Assembly (NCBI RefSeq): GCF_000307105.1 | Contig: NC_018645.1 | Coordinates: forward strand, 5,032,001 to 5,096,000 | Source: Desulfobacula toluolica Tol2 | Lineage (GTDB): Bacteria; Desulfobacterota; Desulfobacteria; Desulfobacterales; Desulfobacteraceae | DNA: 64,000 nt | Reading direction: 5' to 3' | In this document: positions 1 to 64,000 of the stretch, piece after piece | Layout of the letters: every line of letters begins with the position of its first letter | How positions within the stretch are numbered: position 1 is the stretch's first letter | Program-made: the position numbers and the translations under genes | The notes under the pieces: model-generated | What the model saw: the letters and a program-made list of their open reading frames with translations, nothing else | Databases searched by the model: none | What the model was told of the DNA's origin: nothing

Positions 1-407
1 ACTACAATGAACTTGAGGAAGAAATAACGGATAAAAGAAATTTAAAAGAAAAGATTCAGGCTATTATAGATGATTATCCAGAAAGAAAAATAAGGCATCT
101 TGCTAAGAAAGCATGCCGCTCTAAAACAGAACAGTCATCTTCCAATAAAACATTTTTGTCTTTGAAGTATCGTGTTCATGAAGCATGCAGTGATTATTTT
201 TTTGAAGAAGATTATACCCCGCCTGAGAATGGGGATGATCTGAACCGTCTTATAAAAGAATTGCTTTCGGAATCGGTCAAGAGTATTGAAGAACTGAAAA
301 AGGATTATCAATATTCGGTATCGAACAGCAAGATAATTGAGGGGATCATTTTGGATTTATTTGACAGTTGTTTTTTTGCATTCGATGAGCTTGAACATGA
401 AAAATAA
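1..407 (+). CDS. C-terminal part of ABC-3C third component (5' truncated by window)
   Basis: An open frame (first full codon at base 3) runs from the window edge to TAA at 405-407, so the gene starts outside the window. About 134 residues are visible. They are charged and helical, beginning with a coiled-coil-like stretch (NELEEEITDKRNLKEK) and ending in an acidic helical tail. I recognise no enzymatic motif. Its stop overlaps the start of the next gene by 11 bases, and the third gene is a Rad50-like ATPase with a zinc hook. This order (effector/CTD protein, small middle component, ABC ATPase) is that of ABC-three-component conflict systems, so I infer this is the C-terminal domain of the effector-bearing component. 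The effector domain would lie upstream of the window. Confidence 0.6.
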   Translation, partial: YNELEEEITDKRNLKEKIQAIIDDYPERKIRHLAKKACRSKTEQSSSNKTFLSLKYRVHEACSDYFFEEDYTPPENGDDLNRLIKELLSESVKSIEELKKDYQYSVSNSKIIEGIILDLFDSCFFAFDELEHEK

Positions 408-924
408 TGAAATAAAAAAACGGTTAATGTATTTGTCTGGTGAGGATTTTTATTTATTCTGCTATTCAATTTTCATAATTTTAGATTCTTTGGGCTGTTC
501 ATCGGGGAAAAAATTCAGGGATTATAGGAAACTTGCATTTCTTATCGATATCCTCAATGATGAAAAACTGGTTTATATCCTTTCCAATTCTCAAAGAAAA
601 TCTTTAAATCCATTTGATAAAGAGTGCTTGTTTAACAGCTATTCTAACGGTCTCATGAGACGAAGTGAAATTTTAAAGCTTATTTTTACATTGGAAAAGA
701 AGGGTTTCTTAATATTGGAGCGTGGTAAAACTATTTCAGAAATAGATGTATCCCTTAATAAAGCAGCAATCCCGGAAAGTTTTTTTAATAAAGACATATT
801 TTCAACGGAATATGAAATTGCAAAAAAAATTAAGAAAAGCATTACCAGGTTGAAGTCATTAAAACTGGGAACCATGTTGGAAAGGATCTATGAAAATAAT
901 GGAGTGAAAACATGGGCTATTTGA
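397..924 (+). CDS. ABC-3C system middle component-like protein
   Basis: Encodes 175 residues from ATG 397. A longer frame opens at 337 but would overlap the upstream gene much further, so 397 is preferred. The protein is basic and helical. Residues about 85-130 (LMRRSEILKLIFTLEKKGF) look like a winged-helix unit. It overlaps its neighbours at both ends (11 bases upstream, 13 bases into the ATPase), so the three genes are translationally coupled. Small wHTH-like proteins in this position are the middle component of ABC-3C systems, thought to link the ATPase to the effector protein. The assignment rests mainly on context; the family-level match is not obvious by eye. Confidence 0.55.
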   Translation: MKNNEIKKRLMYLSGEDFYLFCYSIFIILDSLGCSSGKKFRDYRKLAFLIDILNDEKLVYILSNSQRKSLNPFDKECLFNSYSNGLMRRSEILKLIFTLEKKGFLILERGKTISEIDVSLNKAAIPESFFNKDIFSTEYEIAKKIKKSITRLKSLKLGTMLERIYENNGVKTWAI

Positions 925-2900
925 GAATAAATAAAATCATATATTCTGGCAAAAACTATTATTTCGAGTCTGAGGATTTTGATAAAAATATTGTTTTAAT
1001 CGAAGGGGACAACGGCACTGGAAAAAGCACCCTGTGCAATTTGATCTATTTCGCACTAGGCGGAGAAGTAAAAGTGTTCCGTAAAAGCAATGACCAACGA
1101 CACACTCAGATTACTTCCGATACAGATAATTATGTTGATCTTCTCGTAACAATATCAGATCAAAATTATGTTTTTAGGCGCTACATTGGTGATAACGATA
1201 TAACCGTGATCCCATACGAGATCAAAATTACCCAAATCGTAGATAGTGAAACGGAACATACTGTAGAAACCAAAGAAATCCAATTCCTTGGTGACAGCAC
1301 AGAAATCCTTCCAGTTAATCGGCAGAGTGATCCTTTTATCTTTTCTGACTGGATTCTTGAGAAGCTTGGGATTTCAGTTGTTGAGTTCTACCATGGTTAC
1401 TCAACTTTTAAGATCAATTTTACAGATTTGATGAGATTGATGTACCACGATCAGCAGCCAGACCCAGAGAATATTTACAAAAAAATCGATGATAAATCTG
1501 CGCTGGTTTCAGATTCGGAGATGTTGAAAAACGCTATATTTGAGCTGTTGATAGGTAAATCCTATTCAGATTATTATGATTCGATTGTTAAAGAAAAAAA
1601 GCTCTTAAAGAAAAAAGCTTTAGCTAAAGGGCTGGTTGAGGAATACAAACTGCTGGCTGATCAAATGCGTAAAAATGATGAGCTGAAGAATATTAGTTTT
1701 TTAAAGGCTGAAATTGAGAAAAATGAAGTACAACTTGATAAACTACATGGGGCACGACTGATCTTTAAGAATAATCGTTCTGTCTCCGGCAGTTTAGATC
1801 CCGATATTGAAACTTATAAGAGCACCATTATTGAAAATGCACTGTTGTTGAGTCAGAAAAGAGAGCACCAGATTAACACCTTCGATGAGAGATACAAGAT
1901 CGCCAGCCTCCTTACAGAAACAAGAAGTGAAATTCATAAAATTGAGAAAATTATTTTTACTCATGACAAGTTAAACCTTTTTACAGCTGATACATGCCCA
2001 TACTGTCTGAGTAAAGTTGAACGAGAAGATAACCATTGTGTTTGTGGATCTCCTATTGAGGAAGATCAGTATGAACGTTTTTTTTATACATCTCAGGAGT
2101 ATAAAGAGATTTTAAAGTCCAAAGTCAAAACGCTTGAAACAATAAAACTTGCTTATGATGCTTATAATCAGGATATTAATGACATTAAAGCCAGTGTCTC
2201 AGAAATTGAAGGAGTCATCCAGGTAAATAGGACGAAACTGGAGGCCGCCTTAAATAAAATCGATGAGTCTATTGATGTGGAAAGCCTCAATGATATTGAT
2301 GATAGAATAATCGAGGTCAGGAAAAATATTTCCGATCTGGTTCAACTCTCTGAGATGGAGGAAAAATTACAAAAACTTCAAGACGAATATGACACTGCAC
2401 GAGACGAAGCAAAAGATGCCGAACTGGCCAGAAAAGAATTAGGAATTCAGGCTAAAAGAGACGTCACAAGCAAGGTCCACACTTTTAGTCAAAAATACAA
2501 TGAACTTATGGTGGACACTCTACCGGATTGTCGGTCGGCAAGAATTCGGCTGGAGAATTACCTCCCCTTGATCAATGATGGTGAATATAAAGAAGCAAGC
2601 TCTCGTGTTTCAATTCGATTAATGTACTATATCACAATGATGCACCTTTCATTGGATGATTCAGAAATAACTTTCCCCAGATTTTTATTGGTAGACACAC
2701 CGGAAACGGCCGGTATTGAATTAGATAACCTGATCAACTGCATCAGCAAGTTCGAGGATTTAGATTCATATTACAGCAATTATCAGGTCATTATCTCCAC
2801 CGGTTTGAATAAATATCCAGAGTCCTTAAAAGAGAATCGGGTTCTGTATATGCCCGAGAGAAAAAAAGATTACATGCTCTTGAAAGAAAAGGAAATTTAA
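912..2900 (+). CDS. Rad50/SMC-like ABC ATPase of an ABC-3C system
   Basis: Encodes 662 residues. The N-terminal Walker A is EGDNGTGKST (about residues 31-40). A coiled-coil region follows from about 210 to 330. A zinc-hook-like cysteine set CPYC...CVCG lies near residues 361-378. A second coiled coil leads to a C-terminal ATPase lobe with the Walker B-like FLLVDTPE at about residue 595. This split ATPase with a central coiled coil and zinc hook is the architecture of Rad50-type and ABC-3C ATPases. The start ATG at 912 lies inside the end of the previous gene, implying coupled translation. The likely role is sensing foreign DNA or replication intermediates and activating the effector encoded upstream. 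The gene is AT-rich compared with the element core, as expected of defence cargo. Confidence 0.8.
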   Translation: MGYLRINKIIYSGKNYYFESEDFDKNIVLIEGDNGTGKSTLCNLIYFALGGEVKVFRKSNDQRHTQITSDTDNYVDLLVTISDQNYVFRRYIGDNDITVIPYEIKITQIVDSETEHTVETKEIQFLGDSTEILPVNRQSDPFIFSDWILEKLGISVVEFYHGYSTFKINFTDLMRLMYHDQQPDPENIYKKIDDKSALVSDSEMLKNAIFELLIGKSYSDYYDSIVKEKKLLKKKALAKGLVEEYKLLADQMRKNDELKNISFLKAEIEKNEVQLDKLHGARLIFKNNRSVSGSLDPDIETYKSTIIENALLLSQKREHQINTFDERYKIASLLTETRSEIHKIEKIIFTHDKLNLFTADTCPYCLSKVEREDNHCVCGSPIEEDQYERFFYTSQEYKEILKSKVKTLETIKLAYDAYNQDINDIKASVSEIEGVIQVNRTKLEAALNKIDESIDVESLNDIDDRIIEVRKNISDLVQLSEMEEKLQKLQDEYDTARDEAKDAELARKELGIQAKRDVTSKVHTFSQKYNELMVDTLPDCRSARIRLENYLPLINDGEYKEASSRVSIRLMYYITMMHLSLDDSEITFPRFLLVDTPETAGIELDNLINCISKFEDLDSYYSNYQVIISTGLNKYPESLKENRVLYMPERKKDYMLLKEKEI

Positions 2901-3252
2901 GTTGGATCAACAAGTCTCTTTATTGACACTGTTTGTTTCTGTCGGAACCTCCCTTATAGGAAGCTTTAAAGTCCGGAAAATATTAAACTTTTTTTTGCGC
3001 CATGTAAATGGAACAAAATCCTGTGCTATTTCGGCTCAACTTATTTCATCTGTGGTCCTAAGTGGTAAATATTTTGAAGCGTTTTGGGTGACTTTGCTGC
3101 CAGTAACGAAACTCAAGTATAATTATCCTAATGGAAACTGCCAGAAGACGTTCAAGATATCAACAATACAATTTCTAATCTTGATTTTGTTTTGTGATAT
3201 CAGATAAGCCGAAAAGGAAGGCTTTAAAAAGACCGGACTACTGGCTATAGTC
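2901..3252. other. Non-coding or decayed stretch downstream of the ABC-3C unit
   Basis: A 101-codon TTG-initiated frame exists at 2902-3207 but it has no ribosome binding site, unconvincing composition and no recognisable motif. I do not call a gene here. Nothing else is apparent. Confidence 0.4.
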
Positions 3253-3422
3253 ATGATCAATAAATTGCCAAAAAACACACCGGGCGTATAGACAAAATTT
3301 TACTGGGTCATGATGCCGACACATTAGATCCGAACAGGAACAGACATGAATTAAACCTTGCTTTGGATAAGCTGCGGCTCAAGCTGATAAACATTAGAAA
3401 CCGCGAAATGAAAGAACGATAA
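3253..3422 (+). pseudogene. Decayed paralogue of the small element gene at 31556-31750
   Basis: The frame from 3264 to TAA 3420-3422 translates to a peptide that aligns along its length with the 64-residue protein at 31556-31750. For example LLGHDADTLDPNR matches LCGNDAGTMDPDR, and LDKLRLKLINIRNRE matches FDKLRFVLMEIRDHE. The only ATG (3253) is in a different frame and an in-frame TAA precedes the homologous part, so the copy is frameshifted near its 5' end. Its position just before a terminator and an attachment repeat mirrors the intact copy, which marks this as the right end of a related element. Confidence 0.7.
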
Positions 3423-3518
3423 AGCCAACAAGGAGTGGTGATGAAAAGGGTATACAGACTTTGTAGATGAGTTTGACGGTGTATTAGAAAAAAATTTCAT
3501 GCAACGTGAGGGCAAATC

Positions 3519-3546
3519 AACCCGGTCATATTCTGGCCGGGTTTTT
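3519..3546 (+). terminator. Rho-independent terminator at the right end of the left element
   Basis: AACCCGG, an 11-base loop, then CCGGGTT followed by a T-rich run. The same hairpin with almost identical flanks occurs at 31873-31901 at the right end of the second element. Confidence 0.75.
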
Positions 3547-3631
3547 CTTGGCTAAAATAATATTGTTTTTTTTTGTTGATATTGTGGATAGGGTTTCAAA
3601 TAGTCAATATCTTCTGAAAACATTCAAGTTT

Positions 3632-3652
3632 GTGGGGGATACGGTGGGGGAT
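3632..3652 (+). repeat. Candidate integrase arm-type site of the left element
   Basis: Two tandem copies of GTGGGGGAT with a three-base spacer. At the equivalent place in the second element (31966-31988) and just inside its attL (3877-3899) the repeated unit is GGTTGGAAA with the same spacing. The different unit suggests that the left element uses an integrase with a different arm-site specificity. This is inference from position and architecture. Confidence 0.45.
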
Positions 3653-3670
3653 TGCATTTTTACCAAAACA

Positions 3671-3705
3671 AAAAAAGCTCTCAGCAAAACGCTGAAAGCC
3701 TTGAT
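3671..3705 (-). terminator. tRNA-Glu terminator copy carried by the left element
   Basis: On the minus strand the sequence forms a GCTTTCAGC / GCTGAGAGC stem followed by seven T. It lies just downstream of the tRNA-Glu 3' fragment, in the position the terminator at 32004-32036 has for the intact tRNA. Each element thus brings its own terminator for the interrupted tRNA gene. Confidence 0.65.
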
Positions 3706-3761
3706 AGTCTAAGTGGTGATCCCACGGGGAATCGAACCCCGGTTTCCGGCGTGAGAGGCCA
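3699..3761. other. attL: 63-bp direct repeat with the 3' part of tRNA-Glu
   Basis: The 63 bases here are identical to 32034-32096. The repeat covers the last 48 bases of tRNA-Glu (anticodon arm to CCA) plus 15 bases of downstream sequence. It then diverges exactly where integrated sequence would begin. Bounding the region with an integrase at one end and an intact tRNA at the other defines an integrative element of about 28.3 kb. Confidence 0.9.
3714..3761 (-). pseudogene. tRNA-Glu 3' fragment within attL
   Basis: The sequence on the minus strand matches the intact tRNA-Glu from the anticodon loop to the encoded CCA end. It lacks the acceptor 5' strand and D arm, so it is not functional. It was left behind by integration. 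Confidence 0.85.
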
Positions 3762-3876
3762 TGAACATACTTTTACTTTGAGTTAATCTACCATACCCTA
3801 ACATCCCTTATTAAAGGGTTTCTTGAATATTTAATTTTTCTTGACTTACTCTATTTTACCCTGATATATCCGAAAA

Positions 3877-3899
3877 AGGTTGGAAATACGGTTGGAAAA
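3877..3899 (+). repeat. Candidate integrase arm-type site near attL
   Basis: AGGTTGGAAATACGGTTGGA and its continuation contains two GGTTGGAAA units. It recurs with one mismatch at 31966-31988 near attR. Paired short repeats just inside both ends of a tyrosine-recombinase element are typical arm-binding sites. Confidence 0.6.
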
Positions 3900-3952
3900 T
3901 TTTTATAGAATAATCAGACTTGAAATGGTCCAAAAAAGCCGGAGATAAGAAA

Positions 3953-5095
3953 ATGTCAAAACGTATGAAAACAAAGTATCCTGGTGTTTATTACCGTGAT
4001 TCACAAAGGGTTGGAGGCCCGGGAAAAGAAAAGGTCTATTATATTGTCTTCAAAAAAGACGGAAAAATGATTGAAGAAAAAGTTGGCCGTCAATACATTG
4101 ATGACCTGTCCCCCGCAAAAGCTGCCCGGATCAGATCGGAACGAATTGAAGGAAAACGTTTATCAAGAAAAGAAATCAAAGAACAGGAAGAGGCAAAGAA
4201 GGCGGCGGAAGCCGGTAAGTATACCATAGAAAAATTGTGGCAAGAATACAAACTCAACCGCCCTTCTGGTAAAAGTCTAAAAATTGACCAAGGAAGGTAT
4301 GAAAAATATATTGAACCTGTCTTTGGTAGAAAAGAACCACAGGAAATTATTAAACTTGACGTTGACCGGGTGAGAATAAAGCTCCTGAAAAAACTTTCAC
4401 CGCAAACAGTAAAACATATTCTCAACCTTTTTACTTGGATCATAAACTATGGAACAAAAAACAATCTCTGTCATGGGATTTCCTTCCATATACAAAAACC
4501 ATCTGTTAATAATGAAAAGACTGAAGACTTAACCCCGGCAGAATTAGAACGGTTATTAAAAGCCATTGAAGAAGATGAGAATATAGAAGTTGGTAATATG
4601 ATGAAAATGGCTCTTTACACTGGCATGAGGCGGGGAGAAATGTTCAAGCTTCAGTGGAGGAATGTAAACCTTGATACTGGATTTATATTGCTTAAAGACC
4701 CTAAAGGTGGACCCGACCAAAAGATACCGATAAATGACATAGCCAAAGATTTGTTAAACAGTATTGTCCGAACGAAAAGCCCCTATGTTTTCCCTGGGCG
4801 GCATGGTGGAATGAGAACAACCTTGGGTGTAGCTGGCAGAAGAATAAGAAAGAATGCTGGCTTACCCGACGACTTTAGACCCATGCATGGCTTAAGGCAC
4901 GTTTACGCTTCCATGCTGGCCTCTTCTGGTAAAGTTGATATGTATGTATTGCAAAAGCTCATGACCCATAAATCCCCAAAAATGACGCAACGATACGCAC
5001 ATTTAAGGGATGAAGCCTTGAAGGATGGTGCCGGGCAGATTGACGATATTTTTAAACAGGCATCCGAAAAAGATAAGATTATAAAAATAAAATAA
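3953..5095 (+). CDS. int: Tyrosine recombinase (element integrase)
   Basis: Encodes 380 residues from ATG 3953, which has GGAG eight bases upstream; a TTG at 3920 in the same frame is less likely. An N-terminal arm-binding region rich in Lys and Arg (to about 90) is followed by a SAM-like core-binding domain and the catalytic domain. The catalytic set is visible: Arg in TGMRRGE, the HGLRH box, the later His in LMTHKS and the nucleophile Tyr in TQRYAHL. The gene lies 190 bases inside attL, next to paired arm-site repeats, and reads into the element. It should catalyse integration into and excision from the tRNA-Glu 3' end. Confidence 0.92.
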   Translation: MSKRMKTKYPGVYYRDSQRVGGPGKEKVYYIVFKKDGKMIEEKVGRQYIDDLSPAKAARIRSERIEGKRLSRKEIKEQEEAKKAAEAGKYTIEKLWQEYKLNRPSGKSLKIDQGRYEKYIEPVFGRKEPQEIIKLDVDRVRIKLLKKLSPQTVKHILNLFTWIINYGTKNNLCHGISFHIQKPSVNNEKTEDLTPAELERLLKAIEEDENIEVGNMMKMALYTGMRRGEMFKLQWRNVNLDTGFILLKDPKGGPDQKIPINDIAKDLLNSIVRTKSPYVFPGRHGGMRTTLGVAGRRIRKNAGLPDDFRPMHGLRHVYASMLASSGKVDMYVLQKLMTHKSPKMTQRYAHLRDEALKDGAGQIDDIFKQASEKDKIIKIK

Positions 5096-5112
5096 CCCCT
5101 TCCCTGGGATAG

Positions 5113-5134
5113 AAACCGGCTGATCACCGGTTTT
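5113..5134 (+). terminator. Terminator after integrase
   Basis: AAACCGG / CCGGTTT stem with a seven-base loop, 18 bases past the integrase stop. An outer inverted repeat TCCCTGGGA (5101-5109) / TCCCAGGGA (5159-5167) encloses it. Confidence 0.6.
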
Positions 5135-5198
5135 GAAAAATGGCAATCCTGAGCCATTTCCCAGGGATAATCAATCAGGAAATCGTTACTGGAGACTG

Positions 5199-6479
5199 AT
5201 GTTGAAACCACTGAATAATAAATATTCTGAGCTAGATATACCGACCCTTCAGGCTTGCGCTCACGACTGGGCAAATGAGCATCCATGCATTCATGATATT
5301 CTTTTATATCGGGCTGGATCAGAACGTAAAAGCAATGGAATTAAATATGTAATTGTCTCTCACTCTTCCGAGATGTCTCAGGAAAAATTACCTTTGGATG
5401 TGGATTGCAGCAATATCAGAGATGAGATCCCGGACTTCTATATGAATAAGACCAAAGTCGATCCTTCTGCTTGGATGTATTTTTTTTTGGATTTTGACGA
5501 AAATATGGAAGAGTACAATGAAATATCGGATGATTTCGTTCAGATTAATACGGGCTTTACCCTGTATGACAGAAATTGGCACAAAAAATATGACGACCTC
5601 CCCTTGGATGAAAACCCCGCAACAATTGTGGAAAAAAGAAACGAGAACATTGAACGTGTGATCTGGAACACAAATATCCAACCATTGATAGATCTTCATT
5701 ACAATGGAGTTTTCCAATACCAATTCTTTCCCGAACCAGTGATGATAACCCAGGGTGATTTAGACAATATGTTAAGGAAAACAATGGTGCTTTGCTATCG
5801 TGGTTATGATCCCATATTTGGGCATTATCAAATACGCCAGACAACTGGTGGTCATAAAGAAGAGGCAAAGGATGATTTTGTAAAAGAGGTAATGAAAAGA
5901 CTAAAAGCCAGCCAAACCAAATTCAACTCTATTGATCTTAAAGGACTTTTTTACACATTTCTTGATGATTTATTTCAAGAAGAAACCCTGCCGATATTTC
6001 TGGAACTTCTCAATCTTGATTACCCTGAAGGGATCTGGCCTCAAGAAATGCCTGAACAAGGCCCTGATTCCCAAAATTCAACGAAACTCAACATTAAAGA
6101 GCAATTCAATAAAAAATCTCCTGAAGAAAAACTCAATAAAATTTTAAGCGAAGTGGAACTTGAAATTGAAACTCTATATCAAGGCATAAAAGGTGAAATA
6201 AAAACAAGAAACAAACCGATGTTTGAGGTAAAACTTGAAATAGCTCTTTCTGTTTACGAATCAAAACGTGAATGCTTCAAAGTCATATTACAGGATGATA
6301 TCAAAAAAAGTCGTGACGGATTTGGAACAGAGAAGCCTTACAGAGATATTAAAGGCCGCTTATTGCTCAACATCATAAAGAGGAAAATGCCAGATGAATT
6401 TATCAGCAAAAAAATTCCAAGAAATCATCAAGAAATTTATAAATGTTATTTGAATTTTAAAAAACAGCCTAAAAAATAG
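5199..6479 (+). CDS. Hypothetical element protein, 426 aa
   Basis: The frame opens at TTG 5133, inside the terminator hairpin, so ATG 5199 (GGAG four bases upstream) is preferred. I do not recognise the family. The N-terminal ~230 residues look globular (aromatic, balanced charge). The C-terminal ~120 residues, from about KLNIKEQFNKKSPEEKLNK onward, are Lys/Glu rich and probably helical. There is no signal peptide, membrane segment or clear catalytic motif. It stands between the integrase terminator and its own terminator (6534-6565), so it is a single-gene unit near the left end, a position often used for cargo or regulatory genes. Confidence 0.7.
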   Translation: MLKPLNNKYSELDIPTLQACAHDWANEHPCIHDILLYRAGSERKSNGIKYVIVSHSSEMSQEKLPLDVDCSNIRDEIPDFYMNKTKVDPSAWMYFFLDFDENMEEYNEISDDFVQINTGFTLYDRNWHKKYDDLPLDENPATIVEKRNENIERVIWNTNIQPLIDLHYNGVFQYQFFPEPVMITQGDLDNMLRKTMVLCYRGYDPIFGHYQIRQTTGGHKEEAKDDFVKEVMKRLKASQTKFNSIDLKGLFYTFLDDLFQEETLPIFLELLNLDYPEGIWPQEMPEQGPDSQNSTKLNIKEQFNKKSPEEKLNKILSEVELEIETLYQGIKGEIKTRNKPMFEVKLEIALSVYESKRECFKVILQDDIKKSRDGFGTEKPYRDIKGRLLLNIIKRKMPDEFISKKIPRNHQEIYKCYLNFKKQPKK

Positions 6480-6533
6480 TCCTTTTATAGTCCGTCCATA
6501 GGTGCGACAGCCCACCTTCTTTTCCTTAGTATT

Positions 6534-6565
6534 AAGCCATTACTTGATCAAGTTTTGGCTTTTAT
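6534..6565 (+). terminator. Terminator after the 426-aa hypothetical gene
   Basis: AAGCCA / TGGCTT stem enclosing the palindrome ACTTGATCAAGT, followed by TTTATTG. Confidence 0.55.
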
Positions 6566-6598
6566 TGCTTTTTTAACAAAAGAATTAAAGGAAAAGAG

Positions 6599-6790
6599 AT
6601 GACACAAGAAAAAAGACTTCTCAATACAAAAGAAGCAGCTCAATATCTTAATCTCGCACAACAAACTCTGCATAATTATAGATTCAATCGAAAACCACCA
6701 AATTATATTAAAATTGGTCGGCGGGTTCTATACGAAAAAATAGAATTGGATCAATTCATTGAGTCCAACCGTGTAAATCTTAACGGATAG
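6599..6790 (+). CDS. AlpA/Xis-like helix-turn-helix protein
   Basis: Encodes 63 residues preceded by AAAGGA. It has the MerR-like winged helix-turn-helix of AlpA/excisionase proteins: LLNTKEAAQYLNLAQQTLHN as the HTH, then YIKIGRRVLYEKIELDQFI as the wing and final helix. Such proteins bend DNA at att sites to direct excision or activate integrase promoters. It heads a run of closely spaced plus-strand genes (next start 12 bases downstream), so it may be the first gene of the early operon. Confidence 0.8.
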   Translation: MTQEKRLLNTKEAAQYLNLAQQTLHNYRFNRKPPNYIKIGRRVLYEKIELDQFIESNRVNLNG

Positions 6791-6802
6791 GAGGGGTGAA
6801 AC

Positions 6803-7618
6803 ATGATAAACACACCCTCTATTTTTGTAAACGAAACCTTTGGTCAGATCAGGGTAATTATGCAGGGCGGAGAACCTTGGTTTGTGGCAAAGGATGTCTG
6901 TGACGTATTGGGAATCCGAACTGATACAATTCCTGTTATCCTGGATTCCGACGAATATTCTAATACCAATAGTATTGGGGTTAGGATTTCAGGAACAAAC
7001 CGCGGCATGACAATCGTTTCTGAGCCCGGTCTATATGGTCTTATCATAAAATCCAGGAAACCGGGAGCCAATGAATTTAAACGATGGATCACTCATGAAG
7101 TTATTCCTTCAGTCCGGAAATATGGGTTTTATGGGACTGATAACTTCATTGAAAACGCCTTGGTTGATCCGTCCAACATGATCACAATCCTTGAAAGATA
7201 TCGAGATGAAAGACAGCAACGCCGAATAGCAGAACAACAACGGGATTGTGCCGTTGCCTCAAAAGCTTGGATAAGCCGCAAACGTGAAGCTACAGCAATG
7301 AACACAGCGTCCAGACTCAGCAAGGAAAACACTCAACTAAAAGAGCAAATAGGAGATTCCAAGACCTGGAAACAGGCCCGGTCCATCCCTTGGCTGGCTG
7401 ATTTTTTCAACCTGGATAGAACGGACTATATCCAAATTGGCAAACGCCTTACAAAAGAATCAAAGTCTTTGGGATATGAAATCCGGGAGATCCCACATTC
7501 AAAATATGGGACAGTCAAAGCCTACCATAAAGATGTCATTGAACATTTCCGGCATAAGCTGATTGAAGACCTAAATTTGATGAAGAAATACCGGAAATCC
7601 ACGGGAAGGTGCAAATAA
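6803..7618 (+). CDS. BRO-N domain protein (phage antirepressor-like)
   Basis: Encodes 271 residues with AGGAGGGG just upstream of ATG 6803. Residues about 1-110 match the BRO/KilA N-terminal DNA-binding domain: FVNETFGQIRVI...GEPWFVAKDVCDVLGI, then VSEPGLYGLIIKSRKPGANE and FKRWITHEVIPSVRKYG. A coiled-coil segment follows (about 125-195). The C-terminal part (WLADFF...DYIQIGKRLTKESKSLG) resembles a second small DNA-binding module. BRO proteins are usual in temperate phages and large DNA viruses, often as antirepressors. The stop overlaps the next ATG (TAATG). Confidence 0.88.
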   Translation: MINTPSIFVNETFGQIRVIMQGGEPWFVAKDVCDVLGIRTDTIPVILDSDEYSNTNSIGVRISGTNRGMTIVSEPGLYGLIIKSRKPGANEFKRWITHEVIPSVRKYGFYGTDNFIENALVDPSNMITILERYRDERQQRRIAEQQRDCAVASKAWISRKREATAMNTASRLSKENTQLKEQIGDSKTWKQARSIPWLADFFNLDRTDYIQIGKRLTKESKSLGYEIREIPHSKYGTVKAYHKDVIEHFRHKLIEDLNLMKKYRKSTGRCK

Positions 7619-7752
7619 TGAAAGATTCAATCAAGAAAAAATTGTGTGAAATCGCTCTTTGCATCACAGGCAATACATTGACATACCTACCCTGCTGGAA
7701 TTGGAGTTCTCGGCTGATTGATCGCTTAATTGTGGGTAGTGAGGTGGAATAA
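7618..7752 (+). CDS. Small hypothetical protein, 44 aa
   Basis: The ATG at 7618 shares its A with the BRO stop codon (TAATG) and the TAA at 7750-7752 abuts the ATG of the next gene at 7753. That packing suggests a real coupled gene even though it is short. The product has no membrane segment or signal peptide and I recognise no motif. A hydrophobic Trp-rich middle (LTYLPCWNWSSRLIDRL) is its only feature. Confidence 0.5.
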   Translation: MKDSIKKKLCEIALCITGNTLTYLPCWNWSSRLIDRLIVGSEVE

Positions 7753-8622
7753 ATGACCACGGATATCCGCATAGCAATTGGCTTTAAAAATCATCGAAAA
7801 AGGAAACGGCTTACAAGATTACTCGGATTCGGGGCCGAAGTCTATCTTATCGACTTGTGGTTAACCGCTGCAATTGATTGTCCAAAGGGTATTTTGAGCG
7901 GTTGGGATGATATGGATATAGCAGATGCTTGTGGGTGGGAAAAAGAACCAAATATCCTTGTAGATGCATTGTTAGAATCAAAATGGCTTGATGAGGTGGA
8001 TGGGGTTTATCATCTTCATGACTGGGAAGATCACCAAGGATGGGTTTTCCGTTCTGAAGAAAGGAGTAAAATCGCCAAAAAAGCTGCGGAAACGAGATGG
8101 AAGAAAAGAAGAGGCGTAAAAGAGGACCAGGGTGTGCATACAAAGGGTAATGCTGTTAGCATGCAGGGTGCATGCGGAGAGCATGCCGACAGCAATGCCC
8201 CTTCTCCTTCTCCTTCTCCTTCTCCTACTCCTACCCCAATGGTAAATAATAATGCCGATTCATCCGAATCAGCTTCACGCGCACCTGAAAAATTTTACAG
8301 AACAAAAACCGGCAAAAAGTTAACAGGTAAACGTCTGGAGAGCTTTGAACACTTTTGGCGGGTTTTCAACTACAAAAAGGGCAAATCCGCAAGCGCTGAT
8401 TCCTGGCTCAAGATTCCGAGTCTGACTGATGCTTTGGTCAAAGAAATCATTTCAGCCGCAGAAATCGAAGCCTCCCGTCGGCCTGACCTGATCAAAAAAG
8501 GCCATTCCCCGAAATGGGCACAGGGCTGGCTGACAGAACGCCGGTGGGAAGATGAAGATTATTCTCATGGATCAGGGACTCTTCAACCGAAAAAGACAAT
8601 GATTTATGAGGTGACCGAATGA
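7753..8622 (+). CDS. Phage-type replisome organiser / replication initiation-like protein
   Basis: Encodes 289 residues. The N-terminal ~100 residues form a winged-helix-like module typical of phage replication proteins (RLLGFGAEVYLIDLWLTAAI, ending LHDWEDHQGWVFRSEERS). A basic stretch RWKKRRGVKE follows. A low-complexity linker of alternating Pro with Ser or Thr at about 150-165 is encoded by tandem CTTCTC-like repeats at 8200-8235. A C-terminal helical domain (WRVFNYKKGKSASADSWLKI) resembles the DNA-binding C-terminus of phage replication proteins. It overlaps the primase gene by four bases (ATGA), which supports a replication role. Confidence 0.75.
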   Translation: MTTDIRIAIGFKNHRKRKRLTRLLGFGAEVYLIDLWLTAAIDCPKGILSGWDDMDIADACGWEKEPNILVDALLESKWLDEVDGVYHLHDWEDHQGWVFRSEERSKIAKKAAETRWKKRRGVKEDQGVHTKGNAVSMQGACGEHADSNAPSPSPSPSPTPTPMVNNNADSSESASRAPEKFYRTKTGKKLTGKRLESFEHFWRVFNYKKGKSASADSWLKIPSLTDALVKEIISAAEIEASRRPDLIKKGHSPKWAQGWLTERRWEDEDYSHGSGTLQPKKTMIYEVTE

Positions 8623-10334
8623 TTGACCACAAAGAAGCTTTACGCCAGCATTATACGTCATTTGATGGGTTCTATTCCCATTATTTTCCGCAACATAAAG
8701 TACTGGCAAATGGTGAATGGCAAGTGCGCTGTCCATTTCATGACGACGGCACCCCGAGCATGTCAGTAAGCCCCCAGACTGGCCTTTTTAAATGCCATGG
8801 CTGCAACGCCCAGGGTGATTTTATAAAATTTTATATGATGAAAACTGGCAAAACTTTTAAAGAGGCCGTTGTTTCTATGTGTGAAGAAGCCGGAATAAAA
8901 ACGGTAGCTCCCAAACAAGAAAAAAGGAGAATTGAAAAAACTTATGACTACCTTGACGCGAATGGCGAAATTGTATCTCAGACCGTCAGATTTATGCCAA
9001 AAAGCTTCAGTCAAAGGGTTCCGAATGGTAACGGCTGGGATTGGTCGCTAAAAGGCATTAAAACGGTGATTTATAACCTGCCGGATGTGATCAAGTCTAA
9101 CCAGGTTCTTATTTTGGAGGGAGAAAAAGATTGCGATACCTCCAAGATCTATGGATATACAGCGACAACATGCCCCATGGGTGCTGGTAAGTGGCGGGAT
9201 GATTACAGCAAATACCTTTACGGCAAAGAAGTTGTATTGATACCGGACAATGACGGCCCCGGCATCAAACACATGATGGATATCGGAACCAAACTCAGGA
9301 AATATGCCAATGTTAAATGGTTCCAGTTTCCGGATAATGTAAAAATGCACAAAGGGTTTGATTTCACGGACTTTGTAAACTCTTTTGAAAATGAATTCGA
9401 GTGTATGAAGACCCTGGATGAACTTATCCGGGCGGCAAGAACTTTTGACCCGGCAAAAATAATAATCCCGGAGCCGGACACCGAAGAGAGCGAAAAAATC
9501 AAAGCGTGGATCATGTTATCACCTGGGGAGTTTTCAATCCGGGATCTTGATTATGATCTGAACATCAAAGATCCGGAACAAAAAATACACAGGATAAAAA
9601 TCCTTGAAAAATTTGTGGCTGAAAAGCTCCTGTCCAGGGAAGGAAAAAAACGGGGGTATTACCGGCCATATAAATCAGATCTTGAGAGGATGGATTTCAA
9701 GTTTGCTGATGACAAATTCCTTGATGTCTGGTTACCGTTTAAACTGCATGATCTTGTAGGACTGCTTCCCGGAAACATAGTGATTGTAGCAGGTGAACCA
9801 AACGCCGGAAAAACGGCTTTGCTTTTAAACCTTATCAAGGCCAACCGCAAAAGGTTTGATGTCCATTATTTCAATTCTGAAATGGGGTCCGGGGAATTAA
9901 AAACACGACTCAGTAAGTTTGATGATTTCCCCTCTTCCGACTGGAGCTTTAACGCTTATCACAGAGATTCAGATTTTGAAGATGTTATTTTCAAGGGTCC
10001 TAAAAGTCTGAACATCATTGATTTTCTTGAAGTACACGACAATTTTTATCTCATCGGAGATAAAATTAAAAAAATCCATGAAGCCCTGGATGGCGGGATT
10101 GCTGTTATTGCAGTCCAAAGAAACAAAGGGGCTGCTTTCGGCTTGGGCGGTCAGCGGACAATGGAAAAGGCCCGGTTGGTAATCAACATATCTCCGGGGA
10201 TAATACAAATCACAAAAGCAAAGAATTTTATAAATCCAGGAATCAATCCAAACTGGATGAAAGTCAATTTTAATCTTGTGAATGGATGCAAGTTCGTCAT
10301 GCAGGGCGGCGGCTGGTATCGAGAGGAAGCATAA
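8619..10334 (+). CDS. Phage/plasmid primase-helicase (CHC2 zinc finger, Toprim, RecA-like ATPase)
   Basis: Encodes 571 residues. The zinc-binding primase domain has CPFHDD near residue 38 and FKCHGC near residue 58. A Toprim-like region follows, with LILEGEKD at about 164 and VLIPDNDGPG at about 206. The C-terminal half is a RecA/DnaB-type ATPase with Walker A GEPNAGKTA at about 391 and a hydrophobic strand ending VIAVQRN that fits a Walker B/sensor region. This combination is that of bifunctional primase-helicases of phages and satellites. It begins inside the end of the replisome-organiser gene and should prime and unwind the excised element. Confidence 0.88.
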   Translation: MIDHKEALRQHYTSFDGFYSHYFPQHKVLANGEWQVRCPFHDDGTPSMSVSPQTGLFKCHGCNAQGDFIKFYMMKTGKTFKEAVVSMCEEAGIKTVAPKQEKRRIEKTYDYLDANGEIVSQTVRFMPKSFSQRVPNGNGWDWSLKGIKTVIYNLPDVIKSNQVLILEGEKDCDTSKIYGYTATTCPMGAGKWRDDYSKYLYGKEVVLIPDNDGPGIKHMMDIGTKLRKYANVKWFQFPDNVKMHKGFDFTDFVNSFENEFECMKTLDELIRAARTFDPAKIIIPEPDTEESEKIKAWIMLSPGEFSIRDLDYDLNIKDPEQKIHRIKILEKFVAEKLLSREGKKRGYYRPYKSDLERMDFKFADDKFLDVWLPFKLHDLVGLLPGNIVIVAGEPNAGKTALLLNLIKANRKRFDVHYFNSEMGSGELKTRLSKFDDFPSSDWSFNAYHRDSDFEDVIFKGPKSLNIIDFLEVHDNFYLIGDKIKKIHEALDGGIAVIAVQRNKGAAFGLGGQRTMEKARLVINISPGIIQITKAKNFINPGINPNWMKVNFNLVNGCKFVMQGGGWYREEA

Positions 10335-10336
10335 GT

Positions 10337-10630
10337 ATGTTGGAAAAATCATGTTGGAACTGTTCACTGCTTTCATTGGACGGTTTCCCGGGCCTTTGTA
10401 ATTGGTATCCGGAAAGTAAACTTATTCCGGTTTCGATTATTGATGAGGGGTGTAAGCAATTCAAGCTTAATCCTTCTCCCCTGGACAAACGAATAAATGA
10501 ACTTTGGAATCATGCCCATGCCATGGCTGATTTTACAGACAGTAACAAGGCGCCGTTCAAAGAAAGAAAGGTTCTTGTTCCTGCAATTTTCAGCATCGGA
10601 AAAACAATTGACAGGCTAAAGGAAAAATAG
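10337..10630 (+). CDS. Small cysteine-containing hypothetical protein, 97 aa
   Basis: The ATG at 10337 lies two bases after the primase-helicase stop; the frame is open further upstream but only inside that gene. The N-terminus has four cysteines in a probable zinc-binding knuckle (CWNC...LCNWYP...GCKQF). The C-terminus is basic and helical. I do not recognise a named family. Its position immediately behind the primase suggests an accessory replication or DNA-binding role, but this is only inference. Confidence 0.6.
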   Translation: MLEKSCWNCSLLSLDGFPGLCNWYPESKLIPVSIIDEGCKQFKLNPSPLDKRINELWNHAHAMADFTDSNKAPFKERKVLVPAIFSIGKTIDRLKEK

Positions 10631-10774
10631 CTGAGAATTTACCGGTGCAGATCTGATTCTGGTTGAAGGCCCAAGAAGTGGAGAAGCCATTCACTGACTA
10701 ACGGACATGTATTAAAAACAACCGAGTCCGGGCAATAAGGTCCGGGCTTAAATCATAAAACAAAGGAAAACACC

Positions 10775-11182
10775 ATGAACAAAGATTTAAATGCGGCAAG
10801 AGAACTTTTAAAAAACATCCATCCTGAAAATGATTTTGGTATTGATCAGGATAATAATTTTGACCCGGTGATTGTTACCGAGCATCCAGACTACACGGTT
10901 ATGGTATCCGCCAATGATTTTGGTGATGCTGAACCGCTGGTTGAAATTATCAGGAATGAAGATCTTCTGAAACTCTATGGTTACACGGTCCGGTGTTCTG
11001 AAGGTGATCCTGCCTTTGATGATTTTGATGGAAATCTTTTAAGGCTGGGAAATAATGACATAGAAAGCACTTTTGTTGATCTGTTCAATGTACTTGTAAC
11101 TATCGGCAGGAATAATGTTTGTCGGGTCATGGATTATGAAACCTATTTGAGAAAAACAAAGCCTAAGCTGACAATCGTTTAA
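10775..11182 (+). CDS. Hypothetical acidic protein, 135 aa
   Basis: AAAGGA precedes ATG 10775 by about nine bases. The product is acidic (N-terminus rich in Asp and Asn), with no signal peptide, membrane helix or recognised motif. The 144-base gap before it holds a GTCCGGGC direct repeat that could form a weak hairpin. The gene sits between the primase-helicase and the intein-bearing helicase, so it is part of the early replication region. Confidence 0.6.
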   Translation: MNKDLNAARELLKNIHPENDFGIDQDNNFDPVIVTEHPDYTVMVSANDFGDAEPLVEIIRNEDLLKLYGYTVRCSEGDPAFDDFDGNLLRLGNNDIESTFVDLFNVLVTIGRNNVCRVMDYETYLRKTKPKLTIV

Positions 11183-11258
11183 ACCTGATAAAGAGAAGCC
11201 TGCCCAAGGCCTTACACCCTGGACAGGCAAAACAAAAAGCTGACGGAAGGGACTTTTA

Positions 11259-13616
11259 ATGGAATTTGAGTTAAAAAACAAGCTTTATCTTTCCGGTATG
11301 AAACCAGAAACCCGGAGAGAGATCCGGGCCAAGTTGACAATGCCGAATCCGAAATTTCAGGAAGCGGAAAAAATGGGCCGGGCCACCTGGGATCTGGAAC
11401 GGCAGTTGAAATTTTACCAGGATGATGAAGACACCCTGATTTGTCCCCGTGGTGCAGCCAGGCAAATTTATATGCTTTGTCAACGGCATGGTGAAGATAT
11501 CCATATCATTGACGATCGGCGAACCCTGAAACCGGTTGATTTTACTTTTTATGGATCACTCAGGCCGTTACAGCAGCCAGCAGTTGAGAATGTTCTATCA
11601 AAAGACTTCGGTCTCCTGGAAGCCGGGACCGGAGCCGGGAAAACGGTCATGGGGTTATACTTGATTGCCGACAGAAAACAGCCAGCGTTAATTGTGGTGC
11701 ATACCAAAGAACTGTTGAATCAATGGCTTGACCGGATTGAACAGTTTCTGAAGATCCCCAGGGCAGATATCGGGGTCATCGGTGGCGGTAAGTTCAAGAT
11801 CAGGGACCGGATCACGGTTGCTATGATCCAGACCCTTGTGAAAAAAGTTGACCAGGTGGTACCTCATATCGGGTATCTTGTTCTGGATGAATGTTTCCCA
11901 GCAGGCGTTTTAATAAGTACACCAACCGGACAAATAAAAATTCAAGCTATCCGAGTCGGGGATAAGGTCAAAGGTTATGACCACCAGACAAACCAAGTGG
12001 TGGATACAACCGTTCGTCATGTTTTTAGACGAAAAGCCAGAACTCTTTGCCGGGTACTTTTCAATGATGGAACCACACTGATTTGTACACCAGGCCACCC
12101 TTTCTTTAACGGGGAGAGATATATTCCCGCGGTTGAATTGCAAAAAAAACAGATTGTATGGAGGTATCGGAATGAAAATTCTAACTGTGCCATGTGCAGT
12201 ATGCGGAAAATTGATTCAGTGCAAGGGGAGCAAACCATGGCGGACATCCCTGGAACAAGCAAAAGCAGGCCGGGCGTGTTGTTCTCAAGAGTGTGTGAAT
12301 GTTCTAAAACAAGCCGGATACAGGAAGGGCGGAGAATTTCTTGCGAAATACAATCGGAATCAAGGCCGTGTGAACAAAATTATAAACAATCCAATGAAGA
12401 ATCCCAAAGCGGTTGCCAATATGCTGAAGGCGAAACGGAAAAACGGAACGTTAAGGATTTGTCCGAACAACAGGGGTGGAAATGGGAAGGGGCCGACAAA
12501 ACCTCAGAAAGACCTTGCAATGGCTTTAGGATGGCAGATGGAGTTTCCAGTCAAGACAGCCCCACATATACCAAAGGGTTCACGCCGGGCATGGTTGGGA
12601 GAACGCAGCCTTCCGACCTGTTACAAACTGGATATTGCAAATCCGGAACTCAAAATAGGTGTAGAGATAGACGGGATCAGCCATACAGGAAAAAGGCGAA
12701 AACTCGATCAAAAGAAAAATGCACATTTGAAAAGCTTAGGGTGGCAAGTGTTGAGATTATCGAACAAACAAGTGGAGGCGGATTTGGCGGGGTGTGTCCG
12801 GACGGTCATGTCTACAATATAGAAACCGGGACCGGCAATTATTTTGCTGGCGATATACTTGTCCACAATTGCCACCGGGCACCTGCCATGCAGTATGTCA
12901 AAACTATTGAACAGTTCGATTGTAAATACATGACCGGATTGACGGCAACGCCCTGGAGAAGGGACGGTTTGTCAAAAGTTATCTTCTGGCATATCGGCGA
13001 TGTGACCGGCCGGATTGATAAAGCGGATCTGTTAAAAAACGGGAATCTTTGCCCGGCTGAAGTCCATTGGATTAAGACCGAGTTTGACACCACAGTAAAT
13101 GCAAGCGACGATTATTCAAAGGCCCTGTCTGAACTGACAGAGGATCATGACAGAAACCGGCTTATCTGTGATACCGTAGCCAAACATGATGGTACCGGGA
13201 TCAGTCTTATCCTTTCTGACCGAAAAAGCCATTGCCAGGTCCTCCATGACATCATGTCCCAGGAAAACGGTATCAAGTCCGAAGTCTTAACCGGTTCCAC
13301 TTCTCCCAGGGAACGGGAAAGAATTATTGAAGATCTGCAGCAAGGACAATGCAGATACCTGATTGCAACCGGCCAGCTTATTGGAGAGGGCTTTGACCTG
13401 CCCGGTATATCTTCCGTATTCCTGGGGACCCCGGTCAAATTCTCAGGGCGGCTTATTCAATATATCGGTCGGGCTTTACGTTCGGCACCAGGTAAGGACA
13501 AGGCTATTATCTATGATTTTGTGGATATGTTGAATCCTGTCTTCACCGCATCAGCAAAAGCCAGAGTTTCAACATATGAGAATCAGGGGATCGTCTCCTG
13601 TAAACATGCAGCATAA
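11259..13616 (+). CDS. SF2 (DEAD/DEAH-like) helicase interrupted by an intein
   Basis: The frame is 785 codons without a stop. The N-extein (residues 1-211) holds a Walker A (EAGTGAGKTVMG, about 125) and ends at LVLDE. The C-extein resumes at CHRAPAMQ, so the Walker B/DECH box is split by an insertion of 326 residues (11892-12869). The C-extein (248 residues) has TGLTATPWRRDG (motif III) and RLIQYIGRALRSAPGKD (motif VI). The spliced product would be about 459 residues, a normal length for phage SF2 helicases of the UvsW/RAD3-like type. Helicase activity requires removal of the insert, because the insert lies inside motif II. GGAAGG precedes the start by about nine bases. Confidence 0.9.
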   Translation: MEFELKNKLYLSGMKPETRREIRAKLTMPNPKFQEAEKMGRATWDLERQLKFYQDDEDTLICPRGAARQIYMLCQRHGEDIHIIDDRRTLKPVDFTFYGSLRPLQQPAVENVLSKDFGLLEAGTGAGKTVMGLYLIADRKQPALIVVHTKELLNQWLDRIEQFLKIPRADIGVIGGGKFKIRDRITVAMIQTLVKKVDQVVPHIGYLVLDECFPAGVLISTPTGQIKIQAIRVGDKVKGYDHQTNQVVDTTVRHVFRRKARTLCRVLFNDGTTLICTPGHPFFNGERYIPAVELQKKQIVWRYRNENSNCAMCSMRKIDSVQGEQTMADIPGTSKSRPGVLFSRVCECSKTSRIQEGRRISCEIQSESRPCEQNYKQSNEESQSGCQYAEGETEKRNVKDLSEQQGWKWEGADKTSERPCNGFRMADGVSSQDSPTYTKGFTPGMVGRTQPSDLLQTGYCKSGTQNRCRDRRDQPYRKKAKTRSKEKCTFEKLRVASVEIIEQTSGGGFGGVCPDGHVYNIETGTGNYFAGDILVHNCHRAPAMQYVKTIEQFDCKYMTGLTATPWRRDGLSKVIFWHIGDVTGRIDKADLLKNGNLCPAEVHWIKTEFDTTVNASDDYSKALSELTEDHDRNRLICDTVAKHDGTGISLILSDRKSHCQVLHDIMSQENGIKSEVLTGSTSPRERERIIEDLQQGQCRYLIATGQLIGEGFDLPGISSVFLGTPVKFSGRLIQYIGRALRSAPGKDKAIIYDFVDMLNPVFTASAKARVSTYENQGIVSCKHAA
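11892..12869 (+). mobile_element. Intein in the helicase DECH box
   Basis: The insertion begins with Cys1 (CFPAGVLISTPTGQIKIQAI, block A). It has block B with the TxxH motif in GTTLICTPGHPFF. It ends with block F/G sequences HVYNIETGTGNYFAGDILVHN, followed by Cys+1 of the extein. All four canonical splicing residues (Cys1, His in block B, terminal Asn, Cys+1) and the penultimate His are present, so it should splice. The host frame between about 12172 and 12735 looks unlike protein: Ser, Gln, Glu, Lys, Arg and Cys rich, with few hydrophobic clusters. That stretch is read productively in the +1 frame (endonuclease 12172-12822). Confidence 0.93.
12172..12822 (+). CDS. Out-of-frame homing endonuclease nested in the intein (Vsr/EDxHD-like)
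   Basis: Encodes 216 residues in the +1 frame relative to the helicase. GGAGG sits seven bases before ATG 12172, inside the intein coding sequence. The N-terminus has a zinc-knuckle-like cysteine set (CAVCGKLIQCKG, then CCSQEC). A basic DNA-binding middle follows. The C-terminal catalytic domain (about 135-205) contains YKLDIANPELKIGVEIDG, a His two residues further on (ISH), an Asp in KLDQKKN and LKSLGWQVLRLSNKQV. This is the pattern of Vsr/PD-(D/E)XK-fold endonucleases and fits the E, D, x, H, D signature described for intein-associated free-standing endonucleases. The frame ends with TAG 12820, within bases that also encode the intein block F. Confidence 0.88.
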   Translation: MKILTVPCAVCGKLIQCKGSKPWRTSLEQAKAGRACCSQECVNVLKQAGYRKGGEFLAKYNRNQGRVNKIINNPMKNPKAVANMLKAKRKNGTLRICPNNRGGNGKGPTKPQKDLAMALGWQMEFPVKTAPHIPKGSRRAWLGERSLPTCYKLDIANPELKIGVEIDGISHTGKRRKLDQKKNAHLKSLGWQVLRLSNKQVEADLAGCVRTVMSTI

Positions 13617-13634
13617 AAAAAAGGAATAAAAAAA

Positions 13635-13733
13635 ATGACTGAAACAGCAGAAATCAAACAAGCCAAGGAAAACCTGGAAATACTAATCAACCGTCAAGCA
13701 GGTGTCAAGCATGCCAAAATTAAAATTCAATGA
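13635..13733 (+). CDS. Very small hypothetical protein, 32 aa
   Basis: ATG 13635 follows AAGGAATAAAAAAA, a plausible ribosome binding site. The stop at 13731-13733 overlaps the start of the next gene by 23 bases. It may encode a short peptide or serve to couple translation of the downstream terminase genes. There is no recognisable motif. Confidence 0.35.
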   Translation: MTETAEIKQAKENLEILINRQAGVKHAKIKIQ

Positions 13734-14310
13734 TCGTGAACTGTTACGGTTGATTGACAAAGAAAAATTAAGTCAATCAGCCGCAGCTAAAAAACTGGGC
13801 GTTACCCGGCAGGCAGTAAACCTACGTCTGCAGCAACTGCGGGGTAAAACTACCCGAGCAGTTGTTGCTAAAAAGGTTGAAGAATGCGTGGACCAGAAAC
13901 TTGATGCCGTGGCCCAATTGCAGAAGATAAACGGCTATGCAAATGAACTTTTGGACCTGTGCATGGCTTGGGGGAGGGGTGATGATGAGGCCCTTCAAAT
14001 TCTGGAATCCCAGCACCAAACCCGGAAGGTTCGTATCGGGGATGAAGAGATTGAGGTCACAGAGTTTAAATTCAAAGACCCTCGGGAATTGGCCCTGAAA
14101 GCCATGGCCGAAATCCGGGGACAAATGAAGCTGCAGCTTGAAATATTCCAGGCGCTTTATGATCTGAAGGCAGCGGAAGAATTTCAACAGGAAATATTAC
14201 AGGCAATCGGAGAGGTTTCACCAGATGTTAGAACAAAGATCATTCATAAACTCAACGAAAAACGCGCTATTCGATCAGCTGTTAGATTCACTGAATCAAC
14301 AGTTCGATAA
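13711..14310 (+). CDS. Terminase small subunit-like HTH protein
   Basis: Encodes 199 residues from ATG 13711; a GTG at 13702 is an in-frame alternative. The N-terminus is a helix-turn-helix (LSQSAAAKKLGVTRQAVNLR, about residues 15-40). The remainder is mainly helical and includes an acidic central region. Small terminases have this layout: an N-terminal HTH that binds the packaging site, then an oligomerisation core and a C-terminal segment that contacts the large subunit. The gene overlaps the start of the large terminase by 86 bases, which strongly supports the pairing. The family assignment is from context plus architecture. Confidence 0.7.
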   Translation: MPKLKFNDRELLRLIDKEKLSQSAAAKKLGVTRQAVNLRLQQLRGKTTRAVVAKKVEECVDQKLDAVAQLQKINGYANELLDLCMAWGRGDDEALQILESQHQTRKVRIGDEEIEVTEFKFKDPRELALKAMAEIRGQMKLQLEIFQALYDLKAAEEFQQEILQAIGEVSPDVRTKIIHKLNEKRAIRSAVRFTESTVR

Positions 14311-15832
14311 TGGCGACGCCGGGAAGTTCGGTATCTACCAGCAGGACCCGGTTGGATTTGGCGAAAGGGTTCTTCATGAGACCTACACGGATGACGTCAA
14401 GCGCATGATGGAATCGGTTCGGGATTTTCCCATAACCATTGCAAAGTCAGCCAATGCCACAGGCAAGACTCATGCAGCCGCCAGGGTTGCCGTGTGGTTC
14501 TACAAATCCTTTCCGGATTCCCAAATATATACAGCAGCTGCCCCACCGGAATCCAACTTAAAAAAGCTTTTATGGGGTGAAATTGGCAGCCTTACCGAGA
14601 AATGCCCAGATTTGTTCAAGGCAGATACCCTGAAGAACCTGCATATTGAAAGATCTGCGCAATCCTTTGTTACAGGGGTAACCATACCGATGTCCGGGAC
14701 AGAAGCCCAAAGACAAGCCAAATTTTCCGGAAAACATGCACCCTACTTGCTTTTCATACTTGATGAGGGCGATGCCATCCCAGACGAAGTATACACCGCC
14801 ATTGAATCCTGTCTTTCTGGTGGCCATGGCCGCCTTCTGGTCATGTTTAACCCACGTTCGGAATCAGGAGAAGTATACCGGATGGAACGGGATGGCCGGG
14901 CAAATGTAGTGGCTCTCAGCGCTTTTAATCACCCAAATGTGGTTTCAGGGGAGGATCGCATTCCTGGGGCTGTTACCCGTGCAATCACGGTCCGGAGAAT
15001 CAACCAATGGTGTCGATCTTTGGCTGACGGGGAACAGCCGGATTCAGAGTGTTTTGAACTGCCTGATTTTCTGGTGGGAGAGGTTGCAAAAAAACAGAAC
15101 GGTGTCCCATATCCACCCTTGAAGGCCGGGTTATATAAGATCATGGAGCCTGTCTTTTCGGTCATGGTCCTTGGACAGTATCCGGCACAAAGTACAACTG
15201 CCTTGATCTCCAAAGAATGGATCAACGCGGCCCGTACCAGGTGGGATACCTATGTTCTGGAACATGGGGAAACCCCGCCAGCCTACACCCAGGCCGTCAT
15301 GGGTCTCGATGTAGCGGAATTCGGCAGCGATTCAAATGCAGTCTGCTTCCGGTATGGCGGATTCGTTGAACGCCTTATCTCTTGGGCAGGCGTGGACACC
15401 ATGACAACAGCAGACCGGGCCGTAGCAGAATATAAAGGCAGATCCGTTCAATTTTGCAATGTGGACGGCACCGGAATCGGCGCAGGTGTCGCTCCTGCCA
15501 TGCAAAGAAACGGCTGTATTGCAAATTCCGTTAAAGTGGCATCCAGACCAACAGAATCAACTGAGATGGGGGAATTTCATATCCTGCGGGATCAGCTTTG
15601 GTGGGCATGCCGGGAATGGCTACGGACTGATTCAGGAGCGATGCTGCCGCCTGATGAAGGGCTTGTGGAAGAACTCATGATTGCAACGTATGAGGTCGTC
15701 AATGGCAAGATTCGGGTTATGCAGAAGTCCACCATGCGGGATGTCTTGAAGAGGTCCCCGGACCGGGCAGACGCGCTTTGTTTGTCCTTTGCGCCCGAAG
15801 ATAAATCCGGGCGAATTTTTCCATATTTATAA
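14225..15832 (+). CDS. Terminase large subunit
   Basis: Encodes 535 residues. The ATPase domain has the Walker A variant KSANATGKTHAA (about 76-87) and a Walker B LLFILDEGD (about 176-184). The nuclease domain (RNase H-like) begins near 355 with GLDVAEFGSDSNAV, followed by NVDGTGIGAGV and the C-terminal SPDRADALCLSF, which give the usual acidic residues. Length and motif order match phage large terminases. No portal, protease or capsid gene follows, which is unusual for a prophage. The element could package itself using another phage's capsids, or the gene may be a relic retained for another use. Confidence 0.9.
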   Translation: MLEQRSFINSTKNALFDQLLDSLNQQFDNGDAGKFGIYQQDPVGFGERVLHETYTDDVKRMMESVRDFPITIAKSANATGKTHAAARVAVWFYKSFPDSQIYTAAAPPESNLKKLLWGEIGSLTEKCPDLFKADTLKNLHIERSAQSFVTGVTIPMSGTEAQRQAKFSGKHAPYLLFILDEGDAIPDEVYTAIESCLSGGHGRLLVMFNPRSESGEVYRMERDGRANVVALSAFNHPNVVSGEDRIPGAVTRAITVRRINQWCRSLADGEQPDSECFELPDFLVGEVAKKQNGVPYPPLKAGLYKIMEPVFSVMVLGQYPAQSTTALISKEWINAARTRWDTYVLEHGETPPAYTQAVMGLDVAEFGSDSNAVCFRYGGFVERLISWAGVDTMTTADRAVAEYKGRSVQFCNVDGTGIGAGVAPAMQRNGCIANSVKVASRPTESTEMGEFHILRDQLWWACREWLRTDSGAMLPPDEGLVEELMIATYEVVNGKIRVMQKSTMRDVLKRSPDRADALCLSFAPEDKSGRIFPYL

Positions 15833-15844
15833 GAGAGGTATTAA

Positions 15845-16513
15845 ATGTTTTTTTTAAATGCATTAGAACACAAACTTGACTCAAAGGGAGTTATCACCTT
15901 ACGGTCATTGAAAGATGGTGTAGAAACCAACACAAACTATGCACAAATAGCAGCAGGACTGCATTGGCCTGAAAAGGGTTCCCCTGGGTTCTGCGTGATC
16001 CTGGGGGAGTTGCTCAGCCGAGAGAAAGGACTGGCCAGAAAGCCGATAAGAGGTCAACTACAGATTCTTGCAGAATCCGAATATCAAATTGCATTACCAG
16101 CGATGTTTTCCAAGATAGGAGACGAAATTGGACTCTTCGGATGCACTGACATCTACTGTGATGACAGATCAACAGGACGGCGGGAATTTGCCGAAGCTTT
16201 TTGGGACTTCCGTCATAAAAATGAAAGTTTAAGAGGGAGATTGCAGTTTGCACCTTTTGCCGACAATTTTCCCGTGGGATTCCATGAGGTCCAACACCAA
16301 ATCACGACGGGCCGACTGAAAATACCAGCGGGTTCAATTTGTTATGAACAACTTCAAAAGATCCGTTTTGATGACCTGGGAGATTCAGAAGTACATTTGA
16401 GATTTTATGCTTTGGATGCTCTCAGGTTCGCAGCGGGGGCAATGGTGAATCGCACTCCCAAGCCGTATCAGAAAAAAAGCAAACGCCGCCGACTGTCGGG
16501 TATGGTGATTTGA
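15845..16513 (+). CDS. Hypothetical protein downstream of terminase, 222 aa
   Basis: The ATG at 15845 follows AGAGAGGTATTAA, 12 bases after the terminase stop, so the two are likely cotranscribed. I do not recognise a family with certainty. The middle part (FGCTDIYCDDRSTGRREFAE) and the C-terminal FYALDALRFAAGAMV resemble the acidic strands and closing ALDALRYA-type motif of terminase nuclease domains, so it may be a stand-alone RNase H-fold nuclease-like partner. The C-terminus is strongly basic (KKSKRRRLSG). A structure-based search would decide. Confidence 0.6.
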   Translation: MFFLNALEHKLDSKGVITLRSLKDGVETNTNYAQIAAGLHWPEKGSPGFCVILGELLSREKGLARKPIRGQLQILAESEYQIALPAMFSKIGDEIGLFGCTDIYCDDRSTGRREFAEAFWDFRHKNESLRGRLQFAPFADNFPVGFHEVQHQITTGRLKIPAGSICYEQLQKIRFDDLGDSEVHLRFYALDALRFAAGAMVNRTPKPYQKKSKRRRLSGMVI

Positions 16514-16655
16514 GAGACCAACGTCAATGGAATAAGGAGTTTGTGGGGACAGCTGAAATTTCGGAAACGCCAGAGCCCCACTACTTCCTCCGGCAAGAAG
16601 GAACAAGTCGTTCAGCATAAAAAGAGAGAAACGTCATGTTCAGGATGTGAATAAT

Positions 16656-16688
16656 TGTAGTTACACAACTTCAAACAAAATAACTACA
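16656..16688. repeat. Inverted repeat upstream of the J-domain gene
   Basis: TGTAGTTA and TAACTACA separated by 17 bases. A related palindrome with the same GTAGTTA(C/T)ACAA...TAACTAC pattern follows the gene at 17500-17530. The two could be operators, terminators or the ends of a small mobile cassette. Confidence 0.6.
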
Positions 16689-16705
16689 GAAAGGAAATCA
16701 AAGCC

Positions 16706-17503
16706 GTGTACGCATCGGTCACATTATCAAAAACAAAAAAGCCACGGTGGTTCAAAAAAGAATCTCCCGCTTTTAAAAATCCCAAAATCATTCGCGGTAA
16801 GATATTAAGCTGGAGAATTAATGAAGCGGGGGAAAAAGTTGATAAGACCCTGAGAGATCCATATATCAAAGGTGAGGAGATCATCCGCACGAAATTGCCA
16901 TCATATGTAATCAAAATCGGAGAATCTTATCGACAGGATGGCAAGGTTAAAAGCCGACAGAAACACATTTACACATTCGATGAATGGACCGTGATCGATG
17001 AGATGTTAAGATGCCAGGACCATGGATGGGAATATGCCCCAGGTAGATACATTGATGGATACGATTTTGATAATGATGTCCGGAAGGTTTTCCCTGATGC
17101 TGACCTCAATGCCGTTTGAGATATCGTTCAGGAAAAATTAAAGCCCCTTGAAGATCGAGTCCTTGCAGAGTTTAAAAAAACCGAAGAATACCAATGGTGG
17201 AAAAAAACTCTGAGATTAAAACAAAAGCTCAAGGCGGAAAAAGCCGAGGCAAAAGCCCGGGCAGAAAAAGAAAAACGCCAATATGAAGAACAGGCCCGGC
17301 AGTGGCAACAGCAATACCGCCAGCAGACATTTACAGATAGGAGCGCATCTTCGGGATCAATTTCACTATCCCAGGAAGAAGCCCGAGTCATTGACACCTG
17401 TTACCGGGCAATGGCGGCACAGCTTCATCCAGACAAAGGCGGTGACCCCGAGGATATGAAAATTTTGAATGGTTTGAAAGATAAAATTCGGAATATGGCG
17501 TAG
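16706..17503 (+). pseudogene. J-domain protein gene with an in-frame TGA
   Basis: A GTG-initiated frame (AGGA ten bases upstream) encodes 137 residues to TGA at 17117-17119. The same frame then continues without any start codon for another 127 codons to TAG 17501-17503. The second half is clearly coding: a Lys/Glu/Ala coiled coil (about 155-200) and a C-terminal J-domain segment with the HPDKGGD hallmark. The natural product would be about 265 residues, with a C-terminal DnaJ-like domain recruiting Hsp70. The TGA most likely inactivates it. No selenocysteine insertion hairpin is evident right after the TGA. Inverted repeats flank the gene on both sides. Confidence 0.75.
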
Positions 17504-17530
17504 TTATACAATCCTGTTTTAAATAACTAC
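17500..17530. repeat. Inverted repeat downstream of the J-domain gene
   Basis: GTAGTTAT and ATAACTAC with a 15-base loop, beginning at the stop codon of the broken J-domain gene. It is related to the palindrome at 16656-16688. Confidence 0.6.
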
Positions 17531-17827
17531 ATGCACAGAATAGATTTCATGGTTTGGATAAAAAAATGCATATCAATAAAGAACCGGTTTCAGGACTCCT
17601 GGGCCATGACCATGAGGACAGCGAGCACCAAGCTCCAACTGAAACCAGTTCTATCGTTTACAGCACTTGAGAAGAGGGCTCCAATTGCCCAAAGTGAGAG
17701 GTGCTATAAACAACTTATTTGCTTTGGGAAGGGGCGCGACCTCCATTCCAGCAATGAAACCCCTAATGCAGTCTCGGGCCAAAGTGATTTTGAAAGAAAT
17801 ATAACAAATTAATCTGATTCAGTCAAT
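17531..17827. other. Stretch with only short overlapping frames
   Basis: A 93-codon ATG frame (17531-17812) is present but lacks a ribosome binding site and has atypical composition. A different frame gives a more protein-like fragment at about 17700-17808 (VRGAINNLFALGRGATSIPA). This could be a decayed gene; I call no intact CDS. Confidence 0.4.
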
Positions 17828-17952
17828 AAAACTGCAAACCTAAGGATTCTTATCTATTTACGGGATTGGGTTTTGGTGGTATGGGATATTCAGCTTTCCC
17901 TTACGATAGGATTTTTTTGTAATATCAAGAAAAATTGATTTGTCGATAAGTG
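17828..17952 (+). repeat. Cargo-leader repeat, copy 1
   Basis: It aligns over about 125 bases with 21767-21893, sharing AAAACTGCAAA, ACCTATTTACGG-like, GTGGTATGG, GTAATATCA and GATAAGTG blocks in the same order. It aligns partly with 26931-27010. Each copy lies immediately upstream of an AT-rich cargo unit and in the same orientation. Confidence 0.75.
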
Positions 17953-17976
17953 TTTAGATTTCAGAAAGGAAAACAA

Positions 17977-18564
17977 ATGACCGTCTTTCACCAACAAACA
18001 GCCGTTTTCAGATTCTTGAAAATAGCAGAAATGTGGGGGCAAGAAACAAAAACAGATATGTGGACAATTGCTCGAATCATGTCTATTGGAACTCAGCCAC
18101 TCCCAAATGAAAATCCATTGATCATAAATCATATCTCAATGCTTGATGCTGCAGGTAATCATGAACCAAAAGGTGGCTTTCAAAATCCGAATTTGAGTAA
18201 CGCATTAAATACTCTAATCAATGATGCTCCTGATCACCCCATGCAAATAATTATTAATGGTCTACACGACACATGTATTTCAAAAGAATGTTTTAGACTT
18301 TGGTGCGTTGGAAAATATCCCTTACCGCATTTCTGGTTCACCAAAGAAGAAAGAACTACTTTTTGTGAGGCAGAAAAAGTTCAAATTGAGCGTTTAGGTA
18401 AATTATCCTTAGAAGAATTACAAAAAGAAACAGAAGAAATGAGTGTATTCGAATGTAAGCCAACATTCCACGGAGTCAGCGTAGATTTAAAAAAAATGTA
18501 CAAAAATTTTATAAACAAAATCAAGACCCCATCTTCCAAGCATCCACCAGCAAAAGGAACATGA
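17977..18564 (+). CDS. Cargo protein of unknown function, 195 aa (gene A of HEPN-like pair)
   Basis: ATG 17977 follows AAAGGAAAACAA; a GTG at 17950 in frame lies inside the repeat and is less likely. The product is soluble, with no signal peptide or membrane segment and no motif that I recognise. Notable segments are IMSIGTQPLPNENPLIINHI and a central FWFTKEERTTFCEAEKVQIE. It is separated by only six bases from the HEPN-like gene, so the two form a two-gene unit behind cargo-leader repeat 1. Composition is AT-rich relative to terminase and primase genes. A toxin/antitoxin or two-component defence role is an inference from the pairing. Confidence 0.65.
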   Translation: MTVFHQQTAVFRFLKIAEMWGQETKTDMWTIARIMSIGTQPLPNENPLIINHISMLDAAGNHEPKGGFQNPNLSNALNTLINDAPDHPMQIIINGLHDTCISKECFRLWCVGKYPLPHFWFTKEERTTFCEAEKVQIERLGKLSLEELQKETEEMSVFECKPTFHGVSVDLKKMYKNFINKIKTPSSKHPPAKGT

Positions 18565-18570
18565 AACGTT

Positions 18571-19281
18571 ATGAATAAATATCACGGTCACATATGGGGT
18601 GATCTTCCTGATGATTTTCCAACATTAGATCTTGAGAAAGCATATCGAAATTGTATTGATATGATTGGTGAAGAACACCCTTCACGTAGATTAATGGGCA
18701 TGGGTTTGAGTGGGGCTGCTTATCGATTCCGTATGCTATCCGAACAGGATCATATGTTCACAACATCCTTTAATAACGTTGGAGGCGGCCCTCCCATTGA
18801 TGATTATTATCAGCAAGAGACTTCTTTATTTGTGTTTTTTATAGCAGGTCTATCTTGTCTTGAATCATTTTTTTTCGCAATGCATGCAATGGCGTCTTAT
18901 TACAAACCAGAAGTTTTTGGTCTTGAAGAAAATCAACTTAGGAATGTGAAGCCGAAAGCTGTTGTTAAATGTTTCAAAAAAAAATGGCCGGGCTCTAATC
19001 TTACTTTAGCAATGAATAAATTAGTGGAATCAAACGAATTCGATGAATGGCAGACACTCCGTAATATTCTATCGCATAGAGTTGTAATACCTCGACAAAT
19101 CACTATCAACGTGCGTGAGCAATCAAATAATGTTATTTGGCAAACAGGCATGGCTGGGCCTGAATTTGGTGATATTCAACTAAATCAATTAACCACTACC
19201 ACAAGGCGCAAATGGTTAGCTGATCAACTCATGGAACTGGTCAAATCTTTCAGTCTGTTCATAAATAACCAGAGTGTTTAA
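18571..19281 (+). CDS. Cargo protein with HEPN-like RxxxxH motif, 236 aa (gene B of pair)
   Basis: The start ATG is six bases past the previous stop. The protein is mainly alpha-helical. A hydrophobic helix FVFFIAGLSCLESFFFAMHA (about 90-110) precedes a basic helix. EWQTLRNILSHRVV has Arg164 and His169 spaced as R-x4-H with a polar residue after Arg, the signature of HEPN ribonucleases and of HEPN toxins in abortive-infection and MNT/HEPN systems. The motif falls at the start of a late helix, as in real HEPN folds. The upstream partner does not carry an obvious nucleotidyltransferase motif (no GSxxxG...DxD), so this is not a standard HEPN/MNT pair. Confidence 0.6.
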   Translation: MNKYHGHIWGDLPDDFPTLDLEKAYRNCIDMIGEEHPSRRLMGMGLSGAAYRFRMLSEQDHMFTTSFNNVGGGPPIDDYYQQETSLFVFFIAGLSCLESFFFAMHAMASYYKPEVFGLEENQLRNVKPKAVVKCFKKKWPGSNLTLAMNKLVESNEFDEWQTLRNILSHRVVIPRQITINVREQSNNVIWQTGMAGPEFGDIQLNQLTTTTRRKWLADQLMELVKSFSLFINNQSV

Positions 19282-19349
19282 GTCATAATTACAAATTCTT
19301 AATAAGACAAGATGCCCATGAAACATCTAATTCTGAATTATGAGGCAGT

Positions 19350-19649
19350 ATGATAAGATCAGTATTGCGGCAAATAAAAAACGCCTGGTACTGGCAGTTG
19401 ATGACCTGGGAAGCCCAAGCAGCGAACAAAGGAAATCCCCCCACAAGATCCCGGTGCCTGACCCTCTGGATAGAAAACCAGGAAGCGGCAAAAAGAAAGG
19501 TCACAGCCCTATCAAAAACAGATCCCCCGACACCTTGGTACAATGAAGATACTGGTCGGTTTTATTGGGATACACGAGATCACAAAGGAACGGCAATGTT
19601 GTTTGTGGTTGATCAGCAAAAAAAAACGTCACCGCTGGATATCTGCTGA
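19350..19649 (+). CDS. Hypothetical element protein, 99 aa
   Basis: ATG 19350 is preceded by GAGGCAGT. The product is Trp-rich (WYWQLMTWEAQ, TPWYNEDTGRFYWDTRD) with a C-terminal DHKGTAMLFVVDQQ strand. The composition looks like a real small phage protein, but two other frames overlap it and I recognise no family. It lies between the HEPN-like pair and the core genes ending in HU/AcrVA2-like. Confidence 0.4.
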   Translation: MIRSVLRQIKNAWYWQLMTWEAQAANKGNPPTRSRCLTLWIENQEAAKRKVTALSKTDPPTPWYNEDTGRFYWDTRDHKGTAMLFVVDQQKKTSPLDIC

Positions 19650-19675
19650 ATAAAATTCCTGTAAAGGATTGATAC

Positions 19676-20179
19676 ATGGACACAATGACAGGCTAAGAAT
19701 ACCGATACCAGGCAAAGAAAAGAGCGCAACGGTTCAGGAAAGAACAAGAACGCCAGGAATACAAATCCATATCTATTTTCATATCAGCAGAACTCCAGGC
19801 TGAACTTGCCCGGCTGAATCATGAACAGGGTTTCAACCGGCAGGAAGCCATGGAACATATCTTTAAAGTTTATCAAGAGACTGTTACATGTAACGCCACA
19901 AGAACGGAACAGCCTGGAGTGGAATATAACCCACAGACAGATGAATTTACAAATCTGACAAAACCGGATAAACCAGTTGAAACGGACCGGTCCATATTGG
20001 ATCTTTCAAAAATTGACCCTCAGAATATGACCATTAAAGACCGTGACAAGATTGTATTCCAACTGTATGATGCATACCCGGAGAAAGGACAGGCCCAGGA
20101 ACGAATTGATTTGTTGAATGGGACAGGCATTCTCTTGAATGGTCAGCCTTGGACAATAAAAAATATTCAGAGCAATTGA
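19676..20179 (+). pseudogene. Hypothetical element gene with a stop at codon 7
   Basis: ATG 19676 has an excellent ribosome binding site (AAAGGA, seven bases upstream), but the frame meets TAA at 19694-19696 after six codons. The same frame then runs open to 20179 with clear coding character (AKKRAQRFRKEQERQEYKSI, then ELQAELARLNHEQGFNRQEA). The first ATG after the stop is at 19850, which would remove most of this conserved-looking region. I read it as an early nonsense mutation in a protein of about 167 residues. A six-codon leader peptide is a less likely alternative. No function is recognisable. Confidence 0.6.
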
Positions 20180-20204
20180 ACCTTGCAAGGAAGAGGATGA
20201 AGAA

Positions 20205-20309
20205 ATGAAACAGCTATTATTTTTGATATTGATTTTGCTTATGATGCTATCTTGTTCAGGGTGTGGGATACCTGATTTGCCCGGTCCTATTGGAATTCCA
20301 GGATTGTAG
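20205..20309 (+). CDS. Very small predicted lipoprotein, 34 aa
   Basis: ATG 20205 follows GAGGATGAAGA. The product is a hydrophobic signal peptide (MKQLLFLILILLMML) with a lipobox-like SCSGC, then a Pro/Gly-rich tail (IPDLPGPIGIPGL). Tiny Pro-rich lipoproteins occur in phages (for example outer-membrane spanins), but this one is shorter than Rz1 and no inner-membrane partner is seen. Function unassigned. Confidence 0.5.
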   Translation: MKQLLFLILILLMMLSCSGCGIPDLPGPIGIPGL

Positions 20310-20418
20310 TTTCACCATGTCCAGGTCAAGTATCAATTCAAATCCCATCCTTGACAACAGCCCGACAAATAAAATAAATTCAGTGGCTTTTGGATAACTC
20401 AAACGGGAGGGGAATGGC

Positions 20419-20712
20419 ATGGCACTAACCAAAACAGAATTGACTGAACGGCTTGCAGAAAGAACAATGCTGGACAACAAGGCAGCGCATGAAGCATTGG
20501 AAAATATCCTGGAAATCATGAAAGTCACTCTTGAATCCGGGGAAGATGTCATGATAAGCGGTTTTGGTAAATTCTGTGTCAATGAAAAGAAAGCCCGGAA
20601 AGGCCGTAACCCTGCCACGGGCAGCAGTATGACATTGCCGAAGCGTCGGGTGGTTACTTTTAAGTGTGCCGGGAAGCTGCGGGACCGGATCAATGGAGCG
20701 GAACAATGCTGA
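20419..20712 (+). CDS. HU/IHF family DNA-binding protein
   Basis: Encodes 97 residues after GGGAGGGG. It shows the complete HU/IHF fold signature: TKTELTERLAE helices, VMISGFGKF and the beta-arm GRNPATGSSMTLPKRRVVTF with the Pro that intercalates DNA. The spacing resembles IHF-alpha. HU/IHF proteins bend DNA and assist tyrosine-recombinase integration, replication initiation and packaging. The gene overlaps the next gene by seven bases (ATGCTGA), so they are translationally coupled. Confidence 0.93.
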   Translation: MALTKTELTERLAERTMLDNKAAHEALENILEIMKVTLESGEDVMISGFGKFCVNEKKARKGRNPATGSSMTLPKRRVVTFKCAGKLRDRINGAEQC

Positions 20713-21692
20713 TACCGGAACAACTCAATAAAACCTATATGACAGCATACCCTAATGCGGCGGATCAGGCTCTAATGTTCCGGGAAATGAAAACCACCGG
20801 TGAGCAGACATGGCCAGATTGGTGTTACCTGCCGGTTGCGGCTGCTTCTGCCATTGTGGTTGATGAAATTGAAAAGCGTGGCGTTGATATGGCCCAAGCT
20901 GCTTCGGATATCGGAAATCTTGCGGCAATACTGGCATGGATGCCGACAAAAAGCGTATATCGGTTTGATCCGGATCTCCTAAAAAGTCTTTGGGATGTCA
21001 CCCTTGATAAAGATATTCCGGTTGATGTCCTCTTCAATCTGCCGTCATGGTGCTGTTATATTGATCTTGAGGGATTTGCACCAGCAGACCGGATGAAACT
21101 ACACGGCTTCTTTGTGTACCTGGAGAGTGATGCCAATTCAGGAGGCCGGGAGATTAGACTCACGTTTGCCCGCCCTGGGGATGACGGTTCGGGGATTATG
21201 ACACTACCATTTCACATTGATGACCAAACCAAAATAGGTGACATGCTTCAAAGCACACTTGATTTTTCAAATCCGTACCTGCCCAATGAACTCAAGGACC
21301 TTAAAAATTTTCAAGTTGACCAGGCTGATGCTGCCGAATTGTATAGTTCGTATTTTTCACTTGTGCTGTATTTATGTTCAGCCGACAGGGATATTATCCA
21401 GACATCAAAAGTCAGAAAGGTTAAGAAGTCTAAAAATCCGAAGAAAAAAAAGCGCCAGTTGCCTGTGGAGTATAGAGTCGGATCTGCAATCGGCGGAGCA
21501 ATCAGGAGAGCAAGAGGCAGCAGCCAGGGTACCGGAGAAGGTACCAAGAAATCACCTCATATCCGCAAGGCACATTACCACACATACTGGACCGGAAAGG
21601 GCCGGAAAAAGCCCGTGGTCAAATTCATTGCGCCGGTTCCTGTCAACATTGGGGATGAACCTGTGGTGCCTATTGTGCGGCGGGTTAAATGA
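20706..21692 (+). CDS. AcrVA2-family anti-CRISPR homologue
   Basis: Encodes 328 residues from ATG 20706, overlapping the HU stop. Several blocks match my recollection of Moraxella AcrVA2, in the same order: FNLPSWCCYIDLEG (AcrVA2: LNLPDWCVYVDI), SLVLYLCSADRDI (LLWLCVAEPDI), VEYRVGSAIGGAIRR (IYQIGERLGSEVRR), and SPHIRKAHYHTYWTGKG followed by VVKFIAPVPVN (RPHIRRGHWHGYWQGTG and VRWQPAVFVN). AcrVA2 lowers Cas12a by acting on its mRNA during translation. Homologues are widespread on mobile elements in hosts without Cas12a, so this protein may have another target. A C-terminal Lys-rich loop (KKSKNPKKKKR) precedes the conserved tail. Confidence 0.82.
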   Translation: MLIPEQLNKTYMTAYPNAADQALMFREMKTTGEQTWPDWCYLPVAAASAIVVDEIEKRGVDMAQAASDIGNLAAILAWMPTKSVYRFDPDLLKSLWDVTLDKDIPVDVLFNLPSWCCYIDLEGFAPADRMKLHGFFVYLESDANSGGREIRLTFARPGDDGSGIMTLPFHIDDQTKIGDMLQSTLDFSNPYLPNELKDLKNFQVDQADAAELYSSYFSLVLYLCSADRDIIQTSKVRKVKKSKNPKKKKRQLPVEYRVGSAIGGAIRRARGSSQGTGEGTKKSPHIRKAHYHTYWTGKGRKKPVVKFIAPVPVNIGDEPVVPIVRRVK

Positions 21693-21766
21693 CGGGCTTG
21701 AGATTAAATAGCAGGTAGGATTACGATTACCCATTGAAAAATATTCAATGCAATCTCCAGAGCAAA

Positions 21767-21893
21767 AAAACTGCAAAATTAAGGGTTTTTACCTATTTAC
21801 GGACTTTGGATTGAGTGGTATGGAGTATATTTGATTTTTCTCGATAGTAGGCTTTTTCAAGTAATATCAGGGAAATTGACTTATTGATAAGTG
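21767..21893 (+). repeat. Cargo-leader repeat, copy 2
   Basis: Best copy of the family, about 127 bases, aligned with 17828-17952 over its whole length and with 26931-27010 in its first half. It lies between the AcrVA2-like gene and the next cargo pair. Confidence 0.75.
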
Positions 21894-21933
21894 GTTGGCT
21901 TCACAATAATACAAAGATAGAAAGGAGAAAATT

Positions 21934-22203
21934 TTGCCAGAACAAGATTTTATAAAAGCTATTTACGCATTAGCTGAAAAATTTAAAAAAGCACCTTTGA
22001 CCCCTGATGAAAAAGCTAAGATTCTTAAAATTTTTAATTCTAAGAAAGGGTCAGCTTTTGAACGGGCAAAGGAGTCTATCAACGAGGCTATCGGTCATCA
22101 AATTATACTTAAACGTACCCAGGCCTCTGTTGATGATGCCGAAAGGTTACTAAATGATTTACAGTTAGCAGCAAGGAAATGGCAAAAAAGTAAAGGGAAA
22201 TAA
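21934..22203 (+). CDS. Small helical cargo protein, 89 aa
   Basis: TTG start with AGGAG seven bases upstream. The product is highly charged and helical (AEKFKKAPLTPDEKAKILKI, then DDAERLLNDLQLAARKWQKS) with no membrane segment. It is nine bases from the membrane protein gene downstream, suggesting a two-gene unit behind cargo-leader repeat 2. I do not recognise the family. Confidence 0.6.
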   Translation: MPEQDFIKAIYALAEKFKKAPLTPDEKAKILKIFNSKKGSAFERAKESINEAIGHQIILKRTQASVDDAERLLNDLQLAARKWQKSKGK

Positions 22204-22212
22204 CGCTTCTAT

Positions 22213-22899
22213 ATGAATGAAATTAAAAAAAAGATCTCAGAGAAGTTAATTGAATTCATAGACAAAAATTCTTTCTGGGACATTACAATATATTCATCTA
22301 TTTTCGTGTTATTTTGTATGGGATCAGGGGCTTTTATATTCTGGCTTTGGAAACGTCACAAAATAAAGGCAGAAACAAATAAACTACTCAAGGAAACTGA
22401 AAAGCTTTCTCTCGAACTAGTTGAAAAAAAATTATCTTTCATAAAAGAAATAAAACCATATAAAGAAAATTACAGAAAATATTTCGAGTTGCTAAACCTA
22501 TCATTAAGATCAACAACAGAGTCAGTAGCGAACCAGAACATTCAAGAACTTGATGAGAATAGGGAAGAAACGATAAGAATTTTTTGCAGTGATCTTATGC
22601 CTTCTTTCGTTGATTACAGCGAGGTTGCGATGTCGATTAACGATAAAGCGGAAAATAAATTTTTCTTTATCAATGAAGTTTTTCCGTTTCTTCAACTTGC
22701 CATCAAATTTATTAAAACCGTAAACATTAATTTTATACTTGAGACGGTTCAAAAAACTAAAATGGGTATCCGTAGAGAAACTCTAATATCTTTGTATCAT
22801 ATAGTGGAACCAAACTTGAGTGTTTGGTGGTTAACGCACCAATATAAATACAGAAAAACAAAAAATGAACTGCAAAAAGCCCAACAAATAAAGGATTAG
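22213..22899 (+). CDS. Membrane-anchored cargo protein of unknown function, 228 aa
   Basis: One transmembrane helix near the N-terminus (IYSSIFVLFCMGSGAFIFWL, about 30-49) is followed by a basic stop-transfer stretch, a Lys/Glu coiled coil (about 55-85) and a helical soluble domain. With a short N-terminal tail the long C-terminal domain probably faces the cytoplasm. The gene is very AT-rich and paired with the small helical protein upstream. Single-TM plus coiled-coil proteins are common membrane effectors of phage defence, but nothing here proves that role. Confidence 0.65.
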   Translation: MNEIKKKISEKLIEFIDKNSFWDITIYSSIFVLFCMGSGAFIFWLWKRHKIKAETNKLLKETEKLSLELVEKKLSFIKEIKPYKENYRKYFELLNLSLRSTTESVANQNIQELDENREETIRIFCSDLMPSFVDYSEVAMSINDKAENKFFFINEVFPFLQLAIKFIKTVNINFILETVQKTKMGIRRETLISLYHIVEPNLSVWWLTHQYKYRKTKNELQKAQQIKD

Positions 22900-22934
22900 T
22901 AACCGTGCCGAGGCACGAGGCTCGGTACTAATCC
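22893..22934 (+). terminator. Strong hairpin at the end of cargo unit 2
   Basis: GGATTAGTA and TACTAATCC form the base, with CCG/CGG and GCC/GGC pairs inside. The stem includes the stop codon of the membrane-protein gene and has no T-run. It ends five bases before the IS91-like left end. Confidence 0.55.
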
Positions 22935-23194
22935 TATGGTTCAAGAAGCCGCGGATCAATAGGGGGAAAGGTTAACGATTTGCTGGATGTGTTTATGACA
23001 AGATGTGATTAAAATATCAAAAGATGGCCTTTATCCTGATGTAAAAATCAAAATTCAGGTCGTTTTCAGCCCTTAAAACCCAGGTCAAAAATTAAAATAC
23101 CGTCAATTTGGCGTACGGATACTGAAGCATGTCGATAGTCATTTATCAGGCTGTTTTTAAAGTCGAGCAACACCGGGTAGTCAGTTTTGTGAAG

Positions 23195-24280
23195 TTATCC
23201 GGGCCTGCCTCTTGGTTCCGGCTTTGCAAAGAAAATAAATTTCAAATCATGCCCGCAATGGCTGCATTTAATACCCGGTATTTCAAGTTCCGGGATTTTA
23301 ATAAAAAGAGCAATAATGTCATGGATGAATGAGATGAGTTCACGGATTTTTTCTATGGACAATGCGCTGTTGGGATTGAGAAATCCATAATGTCTAATTT
23401 TCATAAACCCTTTGGGAAGAACATGCTGCAAGAACCGTCGGATAAACTCCATGGCATCCAATGCCATAGTTTTCCACTTCTTTTTTTCACGGTCTTTATA
23501 CAAAAATTTGATGACGCCATTTTCAATGCTTTTAATACGATTATTGGAGATGGCAACCCGGAACACATATTTTGAAAGATAGCGCAGGGAATTTTGTCCC
23601 TGCCCCACGGCCTGGCTGTCAATCACCCATTGCTGTTTCCATACTGCGGAATCAATTTTATCGAGCAGCCCGGCTTTTTTTATGGCATCTTTGAATTTGG
23701 CTTTAAAAATGACCGCCAGAGGTTTTGTGTGAACAAACAGATCCTGTCTGGAAGAAAGCCATTGGTCATTATCAGATAAAGCACCTCCGGGAATTATTAT
23801 ATGCAAATGTGGATGATACTGAAGCATGCCGCCCCATGTGTGGAGGGCTGCCAGATATCCGATTCGATCAGATCCGATAAACCGTGTATCTTGTGCCAGT
23901 TTTTTCAGGGCTTCATTGGTGCATGAAAACAGGGCACCATAAGATAATTTTTGATGAGACCTTACAACATCCCGCAGGCCCTGGGGAAGTGTAATGGTTA
24001 ACAGGAAATAATAGGTCGGTAGCAGCTTTTTCATCTGCTGATCCAGCCATTGGTCCGCTTTACTCTGCTGACAGTTGGGACAATGACGATTGCCGCAGCA
24101 GAAGTGAATAAAATGCAGATTACGGCAGTCATCACATTCATACACCATTGTTCCAAAGGAACCCTTTCTGCAGGCACTGATATCCCGTATGGTTTTTTTA
24201 TGAGACTTCGGCATTCGATCTCCATAAAGTGTCAGATATTTCGGCCCATACATTTGGAAGATTTTTTGAACAGCACTCAT
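23195..24280 (-). CDS. IS91-family HUH transposase
   Basis: Encodes 361 residues. The N-terminus is the transposase zinc-binding domain with cysteine/histidine pairs (CDDCRNLHFIHFCCGNRHCP, then CQQSK). The HUH motif of the Y1/Y2 relicase-type nuclease is YHPHLHIIIPGG (about 155-166). The catalytic tyrosines lie in RYLSKYVFRVAISNNRI (about 230-245). The C-terminus has another zinc-knuckle CSHCGHD. It should catalyse rolling-circle transposition of single-stranded DNA. Length is slightly below IS91 TnpA but all expected motifs are present. Its start overlaps the recombinase stop by four bases. Confidence 0.92.
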   Translation of the reverse strand: MSAVQKIFQMYGPKYLTLYGDRMPKSHKKTIRDISACRKGSFGTMVYECDDCRNLHFIHFCCGNRHCPNCQQSKADQWLDQQMKKLLPTYYFLLTITLPQGLRDVVRSHQKLSYGALFSCTNEALKKLAQDTRFIGSDRIGYLAALHTWGGMLQYHPHLHIIIPGGALSDNDQWLSSRQDLFVHTKPLAVIFKAKFKDAIKKAGLLDKIDSAVWKQQWVIDSQAVGQGQNSLRYLSKYVFRVAISNNRIKSIENGVIKFLYKDREKKKWKTMALDAMEFIRRFLQHVLPKGFMKIRHYGFLNPNSALSIEKIRELISFIHDIIALFIKIPELEIPGIKCSHCGHDLKFIFFAKPEPRGRPG

Positions 24281-25152
24281 GACAACACCCCCTGCATGAC
24301 TTTGGAAACTTTGTCATTGGAATCAACTTGGGCCTGTGTGGTCACATGCAGATAAATCATGGTGCTTTTAAGGGTTTTATGGCCTAATATTTTTTGCACA
24401 TGGCGTATGGGGATATTAGCTTCCAGCAAATGCGTCGCATAGGCATGGCGGAAGACATGAGGGTGAACATGTTTTTTAAACTTCAGGCGTTTCAAAGTAG
24501 ATCGCAAAACGCCTTGAACCCCACTGTCACTGACATGATTTTTGGCATATTGAGCGTCCTTACCGCCATTGCGGCCCAAAGCAGGGAATATCCATTTTGA
24601 ATTGCGATGGGTTTTATAGTATTTGCGCAACGTCAACAGGGTTATTTTGAGTAAAGGCACCGTCCTGTCCATGGCACCCTTTCCACCGTGAATATGCACA
24701 AGTCCCCTGTCGGAAAGAATATCTTTGACCTGAAGTGTTGTTGCCTCCCTTAAACGCAGTCCCATGGAATATAATGTCAAATAAAATGCATGACTTTGCA
24801 CAGTGGGAAGGGCATAAATAATCTTTCTGACTTCCTCCAGACTCAGAATAGTCGGTAAGGTCTGCTCACGCTTCCATTTGATGTCGTTGAAAATGTTCCA
24901 GGACCGGACCAGCGTTTTGGTAAAAAAATGCTGAATACCAGAGTAACTGATCCGCAGAGTAGCAGCGCTCCAGCCGAATTCATTCTGGCAGCAAAGCCAG
25001 TATTGACGGAGCTGTTCTTCAGTGATATCTTCTAATGGTTTATTGTAAAAGCGCTGTAGTCTTAAAACCGAACTGGTATAGGATTGAATGCTCCTTTTTG
25101 CATAACCGGCAAGTTGGAGATCTTCTTTAAAACGTTTGATTAAATTGCTCAT
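24277..25152 (-). CDS. Tyrosine recombinase accompanying the IS91-like transposase
   Basis: Encodes 291 residues. A SAM-like N-terminal domain (about 1-85) is followed by the catalytic domain with Arg in YSMGLRLREATTL, Lys in HIHGGKGAMDR, HVFRHAYATHLLE, HKTLKSTM and Tyr in IYLHVTT. A group of IS91-like elements carries such a recombinase directly upstream of the HUH transposase. The ribosome binding site (AAGGAAG) and start codon are part of a 17-bp inverted repeat with 25213-25229, so the mRNA leader can mask its own start. Confidence 0.9.
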   Translation of the reverse strand: MSNLIKRFKEDLQLAGYAKRSIQSYTSSVLRLQRFYNKPLEDITEEQLRQYWLCCQNEFGWSAATLRISYSGIQHFFTKTLVRSWNIFNDIKWKREQTLPTILSLEEVRKIIYALPTVQSHAFYLTLYSMGLRLREATTLQVKDILSDRGLVHIHGGKGAMDRTVPLLKITLLTLRKYYKTHRNSKWIFPALGRNGGKDAQYAKNHVSDSGVQGVLRSTLKRLKFKKHVHPHVFRHAYATHLLEANIPIRHVQKILGHKTLKSTMIYLHVTTQAQVDSNDKVSKVMQGVLS

Positions 25153-25229
25153 GGTATCTTCCTTTTTTCTTTAACCTTGTCGGGTGAAGATACCGACCTG
25201 CAAGCCGGTAACAAGATACCATGAGCAAT
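25144..25229 (-). promoter_or_regulatory. Start-codon-masking inverted repeat upstream of the IS recombinase
   Basis: Bases 25144-25160 and 25213-25229 form a perfect 17-bp inverted repeat. One arm is the recombinase start region (AAGATACC-ATG-AGCAAT on the minus strand) and the other is the same sequence on the plus strand. A transcript reading in from outside would fold so that the start codon is sequestered. This is a known strategy of insertion sequences against read-through activation. A smaller ACCG/CGGT hairpin lies in the loop. Confidence 0.6.
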
Positions 25230-25349
25230 GGAATTGAACAATGATGATACGGCTTAATCTGCCGCGCAGCGGCTTACTTGAACAAGACTAATTCAGCCGA
25301 CGCAAAAAACTGCGCCCATTGAAGAATGCGTTACCAATAAAGGGGAATT

Positions 25350-26291
25350 ATGAATCCAAAAACATTCATAAGTCATGCAAGTGAAGACAAGGATCGTTTT
25401 GTAATAGATTTTTCAAGCAAATTACGGAGCAAAGGCATTGATGCTTGGTTAGATAAATGGGAAATGTTTCCTGGTGATAGCTTGGTTGATAAAATATTTG
25501 AAGAAGGCATTAAAAATGCTGATGCTTTTGTAATCATTCTGTCTCAGCATAGTGTAAATAAACCCTGGGTCAGGGAAGAGCTTAATGCTGGATTTGTTAA
25601 AAGAATAAGCATAAAAACTAAGATAATCCCGATTGTTATTGATGATTGCGAAGTGCCAGAATGCCTGAAATCAACATTGTGGGAAAGAATTCAAAATTTA
25701 GAATCTTATGATGAAAACCTTAATAGAATTGTCCAGTCTATTTTTGGTATTTCAGAAAAGCCTCAATTAGGAAAACCGCCAAAACATATTAAAACAGTAA
25801 TTGATGTACTTCCTGGGCTAACGAAAGTAGATACTATTATTTTTAATCAATCTTGCAAAATAACTATAGAGAAGGGCGATAAAAATATTAATTTATCAGA
25901 AATATATGATTCGTTAAAAGAGTATGGGATTTCAGATGATGAAATAGAAGAATCACTGGAAATTTTAGATTCAAGAGGATTTATAAAGGCGCAAAGAGTT
26001 TTGAAAGGCCGAATTCCTTTTTTTTTAATAACTCAATACGGATTTGATTTGTATGCTCGAAAAAATATCAATGATTATGATCTTATTGTGAAAGAAGTTT
26101 GCTTAAAAATATTAAATGAAAATTTAATGGTAAACCACCAAATCGCTGAGGCTACTAACACTCCAATTGCATTAATAAATCATATTCTTGAGACAATTGA
26201 GAGAAAGGGTTTAGTTAAAACAATAAAGGCCCTTAATGGCCTTTATCAAGTTCACTATGTGTCTCCAGAATTAAAACGTATGTTTAGATAA
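25350..26291 (+). CDS. TIR-domain effector protein
   Basis: Encodes 313 residues after GGGGAATT. Residues 1-130 are a bacterial TIR domain: KTFISHASEDKDRFVIDFSS, AWLDKWEMFPGDSLVDKIFE, FVIILSQHSVNKPWVREELN. The catalytic glutamate position, Glu77 in the W-x3-E context, is conserved, so NAD hydrolysis is plausible. The C-terminal half contains two winged-helix-like repeats (SLKEYGISDDEIEESLEILD and CLKILNENLMVNHQIAEATN) that could sense nucleic acid or a partner. Single-gene TIR effectors of this layout are typical phage-defence cargo. The gene is flanked by the IS91-like transposon and by a GCTAATCAGGTAG motif. Confidence 0.85.
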   Translation: MNPKTFISHASEDKDRFVIDFSSKLRSKGIDAWLDKWEMFPGDSLVDKIFEEGIKNADAFVIILSQHSVNKPWVREELNAGFVKRISIKTKIIPIVIDDCEVPECLKSTLWERIQNLESYDENLNRIVQSIFGISEKPQLGKPPKHIKTVIDVLPGLTKVDTIIFNQSCKITIEKGDKNINLSEIYDSLKEYGISDDEIEESLEILDSRGFIKAQRVLKGRIPFFLITQYGFDLYARKNINDYDLIVKEVCLKILNENLMVNHQIAEATNTPIALINHILETIERKGLVKTIKALNGLYQVHYVSPELKRMFR

Positions 26292-26660
26292 CAAAGTTGC
26301 TAATCAGGTAGTTGAGGGGGCTCTTTCATTACCCGCAACCCGAAATGAAGAATCTTTGTATTAAGCCTGATTCAGTATTTCAAATCGTTCTCATTTTCGA
26401 TAATCAAAACTATCCCCGCCCGTTTCCCGGGATGCATGGAATAATAAAGCGATTGCCCCAGGGCTTTTTGACCTTCAATGAGATGAAAAGGGAGTCGCAT
26501 TAGCTGACACCCCTGGGGTGGTTAAGAGTGTATCACAAAGTGACACCCCCAGGCCCGGCAAGGGGGTGCAGATATTACCCTCCCTGGGGGTAATTGGATC
26601 TGGTGATGAACCTGCCCTACCTAAATGGGAGATCAGCTTAAAGGGGGAGGATTCTCCCCT
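26292..26660. other. Intergenic region with repeated CCCCTGGGG-type palindromes
   Basis: Downstream of the TIR gene there is no convincing CDS (a 63-codon frame at 26312 has no ribosome binding site). Between about 26508 and 26606 the sequence repeats TGACACCCC(T/C), CCTGGGG and GGGGGTG-like blocks, including the palindrome ATTACCC...GGGTAAT at 26574-26592. This could be a binding array for a partition or replication protein; the nearest candidate is the ParA-like gene at 27144. Confidence 0.4.
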
Positions 26661-26837
26661 TTAAATAGGATTTGAATCCCCTTTAAATATCGGCACGAGA
26701 TGCCGATTTGCTTCAGCCATATCAATAACTTCTTGATAGGCTTCATCGGGAACGTTGTTTTGGGCAAGAAGGTAAAGGGCTTTGGGTGCAATATCAAAAT
26801 GCGCGACGTGTCTCGCATTTGGAAAGGCTTCAGCGGT
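26661..26837 (-). pseudogene. Remnant of an unidentified protein gene
   Basis: On the minus strand a 58-codon stop-to-stop frame without a start codon encodes a well-formed protein fragment (APKALYLLAQNNVPDEAYQE and VIDMAEANRHLVPIFKGD). The composition is much more protein-like than the annotated overlapping frames. It is probably the C-terminal remnant of a DNA-binding or partition-associated element protein, but I cannot name the family. Confidence 0.4.
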
Positions 26838-26930
26838 TTAAATGAATTGCTGTGCAGTCCTTTCACTCCATCGAGACTCAGCCTTCAACCATGGCAGCCA
26901 GTTGCCGTGGGCGATGGTGTGATGCAAAAA

Positions 26931-27010
26931 AAAATGCAAAATTAAGGATTTTCCCTGATTTACTTATGTCGTTCGGGGTGATATGAGACTATAAATTGAT
27001 TTTTTAGGTT
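26931..27010 (+). repeat. Cargo-leader repeat, copy 3 (partial)
   Basis: AAAATGCAAAATTAAGGATT and the following 60 bases align with the first half of copies 1 and 2, including the block corresponding to GAGTGGTATGGAGTATATTTGATTTTT. It lies upstream of the ParA-like gene. Confidence 0.6.
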
Positions 27011-27143
27011 GGGTATCATTCAAATTTACATGCTATCCAGGTCGGTAGAATTATTTTTTTATACTTTAATTTACAATTTCATATGTATTGGCGTATTAAG
27101 ATATTAAATCAAACCCATTTACACATCAATATTGGAGCAATAC

Positions 27144-28136
27144 ATGAAAATTTTTTCAATTTTTAATAATAAAGGTGGAGTTGGTAAAACAACATATATG
27201 TATCACATTGCTCATCTATTAGCTAAAAAAGACTTTAGCGTATTAATTGTAGACTTAGACAGCCAATGCAATTTATCAGCATATTCAATTTCTGAATCCG
27301 ATTTGGAAAAAAGCTGGAAAACAGATCGAGGAAATAGTATTTGGAACGCTATTGAACCTGTTTATGAACGTTTAGGTGATATACGAAAACGTCAACCTTC
27401 AATTGTAAATCCAGAATACCCAAACCTTTACATTATTCCTGGGGATGTTCTTCTCAGCAACTTTGAAGATTCATTAGGCGACTCTTGGAATAGCGCAAAA
27501 GGTGGAAACCCTGGTGATCTTAGAGTTCAATCCGCAATATATCGCTATATACTTTGGGCTTCTGAAAAAGTTAATGCTGATATTGTCATGCTTGACTTGG
27601 GTCCTAATTTGGGTGCACTAAATAGAGCCGTGCTTGCTATTAGTGATTACTTCGTTGTTCCAATGTCTCCGGATTTATTTTCTATCCGAGGGACACAGAA
27701 TTTAGGCTCAAAGCTTTGTACTTGGCGTAAAGAATGGGACCAATGCAAATCTGCATATAACGGAGATGCAATTGAACTACCTACAGGCGCACCTGTTTTT
27801 CTGGGATATGTAATGCAACAACATAATATACGTAAAAATTCAAAAGGAATGACACGTGGCTGGTCAATTTTTGGCGATAAAGTTGAAGATGCTGTTAGAC
27901 ACAATATTATTGATCGATTAATGCCCTTAAATCAAGTACATGATTGGGGAACCAATAATTGGAATATTGGCAAAATACCAAATTTGCATAGTTTGATACC
28001 ATATTCTTTGGAGGCGCGTAAGCCCGTCTTCGATTGTGCATACAAAGACGGTTTGACAGGGGCTCACATTACGACCGCAAAACAGTCAGTTAAGCATTTT
28101 GAGCCCATAGTTAATAAACTATTGGAAGTTGTATAA
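27144..28136 (+). CDS. ParA/MinD-like ATPase, stand-alone
   Basis: Encodes 330 residues from ATG 27144 (GGAG six bases upstream); a TTG at 27132 is in frame. The deviant Walker A is NNKGGVGKTTYMYH (about 8-21). The A' motif is LIVDLDSQCNLS and the Walker B-like is VMLDLGPNLGALN. The C-terminal third (from HNIRKNSKGMTRGWSIFGDK) is longer than in simple ParA proteins and may bind a partner. No ParB gene or obvious parS is nearby. Lone ParA-like ATPases occur as element maintenance factors and as components of defence islands. It follows cargo-leader repeat 3. Confidence 0.8.
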   Translation: MKIFSIFNNKGGVGKTTYMYHIAHLLAKKDFSVLIVDLDSQCNLSAYSISESDLEKSWKTDRGNSIWNAIEPVYERLGDIRKRQPSIVNPEYPNLYIIPGDVLLSNFEDSLGDSWNSAKGGNPGDLRVQSAIYRYILWASEKVNADIVMLDLGPNLGALNRAVLAISDYFVVPMSPDLFSIRGTQNLGSKLCTWRKEWDQCKSAYNGDAIELPTGAPVFLGYVMQQHNIRKNSKGMTRGWSIFGDKVEDAVRHNIIDRLMPLNQVHDWGTNNWNIGKIPNLHSLIPYSLEARKPVFDCAYKDGLTGAHITTAKQSVKHFEPIVNKLLEVV

Positions 28137-28317
28137 TCGGGTAGTCCTCCACAACACCCTGCATGCGGATCTGCATAGCGTGGTTCATTAAGAATACCGG
28201 GCAGTGCAAATGTCCCCCTAATGCAGATTTTGTTTTCGGTTCATACTTGTGTTAACAAAGCACATATTAACAGGATTTACTTATATGGGTTTTTCTCCCC
28301 ATAAGTTCACGTCCATG

Positions 28318-28352
28318 TCGGGCGTGAAAACAAATCGGGCGTGAAAACAAAA
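28318..28352 (+). repeat. Tandem 17-bp direct repeat
   Basis: Two adjacent exact copies of TCGGGCGTGAAAACAAA, about 20 bases upstream of the broken HNH gene. It may be an operator or a recent slippage duplication. Confidence 0.8.
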
Positions 28353-28369
28353 AAGAAAAGAAACGTATA

Positions 28370-29050
28370 ATGGAAGAATCAGCATATGCTTTTAATCTAA
28401 AGCTCTTATGTGGCGGTTACGCATATTATTTAACATACACAATGTTTAATTCCTTTTCTAAAAACGCAAGGGAAGTACGAGAGCCTTCTCGGATTGACAG
28501 CAATCGTTTCATAGAGTCACTGGATGTTCTTGGGCAATCAACAATAATGATTAATAACGTAGAAGACTATAACACTTGGTTGTATTTGAAAAGGGCTGGG
28601 CATTAGTTCCAAGTGACTTAGCAAGAGCATTAATGCATCAATGGCTGAAAAAAAATCTTGTCTCACATCACCAGTAGGTATATTTACGGATGTCGAACTC
28701 GTATCTCCATCGAGTCTAAAAAGATCATACTCACAACAAAAAAAGGAATATGTGATTAAACGTGACGGAGGCACCTGTTTATTGTGTGGCGCACAAATAA
28801 TCTAACCATACAGCACATTAGGCCTTATTCTAAAGGTGGTGAAACTTCATCAAGAAACATGGTTACACTCTGCAACGATTGCAATCAATCGCTCGGAGCC
28901 GAGCATCTTTATGAACTCTATCGCTTGGGCGGCTTGCATTATAATTATGATCCGTCTTTAATACATAAAAAGAAAATGGATAATACAGCCTTTTACAAGG
29001 CCGTTCAGTTTTCAAAGAATCTCATGCAAACACGGTGTGAAGTGTGGTAA
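28370..29050 (+). pseudogene. HNH endonuclease gene broken by frameshifts
   Basis: Continuous homology requires changing frame about three times. MEESAYAFNLKLLCGGYAYY continues to 28606. EKGWALVPSDLARALMHQWL follows in another frame. The frame then shifts at an A-run near 28650 into VGIFTDVELVSPSSLKRSYS and a zinc-knuckle CLLCGA. Finally it shifts near 28785 into LTIQHIRPYSKGGETSSRNM plus LCNDCNQ. The two CxxC pairs and the QHIRP...N...LC core define an HNH endonuclease of about 225 residues. Some shifts are at homopolymers, so sequencing error is possible for part of them. Confidence 0.75.
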
Positions 29051-29076
29051 TCATGGCATGTGCTAATCGGGTAGAC

Positions 29077-29099
29077 GGGGGGTTTTAATCCCCCCCCAC
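29077..29099 (+). terminator. Hairpin after the HNH pseudogene
   Basis: GGGGGG and CCCCCC flank TTTTAAT. The GCTAATCGGGTAG motif directly precedes the hairpin. Confidence 0.5.
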
Positions 29100-29100
29100 T

Positions 29101-29352
29101 TGCTTTTATCAATTATCCCCATTCAGACCATTTAAATCCCAAATCCCAAAAACCCCTTGACACCCTGCCGGGAATCTAAGACAATAAAGACCTCTCAAAA
29201 CGATGACGGTGAACCGGGCCGTAAATCCGGTATATTAATTTGTATGAGCAAGTCCAAATATAATTGGGGTATGGTGCCGGGAATCCGAAAGGACCGGAAA
29301 GGCTTTCATCGGCCTTGAGACACCTAACCCCCATTCTGTTTTGGAGTTACAA
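29101..29352 (+). other. Leader region of the right-hand replication operon
   Basis: There is no CDS. A TTGACA (29157) could be a -35 box, but the -10 is poor. Two GC-rich hairpins are visible: CCGG...CCGG around 29217-29238, and CCGG-GAATCC-GAAA-GGA-CCGG with a GNRA-type loop around 29277-29300. They may form a structured 5' leader for the following operon. Confidence 0.35.
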
Positions 29353-29964
29353 ATGAACACTCATCACAAGTTCCAACCCTCTATTGATCAAGAGAAAACC
29401 GAATCCTCCACCAGTATCAAAGAAAACCTGTCTCAAGACAACCTCAGATACTACATGCTTTTTGACCGCAACCCGGAGAAACAAACGCTGAACAGGATTG
29501 ACAAGCAGATTTTGAAACAGGTCCGGGGGGAGATCAAAAGCAAATACCCTGGGCAAGACCTTACTCCTTTTGCAAAGAAAATCTTTGAAGCGTACCGGTC
29601 AGGGTATGCGCTGGGGAAATCCTGGGTAACAAACAAAAACAAACGACTCAAGACAGACCATGACCCCGGTGGAATATTTCCGGGATCAGGAGACACCATG
29701 CATGACCGGATGCAGTTTGCCGAGTTTTTTATTCTGTATCTGGATGAGTGGTACCGTGAAGGCTACAAGCTGACTATAGGACCCAGGGAGGCCTACCATC
29801 TTTTCCGGGCGGATCTGCTGGCAAGCGAGGTCGAAGCCCGCAAGAAAGAGAACCTGGGGAAAGATGCCTATGAAATCAGCCGGGATGTTTTACGGTATCA
29901 TTCAGCTTACATGGAGGAGAAAGCGTTGGCTGTCAAGGAAACTTTGAACAAGGGGGGTGTATAA
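29353..29964 (+). CDS. Hypothetical element protein, 203 aa
   Basis: ATG 29353 has GGAG seven bases upstream; a TTG at 29341 is in frame. The product is charged and helical (LNRIDKQILKQVRGEIKSKY, then FAKKIFEAYRSGYALGKSWV) with no membrane segment. I do not recognise the family. The stop codon shares a base with the next ATG (TAATG), so it is the first gene of a coupled operon that continues with a wHTH replication protein and a helicase loader. Confidence 0.65.
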   Translation: MNTHHKFQPSIDQEKTESSTSIKENLSQDNLRYYMLFDRNPEKQTLNRIDKQILKQVRGEIKSKYPGQDLTPFAKKIFEAYRSGYALGKSWVTNKNKRLKTDHDPGGIFPGSGDTMHDRMQFAEFFILYLDEWYREGYKLTIGPREAYHLFRADLLASEVEARKKENLGKDAYEISRDVLRYHSAYMEEKALAVKETLNKGGV

Positions 29965-31022
29965 TGATTATAAGATTTGAAAAAAAAGGCAATTACACGA
30001 CAATTCCCAATGAGATCCTGAACAACCCGAATTTAAGCGCCAAGGCCAAGGGAATCCTTGTGCAATTATTATCGAAACCAGATTCCTGGAGGCTCAATGT
30101 TAAATATCTGGTAAACACAAATAAAGAGGGGCACTATGCTGTCAGAGCTGCTATCAAAGAACTGGAAGATCAAAACTATATCCACAGGATTGTGACCAGG
30201 GAAAAAGGAAAGATCACCGGAACCGAATATCTTATCTGTGACCGGGTCACTTCCAGGGCGAATGCTGAGGCATTGTTTTGTGGATCTCCCTGCAATGAGA
30301 ATATTGATCAGTACCCAGATTTAGGCAGTGGGAAAGAGCAAGCCCATCAGGAAAATGAACCCGCCGCATTGGATGAAAACTGTTTGGATTTGTGCAGTGA
30401 TACCCCTTTACCGGGTAAAGAAGAAAATGAAACCGATATATCCCCCACCCCTGTGGAAATCACAGCCAGTAAAGAAACCCGCATTGAAGATAACCGCATT
30501 CAGGTTATTAAGATGCAGAAAACCACGCCTATAATAAATACTGATAATAAGCAAATACTGAGGGTAACAACTACTGCTACGCCGGAGCCGGAATCAAAAC
30601 CGGATATCAAGACTGAAGCGGATCAGGTCAAGCAGCCGTCGTCGTGTTCATCGGAATCCCTTTGTGAACTTATTCCTGAAAAACACAGAAAGCCAATGGT
30701 GATGACTTTTGTTAACAGGGCCTTAAACGCCTATACAGCCCCTGAGATCAAAGAGGCCATTGCTTATACCGCCGGTAATGTCCGGGGCGGGTCTATGCAG
30801 TTTAAAGCATACCTGGATAAGACCTTGAAAAACAAATGGGCTGAAGGATATCTTGACTCCATACCGGATCAGCAGGAATTGTCATGGTGGGAACCGGGCG
30901 GCTTTAACGGTTTTTCCGGAAGAATGCCCAACGGGACCATAACCGGATCTGCCAGAACGGATTCCAACCTGATTGCATGTCAGCAATTCATTGAAAGTTA
31001 CAGCAGGAGGGCCGAAGCATGA
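29964..31022 (+). CDS. Winged-helix replication protein (replisome organiser-like)
   Basis: Encodes 352 residues. The N-terminal ~90 residues form a winged helix typical of phage replication and Rep-like proteins (TTIPNEILNNPNLSAKAKGI, LVNTNKEGHYAVRAAIKELE). A long, poorly ordered Glu/Thr/Pro/Lys-rich middle (about 95-215) follows. The C-terminal domain (VMTFVNRALNAYTAPEIKEA, FKAYLDKTLKNKWAEGYL) resembles the DnaD/DnaB_2-like C-terminus that contacts primosome proteins. It overlaps the helicase-loader gene by four bases, as expected of an origin-binding protein. Confidence 0.75.
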   Translation: MIIRFEKKGNYTTIPNEILNNPNLSAKAKGILVQLLSKPDSWRLNVKYLVNTNKEGHYAVRAAIKELEDQNYIHRIVTREKGKITGTEYLICDRVTSRANAEALFCGSPCNENIDQYPDLGSGKEQAHQENEPAALDENCLDLCSDTPLPGKEENETDISPTPVEITASKETRIEDNRIQVIKMQKTTPIINTDNKQILRVTTTATPEPESKPDIKTEADQVKQPSSCSSESLCELIPEKHRKPMVMTFVNRALNAYTAPEIKEAIAYTAGNVRGGSMQFKAYLDKTLKNKWAEGYLDSIPDQQELSWWEPGGFNGFSGRMPNGTITGSARTDSNLIACQQFIESYSRRAEA

Positions 31023-31543
31023 ACAGCAAAGATATTGTAAGGTTTTCAGAAATCATGATGGGGCTTGCAGAGAACTATCCCGGTACAAACCTTACCCACA
31101 TCGGCCTGCAGTTGAGATTTGAAGCCCTGAAAGAGTATGGCATTGACCATATCTCAAGAGCGGCAACAAAGCTTATCAAAACCCGGCGTTACCATTCCAT
31201 GCCCACAACGGCGGATATCATTGAAGCCATGGACGGGGACCCCGGCAAGATAAGCATGGAGTACCGGGCAGAGATAGAGGCTGGGAAAGTTCTTGATCAT
31301 TTGCGGGGGTATGGCAAAAATATTTTCCCTAAATTTAAAGATCCGATCACCAGACATTTGATGACCACCCGGTGGCGGTACAACTCATGGGCTGCATATG
31401 TGACGGAATCAGAGTTGAAGTGGTGGCAACGGGAGTTTGTCCGGGCGTATCTGGCCCATGCTGTCGGAGCCAGGGCGGGGTATTGTCTCCCTGGCGTGCC
31501 GGAACTCAAACGCCTTGCCCATGGCATTGGACAATTCATGTAA
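31019..31543 (+). CDS. Replicative helicase loader/inhibitor-like protein
   Basis: Encodes 174 residues. The N-terminal ~65 residues (IVRFSEIMMGLAENYPGTNL, FEALKEYGIDHISRAATKLI, then KTRRYHSMPTTADIIEAM) match the helical pattern of the phage helicase loader/inhibitor family (G40P/DnaI N-terminal type). The C-terminal part is Trp- and Arg-rich. Position directly behind the wHTH replication protein supports a role in loading the primase-helicase or host DnaB at the element origin. Confidence 0.7.
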   Translation: MNSKDIVRFSEIMMGLAENYPGTNLTHIGLQLRFEALKEYGIDHISRAATKLIKTRRYHSMPTTADIIEAMDGDPGKISMEYRAEIEAGKVLDHLRGYGKNIFPKFKDPITRHLMTTRWRYNSWAAYVTESELKWWQREFVRAYLAHAVGARAGYCLPGVPELKRLAHGIGQFM

Positions 31544-31555
31544 TCGGAGGTGCAT

Positions 31556-31750
31556 ATGAACCTGTTTAAAATTACGCCCAAAGAGGCCGGAATATTGTAC
31601 AGGGTTTTATGTGGTAATGATGCTGGTACCATGGACCCTGACCGGTATTATGATGCGGATCAATTAAACCGAACATTTGATAAGCTGCGGTTTGTGCTGA
31701 TGGAGATCCGGGACCATGAAAAAATGGTATGCAGACATTGCAGACATTGA
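31556..31750 (+). CDS. Small element-end protein, 64 aa
   Basis: ATG 31556 has GGAGG six bases upstream. The product has a conserved-looking core (LCGNDAGTMDPDRYYDADQL, FDKLRFVLMEIRDHE) and a C-terminal CRHCRH. I do not recognise the family. A decayed paralogue occurs at 3253-3422 in the same position relative to the terminator and att repeat, so this gene is a standard right-end gene of the element family. Confidence 0.7.
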   Translation: MNLFKITPKEAGILYRVLCGNDAGTMDPDRYYDADQLNRTFDKLRFVLMEIRDHEKMVCRHCRH

Positions 31751-31872
31751 AAACTTAAAGTCTGCAAAAGAAAAAACCCGTTAATAAAGGCGATACAGAT
31801 TTTGCAGACATTACAGACAATTTTTAGGGGTAATATTTAAAAAATATTCCCCATGCAAGGTAAGAGAGAATC

Positions 31873-31901
31873 AACCCGGTCATATTCTGGCCGGGTTTTT
31901 T
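31873..31901 (+). terminator. Rho-independent terminator at the element right end
   Basis: AACCCGG / CCGGG with a T7-type run, nearly identical to 3519-3546. It should stop element transcripts before the tRNA-Glu gene. Confidence 0.8.
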
Positions 31902-31965
31902 ATTGGCTGAAATAATATTGCGGATAGGGTTTGAAATGTTCAATATTTCCCAAAAACACTTCCAA

Positions 31966-31988
31966 AGGTTGGAAATGCGGTTGGAAAA
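31966..31988 (+). repeat. Candidate integrase arm-type site near attR
   Basis: AGGTTGGAAATGCGGTTGGA and three further bases, one mismatch from 3877-3899. It has two GGTTGGAAA units. Confidence 0.6.
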
Positions 31989-32003
31989 CTCAACACTACT
32001 AAA

Positions 32004-32036
32004 GCAAAAAGGGTTTCAGAAAGACCCTGAAACCCT
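32004..32036 (-). terminator. tRNA-Glu terminator
   Basis: On the minus strand AGGGTTTCAG and CTGAAACCCT form a 10-bp stem, followed by TTTTTGC. It lies 13 bases beyond the tRNA 3' end. Confidence 0.8.
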
Positions 32037-32096
32037 TGATAGTCTAAGTGGTGATCCCACGGGGAATCGAACCCCGGTTTCCGGCGTGAGAGGCCA
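32034..32096. other. attR: 63-bp direct repeat
   Basis: Identical to 3699-3761. Here it forms the 3' portion of an intact tRNA-Glu, so the element's own att sequence restores the gene. Confidence 0.9.
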
Positions 32097-32123
32097 GCGT
32101 CCTGACCGCTAGACGATGGGACC
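32049..32123 (-). tRNA. tRNA-Glu (anticodon CTC)
   Basis: The 75-base minus-strand sequence folds as a cloverleaf. The acceptor is GGTCCCA/TGGGATC, the D arm GTCTAGCGGTCAGGAC, the anticodon loop CTCTCAC with anticodon CTC, and the T arm CCGGGGTTCGATTCCCCG; CCA is encoded. A promoter is visible upstream and a terminator downstream. It is the integration target of at least two elements. Confidence 0.96.
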
Positions 32124-32138
32124 ACAAAAAAGTATCTA

Positions 32139-32167
32139 TATCTATATCAAACTGACTTTATTGTCAA
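32139..32167 (-). promoter_or_regulatory. Sigma70-type promoter of tRNA-Glu
   Basis: Minus-strand TTGACA (32167-32162), a 17-base spacer and TAGATA (32144-32139), about 16 bases before the tRNA. Confidence 0.65.
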
Positions 32168-32181
32168 ATAAAATTACCATC

Positions 32182-32388
32182 TTATACAAGTTTCTTTTTT
32201 TTGCCTTTTTTAAATCCGAAGATAAGATAAATCAGCCAACCAAAGATTGGAATAATGGCAATGAAATGCCAGATAATTTTTGCTTTTATTGACCCGAAAT
32301 CCTTAAGGATAATATCAATCAAGGCCAGCATGGTCAGACCGAAAGATATGGCACAAATAAGCAGGATATAAAAAATGGTTTGGTCCAT
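32182..32388 (-). CDS. Small PLDc_N-like membrane protein, 68 aa
   Basis: Two transmembrane helices (FYILLICAISFGLTMLALID and WHFIAIIPIFGWLIYLIFGF) with a short loop and a Lys-rich C-terminus. The second helix with its W-x5-IPxxGxxxYL(I/F)FG pattern is the phospholipase D/cardiolipin synthase N-terminal (PLDc_N) domain as found in stand-alone small proteins. Function is unknown; it is likely an inner-membrane protein. It is the first chromosomal gene past the element. Confidence 0.8.
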   Translation of the reverse strand: MDQTIFYILLICAISFGLTMLALIDIILKDFGSIKAKIIWHFIAIIPIFGWLIYLIFGFKKGKKKKLV

Positions 32389-32399
32389 ATATAAAATAG

Positions 32400-33284
32400 T
32401 TACCCTTTTAATTTGTCTGATATTTTTAATAATGTATCCACATAATAATTGCTGTGGTTGTACCGGAACAAGACCTTATGCTGTTTTTGTCTTGCAATTC
32501 CCGGTTTCCAGCCATGATGTTTCAGGTAATTGGCTACACTGAAAATGGCATCTGCATGGCTGAACAGATTTATTTTTCCGTCATTATTTCCATCTTTTGC
32601 AAGCTTCAGCGCATTGGAAGGCATAAACTGGGAAATCCCCATAGCTCCGGCATATGAACCCCTTATTTTTTCAGGCGAAATTTTTTCTTGTTCTGAATAT
32701 TTGATGAGCGCTTTGAGTTCTTCATACCCCCATTGGGATCGCTGTTCAGCTTTTTTGATAAAGGTTGCTTTTTTGGGCTTTTTTTTGTCAGGGATGGCAT
32801 TCCAAATTCTTTCCCTTAACCGTTTATCTGTCAAAGCAGCCATTGTGGCAAGCGTATTCATCACGATTCGTTTCCCAAGATATGTTCCAAGCCGTGTTTC
32901 AACAAGTAAAATAGCGGTGATAATAGTTTTATCAACCCCGTATATTTTTTGTGCCTGTTCAAGTGTTATTTTATGTTCGGTTATATATTTCAACGCATTC
33001 TTAATGGATTTTTTTGATGTAAACTGGTTATAATCAAGGCTTGACTCAGAATGGACAAAAAAAAGTGAGACACCGTCCGGATCAAAAAACACACTTTCCC
33101 TGGAAAACAAAGCATCCATCTTTTCTTTTTTAAACCCATCATGGATAAGCTGCCGTACCAATTTGTCAAACTCATTGCCTTTCTTTATTTCCTGCCCGGA
33201 TAAAGGGGATGATAAAATGAAAAAAAAAATGAAAATCAAATATTGAATCAGCTTTGTTTGTAATGACGGCATCTTTATATCCAT
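32400..33284 (-). CDS. mltB: Lytic murein transglycosylase B family protein
   Basis: The frame opens at 33347, but the start at 33284 gives a clean signal peptide (KLIQYLIFIFFFILSSPLSG) and is preferred; length is then 294 residues. The catalytic glutamate is in ILLVETRLGTYLGK. The SLT_2/MltB signature GSYAGAMGISQFMPSN and the C-terminal DAIFSVANYLKHHGWKPG are present. It cleaves the MurNAc-GlcNAc bond of peptidoglycan in the periplasm, forming 1,6-anhydro ends. There is no lipobox Cys directly after the signal, so it may be soluble rather than a lipoprotein. It stands alone between the small membrane protein and glnA. Confidence 0.88.
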   Translation of the reverse strand: MDIKMPSLQTKLIQYLIFIFFFILSSPLSGQEIKKGNEFDKLVRQLIHDGFKKEKMDALFSRESVFFDPDGVSLFFVHSESSLDYNQFTSKKSIKNALKYITEHKITLEQAQKIYGVDKTIITAILLVETRLGTYLGKRIVMNTLATMAALTDKRLRERIWNAIPDKKKPKKATFIKKAEQRSQWGYEELKALIKYSEQEKISPEKIRGSYAGAMGISQFMPSNALKLAKDGNNDGKINLFSHADAIFSVANYLKHHGWKPGIARQKQHKVLFRYNHSNYYVDTLLKISDKLKG

Positions 33285-33514
33285 GGATATTTTGTCTGCT
33301 CCCCTTTTGTTTTTTACCCGAATACAGCGATCCGAGATTATCATCATAGGATCACAATTTATATCTTATATCTTATATTTTTTAGGATTGCATTAAAAAA
33401 ATATAACCGGAAACGGCAGAAGGCTTTTTATAATCAGGACAAGCCGGAAACAGACAGGTTTTCTGATTTTCTTGCCAAAGCAACAGGAAACTTAGAGATT
33501 ATACACTAAAAACA

Positions 33515-33548
33515 AACCACCCGGTTACGATAGGTGAACCGGGTGGTT
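33515..33548 (-). terminator. Terminator downstream of glnA
   Basis: ACCACCCGGTT / AACCGGGTGGT stem with a ten-base loop. The minus strand continues as TTGTTTTT. Confidence 0.8.
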
Positions 33549-33574
33549 GTAAGGTTTAGGCATGACAAAAAAGA

Positions 33575-34987
33575 TTAAATGTCATAATAAAGATAAAATT
33601 CATGGGGATGAGGACGACTGATAACCGGATTGACTTCATTTTTCATTTTATAGTCAATCCAGTATTCAATAACATCTTTGGTAAACACATCACCTTTCAG
33701 CAAAAAGTCATGGTCTTCTTTTAACGCAACCAATGCTTCTTCCAGAGAACCGGGTGCGGATTCCATTTCAGCAAGCTCTTCAGGGGGCAGGTCATAAATA
33801 TTTTTATCCATTGGATCGCCCGGATCAATTTTGTTCTGGATGCCGTCTATCATGGCCATTGCAATGGCTGAAAAGGCCATATATCCGTTGCATGAGGGAT
33901 CAGGGGTACGAAATTCAATGCGCTTGGCCTTGGGAGATCCAGAATACATGGGCAAACGGATGGCCGCACTTCTATTTCTGCTGGAATATGCAAGATTAAT
34001 AGGTGCTTCAAATCCGGGAACCAACCTTTTATAAGAGTTGGTTGTGGGGTTTGTTATGGCACACAGGGCTTTGCAATGTTTCATGATACCACCAATGGCG
34101 TAAAGTGCCTCATCAGACATTCCCGCATACTTGTTGCCTGCAAACAAAGGGTTCCCGTCTTTCCAGAAACTCATATGGGTGTGCATGCCGCTTCCATTGT
34201 CACCATATAAAGGTTTGGGCATAAAAGTGACAGTATGATCATATTTGGCAGCCACATTTTTAAGGACATATTTGAACCATGCAAGATTGTCGCCCATTTT
34301 TAACAGGGAATCAAACCGAAGGTCGATTTCAGACTGACCTGCTGTGCCGACTTCATGATGCTGACATTCCATGGTAATTCCAAGATCTTCCATTGTGAGC
34401 ATCATCTCTGTTCTCATGTCCTGGTATTGGTCATTGGGAGGGAGAGGAAAATATCCCTGCTTGGAGCGGATTTTGTATCCAAGGTTTGGCATTTCATCAG
34501 CACCGGTGTTCCAATGGGCTTCCGGGGAATCAATCTCAAAAAAGGAGGCATGAGGTTCTGAAGCATACCGGATATTGCTGAAGATAAAAAATTCAGGTTC
34601 AGGGCCGACATAGATGGTATCTCCAAGTCCAGTGCTTTTTATGTATTGTTCTACTTTTTTGGCAATGCCCCTTGGGTCGCGGCTGTAAGCTTCCTGAGTG
34701 ATGGGATCATGAATATTTCCGATAATGGCAAGGGTAGGCACCTTGAAAAAGGGATCCATTTTAGCGGTTCCGGCTTCAGGAATAACAAGCATATCAGAGT
34801 TATCAATGGCCTGCCATGCCCGCATGCTGGATCCGTCAAATCCAAACCCGTCCTCAAATGCGGATTCTCCAAATTCTCCAAGCGGAACGGAAAAGTGCTG
34901 CCATGTTCCGATGAAATCCATGTATCTGATGTCAACGATTTTTGCTTTGTTTTCTTTCGCCATTGCGATTACATCTTTTGGTGTCAT
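33575..34987 (-). CDS. glnA: Glutamine synthetase, type I
   Basis: Encodes 470 residues from ATG 34987, which has AAAGGAA eight bases upstream; a longer frame to 35080 is an artefact. The GSI signatures are present: FGFDGSSMRAW, GPEPEFFIF, GSGMHTHMSFWKDG, RLVPGFEAPINLAYS, RNRSAAIRLP and RIEFRTPDPSCNGY. NIYDLPPEE contains the tyrosine (about 398) that is adenylylated in the GSI-beta class, so activity is probably controlled by GlnE. It makes glutamine from glutamate and ammonia using ATP. glnB and glnD lie directly upstream, and an intergenic repeat precedes the gene. Confidence 0.97.
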   Translation of the reverse strand: MTPKDVIAMAKENKAKIVDIRYMDFIGTWQHFSVPLGEFGESAFEDGFGFDGSSMRAWQAIDNSDMLVIPEAGTAKMDPFFKVPTLAIIGNIHDPITQEAYSRDPRGIAKKVEQYIKSTGLGDTIYVGPEPEFFIFSNIRYASEPHASFFEIDSPEAHWNTGADEMPNLGYKIRSKQGYFPLPPNDQYQDMRTEMMLTMEDLGITMECQHHEVGTAGQSEIDLRFDSLLKMGDNLAWFKYVLKNVAAKYDHTVTFMPKPLYGDNGSGMHTHMSFWKDGNPLFAGNKYAGMSDEALYAIGGIMKHCKALCAITNPTTNSYKRLVPGFEAPINLAYSSRNRSAAIRLPMYSGSPKAKRIEFRTPDPSCNGYMAFSAIAMAMIDGIQNKIDPGDPMDKNIYDLPPEELAEMESAPGSLEEALVALKEDHDFLLKGDVFTKDVIEYWIDYKMKNEVNPVISRPHPHEFYLYYDI

Positions 34988-35016
34988 GTCTAATTCCTTT
35001 CTTAACACGATGTTTT

Positions 35017-35095
35017 TTATATGAAAGAACTTATAACTGTTTGGAATCAAAGTCCTTTCGTTTTTTTTGTGGCGGCTCAATCTGCCATGGCCGGT
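35017..35095 (-). repeat. Dispersed intergenic repeat, copy A (upstream of glnA)
   Basis: Read toward glnA: GGCCATGGCAGATTGAGCCG, CCAC, AAAGGACTTTGA, AAGTTCTTTCATATAAAA. It is the most diverged of four copies; the others are at 38070-38152, 38355-38441 and 53775-53874. Confidence 0.6.
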
Positions 35096-35104
35096 GATAT
35101 TATG

Positions 35105-38063
<2,959 letters not shown>

Positions 38064-38069
38064 ATCTTT

Positions 38070-38152
38070 TTTATGTGAAAGTCTTCAAAAATTCAAACAG
38101 TGACTTTCAATCTTTGTTGTGGCAGACCAATCTGCCATGGCCGTTATTAAAA
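38070..38152 (-). repeat. Dispersed intergenic repeat, copy B (upstream of glnD)
   Basis: Read toward glnD: TTTTAATAACGGCCATGGCA, GATTGGTCTGCCACAACAAA, GATTGAAAGT, then GAATTTTTGAAGACTTTCAC. It aligns closely with copy D at 53775-53874 upstream of modA, in the same orientation relative to the gene. Confidence 0.75.
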
Positions 38153-38536
38153 ATGTTTTTGGTTTAACATATAGCAATGAATTAGCAATGAACGTGCCAA
38201 GGCATGTATGGCCTGGCTTTCTCTAATAAATGCCAGAAATATGAGCAGAAAATTATTAGAACACAAGTTTTTATCACAAAAATGTTATAAAACCCATTAA
38301 TTAAGTTTCATTTTTGTAATTTATTTAAATAGTGCTATGACACGCAAATAATATGGCTGCCATAACTCCCGTGGCAATTTAAACAACCACAACAAAATAT
38401 GAAAAGGAACTGTTCAGATTTTTTTAAGACTTTCATACAAAAGTATAAAGAAAATATAGATCTATGAAAAGGCGTGATGCAGCCACTATTTTATCGAAAG
38501 GCAGCTGCAGTGAAGGATATGAAATATGTTGTTTTA
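38153..38536. other. Long intergenic region between glnD and tatA
   Basis: There is no supported CDS. It contains a second, oppositely oriented repeat copy (38355-38441). A 75-codon plus-strand frame at 38474 is antisense to tatA and is rejected. The rest is AT-rich with no obvious structure. Confidence 0.5.
38355..38441 (+). repeat. Dispersed intergenic repeat, copy C
   Basis: GGCTGCCATAACTCCCGTGG, CCACAACAAAATATGAAAAG, CTGTTCAGATTTTTTTAAGA, CTTTCATA aligns with copies B and D. It is inverted relative to copy B, 200 bases away. Confidence 0.6.
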
Positions 38537-38728
38537 TCAGTCTTTTTCAATTTTTTCCGGTTCGTCTTCTTCTTTGTCCTCAATCTTGGGCTCCCGGGTT
38601 GCTTTTTTGAAGTTTTTAATTCCCTTGCCCAAACCGGCACCGATTTCAGGAAGCTTTCCAGCCCCGAATATAATGAGGATAATCACAAGAATAATTATTA
38701 ATTCCGGCATCCCAATCCCACCAATCAT
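38537..38728 (-). CDS. tatA: Sec-independent protein translocase protein TatA
   Basis: Encodes 63 residues. There is an N-terminal membrane helix ([20 protein letters not shown]) with the conserved LPEIG and [10 protein letters not shown] hinge. An amphipathic helix ([17 protein letters not shown]) and an acidic tail follow. This is the TatA/TatE pattern that forms the pore for folded, often cofactor-containing, periplasmic enzymes. No tatB or tatC is adjacent, which is common in this phylum. Confidence 0.93.
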
Positions 38729-38963
38729 AGCACACTCCTATTCACTTCATTGTGTTGTTAAGTTTAATAAAAAGTATTAACATTAAGCGCTTAACGTGTC
38801 AATATTTTAGAATTTCCACCTCAAATCGAGGAGTTACAATTTTGTAATATATTTTTTGTAATAAACATTTTTTAATAAAAAGCTTGTGAAAAGCTATTTT
38901 GTGATTAAAATTAACCTCTAAACTTAAATTGTGAAAACTAAAAATTATATATGGAGACGTTGT

Positions 38964-39815
38964 ATGTATCAGGAACCGACCAATGAATTTCAGGGTGCAA
39001 AAAAATATGTCCTGGATCAGGAACTTGCCTCAATCGTTAATATATCAATGAAGCTTGAAATGCCGCTGCTTCTCAAAGGAGAGCCTGGAACCGGCAAAAC
39101 CATGCTGGCCCATGCCATTACCGAAAGCCTAAACATGCCATTAATCGTTTTGAATGTAAAATCCAGCATGAAGCTGGTAGAAGCATTGTATCAATATGAT
39201 ACGCTCACCCGGTTAAATGATTCCAGGTTTGGTGATTCACAAAGAAATGTGAGCGACATTGATGAGTATATCAAGATGGGAAAAATCGGCCAGGCATTTT
39301 GTGCCGAAGAAAAAACCGTTCTGTTGATTGATGAAATTGATAAAGCAGATACGGATTTCCAGGATGATATGCTGGATGTTCTGGACCAGATGCAATTTGA
39401 TATCATTGAAACCGATAAAACCATAAAAGCCAAAAACAGGCCGGTTATCATTATTACCTCCAATGCAAAAAAAGATCTTTCCGATCCTTTTTTAGGCAGG
39501 TGCAATTTTCATCACATTGCTTTTCCCGATCCCAAAATGATGAGAAAAATCATAGAGGTTCATTTCGAGAATATTGATTCAAAACTGGCGCAAAATGCAA
39601 TTGATGCGTTTTACAGTATGCGGGAGATTGATTCTATTGAGAAAAAACCGGCCACAAGAGAATTAATCAACTGGATGAGGGCTTTGAATGCAGATCCTGA
39701 TTTCAGGGCAAAAGATCTTGTTAAAGGCAAGCTTCCGTTTCTGGGCGTCCTGTTTAAAAAGAGTCCTGACTATGAAAGAGCAAGGAATATAGCGTCACGA
39801 AGACGAATGTTTTAA
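38964..39815 (+). CDS. MoxR-family AAA+ ATPase
   Basis: Encodes 283 residues from ATG 38964 (GGAG seven bases upstream); a GTG at 38931 is in frame but lacks a ribosome binding site. Walker A is LLKGEPGTGKTMLAHA (about 34-49), Walker B is VLLIDEIDKAD (about 115) and sensor 1 is VIITSNAKKDLSDPF. GRCNFHHIAFPDP contains the arginine finger region. MoxR ATPases act as chaperones that insert cofactors or mature complexes together with a VWA partner. The VWA/CoxE-like gene follows after 13 bases, so the two form a working pair. Confidence 0.93.
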   Translation: MYQEPTNEFQGAKKYVLDQELASIVNISMKLEMPLLLKGEPGTGKTMLAHAITESLNMPLIVLNVKSSMKLVEALYQYDTLTRLNDSRFGDSQRNVSDIDEYIKMGKIGQAFCAEEKTVLLIDEIDKADTDFQDDMLDVLDQMQFDIIETDKTIKAKNRPVIIITSNAKKDLSDPFLGRCNFHHIAFPDPKMMRKIIEVHFENIDSKLAQNAIDAFYSMREIDSIEKKPATRELINWMRALNADPDFRAKDLVKGKLPFLGVLFKKSPDYERARNIASRRRMF

Positions 39816-39828
39816 TTTAAGGTGCTGT

Positions 39829-41022
39829 ATGTTTGTAAAATTTTTCTATACCTTAAAAGAGATCGGGATACCCGTTTCTCCCACCTCTTTTCTCACACTT
39901 CAAAAAGCTCTTAACCAGGGGATTATCAGCAGCCTGGATGATTTTTATACCTGTGCTAGATCCATCCTTGTTAAAAGTGAGAAATATTTTGATCTGTATG
40001 ATCAGGTGTTTGCTCACCATTTTGAAGGGGTTCCTCTGCCTGAAAACGACGGGTTTGAAATTGATGAAATTGCCAGGGGCATGCTGGATGAATGGCTCAA
40101 AGACCCTAAAAGAATGGCAGATGCTTTGGGTGTTGATGAAGAACAACTCAAAAAAATGTCGCCTGAAGAATTGATTGAATATTTCAAAGAACGGCTCAAA
40201 GATCAGGAAGGCGAACACCACGGCGGCTATAAATGGATCGGCACCGGCGGATATTCTCCGGTAGGTCATTCCGGGTACAATCCCGGTGGCATGAGGGTCG
40301 GCGGACGATCCGGCAACAAATCTGCTGTAAAAGTTGCCAATGAGCGGCGGTATAAAGATTATTCAACTGCCGGTCCTTTGACCCAGGCAAAAATCGGTGA
40401 AGCCTTGAAACGGCTGAGAAACATGATCCCGTCCGGACCCAGGGACACCCTTAATATTGATGACACCATCAAGGAAACCATGAGAAATGCCGGTGAAATC
40501 GAAATGGTGTTTGACAGAGCGTTAAAGGACAGGCTCAAGGTAATACTGCTTATTGATAACGGGGGCTGGTCCATGGATCCCTATATAAGGGTGGTGCAAA
40601 CCCTGTTTGATTACGCCAGATCCCAGTTCAAGGAAGTTAAGACCTATTTTTTCCATAACACCATTTATGATCATGTCTGGGAAGACACGGCCCGGTATAA
40701 GAAGCCCAAGAAAATCATTGAGTTTTCACGGCTGGATACTGAAACACGGCTGGTCATTGTCGGCGATGCCAGCATGTCTCCATATGAACTTTTGTCCCAT
40801 GACGGCTCCATCCATATCTCTGAAAGAAGCGGCAAACCAAGTATTGAGCAGCTCAATTTTATGGCCAAAACATTTCCCCATGCTGTCTGGCTGAACCCGG
40901 TTTCAGAAAATATGTGGGGATACACACACACCATTATGGCCATCTCGAAAATTTTTTCCATGTATGAATTATCCCTGGATGGCCTTGAAAAAGCAGTGAC
41001 AAAACTCATGAGCAGAAATTAA
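39829..41022 (+). CDS. VWA-domain CoxE-like protein, MoxR partner
   Basis: Encodes 397 residues. The N-terminal ~130 residues are helical, followed by a Gly-rich linker (GGYKWIGTGGYSPVGHSGYN). The C-terminal VWA domain starts near 240 (KVILLIDNGGWSMDPYIRVV) and contains a later acidic segment (RLVIVGDASMSPYELL). The MIDAS motif reads DNGGWSM instead of DxSxS, a degenerate form, so metal binding may be altered. The protein is cytoplasmic (no signal peptide). With the upstream MoxR ATPase it probably forms a chaperone complex like CoxD/CoxE, but the client is not encoded nearby. Confidence 0.88.
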   Translation: MFVKFFYTLKEIGIPVSPTSFLTLQKALNQGIISSLDDFYTCARSILVKSEKYFDLYDQVFAHHFEGVPLPENDGFEIDEIARGMLDEWLKDPKRMADALGVDEEQLKKMSPEELIEYFKERLKDQEGEHHGGYKWIGTGGYSPVGHSGYNPGGMRVGGRSGNKSAVKVANERRYKDYSTAGPLTQAKIGEALKRLRNMIPSGPRDTLNIDDTIKETMRNAGEIEMVFDRALKDRLKVILLIDNGGWSMDPYIRVVQTLFDYARSQFKEVKTYFFHNTIYDHVWEDTARYKKPKKIIEFSRLDTETRLVIVGDASMSPYELLSHDGSIHISERSGKPSIEQLNFMAKTFPHAVWLNPVSENMWGYTHTIMAISKIFSMYELSLDGLEKAVTKLMSRN

Positions 41023-41053
41023 TGAGTCTATATCATGATATGTATCAAAAGAA

Positions 41054-41098
41054 TAAGCACGGGTTCAGATAGAATTTTCCTATTGAAACCCGTTGCTT
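41054..41098. terminator. Bidirectional terminator between the VWA gene and tatD
   Basis: AAGCACGGGTTCAGATAG and CTATTGAAACCCGTTGCTT form a long imperfect stem around AATTTTC between convergent genes. Confidence 0.75.
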
Positions 41099-41106
41099 AA
41101 TCATGG

Positions 41107-41892
41107 TCATAAATCAACATTATAAAGCGTTCTGGTGTTGTTAAAGATGGTTTGTGCAAGTGCTTTTGGATCAGACTTTCGAATTTCTGCAAGCTTCAGC
41201 AGAACTGATTTTACAAATACCGGCTCATTTCGGCGATTCTTATTTTTTTGAGGTGCAGGTGTAAGATACGGGGCATCGGTTTCAATCAAGATACGGTCTT
41301 CAGGAATAAGCGGTGCAAGAGTTCTTAAATATTCCCCCCTTTTTTGCAGGGTCAATATCCCGGTAATTCCAATATAGTATCCCAGGTCAAGATATTTAAA
41401 AAGCTCTTCTTTTGTGCCGGAAAAACAGTGTATGACACCTTTACGGCTTTTCGGACCGTCGGATTTTAAAATATCATAAAATCTTCCCTTGGAATCGCGC
41501 TCATGGAAAATCAAGGGCAGGTCAAGGTTGTCGGCAGCTTCAAGCTGGGTTTTAAAACAGTCTTCCTGATCTTTCTCCGGTGAAAACATCCGGTTATAAT
41601 CAAGACCGATCTCCCCCCAGGCCTTTACACAGGAATTTTCCATAGCAAGCCGGATTAAGGCATTCATGGTATCTGCTGAACATTGTTTTGCATCATGGGG
41701 ATGAATGCCTACAGATGTGATGATATGGTCATTTTCACGGGCTATTTCAATTGCCTTCAGCGAGGTTTCGATATCAATGCCGACAATCATTATTCCCTGG
41801 ATATTTTCAGCTTCCGCCCTATCAATAACATCTTGTCTGTCTTTATCATAGCAATTGTCATCAATATGACAATGGGAATCAAATAATATCAT
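41107..41892 (-). CDS. tatD: TatD-family metal-dependent hydrolase/DNase
   Basis: Encodes 261 residues, normal for the family. Metal ligands are seen in FDSHCHIDDNCY, GIHPHD, WGEIGLDYNR, LIFHERDS, VIHCFSGTKEE and LIETDAPYLTP. These define the TIM-barrel TatD proteins, 3'-5' DNases acting in repair or DNA degradation and proofreading of D-aminoacylated ends. It stands alone, divergent from ftsE, with no tat genes next to it. Confidence 0.94.
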   Translation of the reverse strand: MILFDSHCHIDDNCYDKDRQDVIDRAEAENIQGIMIVGIDIETSLKAIEIARENDHIITSVGIHPHDAKQCSADTMNALIRLAMENSCVKAWGEIGLDYNRMFSPEKDQEDCFKTQLEAADNLDLPLIFHERDSKGRFYDILKSDGPKSRKGVIHCFSGTKEELFKYLDLGYYIGITGILTLQKRGEYLRTLAPLIPEDRILIETDAPYLTPAPQKNKNRRNEPVFVKSVLLKLAEIRKSDPKALAQTIFNNTRTLYNVDL

Positions 41893-42016
41893 TTTTGTTT
41901 TTTTACCTTATTTCAATGGGTTCCGGTAGCATTGTTAACAACGCAACTTCAGGACTTGGGCCTGGCCTCATTCAAACATTCAAATTTTGCAAACTTCGAA
42001 AGTTTAGTTAACAATA

Positions 42017-42069
42017 TTAAGCCTTCACTGATTGGAAGAAGCCGTTTTACGGTAACAGTGAAGGCTTAA
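42017..42069. repeat. Perfect 14-bp inverted repeat upstream of ftsE
   Basis: TTAAGCCTTCACTG and CAGTGAAGGCTTAA enclose 25 bases containing a smaller CCG-TTTTA-CGG hairpin. It lies in the divergent tatD/ftsE intergenic region. A TTGTTAACAA palindrome occurs nearby (about 41933-41942). It may be a terminator-like structure or a leader hairpin. Confidence 0.65.
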
Positions 42070-42173
42070 ATGTCAGGAAAACTGTTTTCAGCACTCCTTG
42101 ACACATACAATTTATAACAGTAAATTCAATTTCAGTCAATTAAGGGCGATGCAGGGAACGTGAATGCAAAGAT

Positions 42174-42869
42174 ATGAACAACAATGATACTAAAAATTTA
42201 ATTATACGGCTGTTTAATGTCAGCAAAAAATTTGGAGGAGTGCTTGCCTTAAAGGACATTACTCTTGATATAAAAAAAGGTGAATTTGTTTTTATTTCAG
42301 GCCCTTCAGGCGCAGGCAAATCCACTCTCCTGAAAATATTGTGCCTGGCTGAAAAGGCATCAGAAGGGCAGATTCTGATTGACGGCATGAATCTTTCCAG
42401 AATCTCTTCATCAAAACTTCCTTTTTTCCGGCGGCGGTTTGGCATGGTATTCCAGGATTTTAAATTGATCCCCAACCGAACGGTTTATGAAAATGTAGCT
42501 CTTGTTTTAGAAGCTGCCGGTGAAAAATCTTCTTACATCAAAAAAAAAGTTATGCAGGTGTTGAGAACCACCGGCATGGAAAAAAAGTTTAAAGCCTTTC
42601 CGCCGACACTTTCAGGGGGGGAGCAGCAGAGAGTTGCAGTTGCCAGGGCAGTTGTCGGAGAACCATCCATCATTCTTGCCGATGAACCTACGGGCAGTCT
42701 GGATTCAAAATCAGCCCAGATAATATTTGATTTTTTAATGGAATACCATAAAAAAGGGAGTACTGTATTGATTGTCAGCCACAATTTAAATCTTCTTGAC
42801 AGTACTATTAAAGGCAGAAATATTGAAATCAGTGAAGGCACGATAAAACGGACCGCAACCATGCTCTAG
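42174..42869 (+). CDS. ftsE: Cell-division ATP-binding protein FtsE
   Basis: Encodes 231 residues. It has Walker [16 protein letters not shown]-loop [19 protein letters not shown], signature [14 protein letters not shown], Walker [13 protein letters not shown] and H-loop LIVSHN. The Q-loop sequence [12 protein letters not shown] is typical of FtsE. It forms the FtsEX complex at the divisome that activates peptidoglycan hydrolases through a periplasmic EnvC-like partner. The genes for FtsX and such a partner follow, giving a complete module. Confidence 0.96.
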
Positions 42870-42886
42870 GACAAAGAAAAAAAACG

Positions 42887-43762
42887 ATGACTCATTTTTT
42901 AAAAAAAGCGGTTGCAGATATTCGATCAAATAATTTCCTGAACCTGATTACGATTATGACGATTTCCCTTTCAATTCTGGTGGTAAGCGTTTTTTTACTT
43001 TTTTTTGAGAATATCGACCGGGTTATTGAATCCTGGAACCAGGGTGGACGAGCCATGATTTACCTGAAAAAAGAGTTCCGCCCGGACATGCTGCCCGAGT
43101 TAACAGCAAAGATCAATGCCCTGGGTGAAATTGATGAGATAGTCTATATTTCAAAGACCCAGGCCCTTGATAAGCTTAAAAAAGAGATCGCATCCAAAAG
43201 CGCTTTTTTAAAGACCTTGAAAAATAATCCTCTTCCGGATGCCCTTGAAATAAGAATGAAACCCTATAAGCGGTTTGAAAAAATTCAAACTTTTGCTCAA
43301 AACATAAAAGCCATTAACATTGTTGAAGATGTTGAATACGGCCGGAACTGGCTTGGTAAATTTTTAAAAATTTTTAATCTGTTCAAAATTACAGGGTATG
43401 CCATGTGCAGCCTCTTTTTTTTGATTGCCTTGTTTATAACTGCAAATACCGTTCGGCTGGCGTTTTACTCTCGTAAATTAGAAATCGAAATCATGCGCCT
43501 TGTGGGGGCTACGGAAACCTTCATAAAAACGCCTTTTTATGTGGAAAGTCTTGTCCAGGGATTTTTAGGCGGTATTTTTGGACTGGCAGCCCTTTTGATT
43601 ATTTACCTGACGGCTTCATCGGGAATTATGCAAAGCCTTGCAGCCTATGTTTATTTTGATATAAGGTTCCTGTCCGTTAAACTCATCATCTTAATTATTG
43701 CCGGAAGTACATTTTTAGGTTGGTTTGGATGTTATCTGTCCTTAAAACAAATATTAAAATAA
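42887..43762 (+). CDS. ftsX: Cell-division membrane protein FtsX
   Basis: Encodes 291 residues. There is one N-terminal TM helix (FLNLITIMTISLSILVVSVF), a periplasmic domain (about 60-165) and three C-terminal TM helices starting near CSLFFLIALFITANTVRLAF. It ends with the FtsX-type region RKLEIEIMRLVGATETFIKTP. The periplasmic loop would bind the EnvC-like protein encoded immediately downstream, whose gene starts inside the ftsX 3' end. Confidence 0.95.
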   Translation: MTHFLKKAVADIRSNNFLNLITIMTISLSILVVSVFLLFFENIDRVIESWNQGGRAMIYLKKEFRPDMLPELTAKINALGEIDEIVYISKTQALDKLKKEIASKSAFLKTLKNNPLPDALEIRMKPYKRFEKIQTFAQNIKAINIVEDVEYGRNWLGKFLKIFNLFKITGYAMCSLFFLIALFITANTVRLAFYSRKLEIEIMRLVGATETFIKTPFYVESLVQGFLGGIFGLAALLIIYLTASSGIMQSLAAYVYFDIRFLSVKLIILIIAGSTFLGWFGCYLSLKQILK

Positions 43763-45159
43763 TTTTTTTTATCGGGTATTTTGTCTTGGTCGTATCAAAT
43801 GCCGGATTTACTGATCAAAACAGGGTACTGTATAAAGGCCATGTGAATACATTCAAATTGAATATCCGGGAAACCCCTTCAAATAATTCCAGGGTTGTTA
43901 ATGTTGCTGAAAAAGGTGAGACAATTGATGTGATTCAACTGCAAGGAGATATCGGAGGATGGCTGACCATAGTTTATAAAGGGAGTAAAGGCTATATCCG
44001 CAATCGCCCCCAGGATATTCAGCTGATACCGATACCGAAGCAACAACCGTTTGAGCAACCGGAGAAACAAAACAAAAAATTGAAAAAAATAAAGAATAAG
44101 GAAAACCAGAAGATCCAGGAAAAAATTCAAAATCAGGAAAAAATAGTTGAAACTTTTTCCCAAAAAGAGATTGAAATTATAGAAGGATTAAATGAAATTG
44201 ATTATGCATTGAACAAAGCCCGGGCAAAAGCCCTGGCTTTGTCCACGGAAATTATGCACCTGGAAGAGAGAATATTGCAGCTCAAGCATGACAGGGAGGT
44301 CTTGTCCAAAGATATTGAAATAAACCGTGAATATGCCGGAGAAAGGTTAAAAGCGCTTTATAAAATGAAGATGATCGGCAGGCTGAATATTGCTGGAATG
44401 CCAAGCCCCATATTTGATTTTTTTCTGGAGCAGCATTCAATGAAGCTGATAATTTCAGCGGATTATGATCTCCTTGAAAAACAGAATCTGGCCCTTGAAA
44501 AGCTTGAAATACTTGAACAAGAGTTTCAAAAAGAGATCAGGACAAAAACCGGCCTTGAAACAGAACTCAACGATCAAATACGGATGAATAAAACCGAAAC
44601 CCTGAAAAAGGAAATGATTTTAAAACAGATTCGTCAAAAAAAAAAATTATCCCTTGCTGCGGTTGATGCTTTAAAACAGGCAGCGCTTCAATTGGATAAC
44701 CGGATCAACTGTTTGCAAAAAAGTTCTGTCCTGACTCCGGGGGACGGTTCATTTTTAAACTATAAAGGGAGGTTAATCATTCCGGCAAGAGGTGAGATTG
44801 TTTCAATCTTTGGTACTTCCGGGGCTGAAAATTACAAGTCCTTCACTTTTCAAAAAGGAATTGATATAAAGGTGGAAAGGGGCGAACCTGTAAAATCCGT
44901 GTTCAAGGGAAAAGTCATGTTTGCCCAATGGCTCAGCGGCTATGGAAATTTACTGATTATCAATCATGGTGATAATTATTACACCCTGTATGCCCATGTT
45001 GAAGAAATTTTTAAAAAAAAAGGTGAAACCGTTGAAACCGGTGAAGTGATTGCCACGGCAGGTGATACAGGATCAATAAAAGGGATGTGTCTGCATTTTG
45101 AACTAAGGCACCACGGCAAACCCGTAAATCCTATGGAGTGGTTAAGAAAAGGAGCGTGA
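43729..45159 (+). CDS. envC: EnvC-like murein hydrolase activator (SH3, coiled coil, M23)
   Basis: Encodes 476 residues from ATG 43729, overlapping ftsX by 34 bases; a TTG at 43720 is an alternative. A signal/anchor helix (IIFFIGYFVLVVSNAGF) is followed by a bacterial SH3 domain (about 35-100; LNIRETPSNNSRVVNVAEKG), a long coiled coil (about 115-340) and a C-terminal LytM/M23 domain (GRLIIPARGEIVSIFG, LLIINHGDNYYTLYAHVEEI, HFELRHHGKPVNP). His residues of the HxH-type motif (YAHVE, HFELRHHG) remain, but the first His/Asp pair of active M23 enzymes is unclear (QKGIDIKVERG), consistent with an activator. The SH3 domain is an addition to the usual EnvC layout. Confidence 0.9.
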   Translation: MLSVLKTNIKIIFFIGYFVLVVSNAGFTDQNRVLYKGHVNTFKLNIRETPSNNSRVVNVAEKGETIDVIQLQGDIGGWLTIVYKGSKGYIRNRPQDIQLIPIPKQQPFEQPEKQNKKLKKIKNKENQKIQEKIQNQEKIVETFSQKEIEIIEGLNEIDYALNKARAKALALSTEIMHLEERILQLKHDREVLSKDIEINREYAGERLKALYKMKMIGRLNIAGMPSPIFDFFLEQHSMKLIISADYDLLEKQNLALEKLEILEQEFQKEIRTKTGLETELNDQIRMNKTETLKKEMILKQIRQKKKLSLAAVDALKQAALQLDNRINCLQKSSVLTPGDGSFLNYKGRLIIPARGEIVSIFGTSGAENYKSFTFQKGIDIKVERGEPVKSVFKGKVMFAQWLSGYGNLLIINHGDNYYTLYAHVEEIFKKKGETVETGEVIATAGDTGSIKGMCLHFELRHHGKPVNPMEWLRKGA

Positions 45160-45161
45160 AG

Positions 45162-46532
45162 ATGAAAACCAGATCTTACAATATATTCAAGTTCGGATTT
45201 TCCGTGGCAATTGCCGCTTGTGTACTGATATCCATTGCAGGCTTTAATCCCAGCTTGCAGGCTGATGACAATACCTATAAGTCATTAAAGTTGTTTACGG
45301 ATGTGCTTGAAGAGCTGGAGAAAAATTATGTGGATGATGTAAATTCTGAAGAATTAATTCACAATGCAATTAAAGGCATGGTAGAAAATCTTGATCCGCA
45401 TTCAAGCTTTATGCCTCCCGAGGCATTTGATGAACTTCAGGATGATACAAAGGGAGAATTTTCCGGAATTGGTATCGTGATCACCATGAAAGACTCAATC
45501 TTAACCGTGGTCTCCCCCATTGAAGGAACACCGGCATATAAAGCAGGTATCCAGGCCGGTGACATCATTATCAAGATTGATGACAAGTCAACAAAAGGCA
45601 TGGCCCTGTGGGAGGCCGTTAATATGATGCGCGGTCCCAGACATAAAACCGTTATGATCACTGTTATCAGGCAAGATGAACCTAAATCCATTGAATTCTC
45701 ACTTAAAAGGGACTTGATCCCCATGGAAAGTGTCAGAAGTGTGATACTGGAACCGGGATATGGATACCTTCGGATTACCAATTTCAGAATGAGTACTCTG
45801 GACGATATAAAAAATCATATGGAGGAACTGGAGTCTAAAGATAGTGGATTAAAGGGACTTATCATGGATTTAAGAGATAATCCGGGAGGACTTTTGGATC
45901 AGGCGGTTCAAGTAAGCGATTTGTTTCTTTCCCAGGGAAATATTGTTTCCATTAAAGGACGGCAGGAAAGCAATACACAGGTTTTTAAGGCATACCCAAG
46001 CGATGAAGACCGTGATTATCCTATTGTCGTTCTGATTAACGGCGGATCGGCTTCTGCTTCGGAAATTGTTGCAGGTGCGCTTCAAGACCACTCTAGGGCA
46101 TTGATTTTAGGGACAACCTCCTTTGGAAAAGGCTCGGTTCAAACGGTTCGGCCGCTAAAAGAAGGGTTTGGCATCAAATATACCATTGCCAGATATTATA
46201 CTCCCAATGGAAGATCCATACAGGCCAAAGGAATTGAGCCTGATATCGAAGTGGAATATGAAATTCTTGAAAAAAAAGAAAAAAAATCGTCTACATTTGA
46301 CAGAATGATAAAAGAGAAAGATTTAAAAAACAGCTTAAAACCTGAGAAAATAAAAAAAACGGAACAAACCAAAAAGTCGAAAAAGACAAATCAACCGGAA
46401 CAAACCAAAAAACAAAACGAAAAAGATCAAAGACTTCTTGATAAGGATCAGCTTCAGCATGATGCGCAAATTAAAAGAGCCCTTGATATTTTGATAAGCT
46501 ATGGAGTCTTTAGTAAATTAAATGGCAGCTAA
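45162..46532 (+). CDS. ctpA: C-terminal processing peptidase (S41 family)
   Basis: Encodes 456 residues from ATG 45162, which has AGGAG eight bases upstream. A signal peptide (FSVAIAACVLISIAGF) is followed by an N-terminal helical part, a PDZ domain (about 95-170; GEFSGIGIVITMKDSILTVV) and the S41 catalytic core. The core has GGSASASEIVAGAL with the nucleophile Ser and GTTSFGKGSVQT with the general base Lys, followed by YYTPNGRSIQAKGIEPDI. The C-terminal ~60 residues are Lys/Gln/Glu rich and probably disordered. It processes or degrades periplasmic proteins; in this operon a role in controlling peptidoglycan hydrolases is plausible. Confidence 0.95.
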   Translation: MKTRSYNIFKFGFSVAIAACVLISIAGFNPSLQADDNTYKSLKLFTDVLEELEKNYVDDVNSEELIHNAIKGMVENLDPHSSFMPPEAFDELQDDTKGEFSGIGIVITMKDSILTVVSPIEGTPAYKAGIQAGDIIIKIDDKSTKGMALWEAVNMMRGPRHKTVMITVIRQDEPKSIEFSLKRDLIPMESVRSVILEPGYGYLRITNFRMSTLDDIKNHMEELESKDSGLKGLIMDLRDNPGGLLDQAVQVSDLFLSQGNIVSIKGRQESNTQVFKAYPSDEDRDYPIVVLINGGSASASEIVAGALQDHSRALILGTTSFGKGSVQTVRPLKEGFGIKYTIARYYTPNGRSIQAKGIEPDIEVEYEILEKKEKKSSTFDRMIKEKDLKNSLKPEKIKKTEQTKKSKKTNQPEQTKKQNEKDQRLLDKDQLQHDAQIKRALDILISYGVFSKLNGS

Positions 46533-47595
46533 AAAAAAGGTTAGCGTACAAAAAAAAGTTACAGCCAAGAAAAAAGTCGCATCAAAGAAACAAAAAAACC
46601 ATCGAAAAAACAAAAAATTTGTTATCCGTAATGAATTTAAAAAGATTTGTGTGGGGATTGCTGTTCTTGTTTCAGTGTGCCTGACCATAGCAATGATAGC
46701 CGATATTGTTTTTCAACCCGGACGTGTTGAGAAACAAACGAAAAACGTTACACCACAGTCAGACAAACCCCAAAAAAAACCCGTTCAGAAAAATACCTCT
46801 GAGGTAAAAAACAAAAAAATACTGACAGGTCTGAAAAACAAATCAGACAAGCCGATAAAATACGAAATATTTGAAGATATTGATGAAAAAATCATAGAAA
46901 AGCCAAGAGTACAGGCAAAGAATCAGATACCCAAAATAGCTATTATTATTGATGATATAGGGTATGATAGAAAAATAGCATTGGCCTTGTTTGATTTGGA
47001 TTCAAATATTACCTTTTCAGTATTACCCTTTGCACCATTTGGGAAATATATTTCTGAAACACTGAATGCAAAAGGGGCGCAATTAATGCTTCATCTGCCC
47101 ATGGAACCGGTTGAATATCCCCATATTAATCCAGGACCGGGTGCTATTTTATCCGGCATGCCGCCTGACATCCTTTTGGATCAACTGAGAAAAAACATTA
47201 AGGATGTTCCCTATATTGTAGGGGCAAACAACCATATGGGATCAAAGTTGACCTCCCATTCCGACCAGATGAACCAGATCTTCACTATTTTGAAAAAAGA
47301 AAATTTATTTTTTATCGATTCTCGCACGTCACCAATATCCCAGTGCAAGGCATCGGCACGGCTTTTTAAGCTCAAGTTTGCACAAAGAGATGTTTTTCTG
47401 GATAACTTTCAGAATACCACATATATCACAGGACAATTTAATGAACTTATAGATCTGGCGAAAAAACATGGATCGGCAGTTGGTATCGGTCACCCTTATA
47501 AAGCCACTTTGCAGGCTCTTTCAATTGAACTGCCAAAGCTGAAAAACAAGGTAAAAATTGTTCGTGCCGGTTCTTTGACAACTGTTCCAGGATAA
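46522..47595 (+). CDS. Divergent polysaccharide deacetylase family protein (YibQ-like)
   Basis: Encodes 357 residues, overlapping ctpA by 11 bases. The N-terminus is an extremely Lys-rich cytoplasmic tail (about 1-35), followed by one TM helix (ICVGIAVLVSVCLTIAMIAD) and a Lys-rich linker. The catalytic-like domain starts near 132: IPKIAIIIDDIGYDRKIALA, then LMLHLPMEPVEYPHINPGPG, GANNHMGSKLTS, FFIDSRTSP and GIGHPYKATL. These are the signature of the divergent deacetylase (DUF610/YibQ) family, often encoded with envC and ctpA. The substrate is not established; a periplasmic glycan role is likely. Confidence 0.9.
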   Translation: MAAKKKVSVQKKVTAKKKVASKKQKNHRKNKKFVIRNEFKKICVGIAVLVSVCLTIAMIADIVFQPGRVEKQTKNVTPQSDKPQKKPVQKNTSEVKNKKILTGLKNKSDKPIKYEIFEDIDEKIIEKPRVQAKNQIPKIAIIIDDIGYDRKIALALFDLDSNITFSVLPFAPFGKYISETLNAKGAQLMLHLPMEPVEYPHINPGPGAILSGMPPDILLDQLRKNIKDVPYIVGANNHMGSKLTSHSDQMNQIFTILKKENLFFIDSRTSPISQCKASARLFKLKFAQRDVFLDNFQNTTYITGQFNELIDLAKKHGSAVGIGHPYKATLQALSIELPKLKNKVKIVRAGSLTTVPG

Positions 47596-47650
47596 TGTTG
47601 CCGCCAAATGGGTTCATGGGCTGATATTTTGATCAAGCACTTTTTTCCTG

Positions 47651-48556
47651 CTATATGCCAACCGGTTTCCAGATCCCTTTATCACACCAGATTCTTGAAA
47701 ACCATGATCCCGGGAGAAGCACTTTGCTTGAAAAATCAGAGGTGTCTATTTTACAATCAGTATGACATTCAGTATCCCAGGGTTCCAGAATAACAGGGCC
47801 GTTTGAAGACTGCACAAGACGGGGTGAAACAGGCTCACCCCAGGAACGGGTTTGAATCTCCTGTTTGAGATCATAAAGATTCTTGAATTTTAACAACTGG
47901 GTCAATGTTACGACTGTTGGCGGACTCAATGGAATTTGAGCTTCAAGATTTTGTTCAAGTGCTATTTTAGGCGTAACCCAGATGCCGTGTTTGGTTTCCA
48001 TATTATCAGGTATGCAGATTTGGTTTTCAGGCATAAAGGCAATGAAAAACCGGGTATCAAATCTTTTTTTCATTAATTCTGGTGTAATCCAGTGAGACCA
48101 TTTTCCAAGACTTGAAAAGGACAAGGTCCAGTTTTCGTCCATTATTTTTGTTCGGAACCAGGATTTTGGAAGCCCTTTTTTTAATCTAAACTTACAGATA
48201 TCTTCAATATCTTTTTGAGTCTTATTATTGACGGATGCAATAAAAACACCGGCTTCTTCAAGGGTTTCCCTGATGGCGGCGACACTGAATCCAAGAGCAT
48301 CTTCATTTGAAAACAAATGCCCTCCAAGTTGTTTTTCAATTTGATCGGGAACCATATCTATGTGAGGGGACCAGGAATCAAAACCATTGTCTTCCGGGTC
48401 TACCACTCCGCCGGGGAAAACATATAATCCACCCATAAATCCTGATTTTGTACTTCTTCTTAAAAGATAAACCTCAAGCTCTTGATTGTTTTCTCTTACA
48501 AGAATTACAGTGGATGCTTTTCTTAACGGTGGCGGTGCAGTTTTTTTATCAGTCAT
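47651..48556 (-). CDS. NUDIX hydrolase
   Basis: Encodes 301 residues with AGGAAA seven bases upstream. The Nudix box is split by an insertion: GGLYVFPGGVVDPEDNGF, then AAIRETLEEAGVFIASV after about 40 residues, giving the G...RETLEEAG core. That expanded box and the overall length resemble NUDT19/NUDT7-type CoA or acyl-CoA diphosphatases rather than short MutT proteins. The adjacent acyl-CoA synthetase makes a CoA-related substrate plausible, but that is inference. It is convergent with the yibQ-like gene. Confidence 0.85.
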   Translation of the reverse strand: MTDKKTAPPPLRKASTVILVRENNQELEVYLLRRSTKSGFMGGLYVFPGGVVDPEDNGFDSWSPHIDMVPDQIEKQLGGHLFSNEDALGFSVAAIRETLEEAGVFIASVNNKTQKDIEDICKFRLKKGLPKSWFRTKIMDENWTLSFSSLGKWSHWITPELMKKRFDTRFFIAFMPENQICIPDNMETKHGIWVTPKIALEQNLEAQIPLSPPTVVTLTQLLKFKNLYDLKQEIQTRSWGEPVSPRLVQSSNGPVILEPWDTECHTDCKIDTSDFSSKVLLPGSWFSRIWCDKGIWKPVGI

Positions 48557-48792
48557 TTTATTTCCTGTTTACAGTTATTTTTTAAACCGAACAGAGTATA
48601 TCGACCCATATTATCAAGTGTCAATGGTTAAGCGCGATATTTTTCAATCCCGGCCTTGACATCCGCACAAAAAGTGATATCAGGAACCATTGAGCATGTC
48701 TGTCCCGAGAAAAATATTTTGGTAAAACAGTTGATATGGATTCGGTATCAACCGGTATTTTCAATATTGTATTCAGTGGAGCAAAATGACAA

Positions 48793-50991
48793 ATGAAACA
48801 AACAGATATTCAAGAACTGATTGATGCAAAATTAAAATCTCTTGCCAACTGCATAGCAGAAGATGAGGCAAAAAAAATATTTACCGTATTTGATATCCCG
48901 GTTGTGAAAGAACAGCGGGAAACAGATCTGCCACGGATACTGGATGCTTGCAAAAAAACAGGGTTTCCAGTGGTGTTAAAAGGCATTGGAAAAACTATTC
49001 TGCACAAAACAGAATCAGGCCTTGTGCGCGTCGGACTGAACACGGAAGAACAAGTTATTGATGCGGTCAAAGAGATGAAAGACTCTGCCCAAGAGACTAT
49101 AGATGCCTTCTTGATCCAGCCTGTGATATCCGGCAAAAGAGAATTTGTAGCAGGCATGTTCAAAGATCCCCAGTTTGGACCGGTCATTGTGTTTGGCCTG
49201 GGCGGGATATATACCGAGGCATTAAAGGATATTGTCTTTAAAATTGCGCCGTTAAATGATGCAGATATGGAAGACATGTTTGAACAAATATCTTCAAAAA
49301 AACTTTTAAATGCTTTCAGGGGTGAAAAAGCCGTTAACAAACAGACTCTTAAAAAAATCCTCAAGGGATTATCAGATATGTCCATAGCCTACCCGAATAT
49401 CAAAGAGATGGATATCAATCCTCTGATCATACAGCCGGACGGGTCTCCTGTTGCCGTGGACGGATTGATTGTGCTGGAAGAGATCAGAAAGAAAAAACAC
49501 AAGGTCTGTGACATTGATTTAAATGTATTGGGGTCCTGTTTTTATCCAAAGTCCATAGTTTTTATCGGGGCATCAGCCACTCCGGGAAAATGGGGACATA
49601 TGCTGCTGACCAACACTTTGTCCCGAGACTATAAAGGAGAGGTTTATTTTGTGAATCCCAAGGGCGGAAAAATAATCGGTCGGCATGTGTATAAATCAGT
49701 GATGGAAATTGAAGCGGATATTGAGCTGGCTGTTGTGACCATCCCGGCAAATAAAGTGATAGACCTGATACCGGATTTGAAAAAGAAACATGTCAAAGGA
49801 ATCTTGTTAATTACTTCAGGGTTCAGGGAAGTAGGAGCCGCCGGGATAATCTTGGAAGAACAACTGGTGAGAGCGGCCCATGATGCAGGAATATTGATTC
49901 TTGGACCCAACACCATGGGGATATGCAATCCCCATATGGATTTTTATTGTTGTGCCGCCCATGCTTACCCTCTGCCGGGTTCCACCGCTCTTGTCTGCCA
50001 GTCGGGAAACATGGGTATCCAGCTTTTGGCCTTTGCCGAGCAGCAGGATATCGGAATCCGTGCATTTTCAGGGTCGGGCAATGAGGCCATGGCCACTATC
50101 GAAGATTATATGGAGGCCTTTGAAATTGACGATCTGACAAGAACAGTTGTGCTTTATATTGAGAGTGTAAAGGACGGTTCACGGTTTTTTAAAAGCGCGG
50201 CAAGGGTATCCCGGCAAAAGCCTGTGGTCGTACTCAAGGGCGGCAAAACAAAAACAGGTGAAAAAGCAGCATCCAGCCACACCGGGGCCATGGCGTCAGA
50301 CATAAAAGTTTTTGACGCGGCATGCAGACAGTCAGGAATTATCCAGGTGAATCAACCAATTGAACTTCTGGATTTGTCTGCCGTATTTTCATCTTTGCCT
50401 CTGCCCCGTGGAAACCGGGTGGCCATAATGACCCTTGGAGGCGGCTGGGGCGTTATCACGGCAGATTTGTGTGCGGAACAAGGGCTTGAGGTTCCGGAAT
50501 TATCACAGGATATCATTAAACGGCTCAACAAGATTCTGCCATCCTTCTGGAGCCACGCAAATCCTGTTGATATTGTGGGAGAAAGTGATCCTGATATTCC
50601 CAGAACCTGTATGGAAGAAATGCTCAAATGGGACGGGTGTGATGCGCTCATTCACCTGGGTATTCATGGAAAACGGGTGCATGCCAACAATATGATTGAC
50701 TCGGTGTGCAAAGCAGATCCTGACTTTGATAAAGCCCTGGCACAATCAATTAAAAATGACTTACTGCAGGTTGAAGATGCCTATACAAAGCATGTAATTA
50801 AATTAACGCAAAAATATGGAAAACCAATTCTGGGGGTGAGTCTTTTGACAGATGAAATCAGCAGAACCCTTTACCGGCTTGACGGATATGAGTATAAAAG
50901 TGTGTTTTTCCCTTCTCCTGAAAGAGCGGTAAAGGCACTTTGGGGAATGTGCAGGTATAATGACTGGCGATGTGCCAACTTACAGCCCTGA
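48793..50991 (+). CDS. Acetate/acyl-CoA ligase (ADP-forming), fused subunits
   Basis: Encodes 732 residues. The N-terminal ~235 residues are the ATP-grasp (beta) domain (EDEAKKIFTVFDIPVVKEQR, PVVLKGIGKTILHKTESGLV, GPVIVFGLGGIYTEALKD, IKEMDINPLI). Then comes the CoA-binding and ligase (alpha) part (SIVFIGASATPGKWGHMLLT, GPNTMGICNPHMDFY, QSGNMGIQLLAF). GEKAASSHTGAMASD carries the His that is phosphorylated during catalysis. It interconverts acyl-CoA plus ADP and phosphate with acid plus ATP, conserving energy from organic acid oxidation. The beta-alpha order is opposite to that of archaeal AcdA but common in bacteria. Confidence 0.92.
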   Translation: MKQTDIQELIDAKLKSLANCIAEDEAKKIFTVFDIPVVKEQRETDLPRILDACKKTGFPVVLKGIGKTILHKTESGLVRVGLNTEEQVIDAVKEMKDSAQETIDAFLIQPVISGKREFVAGMFKDPQFGPVIVFGLGGIYTEALKDIVFKIAPLNDADMEDMFEQISSKKLLNAFRGEKAVNKQTLKKILKGLSDMSIAYPNIKEMDINPLIIQPDGSPVAVDGLIVLEEIRKKKHKVCDIDLNVLGSCFYPKSIVFIGASATPGKWGHMLLTNTLSRDYKGEVYFVNPKGGKIIGRHVYKSVMEIEADIELAVVTIPANKVIDLIPDLKKKHVKGILLITSGFREVGAAGIILEEQLVRAAHDAGILILGPNTMGICNPHMDFYCCAAHAYPLPGSTALVCQSGNMGIQLLAFAEQQDIGIRAFSGSGNEAMATIEDYMEAFEIDDLTRTVVLYIESVKDGSRFFKSAARVSRQKPVVVLKGGKTKTGEKAASSHTGAMASDIKVFDAACRQSGIIQVNQPIELLDLSAVFSSLPLPRGNRVAIMTLGGGWGVITADLCAEQGLEVPELSQDIIKRLNKILPSFWSHANPVDIVGESDPDIPRTCMEEMLKWDGCDALIHLGIHGKRVHANNMIDSVCKADPDFDKALAQSIKNDLLQVEDAYTKHVIKLTQKYGKPILGVSLLTDEISRTLYRLDGYEYKSVFFPSPERAVKALWGMCRYNDWRCANLQP

Positions 50992-51177
50992 CGCATGCTT
51001 TTTTTTAAATGATCAGGCCTGTCTTTCCGGAAAATCTTAAAAAATTTTTCCTGAAATTGAAAACTTACAGAACAATGACACTCTGATGAGCATGTTAACA
51101 TATTTGACACCTGCGGTTGTTTTTTTTTAAAATACCCTGTATTTTAAGCATTTAACCTCAAGCGCAGAAAAGAATCC

Positions 51178-52413
51178 ATGAAATTTGAAACATACCATAT
51201 ATCCTCAGCCATAAAGAGAAATTTGTCCGATCTCGGATTTAAACGTCCCACAGATATCCAGTACAAAGCCATTCCTTCCATCATGAAAGGAGAAGATGTA
51301 CTGGCAATTGCCCAGACCGGCACGGGGAAAACAGCGGCATTTGCCATTCCCATAATTGACAACATCCACAGGGCAAAAAGCTCCAGGCGATCCTGGGGAA
51401 TCAAATGCATTATCATGGTGCCCACAAGGGAACTGGCCGCCCAGATCGGCAATGTATTTGATGAACTTTCAAAACACACCAAGGTAAAAGCATATGCTGT
51501 TTACGGCGGGGTTGAGCAGGACCCCCAGATCAAAAAGCTTGGCAATGGAATAGACGTGCTTGTGGCAACGCCAGGACGCATGTTTGACTTGATCAGCCAG
51601 GGGGCGATCAGTCTGAAACATGTGGATACACTTGTCCTTGATGAAGCCGACCAGATGCTGGACCTTGGATTTATAAAGGATATCAGCGCAGTCAAAAAAA
51701 AGCTTATTCAGCGGCACCAGACCCTGTTTTTTTCCGCCACCATTAATAAAGAGATAAAAAAACTTGCCTTTTCCCAGGTAAAATCGTCTGCCATCCGAAT
51801 TCAAATTTCCCCGGATGATCCGGTCTCTAAAAATGTATCCCATTTTGTTATATTTGTTGAAATGGATGATAAACGGTTTTTCTTGCGAAGATTTGTTCAT
51901 GACAATCCAAAAACTAAAATCATTGTTTTTGTCAGAACCAGAGTCAGGGCCGAAAGGGTGGCCAAAGCCCTTGAAAGGGACAATATAACATCTGCAACCC
52001 TTCACGGAGAAAAAGACCAGAAAGACAGAACCAGTGTAATGAACCTGTTCAAGCAGGGCGGCATAAACATCCTGATCGCCACGGATGTCAGTGCCAGGGG
52101 CATTGATATCCCCGATGTTAAGTATGTCATCAACTATGACCTTCCTGAAAAAAGTGAAAATTATGTCCACAGGGTGGGAAGAACCGGCAGAGGCGTTAAA
52201 AAAGGCATTGCCATCTCCTTTTGCAGCACGGAAGAAAAAGAACGCCTGGATGCCATTCAGCAGTTTTTAAGCAAACCAATAGAAACCATTTCCATGGGCA
52301 AAAAAGATTATGCCGAAACACTCAAAGTCTCCAGAGAAAGACAAAGCATCAAGGAGTTGATCGCGGAACAAGAAGAGTGGGAAAAAAACAAGAAAAAACG
52401 AAAGAAAAAATAA
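51178..52413 (+). CDS. DEAD-box RNA helicase (RhlE-like)
   Basis: Encodes 411 residues. The motifs appear in order: Q motif (GFKRPTDIQYKAIP), AQTGTGKTAAF, PTRELAAQ, ATPGRM, VLDEADQMLDLGF, FFSATI, IVFVRTR, ATDVSARGIDIPDV and HRVGRTGRG. The C-terminus is short and very basic (ending KKRKKK), as in RhlE proteins that bind RNA non-specifically. It probably acts in ribosome assembly or RNA turnover, particularly in the cold. There are no cotranscribed neighbours; the next gene is convergent with a 16-base gap. Confidence 0.94.
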   Translation: MKFETYHISSAIKRNLSDLGFKRPTDIQYKAIPSIMKGEDVLAIAQTGTGKTAAFAIPIIDNIHRAKSSRRSWGIKCIIMVPTRELAAQIGNVFDELSKHTKVKAYAVYGGVEQDPQIKKLGNGIDVLVATPGRMFDLISQGAISLKHVDTLVLDEADQMLDLGFIKDISAVKKKLIQRHQTLFFSATINKEIKKLAFSQVKSSAIRIQISPDDPVSKNVSHFVIFVEMDDKRFFLRRFVHDNPKTKIIVFVRTRVRAERVAKALERDNITSATLHGEKDQKDRTSVMNLFKQGGINILIATDVSARGIDIPDVKYVINYDLPEKSENYVHRVGRTGRGVKKGIAISFCSTEEKERLDAIQQFLSKPIETISMGKKDYAETLKVSRERQSIKELIAEQEEWEKNKKKRKKK

Positions 52414-52429
52414 AAAAAATCTTGTGATC

Positions 52430-53548
52430 TTAAAATTTGGCAATAATTTTTCCGGTACACGAAGCATCATAACCTGGAAGACAGCTTAATTCGTTTCGAA
52501 AACTGCTCTTTTGCATTGTATCAAGGGCTGTTTTAACACCTGTGTGGATTAAAAAATCATGGGGTATGACAAGATCACATCTGACCCGGGTGATGGGAAC
52601 AAAGTCAAGATCAAAGGCGGTGGCAACAGCACGCAGACCAAGCGCAACATCACAAATTCCATGTATTATTTTCAGGGCACCCTGGGAATGAGTGTTAACA
52701 ATATCATTATAATCATGAATTGCGGAAAATGGGATATTTGACTTTAAAAGACAATCATCCAGAAGAGTTCTGAGTGCGGCGCCCTTTTCCCTGTTTACAA
52801 AACAGATCCCATCTTGGGCAAGGTCACTTGGTTTTCTGATGTCAAAAGGATTGCCCCTGGCAACCATCAACCCTTCTTCAAAAAAAGCAAAGGCCACAAG
52901 AAGACCTTTAAAATTTTTCAATCCTTTACGGATAAACTCCTGATTGCCGTCAATGGAACCTGTGTCATGCATGTGAATTCCTGCAATATGCGTATACCCG
53001 TCAGCCAATTGACAAATGGATTTTTTACTTGATGCAAAGCGGCAATGAAGAGCTGCATCAGTACGGTTTTTATGAACGTGGTGTCCAAGGATTGAAAAAG
53101 CAGGGTCACACCCCAGAAGCAGGGCTGTGTTTTCCAGCTGTTCATTGGATTTTAAAATCATCACCCTGTTGTTGCCGGGCGCCAGAAGGCCGTCGGCTGC
53201 CTTCATTTCCTCCATAATGGAATTTTTACCGGAAAGAGAATAAGCATAAAGCTTGTCGCGTATCTTTGCAATACTGACCCGGGGGTCGGTTATGGTCTGC
53301 TCATCAACCAGAGCAACGGGTTGATGCTCCTGGAGTTTTTCATAAAAAATATCTTCCACACTGGTATCCAGAACCCTTGCAAGCCTAAGTGCCACAGATG
53401 TGTTGGGCAAATATCGGCCCGCTTCCATATCATATATGGCCTGTCTTTTCAGTCCCACAAGATCTGCCAGTTGTGTCTGTGTAAAATTTTTTTTATTTCG
53501 AATTTCTTTTAACCTGCAGATAATATCCGGGGATTTGACTGATTTCAT
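52430..53548 (-). CDS. XRE-family regulator with PBP-like ligand domain (probable molybdate regulator)
   Basis: Encodes 372 residues. The N-terminal HTH (LKEIRNKKNFTQTQLADLVG, LKRQAIYDMEAGRYLPNTSV) is followed by a linker and a periplasmic-binding-protein-like domain from about 115 to the end (VMILKSNEQLENTALLLGCD, FASSKKSICQLADGYTHIAG, LVAFAFFEEGLMVARGNPFD). This HTH plus PBP_like combination occurs in regulators beside molybdate/tungstate transport genes and is thought to bind the oxyanion or molybdopterin-related ligand. It is divergent from modA, 374 bases away, which fits control of modABC. Confidence 0.85.
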   Translation of the reverse strand: MKSVKSPDIICRLKEIRNKKNFTQTQLADLVGLKRQAIYDMEAGRYLPNTSVALRLARVLDTSVEDIFYEKLQEHQPVALVDEQTITDPRVSIAKIRDKLYAYSLSGKNSIMEEMKAADGLLAPGNNRVMILKSNEQLENTALLLGCDPAFSILGHHVHKNRTDAALHCRFASSKKSICQLADGYTHIAGIHMHDTGSIDGNQEFIRKGLKNFKGLLVAFAFFEEGLMVARGNPFDIRKPSDLAQDGICFVNREKGAALRTLLDDCLLKSNIPFSAIHDYNDIVNTHSQGALKIIHGICDVALGLRAVATAFDLDFVPITRVRCDLVIPHDFLIHTGVKTALDTMQKSSFRNELSCLPGYDASCTGKIIAKF

Positions 53549-53774
53549 GTTTTTATCCTGAATTTTTTGATTCCTGATTTTTTTTTGATTCCTTAGCTTT
53601 TATGTTTAATTGCTTACTGTTATGGCTGATAAAATTGATTTTTTTTCAGGCTGTTATCCTGTTCTTCCCAAACCAGACTCAATATACCACAATATATATA
53701 TTAAAAAAATAAAAATGAAATGTAGCTTTCAATTATATCTTGACGTGTGCAGACATGATTACTATAAAGAAGCT
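53549..53774. other. Regulatory gap between the regulator and modA
   Basis: No CDS; a 63-codon frame at 53610 has no ribosome binding site. It contains AT-rich palindromic sequence (AATATACCACAATATATATA near 53681) that could be an operator. The adjacent modA-proximal part holds repeat copy D. Confidence 0.4.
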
Positions 53775-53874
53775 TTTAACAACCGCCATGGGCAGACTTG
53801 ATTTTTCGTTCAGGTTCACCCACAGCAAAGATTGAAAGTTTCTGTGTGAATTTTTCAAGACTTTCACATAAAAC
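53775..53874 (+). repeat. Dispersed intergenic repeat, copy D (upstream of modA)
   Basis: TAACAACCGCCATGGGCAGA, CCCACAGCAAAGATTGAAAG, then GAATTTTTCAAGACTTTCAC and ATAAAAC align with copy B in the same orientation relative to the gene, with about 15 extra bases after the CCATGG part. Confidence 0.75.
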
Positions 53875-53922
53875 ATTAGAACGTTTTTTTTTAATTTCAT
53901 AACATTGAAGGATGGTATAAAA

Positions 53923-54717
53923 ATGATTTTTTCAAAAACGGCCAACAAAAATTTTCCCGCTATTTTTCTTTTGATAATGATTATCAGCCTTGGATTTTTT
54001 CATCCGGCAACTGCCAAAGAATCAAACAAAATTCTGGTTTTTGCAGCAGCATCAACCACCAATGCCGTTGATGAAATAGGGCAGTTGTTTTCCCAAAAAG
54101 AATACGGCAGGTTTGTACCGTCATTTGCATCTTCCTCAACCCTTGCAAAGCAAATCGCTTCAGGCGCTCCGGCAAATATTTATATATCTGCAAATCCCAA
54201 ATGGATGACATTTCTTGATGATAAACACCTGATTGAAAAGGGAACACGCCGGGATCTGCTTGGCAACAGGATTGTTTTGATTGCACCTGCGGCAAGCAAC
54301 ATAAAAATTGATATTCATCCTGGTTTTGATCTTTTGCCGATAATAGGCACAGAAAAATTAGCCATGGGTGACCCGGATCATGTTCCTGCCGGCATTTATG
54401 GCAAACAGGCTCTAATGAATCTTGGAGTGTGGGATAAAATTGCCCCGAAAGTTGTGAGAGCAAAGGATGTTCGCACGGCCCTTGTGTTTGTTGAACGTCA
54501 GGAGGTCCCCCTGGGAATAGTCTATGCCACTGATGCTGCAATAACAGACAAGGTTAAAGTCGCGGGGATTTTTCCTGAAAACTCCCATCCGCCTGTGACT
54601 TACCAGGCCGCAATTGTAAAGGGCAATGATACCAAAACCGCCCGGGCATTTTACAACTTTATGGAATCTTCTGAAGCAAAAGCAATTTTTAATAAATATG
54701 GATTTTTTGTCAAATAA
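53923..54717 (+). CDS. modA: Molybdate ABC transporter, periplasmic binding protein
   Basis: Encodes 264 residues from ATG 53923 (AGGATGG upstream). A signal peptide (FPAIFLLIMIISLGFF, cleavage near TAKE) leads to the mature protein beginning ILVFAAASTTNAVDEIGQLF. ModA features are FASSSTLAKQIASGAPANIY, LIEKGTRRDLLGNRIVLIAP, MGDPDHVPAGIYGKQAL and GIVYATDAAI. It binds molybdate or tungstate in the periplasm and delivers it to ModB. It starts a three-gene operon with overlapping or near-contiguous genes. Confidence 0.95.
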   Translation: MIFSKTANKNFPAIFLLIMIISLGFFHPATAKESNKILVFAAASTTNAVDEIGQLFSQKEYGRFVPSFASSSTLAKQIASGAPANIYISANPKWMTFLDDKHLIEKGTRRDLLGNRIVLIAPAASNIKIDIHPGFDLLPIIGTEKLAMGDPDHVPAGIYGKQALMNLGVWDKIAPKVVRAKDVRTALVFVERQEVPLGIVYATDAAITDKVKVAGIFPENSHPPVTYQAAIVKGNDTKTARAFYNFMESSEAKAIFNKYGFFVK

Positions 54718-55418
54718 TGTCCTTTTTAAAACTTACACCCTTTGAAATAGAGGCTTTGCTGCTGAGTCTCAAGGTCTCTTTCTGGGCTGTGTTTATTTCT
54801 TTTGGTCCCGGTATCGCTGCTGCATGGCTGCTTGCCAAAAAAAAATTTCCAGGAAAAGCCCTGTTTGACAGTTTGATTCATATTCCCCTTGTTCTTCCCC
54901 CTGTGGTAACCGGATATTTTCTCCTTGTCTGCATGGGCCGCAAAGGAGTTCTGGGTGAGGCACTCTTTAACCTTACGGGGATCAGCTTTGCCTTTAACTG
55001 GAAAGGAGCTGCCCTTGCATCTGCTGTGATGGCCTTTCCCTTGTTTGTCCGGGCGGTGAGACTCTCAATGGAAGGCATTGATGCCGGCCTTGAAGATGCA
55101 GCCCAAACACTTGGCGCAGGCAAAATAAAAATTTTTTTCACCATCACCCTTCCATTGATCGTTCCGGGAATTTTAACCGGCATGATCCTGGCCTTTGCAA
55201 GAAGTTTAAGTGAATTTGGTGCAACCATCACCTTTGTATCAAACATACCAGGTGAGACCCGCACCCTGCCACTGGCTTTGTATACCATGACCCAGATGCC
55301 GGATGGAGACTCAGGTGCCATGAGACTGTGTATCATTTCCATTGTAACGGCATTTTTTGCCCTCATGGCATCAGATTATCTGTCACAGAAACTATCCAAA
55401 ATAGTTAAAGGAGATTAG
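54717..55418 (+). CDS. modB: Molybdate ABC transporter permease
   Basis: Encodes 233 residues. Its ATG shares a base with the modA stop. Five to six TM helices are predicted (ALLLSLKVSFWAVFISFGPG, IPLVLPPVVTGYFLLVCMGR and others). The EAA loop that docks ModC is EDAAQTLGAGKIKIFFTITL. FARSLSEFGATITFVSNIPG is the typical ModB segment after it. It forms the membrane channel as a homodimer. Confidence 0.95.
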   Translation: MSFLKLTPFEIEALLLSLKVSFWAVFISFGPGIAAAWLLAKKKFPGKALFDSLIHIPLVLPPVVTGYFLLVCMGRKGVLGEALFNLTGISFAFNWKGAALASAVMAFPLFVRAVRLSMEGIDAGLEDAAQTLGAGKIKIFFTITLPLIVPGILTGMILAFARSLSEFGATITFVSNIPGETRTLPLALYTMTQMPDGDSGAMRLCIISIVTAFFALMASDYLSQKLSKIVKGD

Positions 55419-55425
55419 TCAAACC

Positions 55426-56139
55426 ATGATTGACATCAATCTTGCAAAACAATACAAAGAGTTTGAAATCAAGGTCAGGTATTCATGCCCGGATATCGGT
55501 ATTACAGCACTCTTAGGACGATCAGGCTCCGGCAAGACTTCGGTTATCAATATGATAGCCGGGTTAACCAGGCCTGACAACGGGCACATTATTATAAATG
55601 ACCGATGTGTCTACGATTCCGGCAAAAAAATTCATATTGCACCTGAAAAAAGACGGTTCGGGTATGTTTTCCAGGAAGGAAGACTTTTTCCGCATTTGTC
55701 CGTGATGTCCAACCTGACCTATGGGATGAAATTAGTGCCTGTGGATGAGCGATATATAGAGATTGACCAGGTGGTTGACCTGTTAGACCTTTCAAGCCTT
55801 CTCAACCGCAGGCCCGCAAAATTGTCCGGAGGTGAAAAGCAGCGGGTGGCAATGGGCAGAGCCCTTCTGACAAGCCCTTATCTCCTGCTCATGGATGAAC
55901 CTTTAGCCTCGCTTGATGAAGCAAGAAAAAACGAAGTGCTTCCTTTTATCAAAAGACTTTCAACCAATTTGTCCATACCGGTTCTGTATGTAACCCACAG
56001 CATGGATGAAATCTTAATGATTGCCAAAAAAATTCTTGTGTTAAGCCATGGCAGCCTCAAGGCAGCCGGAAAAACCAGGGATATTTTAAGTATGGATTAT
56101 TTCCAGGAAATAACAGGGGCAATGGCCTTGAAAAATTAA
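55426..56139 (+). CDS. modC: Molybdate ABC transporter ATPase, lacking the Mop domain
   Basis: Encodes 237 residues. Walker A is LLGRSGSGKTSVINM, Q-loop FGYVFQEGRLFPHLSVMSNL, signature LSGGEKQRVAMGRA, Walker B LLLMDEPLASLDE and H-loop YVTHSMDE. Typical ModC proteins are about 350 residues with a C-terminal TOBE/Mop domain for feedback inhibition by molybdate; here the protein ends just after the ATPase domain. Regulation may therefore act at transcription through the PBP-like regulator. The stop codon lies in the terminator stem. Confidence 0.93.
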   Translation: MIDINLAKQYKEFEIKVRYSCPDIGITALLGRSGSGKTSVINMIAGLTRPDNGHIIINDRCVYDSGKKIHIAPEKRRFGYVFQEGRLFPHLSVMSNLTYGMKLVPVDERYIEIDQVVDLLDLSSLLNRRPAKLSGGEKQRVAMGRALLTSPYLLLMDEPLASLDEARKNEVLPFIKRLSTNLSIPVLYVTHSMDEILMIAKKILVLSHGSLKAAGKTRDILSMDYFQEITGAMALKN

Positions 56140-56185
56140 CGATACAATTTATTTGATTGTGTCGCTTGATTGTATCGTTAATTTT
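56132..56185. terminator. Bidirectional terminator between modC and the radical SAM gene
   Basis: A perfect 17-bp inverted repeat, AAAATTAACGATACAAT and ATTGTATCGTTAATTTT, with a 20-base loop between convergent genes. One arm contains the modC stop codon. Confidence 0.85.
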
Positions 56186-56193
56186 ATCTGCCG

Positions 56194-57189
56194 TTAAATG
56201 GAAATTTCCTCTTTGAGCATGCAGCAGGCAATCTTATGTTCAGGATCACCTGATTCATTATATGCAAGGTTCTGGGGCTGGATCATTTTGTTCATGACAC
56301 AGCCTTCGGGAATGGTAAGATCAAACAGGTCTTTTTCATTGATTTTTGGTGTGGCAACCAGTTTGTTATGTTTGATTTCATAAGAATGCAAAGGAAAATC
56401 TTCACAGACAGGGCATTGGTATACCCTGCCATTGGGAAAAACAAAATAATTATCCGCCACATGACCGGCGCATTGAAAAGTTTCATCCTCATCAAGAAAC
56501 ACCTTTGGATAGGTCACAATAATACCCTGGGCCGCGATTGTTTCCGCCACCCCGGGAATAATGTTCAGCCAGGTTTCTTTTGAGACCTGAAGCTTTCCAT
56601 CCGTTTTTGAGGATTTGCCCCTGATGCCGATCACCTGGATAAAAAAGCGGTCAATGTCCAGTCCCCTGACAATATCCGGCATAAGCTCAAGTTCATGAAT
56701 ATTTTGATCCGACACCGTGTAGATCATTGAGCAGGAAAAATTTCTGGCCCGTGCTTTTTGAATACCCTCCATAACCGTATCATAGGTTCCCTCTCCCCGG
56801 ATGGCATCATTGGTATGCCTTGTGGCACCATCCAGAGAAAACGACAGAAAATCAATATCGTCGCAGCAAATTTTATCCAGGATATCATGGAACAGGTATC
56901 CGTTGGTATCAATGGTAATGGATTTAAATCCAAGGCCTTTTGCCGATTTGACAGCCAGATGAAGATCCGGGTGAAGAGTAGGTTCACCCCCTAAGAAAAT
57001 AACATTGGTCTGGGCGGCTTTTTTTGAAAAAAGTGCGAGCCAGTCCCTGATGGTATCAATATCAAGGGTGTTGGCCCCGTGCTGTTCCCTGTTGATATAA
57101 CAATGGGTACAAGACAGGTTGCACCTGGTCAGGATATGAAAGAAAAGGTTGGAAGAATCTTTTGAAAATGCCACGGTTTGTTTTTGCAT
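56194..57189 (-). CDS. Radical SAM/SPASM-type protein
   Basis: Encodes 331 residues from ATG 57189; an upstream ATG at 57207 lies within purF. The radical SAM cluster motif is TRCNLSCTHCYINR (about 23-36). The SAM-binding GGEPTLHPDLH and FLSFSLDGATRHTNDAIRG follow. The C-terminal region has further cysteines (FQCAGH, YQCPVCEDF, GCVMNK, ACCM) suited to an auxiliary FeS cluster as in SPASM proteins. These enzymes modify peptides or act in cofactor and sulfatase maturation. No peptide substrate gene is next to it; the substrate is unknown. Confidence 0.88.
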   Translation of the reverse strand: MQKQTVAFSKDSSNLFFHILTRCNLSCTHCYINREQHGANTLDIDTIRDWLALFSKKAAQTNVIFLGGEPTLHPDLHLAVKSAKGLGFKSITIDTNGYLFHDILDKICCDDIDFLSFSLDGATRHTNDAIRGEGTYDTVMEGIQKARARNFSCSMIYTVSDQNIHELELMPDIVRGLDIDRFFIQVIGIRGKSSKTDGKLQVSKETWLNIIPGVAETIAAQGIIVTYPKVFLDEDETFQCAGHVADNYFVFPNGRVYQCPVCEDFPLHSYEIKHNKLVATPKINEKDLFDLTIPEGCVMNKMIQPQNLAYNESGDPEHKIACCMLKEEISI

Positions 57190-57194
57190 ATTAT

Positions 57195-58610
57195 CTACCC
57201 CATACACTGCTTGGTAAAATTCGGATCAAAGGCAACCGGGTAGTTTCCGTCAAAACAGGCTTTGCAAAAATTTTGCTCCGGGTTTTTCACCCCGGATGCT
57301 TCCAGCATGCCCTCAATGGAAAGGTAGTGCAGAGAATCAAGACCCAGGTAGTCCCGAAGTTCTTCCACGGATTTTTGGGCGGCAATCAATTCTCCTTTGG
57401 AAGAAAAATCAATGCCGTAATAACAGGGAAATTTATGAGGAGGACAGGAGATGCGCATATGAACCTTTTTTACCCCAAGCTCCCGCAGTGCTTTAACCCG
57501 GGTCTTTGCAGTGGTGCCGCGAATAATGGAATCTTCAATAATAATAATATCCTTGCCTTTGATCAATTCCCTGACCGGGTTGAGTTTCACCCGGACGGCA
57601 AAATCCCGCATGGACTGGGTGGGCTGTATAAAACTTCGCCCAACATAATGGTTGCGAATCATGCCCATTTCAAAGGGAATGCCCGATTCTTTTGCATACC
57701 CGATGGCCGCGTAATTGCCCGAATCCGGGAACGGCATGACAAGATCGGCCTCCACAGGTGCTTCCTGGGCCAGCCGCCTTCCATGGGCTTTTCTCATCTC
57801 ATAGACATTTTTTCCGTCAATAGTGGAGTCGGGTCTGGCAAAATAAATATATTCAAAGATGCACAAAGATTTATGCTCGGCAGCCTTGGGATGTCTGATG
57901 CTTCTGATACCGTCTTCATTAATGATGACGATTTCTCCGGGATCAAGCTCCCGGATGAATTCGGCCTGGATCAAATCAAAGGCACAGGTCTCTGAGGCCA
58001 ACACATAATGGCCGTTGAGTTTTCCAAGGGCCAGGGGCCTGAATCCGTTGGGGTCTTTTATGCCGATGATTTCACCCTTGCAGGTTAAAAGGACCATGGA
58101 ATAGGCCCCTTCAATTTTTGAAACCGCCTTTAAAATCGCACTCTCATAATCCCCTTTGATAAGGTTCTTGATAAACAGGTGCAAAAAAACCTCAGAATCC
58201 ATGGTGGTCTGAAAGATGGAGCCCTGCTCTTCCAGCTCTTCTTTAAGAATATGGGCATTCACCAGGTTCCCGTTATGTGCCACGGCATAGGATCTGTGCC
58301 TGTGGTTTGCCACAAAGGGCTGGGCATTGGTCAATACTGAATCCCCTGTGGTGGAATACCGGACATGGCCTATGGCAGAGCCGCCTTCAATTCTTTCCAG
58401 ATCCTCCATGTTGAATATTTCAGGCACAAGGCCCATGCCTTTATGAGAAAAAATCGCATCATCAACCCCCCGGTTAACTGAGATGCCTGCACTCTCCTGC
58501 CCCCTGTGCTGGAGGGCATACAAGCCGAAATAGGTTATTTTGGCCGCTTCGGGATGTTTATACAACCCGAATACCCCACATTCATCTTTGGGTCTTTCTT
58601 GTTTTATCAT
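57195..58610 (-). CDS. purF: Amidophosphoribosyltransferase
   Basis: Encodes 471 residues from ATG 58610; an ATG at 58622 overlaps the carB stop. Ten residues precede the catalytic Cys (RPKDECGVFGLYKHPE), a propeptide as in the Bacillus subtilis type. The glutaminase domain (ALQHRGQESAGI, HNGNLVNA) is followed by the PRTase domain with IIIEDSIIRGTTAKTRVKAL. Cysteines in HKSLCIFEYIYF, ISCPPHKFPCYYG and NFCKACF fit the 4Fe-4S ligands of that class, implying oxygen sensitivity. It catalyses the first step of purine synthesis. It follows carB directly, a nucleotide-synthesis grouping. Confidence 0.95.
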   Translation of the reverse strand: MIKQERPKDECGVFGLYKHPEAAKITYFGLYALQHRGQESAGISVNRGVDDAIFSHKGMGLVPEIFNMEDLERIEGGSAIGHVRYSTTGDSVLTNAQPFVANHRHRSYAVAHNGNLVNAHILKEELEEQGSIFQTTMDSEVFLHLFIKNLIKGDYESAILKAVSKIEGAYSMVLLTCKGEIIGIKDPNGFRPLALGKLNGHYVLASETCAFDLIQAEFIRELDPGEIVIINEDGIRSIRHPKAAEHKSLCIFEYIYFARPDSTIDGKNVYEMRKAHGRRLAQEAPVEADLVMPFPDSGNYAAIGYAKESGIPFEMGMIRNHYVGRSFIQPTQSMRDFAVRVKLNPVRELIKGKDIIIIEDSIIRGTTAKTRVKALRELGVKKVHMRISCPPHKFPCYYGIDFSSKGELIAAQKSVEELRDYLGLDSLHYLSIEGMLEASGVKNPEQNFCKACFDGNYPVAFDPNFTKQCMG

Positions 58611-58614
58611 TAAA

Positions 58615-61600
58615 TCATGCATGCTTGTTTTCCAGGTGATAATCTTGAATGGGCTTTACAGACAGGCCTTCTTTTTTCAGGGCCTCAATGGCACTGCAAA
58701 TGGCCTTAGTTCCGTCCGTTGTCGTGGCATAAGGAATCTTATACTTGATGGCGGCCCGCCTGATTTCATATCCGTCCTGTTTGGTCTGGCTGGATGCACC
58801 AGTGTTTAAAATCAACTGAATTTCATTATTTTTAACGGCATCCACAACATGGGGACGGCCTGCCGATACTTTTTTGATCAGCTTTGCGGGAACATTGTTC
58901 TCTTCAAGAAAGCTTGACGTTCCCCTTGTGGCCATGATGGTGAATCCCATTTCATGAAAACTTCTGGCAACCGGCAGGGCCGCAGCCTTATCCTTGTCCT
59001 GAACACTGATAAAAACCGTGCCTTCAGTGGGAAGCTTTTGTCCTGCTGCAAGCTGGGCTTTGGCAACGGCAGCACCCAGATCCTTGTCAATCCCCATCAC
59101 TTCACCCGTGGATTTCATTTCAGGCCCAAGCACCGGATCAACATTGTCAAACCGATCAAAAGGCATAACAGCTTCCTTGACACAATAATAGTGAGGAATC
59201 ACTTCTTTGGTAATGCCCAGTTCATCAAGGGTTTTTCCCAGCATGACTTTTGTGGCAAGCTTGGCCAGAGGAACGCCAATGGCTTTGGAGACAAAGGGAA
59301 TGGTTCGCGAAGCCCTCGGGTTGACCTCAATAATATAGACCGTGTCATTCATAATACCGAACTGGATGTTCATCAGGCCCCTGACATTGAGTTCTTTGGC
59401 AATGGCCCGCGCAGCATCTGCCATTTCATCAATATGGGTTTGGGAAATAGAATAGGGCGGCAGCACACAGGCAGAATCGCCCGAATGAATACCAGCCTCT
59501 TCAATATGCTCCATCATGCCGCCGATAACGGTTTTTTCGCCGTCCGAGATCACATCCACATCCAGCTCAAAAGCTTCTTCAAGAAACTTGTCAATAAGGA
59601 CAGGCTTGTCTGGAGACGCCTGGACTGCCAGATCAAAATATTCTTCAAGATCACTTTCATCATATACGATTTTCATGGCACGGCCGCCCAGAACAAAAGA
59701 AGGCCGAACCATGACAGGATAACCGATATCCCTTGCCACTCGCTGTGCGTCTTCATAGCTGAAGGCAATTCCGTTTTCAGGCTGCCTCAGTCCCAGTTTG
59801 TTGAGCATCTCCTGAAAAAGATCCCGGTCTTCGGCCCGGTCAATGCTGTCCGGGCTGGTTCCTATGATGGGAACACCGGCTTTTTGAAGATCCGAAGCAA
59901 GGTTCAGGGGAGTCTGGCCGCCAAACTGAACAATAACGCCGTATGGTTTTTCCTTTTCAACAATGTGCAGCACATCTTCACGGGTCAGGGGTTCAAAATA
60001 GAGCTTGTCAGAGGTGTCATAGTCCGTGGAAACAGTCTCAGGATTGGAGTTGACCATGATAGACTCCACGCCTTCTTCTCGAAGGGCAAACGAGGCGTGA
60101 ACACAGCAGTAGTCAAATTCAATGCCCTGCCCTATCCGGTTGGGGCCGCCACCCAGGATAATGACTTTTTTCCTGTCCGACACCCTGGCTTCACATTCTG
60201 TCTCATAGGTTGAATAATAATAGGGCGTGGCAGCCCTGAATTCTGCGGCACAGGTATCCACAAGTTTGTACACCGGAACGATGCCAAGGTCTTTTCGGGT
60301 CTGCTCAATCTGTTTGTCCGTCAGCTTTGTCAGGTATGCCAGCTGCACATCCGAGAACCCGTATTTTTTCGCTTTTTCAAACAAATCCCTGGGAAGGTCT
60401 TTGCCGGCAAGCAGAATCTGTTTTTCAAGATCCACGATCTGCTTCATCTGGTTGAGAAACCAGGGGTCAATGCCGGTCATTTCATAGATCATGGTAATGG
60501 GCATGTCGTGTTCAATGGCATATTTCAGGTAGAACAGACGCTGGGAATTGGGCGTGGACAGCTTGTACTCCAGTTCATTGCCCGCAACACTTCCGGGCAG
60601 CGGATCTTTTCCATCTCCGCCAAAACCGGCCCTGCCTATTTCAAGGGACCGTATCCCTTTTTGAAGGGCTTCCTTGAATGTCCTGCCAATAGCCATGGTT
60701 TCACCCACAGATTTCATTGCAGTGGTCAAAACATCTTCGGTTTCAGGAAATTTCTCAAAGGTCCACCTGGGAATTTTGACCACGCAATAGTCAATGGACG
60801 GTTCAAAACAGGCCAGGGTTTCTCCGGTGATATCATTGGTAATTTCATCCAGAGTATATCCAACCGCAAGTTTGGCTGCAATTTTCGCAATGGGAAATCC
60901 CGTGGCTTTGGAAGCAAGAGCCGAACTTCTGGACACCCTCGGGTTCATCTCCACCACAATAATATCCCCGTTTTCCGGATTAACGGCAAACTGGACATTG
61001 GATCCGCCCGTATCCACACCAATTTCTCTGATAATGGCGATGGACGCGTCCCGAAGCTTCTGGTATTCCTTGTCCGAAAGAGTCTGGGCCGGGGCCACTG
61101 TTATGGAATCACCAGTGTGTACTCCCATGGCATCAACATTTTCAATGGAACAGATGATCACAACATTATCGGCATGATCCCGCATCACTTCCAGCTCATA
61201 CTCTTTCCAGCCGAGAACGGATTCCTCCAGCATCACCTGGGTGATTAGACTTGCGTCAAGGCCGGACTTTGAAAGACTGAGAACCTCTTCCATGTTATAA
61301 GCCACCCCTCCACCGGTTCCGCCAAGAGTAAAACTGGGCCTGACAATGATGGGAAAGCCGATACGCCTTGAAACGGTTTCCACTTCATGCATATTGGTGG
61401 CAAAACCGCTTTTGGGGATTCTCAAGCCGATTTTATTCATGGCATCCCGGAAAAGTTCCCGGTCTTCGGCTTTGTTAATGGCATCTTCAGACGCCCCGAT
61501 CATCTCCACATTATATTTTTCAAGAACACCTGCTTTAGCAGCTTCAATGGCCGTATTCAAACCGGTCTGGCCGCCCAGGGTTGGCAAAAGGGCGTCGGGC

Positions 61601-61845
61601 CGTTCCTTTTCAATGACCTTGGCAACGGTTTCAGGTGTGACAGGTTCAATATAGACCCGGTCGGCAGTTTCAGGGTCGGTCATGATGGTGGCAGGGTTTG
61701 AATTGATCAGTATGACTTCATACCCTTCCTCTTTCAGGGCTTTACAGGCCTGGGTGCCGGAGTAATCAAACTCGCAGGCCTGGCTGATAATAATCGGGCC
61801 TGCACCAATAATCAGGATTTTTTTAATGTCTTCACGCTTTGGCAT
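58615..61845 (-). CDS. carB: Carbamoyl phosphate synthase large subunit
   Basis: Encodes 1076 residues from ATG 61845; a TTG at 61851 is also in frame. It has two homologous ATP-grasp halves: the first starts [20 protein letters not shown] and the second [20 protein letters not shown]. The C-terminal ~140 residues form the MGS-like allosteric domain ([20 protein letters not shown]). The length matches E. coli CarB. It makes carbamoyl phosphate for arginine and pyrimidines using ammonia tunnelled from CarA. It overlaps carA by 14 bases. Confidence 0.97.
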
Positions 61846-62974
61846 CTTCAATCACTTTTGCAAATTGGTTAAAAAGATAGGCTGAATCATGAGGGCCGGG
61901 GGATGCTTCTGGATGATATTGTACGGCAAACGCCTTGATGGTGTCATTGCTAAGACCCTCAAGGGAATCTTCATTCAAATTAATATGGGTCATGACGGAA
62001 TGATCCTTGCCGATTGTATTTAAATCCACGGCAAAGCCATGATTCTGGGAGGTGATTTCAACCTTGTTGGTGGAAAGATTTTTAACAGGCTGGTTGCCTC
62101 CTCTGTGACCGAATTTGATTTTCATGGTTTTTCCGCCCATGGCAATGCCTAAAAGCTGCATGCCCAGACAAATTCCAAATATGGGAACAAATCCAAGAAG
62201 TGCCTTTATGGTGTCAACAGCATAAGTCACAGGTTCGGGGTCTCCGGGACCATTGGACAGAAAAACACCTTCTGGCCTGAGACTCTTGATGATATCTGCA
62301 TCCGTCCTGGCAGGAACCACAAGGACTTCACATCCTGCTTTTTCCAGACACCGGATAATATTGTATTTTATGCCGAAATCAAGGGCCACAACACAATGTT
62401 TCTTGCCCCTGAACCGCCAGATTAAAGGGTCATTCAATTTATTGGTATCAATATAATCCGGCTGGTTATATTTCCAGAAATAGGGTTTTTTTGTGGTGAC
62501 TTTTTCCACAAGATCGCTGCCCTGCATGGAAGGTATCTGAACGGCCTTTTGAACCAGGGAAGCTGGATCAAAATCCGAGGTGGAGATAATAGCACGCATG
62601 GCCCCGGATTTTCTGATGTGCCTCACCAGGGCCCTTGTGTCCAGATCGTGGATACCCAGCACATGGCCTTTGATCAGATAATCTGCCAGGGTTCCTCTGG
62701 ATCTGAAATTGCTGGGAAAATCCTGGTATTCTTTTACAATAAATGCCGCCGCCTGAATCCTGTCGGATTCAATATCCTCTGGGCAGACACCGTAATTTCC
62801 AATCAACGGATAAGTCATGGTGACCATTTGGCCATGGTAGGAGGGGTCGGTCAGGATTTCCTGATATCCTGTCATGCTGGTATTGAAAACAACTTCTCCT
62901 GTTGCTTCACCAGGTCCGGTAAAACTTCTGCAGGGAAAAATTCTGCCGTCTTCAAGGGCTAATAATGCTTTCAT
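61832..62974 (-). CDS. carA: Carbamoyl phosphate synthase small subunit
   Basis: Encodes 380 residues. The N-terminal CarA-specific domain ([40 protein letters not shown]) is followed by the class I glutaminase with [12 protein letters not shown] (nucleophile Cys) and the catalytic His/Glu in [13 protein letters not shown]. It hydrolyses glutamine and passes ammonia to CarB. It is the first gene of the carA-carB-purF run. The 340 bases upstream hold no CDS and no clear operator. Confidence 0.97.
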
Positions 62975-63314
62975 AAAAATTTACACCTGTTAACCTTATG
63001 TATTGATATAAATAATCCGGGCCGAACCCGGATCATCGTTGCATCCTGCCTTTGTAAATTCAACCTGTTTAGATAACATAATTTGTGTAATTTTGGCAAG
63101 TTAGTTCTTTTCAGGCCGGACATTTGACCGGACATTTGATAAAAATAATAACTTCATTGGCCTGAAGTTAATTTTACTCCTTAAGCGATATTATTGCCGA
63201 GGCCGGGAATGATTAAATACCGTCTTACACCGGTGGCAAAGATGATTTACTGATATCAGAACAAAAGTCGAATAGATTGGCCTTGCCAGCAAAAACAAGG
63301 CATCTGCATAGTTA
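62975..63314. other. Intergenic region upstream of carA
   Basis: There is no CDS. It presumably contains the carA promoter on the minus strand and the transcript end of yjbQ. The AT-rich block around 63070-63105 is the likeliest promoter position. I see no strong hairpin or known riboswitch. Confidence 0.4.
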
Positions 63315-63701
63315 TCAGATGATTTTGATATTCACCTTCCGGTTTCTCGGGCCGTCAAATTCACAAAAATAGATCCCCTGCCAGGTTCCAAGGACAAGTG
63401 AGCCGTTTTCCAGTGGGATGATTTCCGACGGCCCGAACAGGCTGACCTTTATGTGTGCCGCAGAATTGCCTTCCATGTGTTTGAAATGGTCATCCCAGGG
63501 AATCACCTTGTTGATGGTATTTAAAATATCGGTTTCAACGGCAGGGTCTGCATTTTCATTGATGGTTACAGCTGCTGTTGTATGCATGGAAAATACATGG
63601 ACAAGGCCGTCTTTTATCCCGGATTCTATTACCGCATCCCGAACCTGGGACGTAATATCAACCATCTGGGTTCGGGCATTTGTTTTGACGCTGATCTGCA
63701 T
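63315..63701 (-). CDS. yjbQ: YjbQ/UPF0047 family protein (secondary thiamine-phosphate synthase-like)
   Basis: Encodes 128 residues from ATG 63701, six bases after a perfect AGGAGG; upstream ATG/TTG codons in frame are too close to it. The family blocks are VHVFSMHTTAAVTINENADP, WDDHFKHMEGNSAAHIKVSL, LVLGTWQGIYFCEFDGPR. The His and Asp/Glu residues in these blocks form the trimer active site. E. coli YjbQ has weak thiamine-phosphate synthase activity; the physiological role is unsettled. Confidence 0.93.
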   Translation of the reverse strand: MQISVKTNARTQMVDITSQVRDAVIESGIKDGLVHVFSMHTTAAVTINENADPAVETDILNTINKVIPWDDHFKHMEGNSAAHIKVSLFGPSEIIPLENGSLVLGTWQGIYFCEFDGPRNRKVNIKII

Positions 63702-63796
63702 CATCAACCTCCTTTTGCGATTCCGGCCCGATGTTGAAACCAGGTTTCAGCACCGGGCCGGGGTAATCATTTAACAGGGTAATTCTTGAACGCGGA

Positions 63797-64000
63797 TTAT
63801 TTTAACAGGTCAAGAGCGTTTTTAACGATATTTTCCGGAGAAAATCCATAGGCATGCAGAACGGTTGAACCGGGTGCGGATGCCCCGAATTTATTAATCC
63901 CGATGATTGTTCCTTCCGTGCCTGTATATTTTTCCCATCCCATGGAGATACCGGCTTCAACAGCTATTCTTTTTGTCACACCGGACGGCAGAATTCTTTC
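63797..64000 (-). CDS. tkt: Transketolase, C-terminal part (truncated by window edge)
   Basis: The minus-strand frame is open from base 64000 to the stop at 63797, giving 67 residues. ERILPSGVTKRIAVEAGISM, then WEKYTGTEGTIIGINKFGAS, and APGSTVLHAYGFSPENIV form the last domain of transketolase, with the FGASAPG motif. The rest lies to the right of the window. It catalyses two-carbon transfer in the pentose phosphate pathway. Confidence 0.93.
   Translation of the reverse strand, partial: ERILPSGVTKRIAVEAGISMGWEKYTGTEGTIIGINKFGASAPGSTVLHAYGFSPENIVKNALDLLK

Follow-up and report, generated by a model that had tools for sequence, protein, structure and literature searches.

A phage intein family with a putative homing nuclease gene nested in the +1 frame

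A helicase gene of Desulfobacula toluolica Tol2 was found to be interrupted by an intein, and a gene for a putative DUF559 nuclease was found to lie inside that intein in the +1 reading frame. The locus was analyzed within a window of 64,000 nucleotides (the whole stretch of DNA examined, from which all positions are counted). We consider it highly probable that the element is a mobile intein with a homing nuclease encoded not within the intein protein, but by a separate gene lying out of frame over the intein; its splicing, the internal initiation of the nuclease, and DNA cleavage are inferred. Sequence comparisons established the presence and conservation of both frames, the avoidance of stops in the host frame, an additional constraint over the C-terminal splicing half, precise empty alleles, and horizontal spread.

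The helicase frame (11259-13616, plus strand) is open throughout and encodes 785 residues; the features within it are listed in Table 1. Pfam matches of the host protein include ResIII (8.2e-21) and Helicase_C (3.4e-15). The intein was recognized by PT-HINT (28.7 bits, over the cut-off of 27.7) and by the NCBIfam model intein_Nterm (24.9 bits, over the cut-off of 24.5), while Intein_splicing matched residues 226-537 (9.1e-07) with 29.2 bits, under its curated cut-off of 35.8. Canonical inteins carry a Cys or Ser at position 1, a TxxH motif, a C-terminal His-Asn, and a Cys, Ser, or Thr at position +1. The window intein has C1, TPGH, and VHN followed by C+1, the features expected of a canonical (class 1) intein; the helicase motif that it interrupts is Walker B/motif II. 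AlphaFold modeling predicted confident structure for intein residues 1-90 (pLDDT 96-98) and 281-326 (pLDDT 90-98), and no secondary structure for residues 101-280 (pLDDT 44-65). At E up to 0.001 the model had 45 matches in the PDB, led by inteins or intein-like domains, and in the model the two ends form a Hint fold. The open reading frame, the profile matches, the junction residues, and the Hint model thus bear out the original prediction of an intein in the DECH box of a helicase at 11892-12869. Protein splicing remains an inference, without protein data. We read the surrounding region as a prophage; the genome is a single contig of 5.2 Mb. Scans of ten neighboring proteins gave functional matches that were phage-like (anti-repressor, replication initiation, primase, and terminase large subunit), and one neighboring protein showed a weak match to a D5-like regulator. 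A group I or II intron at the window locus was ruled out, with Rfam returning only tRNA and c4-2 matches at gathering thresholds; at the same thresholds, none of the six loci scanned had an intron match.

Table 1. Intein, nuclease, and helicase features in the window.
Feature	Position	Strand	Basis
N-extein, phage SF2 (ResIII/DEAD) helicase, ending in DE of motif II	11259..11891	+	ORF; Pfam ResIII; same-genus intein-less allele
Whole intein, host frame, 326 aa, Cys1 to His-Asn, then Cys+1	11892..12869	+	ORF; Pfam; junctions
N-terminal splicing half, intein residues 1-90, with TPGH	11892..12161	+	AF2 pLDDT 96-98; PDB intein matches
Shine-Dalgarno-like GGAGG, 7 nt upstream of the nuclease start codon (ATG)	12160..12164	+	Sequence; Shine-Dalgarno scoring
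Putative nuclease gene, +1 frame, 216 aa	12172..12822	+	Pfam DUF559; conserved residues; AF2 pLDDT 90.6; fold matches
Host-frame middle, intein residues about 95-278, linker over the nuclease gene	12174..12725	+	AF2 pLDDT 44-65 (101-280); 0 stops
Conserved nuclease Tyr-Lys (TAC-AAA), read through by the host frame within Leu-Leu-Gln	12622..12627	+	Sequence; codon test
Dual-coding zone, C-terminal splicing half of the intein (from residue 279) and nuclease end	12726..12819	+	Frame constraint; junctions; AF2
Nuclease stop and last intein residues, ending LVHN	12820..12869	+	ORF list; junctions
C-extein of the helicase, Cys+1 to stop	12870..13616	+	ORF; Pfam; 78% and 70% identical intein-less same-genus copies

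The nuclease is not fused in frame between the splicing halves, but occupies the +1 frame and ends at a stop codon of its own (12820-12822). Both the 216-residue reading frame and the GGAGG site that had been proposed for it are present; the ORF list starts the frame at an upstream TTG at 12133 (229 residues), and the 216 residues are counted from the ATG at 12172. The protein consists of Cys pairs (C8, C11, C37, and C41), inferred to bind zinc, a helical region, and a C-terminal DUF559 domain with the residues E165-x-D167-G-x-S-H171 and D179. E165, D167, H171, and D179 are kept in at least 90% of 37 aligned nuclease rows, one of which was given in the host frame. Profile searches, as had been suggested for both products, assigned the intein to intein/Hint families and the +1 product to DUF559 (PF04480; 8.5e-10, 38.9 bits against a cut-off of 20.6), a domain detected at E up to 0.001 in 36 of the 37 rows. 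The AF2 model of the nuclease (pLDDT 90.6, pTM 0.56) had I-Bth0305I (3r3p) as its best Foldseek match in the PDB (E 3.4e-3, probability 1.00; TM values of 0.56 for the target and 0.28 for the query), and no PDB match reached E 0.001 or better. In the sequence-profile search of the PDB, 3hrl scored 7.3e-10, and 3r3p, entered there as a mobile intron protein, scored weakly (0.017). The E and G of the active-site motif align with 3r3p, whereas its D and H find no counterpart. The earlier Vsr/EDxHD label is only partly supported: I-Bth0305I leads the fold matches, though short of E 0.001, the sequence match is weak, and the aligned active-site letters differ. The best name for the endonuclease is DUF559, and its best fold neighbor is the EDxHD enzyme I-Bth0305I. 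Its translation, its DNA cleavage activity, and its cut site are inferred rather than demonstrated.

Related loci were found widely in phages. A protein search of phage records returned 40 records (37 Vibrio, two Corynebacterium, and one Pseudomonas), all with a query coverage of 80% or more, and the matches lie under genes annotated as helicase, hypothetical, coil-containing, or P-loop hydrolase. An annotated nuclease gene was absent at the match in all eight phage records whose gene tables were examined. Among viral contigs, the window protein identified three loci, and relatives were collected with a nuclease alignment (A4), of which the best 80 of 94 were taken. Among plasmids, 60 records matched in part, but no match reached 80% coverage of the query. 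The scanned set comprised 90 loci, near-copies included, after the removal from 92 of L002 (like L003) and L004 (the window). In 83 of the 90, the nuclease lies at +1 inside a single unbroken host frame, and the +2 frame of these nested loci is broken into 4-34 pieces each. The nuclease frame spans at most 343 codons from stop to stop in the 90 loci, and is thus too short to include the host protein. The seven loci that are not nested are L040, L064, L066, L067, L075, L076, and L079, two of which are near-copies. A separate genome collection contributed seven loci, five nested and two not.

Clustering at 80% amino-acid identity produced 67 clusters including the window, 62 of them nested. Both junctions, Cys1 at DE and [HS]N followed by C, S, or T, were recognized in 61 of the 62; the remaining cluster (L029) is cut by a contig end, and is nested as far as visible. 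In a few clusters Cys1 stands just after DEAH, DEAQ, or DEAQR rather than directly after DE. Across 56 aligned inteins, C1, V324, and N326 are invariant, and T66 and H69 occur in at least 90%. Pfam searches of 61 nested host proteins found Intein_splicing in 58, ResIII in 50, SNF2-rel in 10, and DNA_pol3_delta2 (clamp loader) in six, with overlapping counts, indicating one intein family at the same motif of several ATPases. With the junction correctly located, 4 to 23 intein residues remain beyond the end of the nuclease (17 after its last codon in the window), apart from L042, in which the nuclease overruns the intein end; in L035, L080, L081, and L085 the junction was wrong or missing.

Other arrangements accompany the nested one. 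In L064, L066, and L075 the N and C halves occupy separate ORFs, both overlapped by the nuclease ORF at +1, with ResIII detected in the N half of L064 and Helicase_C in the C half of L066. L079, a clamp loader by Pfam, has a single host-frame stop over the nuclease. In L040 and L102 the nuclease is a separate gene just upstream of an intein-less helicase, the frame of which is broken at the insertion site in L040, and in L105 the nuclease is free, without a visible helicase. The window intein, with its continuous host frame, is not split.

How the nuclease would be translated was approached through its start sites. Shine-Dalgarno sequences of at least 5 nt precede starts of the nuclease frame in 32 of the 67 clusters, compared with two of 67 in the third frame and eight of 67 in the host frame of the same stretch. 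This excess favors internal initiation as far as sequence can, and is support rather than proof. Alternatively, ribosomes in the helicase frame could shift into the nuclease frame and yield a fusion of N-extein, IntN, and nuclease without any internal start. Such a mechanism would require a constant offset, and the offset is indeed +1 in every nested locus; moreover, the scoring rule recognized no Shine-Dalgarno sequence in 22 of the 67 clusters. However, the excess over the third frame, the GGAGG site of the window, and the existence of free-standing and split members that form separate ORFs and have possible start sites themselves speak against it, and we regard frameshifting as unlikely.

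The original prediction held that selection keeps the host frame open. This was examined by fixing the nuclease protein and drawing synonymous codons at each ORF's own usage. In the window, the host frame over the nuclease has no stops where 10.7 were expected (P(open) 1.3e-06), and across the 62 nested clusters (14,672 codons) none were found against 703 expected. Clusters that are not fully open (L040, L064, L066, L075, and L079) were left out of this count. The third frame of the same 62 clusters has 1271 stops against 1150 expected, about 10% over, which shows the codon model to be approximate. Of the five nested loci in bacterial genomes, the four counted (all but L101) likewise have no stops against 50 expected, and L079 has one against 18.8. 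Outside the overlap, the free-standing and split loci (three of each) together hold 164 stops against 162 expected. Zero stops inside the overlap and the expected rate outside it uphold the proposed selection. The nested family is an exceptionally clear example of dual coding sustained over the long term, in which the same gene outside the overlap loses the constraint and so serves as a built-in control.

These counts also bear on whether the host frame is open yet unused, so that N and C pieces produced separately would make up a split intein and the middle would never be translated. Split versions with the same nuclease family do exist (L064, L066, and L075). Between their halves, however, the host frame holds 14, 23, and 33 stops, close to the expected 17, 20, and 30, and the nested loci hold none; the frame stays open only in loci with joined halves, which leaves this reading with very little to recommend it.

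The avoidance of stops can be followed at a single conserved Tyr-Lys of the nuclease. In the window, TAT as its Tyr codon would create a host-frame stop. The motif pattern, missing in two of the 62 nested clusters, is written TAC-AAR in 57 of the other 60, TAC-AGT in one, and with TAT in two, where the next codon renders it harmless. Throughout the nuclease frame, Tyr codons before AA, AG, or GA are TAC in 112 cases and TAT in none, compared with 83 TAC and 174 TAT elsewhere in that frame; in the exteins of the same genes, Tyr before AA, AG, or GA is TAC in 126 cases and TAT in 169. The absence of TAT follows from the host frame being open, and is therefore an illustration and not an independent test.

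The frames were compared for constraint in 34 pairs, no locus entering more than once. In the nuclease core, the first, second, and third codon positions showed 0.252, 0.215, and 0.427 changes per codon, and the amino-acid difference was 0.32 for the nuclease frame but 0.53 for the host frame. This confirms that the nuclease frame is conserved in homologues, which the original prediction had left to be checked. In the final 40 codons of the nuclease, which overlie the C-terminal splicing half, the corresponding values were 0.186, 0.155, and 0.278, with amino-acid differences of 0.26 (nuclease) and 0.38 (host). Nuclease-synonymous codon changes fell from 0.230 in the core to 0.149 in the last 40 codons (z about 6, uncorrected for relatedness). 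The pattern indicates that the nuclease dominates the middle, while both proteins appear to constrain the end. The fewer changes at all codon positions there agree with the dual coding postulated for the C-terminal splicing half.

Dual coding over the full length, with the host-frame middle forming a functional domain (e.g., for DNA recognition), would account for the occurrence of Leu-Gln (residues 244-245) and L130 in at least 90% of the 56 host-frame inteins. Leu-Gln was considered as a functional motif and dropped after the codon test, since it follows from the nuclease Tyr-Lys being written TAC-AAR. The middle also lacks predicted secondary structure and confident modeling, in keeping with its earlier description as translated noise, and its host-frame amino acids vary more than those of the nuclease. 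A functional middle is, on this evidence, most improbable. An overlap that is dead or due to chance, or a sequencing artefact, limited to one genome, can be set aside; a sequencing artefact had been named at the outset as a possible refutation. No support for this reading was found, the same +1 geometry recurs in 62 clusters (drawn from viral contigs and named phages as well as the window) and in five of the seven loci of the separate genome collection, all five on genome contigs, and E165, D167, H171, and D179 of the nuclease are conserved.

Empty alleles were found at the insertion site. In the same genus, the intein-less allele L107 reads DE followed by CHRAPAMQYVK, a precise empty site; the identities of the two intein-less C-exteins of the genus are given in Table 1. 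The helicase is also intein-less in five of six related phage regions (those of the Vibrio phages 234P10, 141O35-1, 1.023.O, VchM-138, and 142E35-1), and the sixth (K453) carries a 150-residue mini-intein without a nuclease at the same site. The helicases of CP-T1 (with intein) and VchM-138 (without) differ in length by the 353-residue intein, and their flanks are 92-98% identical. Between K391 and 1.088.O, the intein DNA is 94% identical within flanks of 70-82% identity, which is evidence of mobility. Horizontal spread of the intein is thus documented by comparison of alleles, while a nuclease cut site near the insertion position is inferred only from that position.

In the mechanism that we favor, ribosomes in the helicase frame would pass straight through the intein region. 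The first ~90 and last ~48 intein residues would fold into the Hint domain, with a disordered loop between them, and the intein would excise itself by the canonical chemistry of Cys1, TxxH, His-Asn, and Cys+1. Other ribosomes would initiate at the internal site before 12172 to produce the free DUF559 nuclease. The nuclease would cut intein-less alleles at the codons around DE and CH, and recombination would copy the intein, together with its hidden gene, into the cut. The host frame would be kept free of stops because a stop there would interrupt the helicase, the importance of which to the phage is inferred; the nuclease would supply most of the other constraint on the middle.

The nuclease of the nested loci also occurs with split inteins and in the one-stop form, so that split inteins may arise by way of the overlap. 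The host-frame middle would be a mere linker over a gene retained for other reasons, so that a stop in the middle, along with a start in the overlap, may yield a split intein with the nuclease bridging its halves; L079 would represent the one-stop stage, and L064, L066, and L075 the completed one. In a tree of 73 nucleases, these three split loci form one clade (100/100), L079 pairs with the nested L068 (100/90), L102 pairs with L029 (99/86), and L040 groups with the nested L033 and L099 (98/92); the minimum number of changes is five. The nested state is likely to be ancestral, which is not shown, as the tree is unrooted, 34 of its 70 inner branches are unresolved, and the sampling used patterns from nested members. 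The broader proposal, that the nested out-of-frame nuclease is the widespread, probably ancestral state of one phage intein family and a birthplace of natural split inteins, is possible but tentative, and we give it somewhat less than even weight.

Ordinary nuclease-containing inteins carry a LAGLIDADG or HNH nuclease as an in-frame domain. The present family resembles them in homing and in a Hint domain interrupted by nuclease information, and differs in that their nuclease is in frame. Split inteins with a free-standing EDxHD/Vsr-like nuclease were reportedly described by Dassa et al. in 2009 as "fractured genes". These share an unfused nuclease gene at the intein, and L064, L066, and L075 resemble that arrangement; in the nested family, by contrast, the intein is continuous with the nuclease out of frame inside. 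Searches of open-licence papers brought up no intein with an out-of-frame nuclease, although absence is unproven. The nested overlap, initially judged unusual, is the usual state within this family and no one-off.

The closest precedent found is the ShiLan domain/Pacc40 insert of phage DNA methylases, in which an out-of-frame HNH (less certain in Pacc40) lies in an insert with an open host frame and a distribution taken as homing (PMC11855218). The likeness is a homing-type endonuclease in the other frame of an insert open in the host frame; these inserts have no splicing motif, intein-like predicted structure, or detectable RBS (PMC11855218), whereas the present family has intein junctions, a Hint fold, a DUF559 nuclease, and a dual-coding C-terminal splicing half. 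I-Bth0305I, the best fold match for the catalytic domain, is placed among group I intron enzymes (PMC3943268), and differs as an intron enzyme with a weak sequence match and other active-site letters. CapR/EDxHD-Vsr-like homing nucleases, likewise of phages, combine small N-terminal domains with a distant relative of EDxHD/Vsr at the C-terminus, but they sit in phage group II introns and not in inteins (PMC12350094).

The family is diverse, extending over phages of Vibrio, Pseudomonas, and Corynebacterium, uncultured viruses, and genomes, and nested nucleases of this kind predict genes missed by ordinary annotation. Split inteins are widely used tools. The continuous, one-stop, and split versions of one element make the origin of split inteins directly testable.

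In three natural split inteins of SF2-type helicases (L064, L066, and L075), both the N and C halves were found to be overlapped at +1 by a nuclease of the same family as that in the window. The clamp-loader intein of L079 carries one host-frame stop across its nuclease, compared to 18.8 expected from a codon-model count, and is possibly a split intein being formed, or else an intein in decay. In L042, the nuclease frame extends 11 residues beyond the intein end, indicating that some extein codons are also dual-coding.

The mini-intein of Vibrio phage K453 occupies a helicase site identical to that of the nested inteins; an endonuclease gene with a T5orf172 domain comes next. Free-standing nucleases were also observed. 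In L040, the nuclease gene overlaps the helicase start, and at the insertion site the reading frame of this helicase is interrupted. In L102, the nuclease lies immediately upstream of an intein-less helicase, which has DES at the position of DEC in nested hosts. The window itself contains both a c4-2 sRNA match and an anti-repressor gene.

Features of the compared loci and of the window
Feature	Locus	Positions	Strand	Remark
Clamp-loader intein	L079	2654-4795		single host-frame stop over the nuclease
Mini-intein, Vibrio phage K453	L094	1034-4452		150 aa, without nuclease
Nuclease/intein overlap	L042	3056-4106
Free nuclease gene and helicase	L040	3459-5590
Free-standing nuclease and intein-less helicase	L102	3468-5533
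Natural split intein, SF2-type helicase	L064	2723-4660
Natural split intein, SF2-type helicase	L066	2795-5014
Natural split intein, SF2-type helicase	L075	2504-4912
c4-2 sRNA family match	window	29260-29340	+	57.3 bits
Anti-repressor gene	window	6803-7618

Three of the five intein-less phage alleles (L095, L096, and L097) read DEAH where intein-bearing alleles read DECH, suggesting that the +1 Cys may have been brought in together with the intein.
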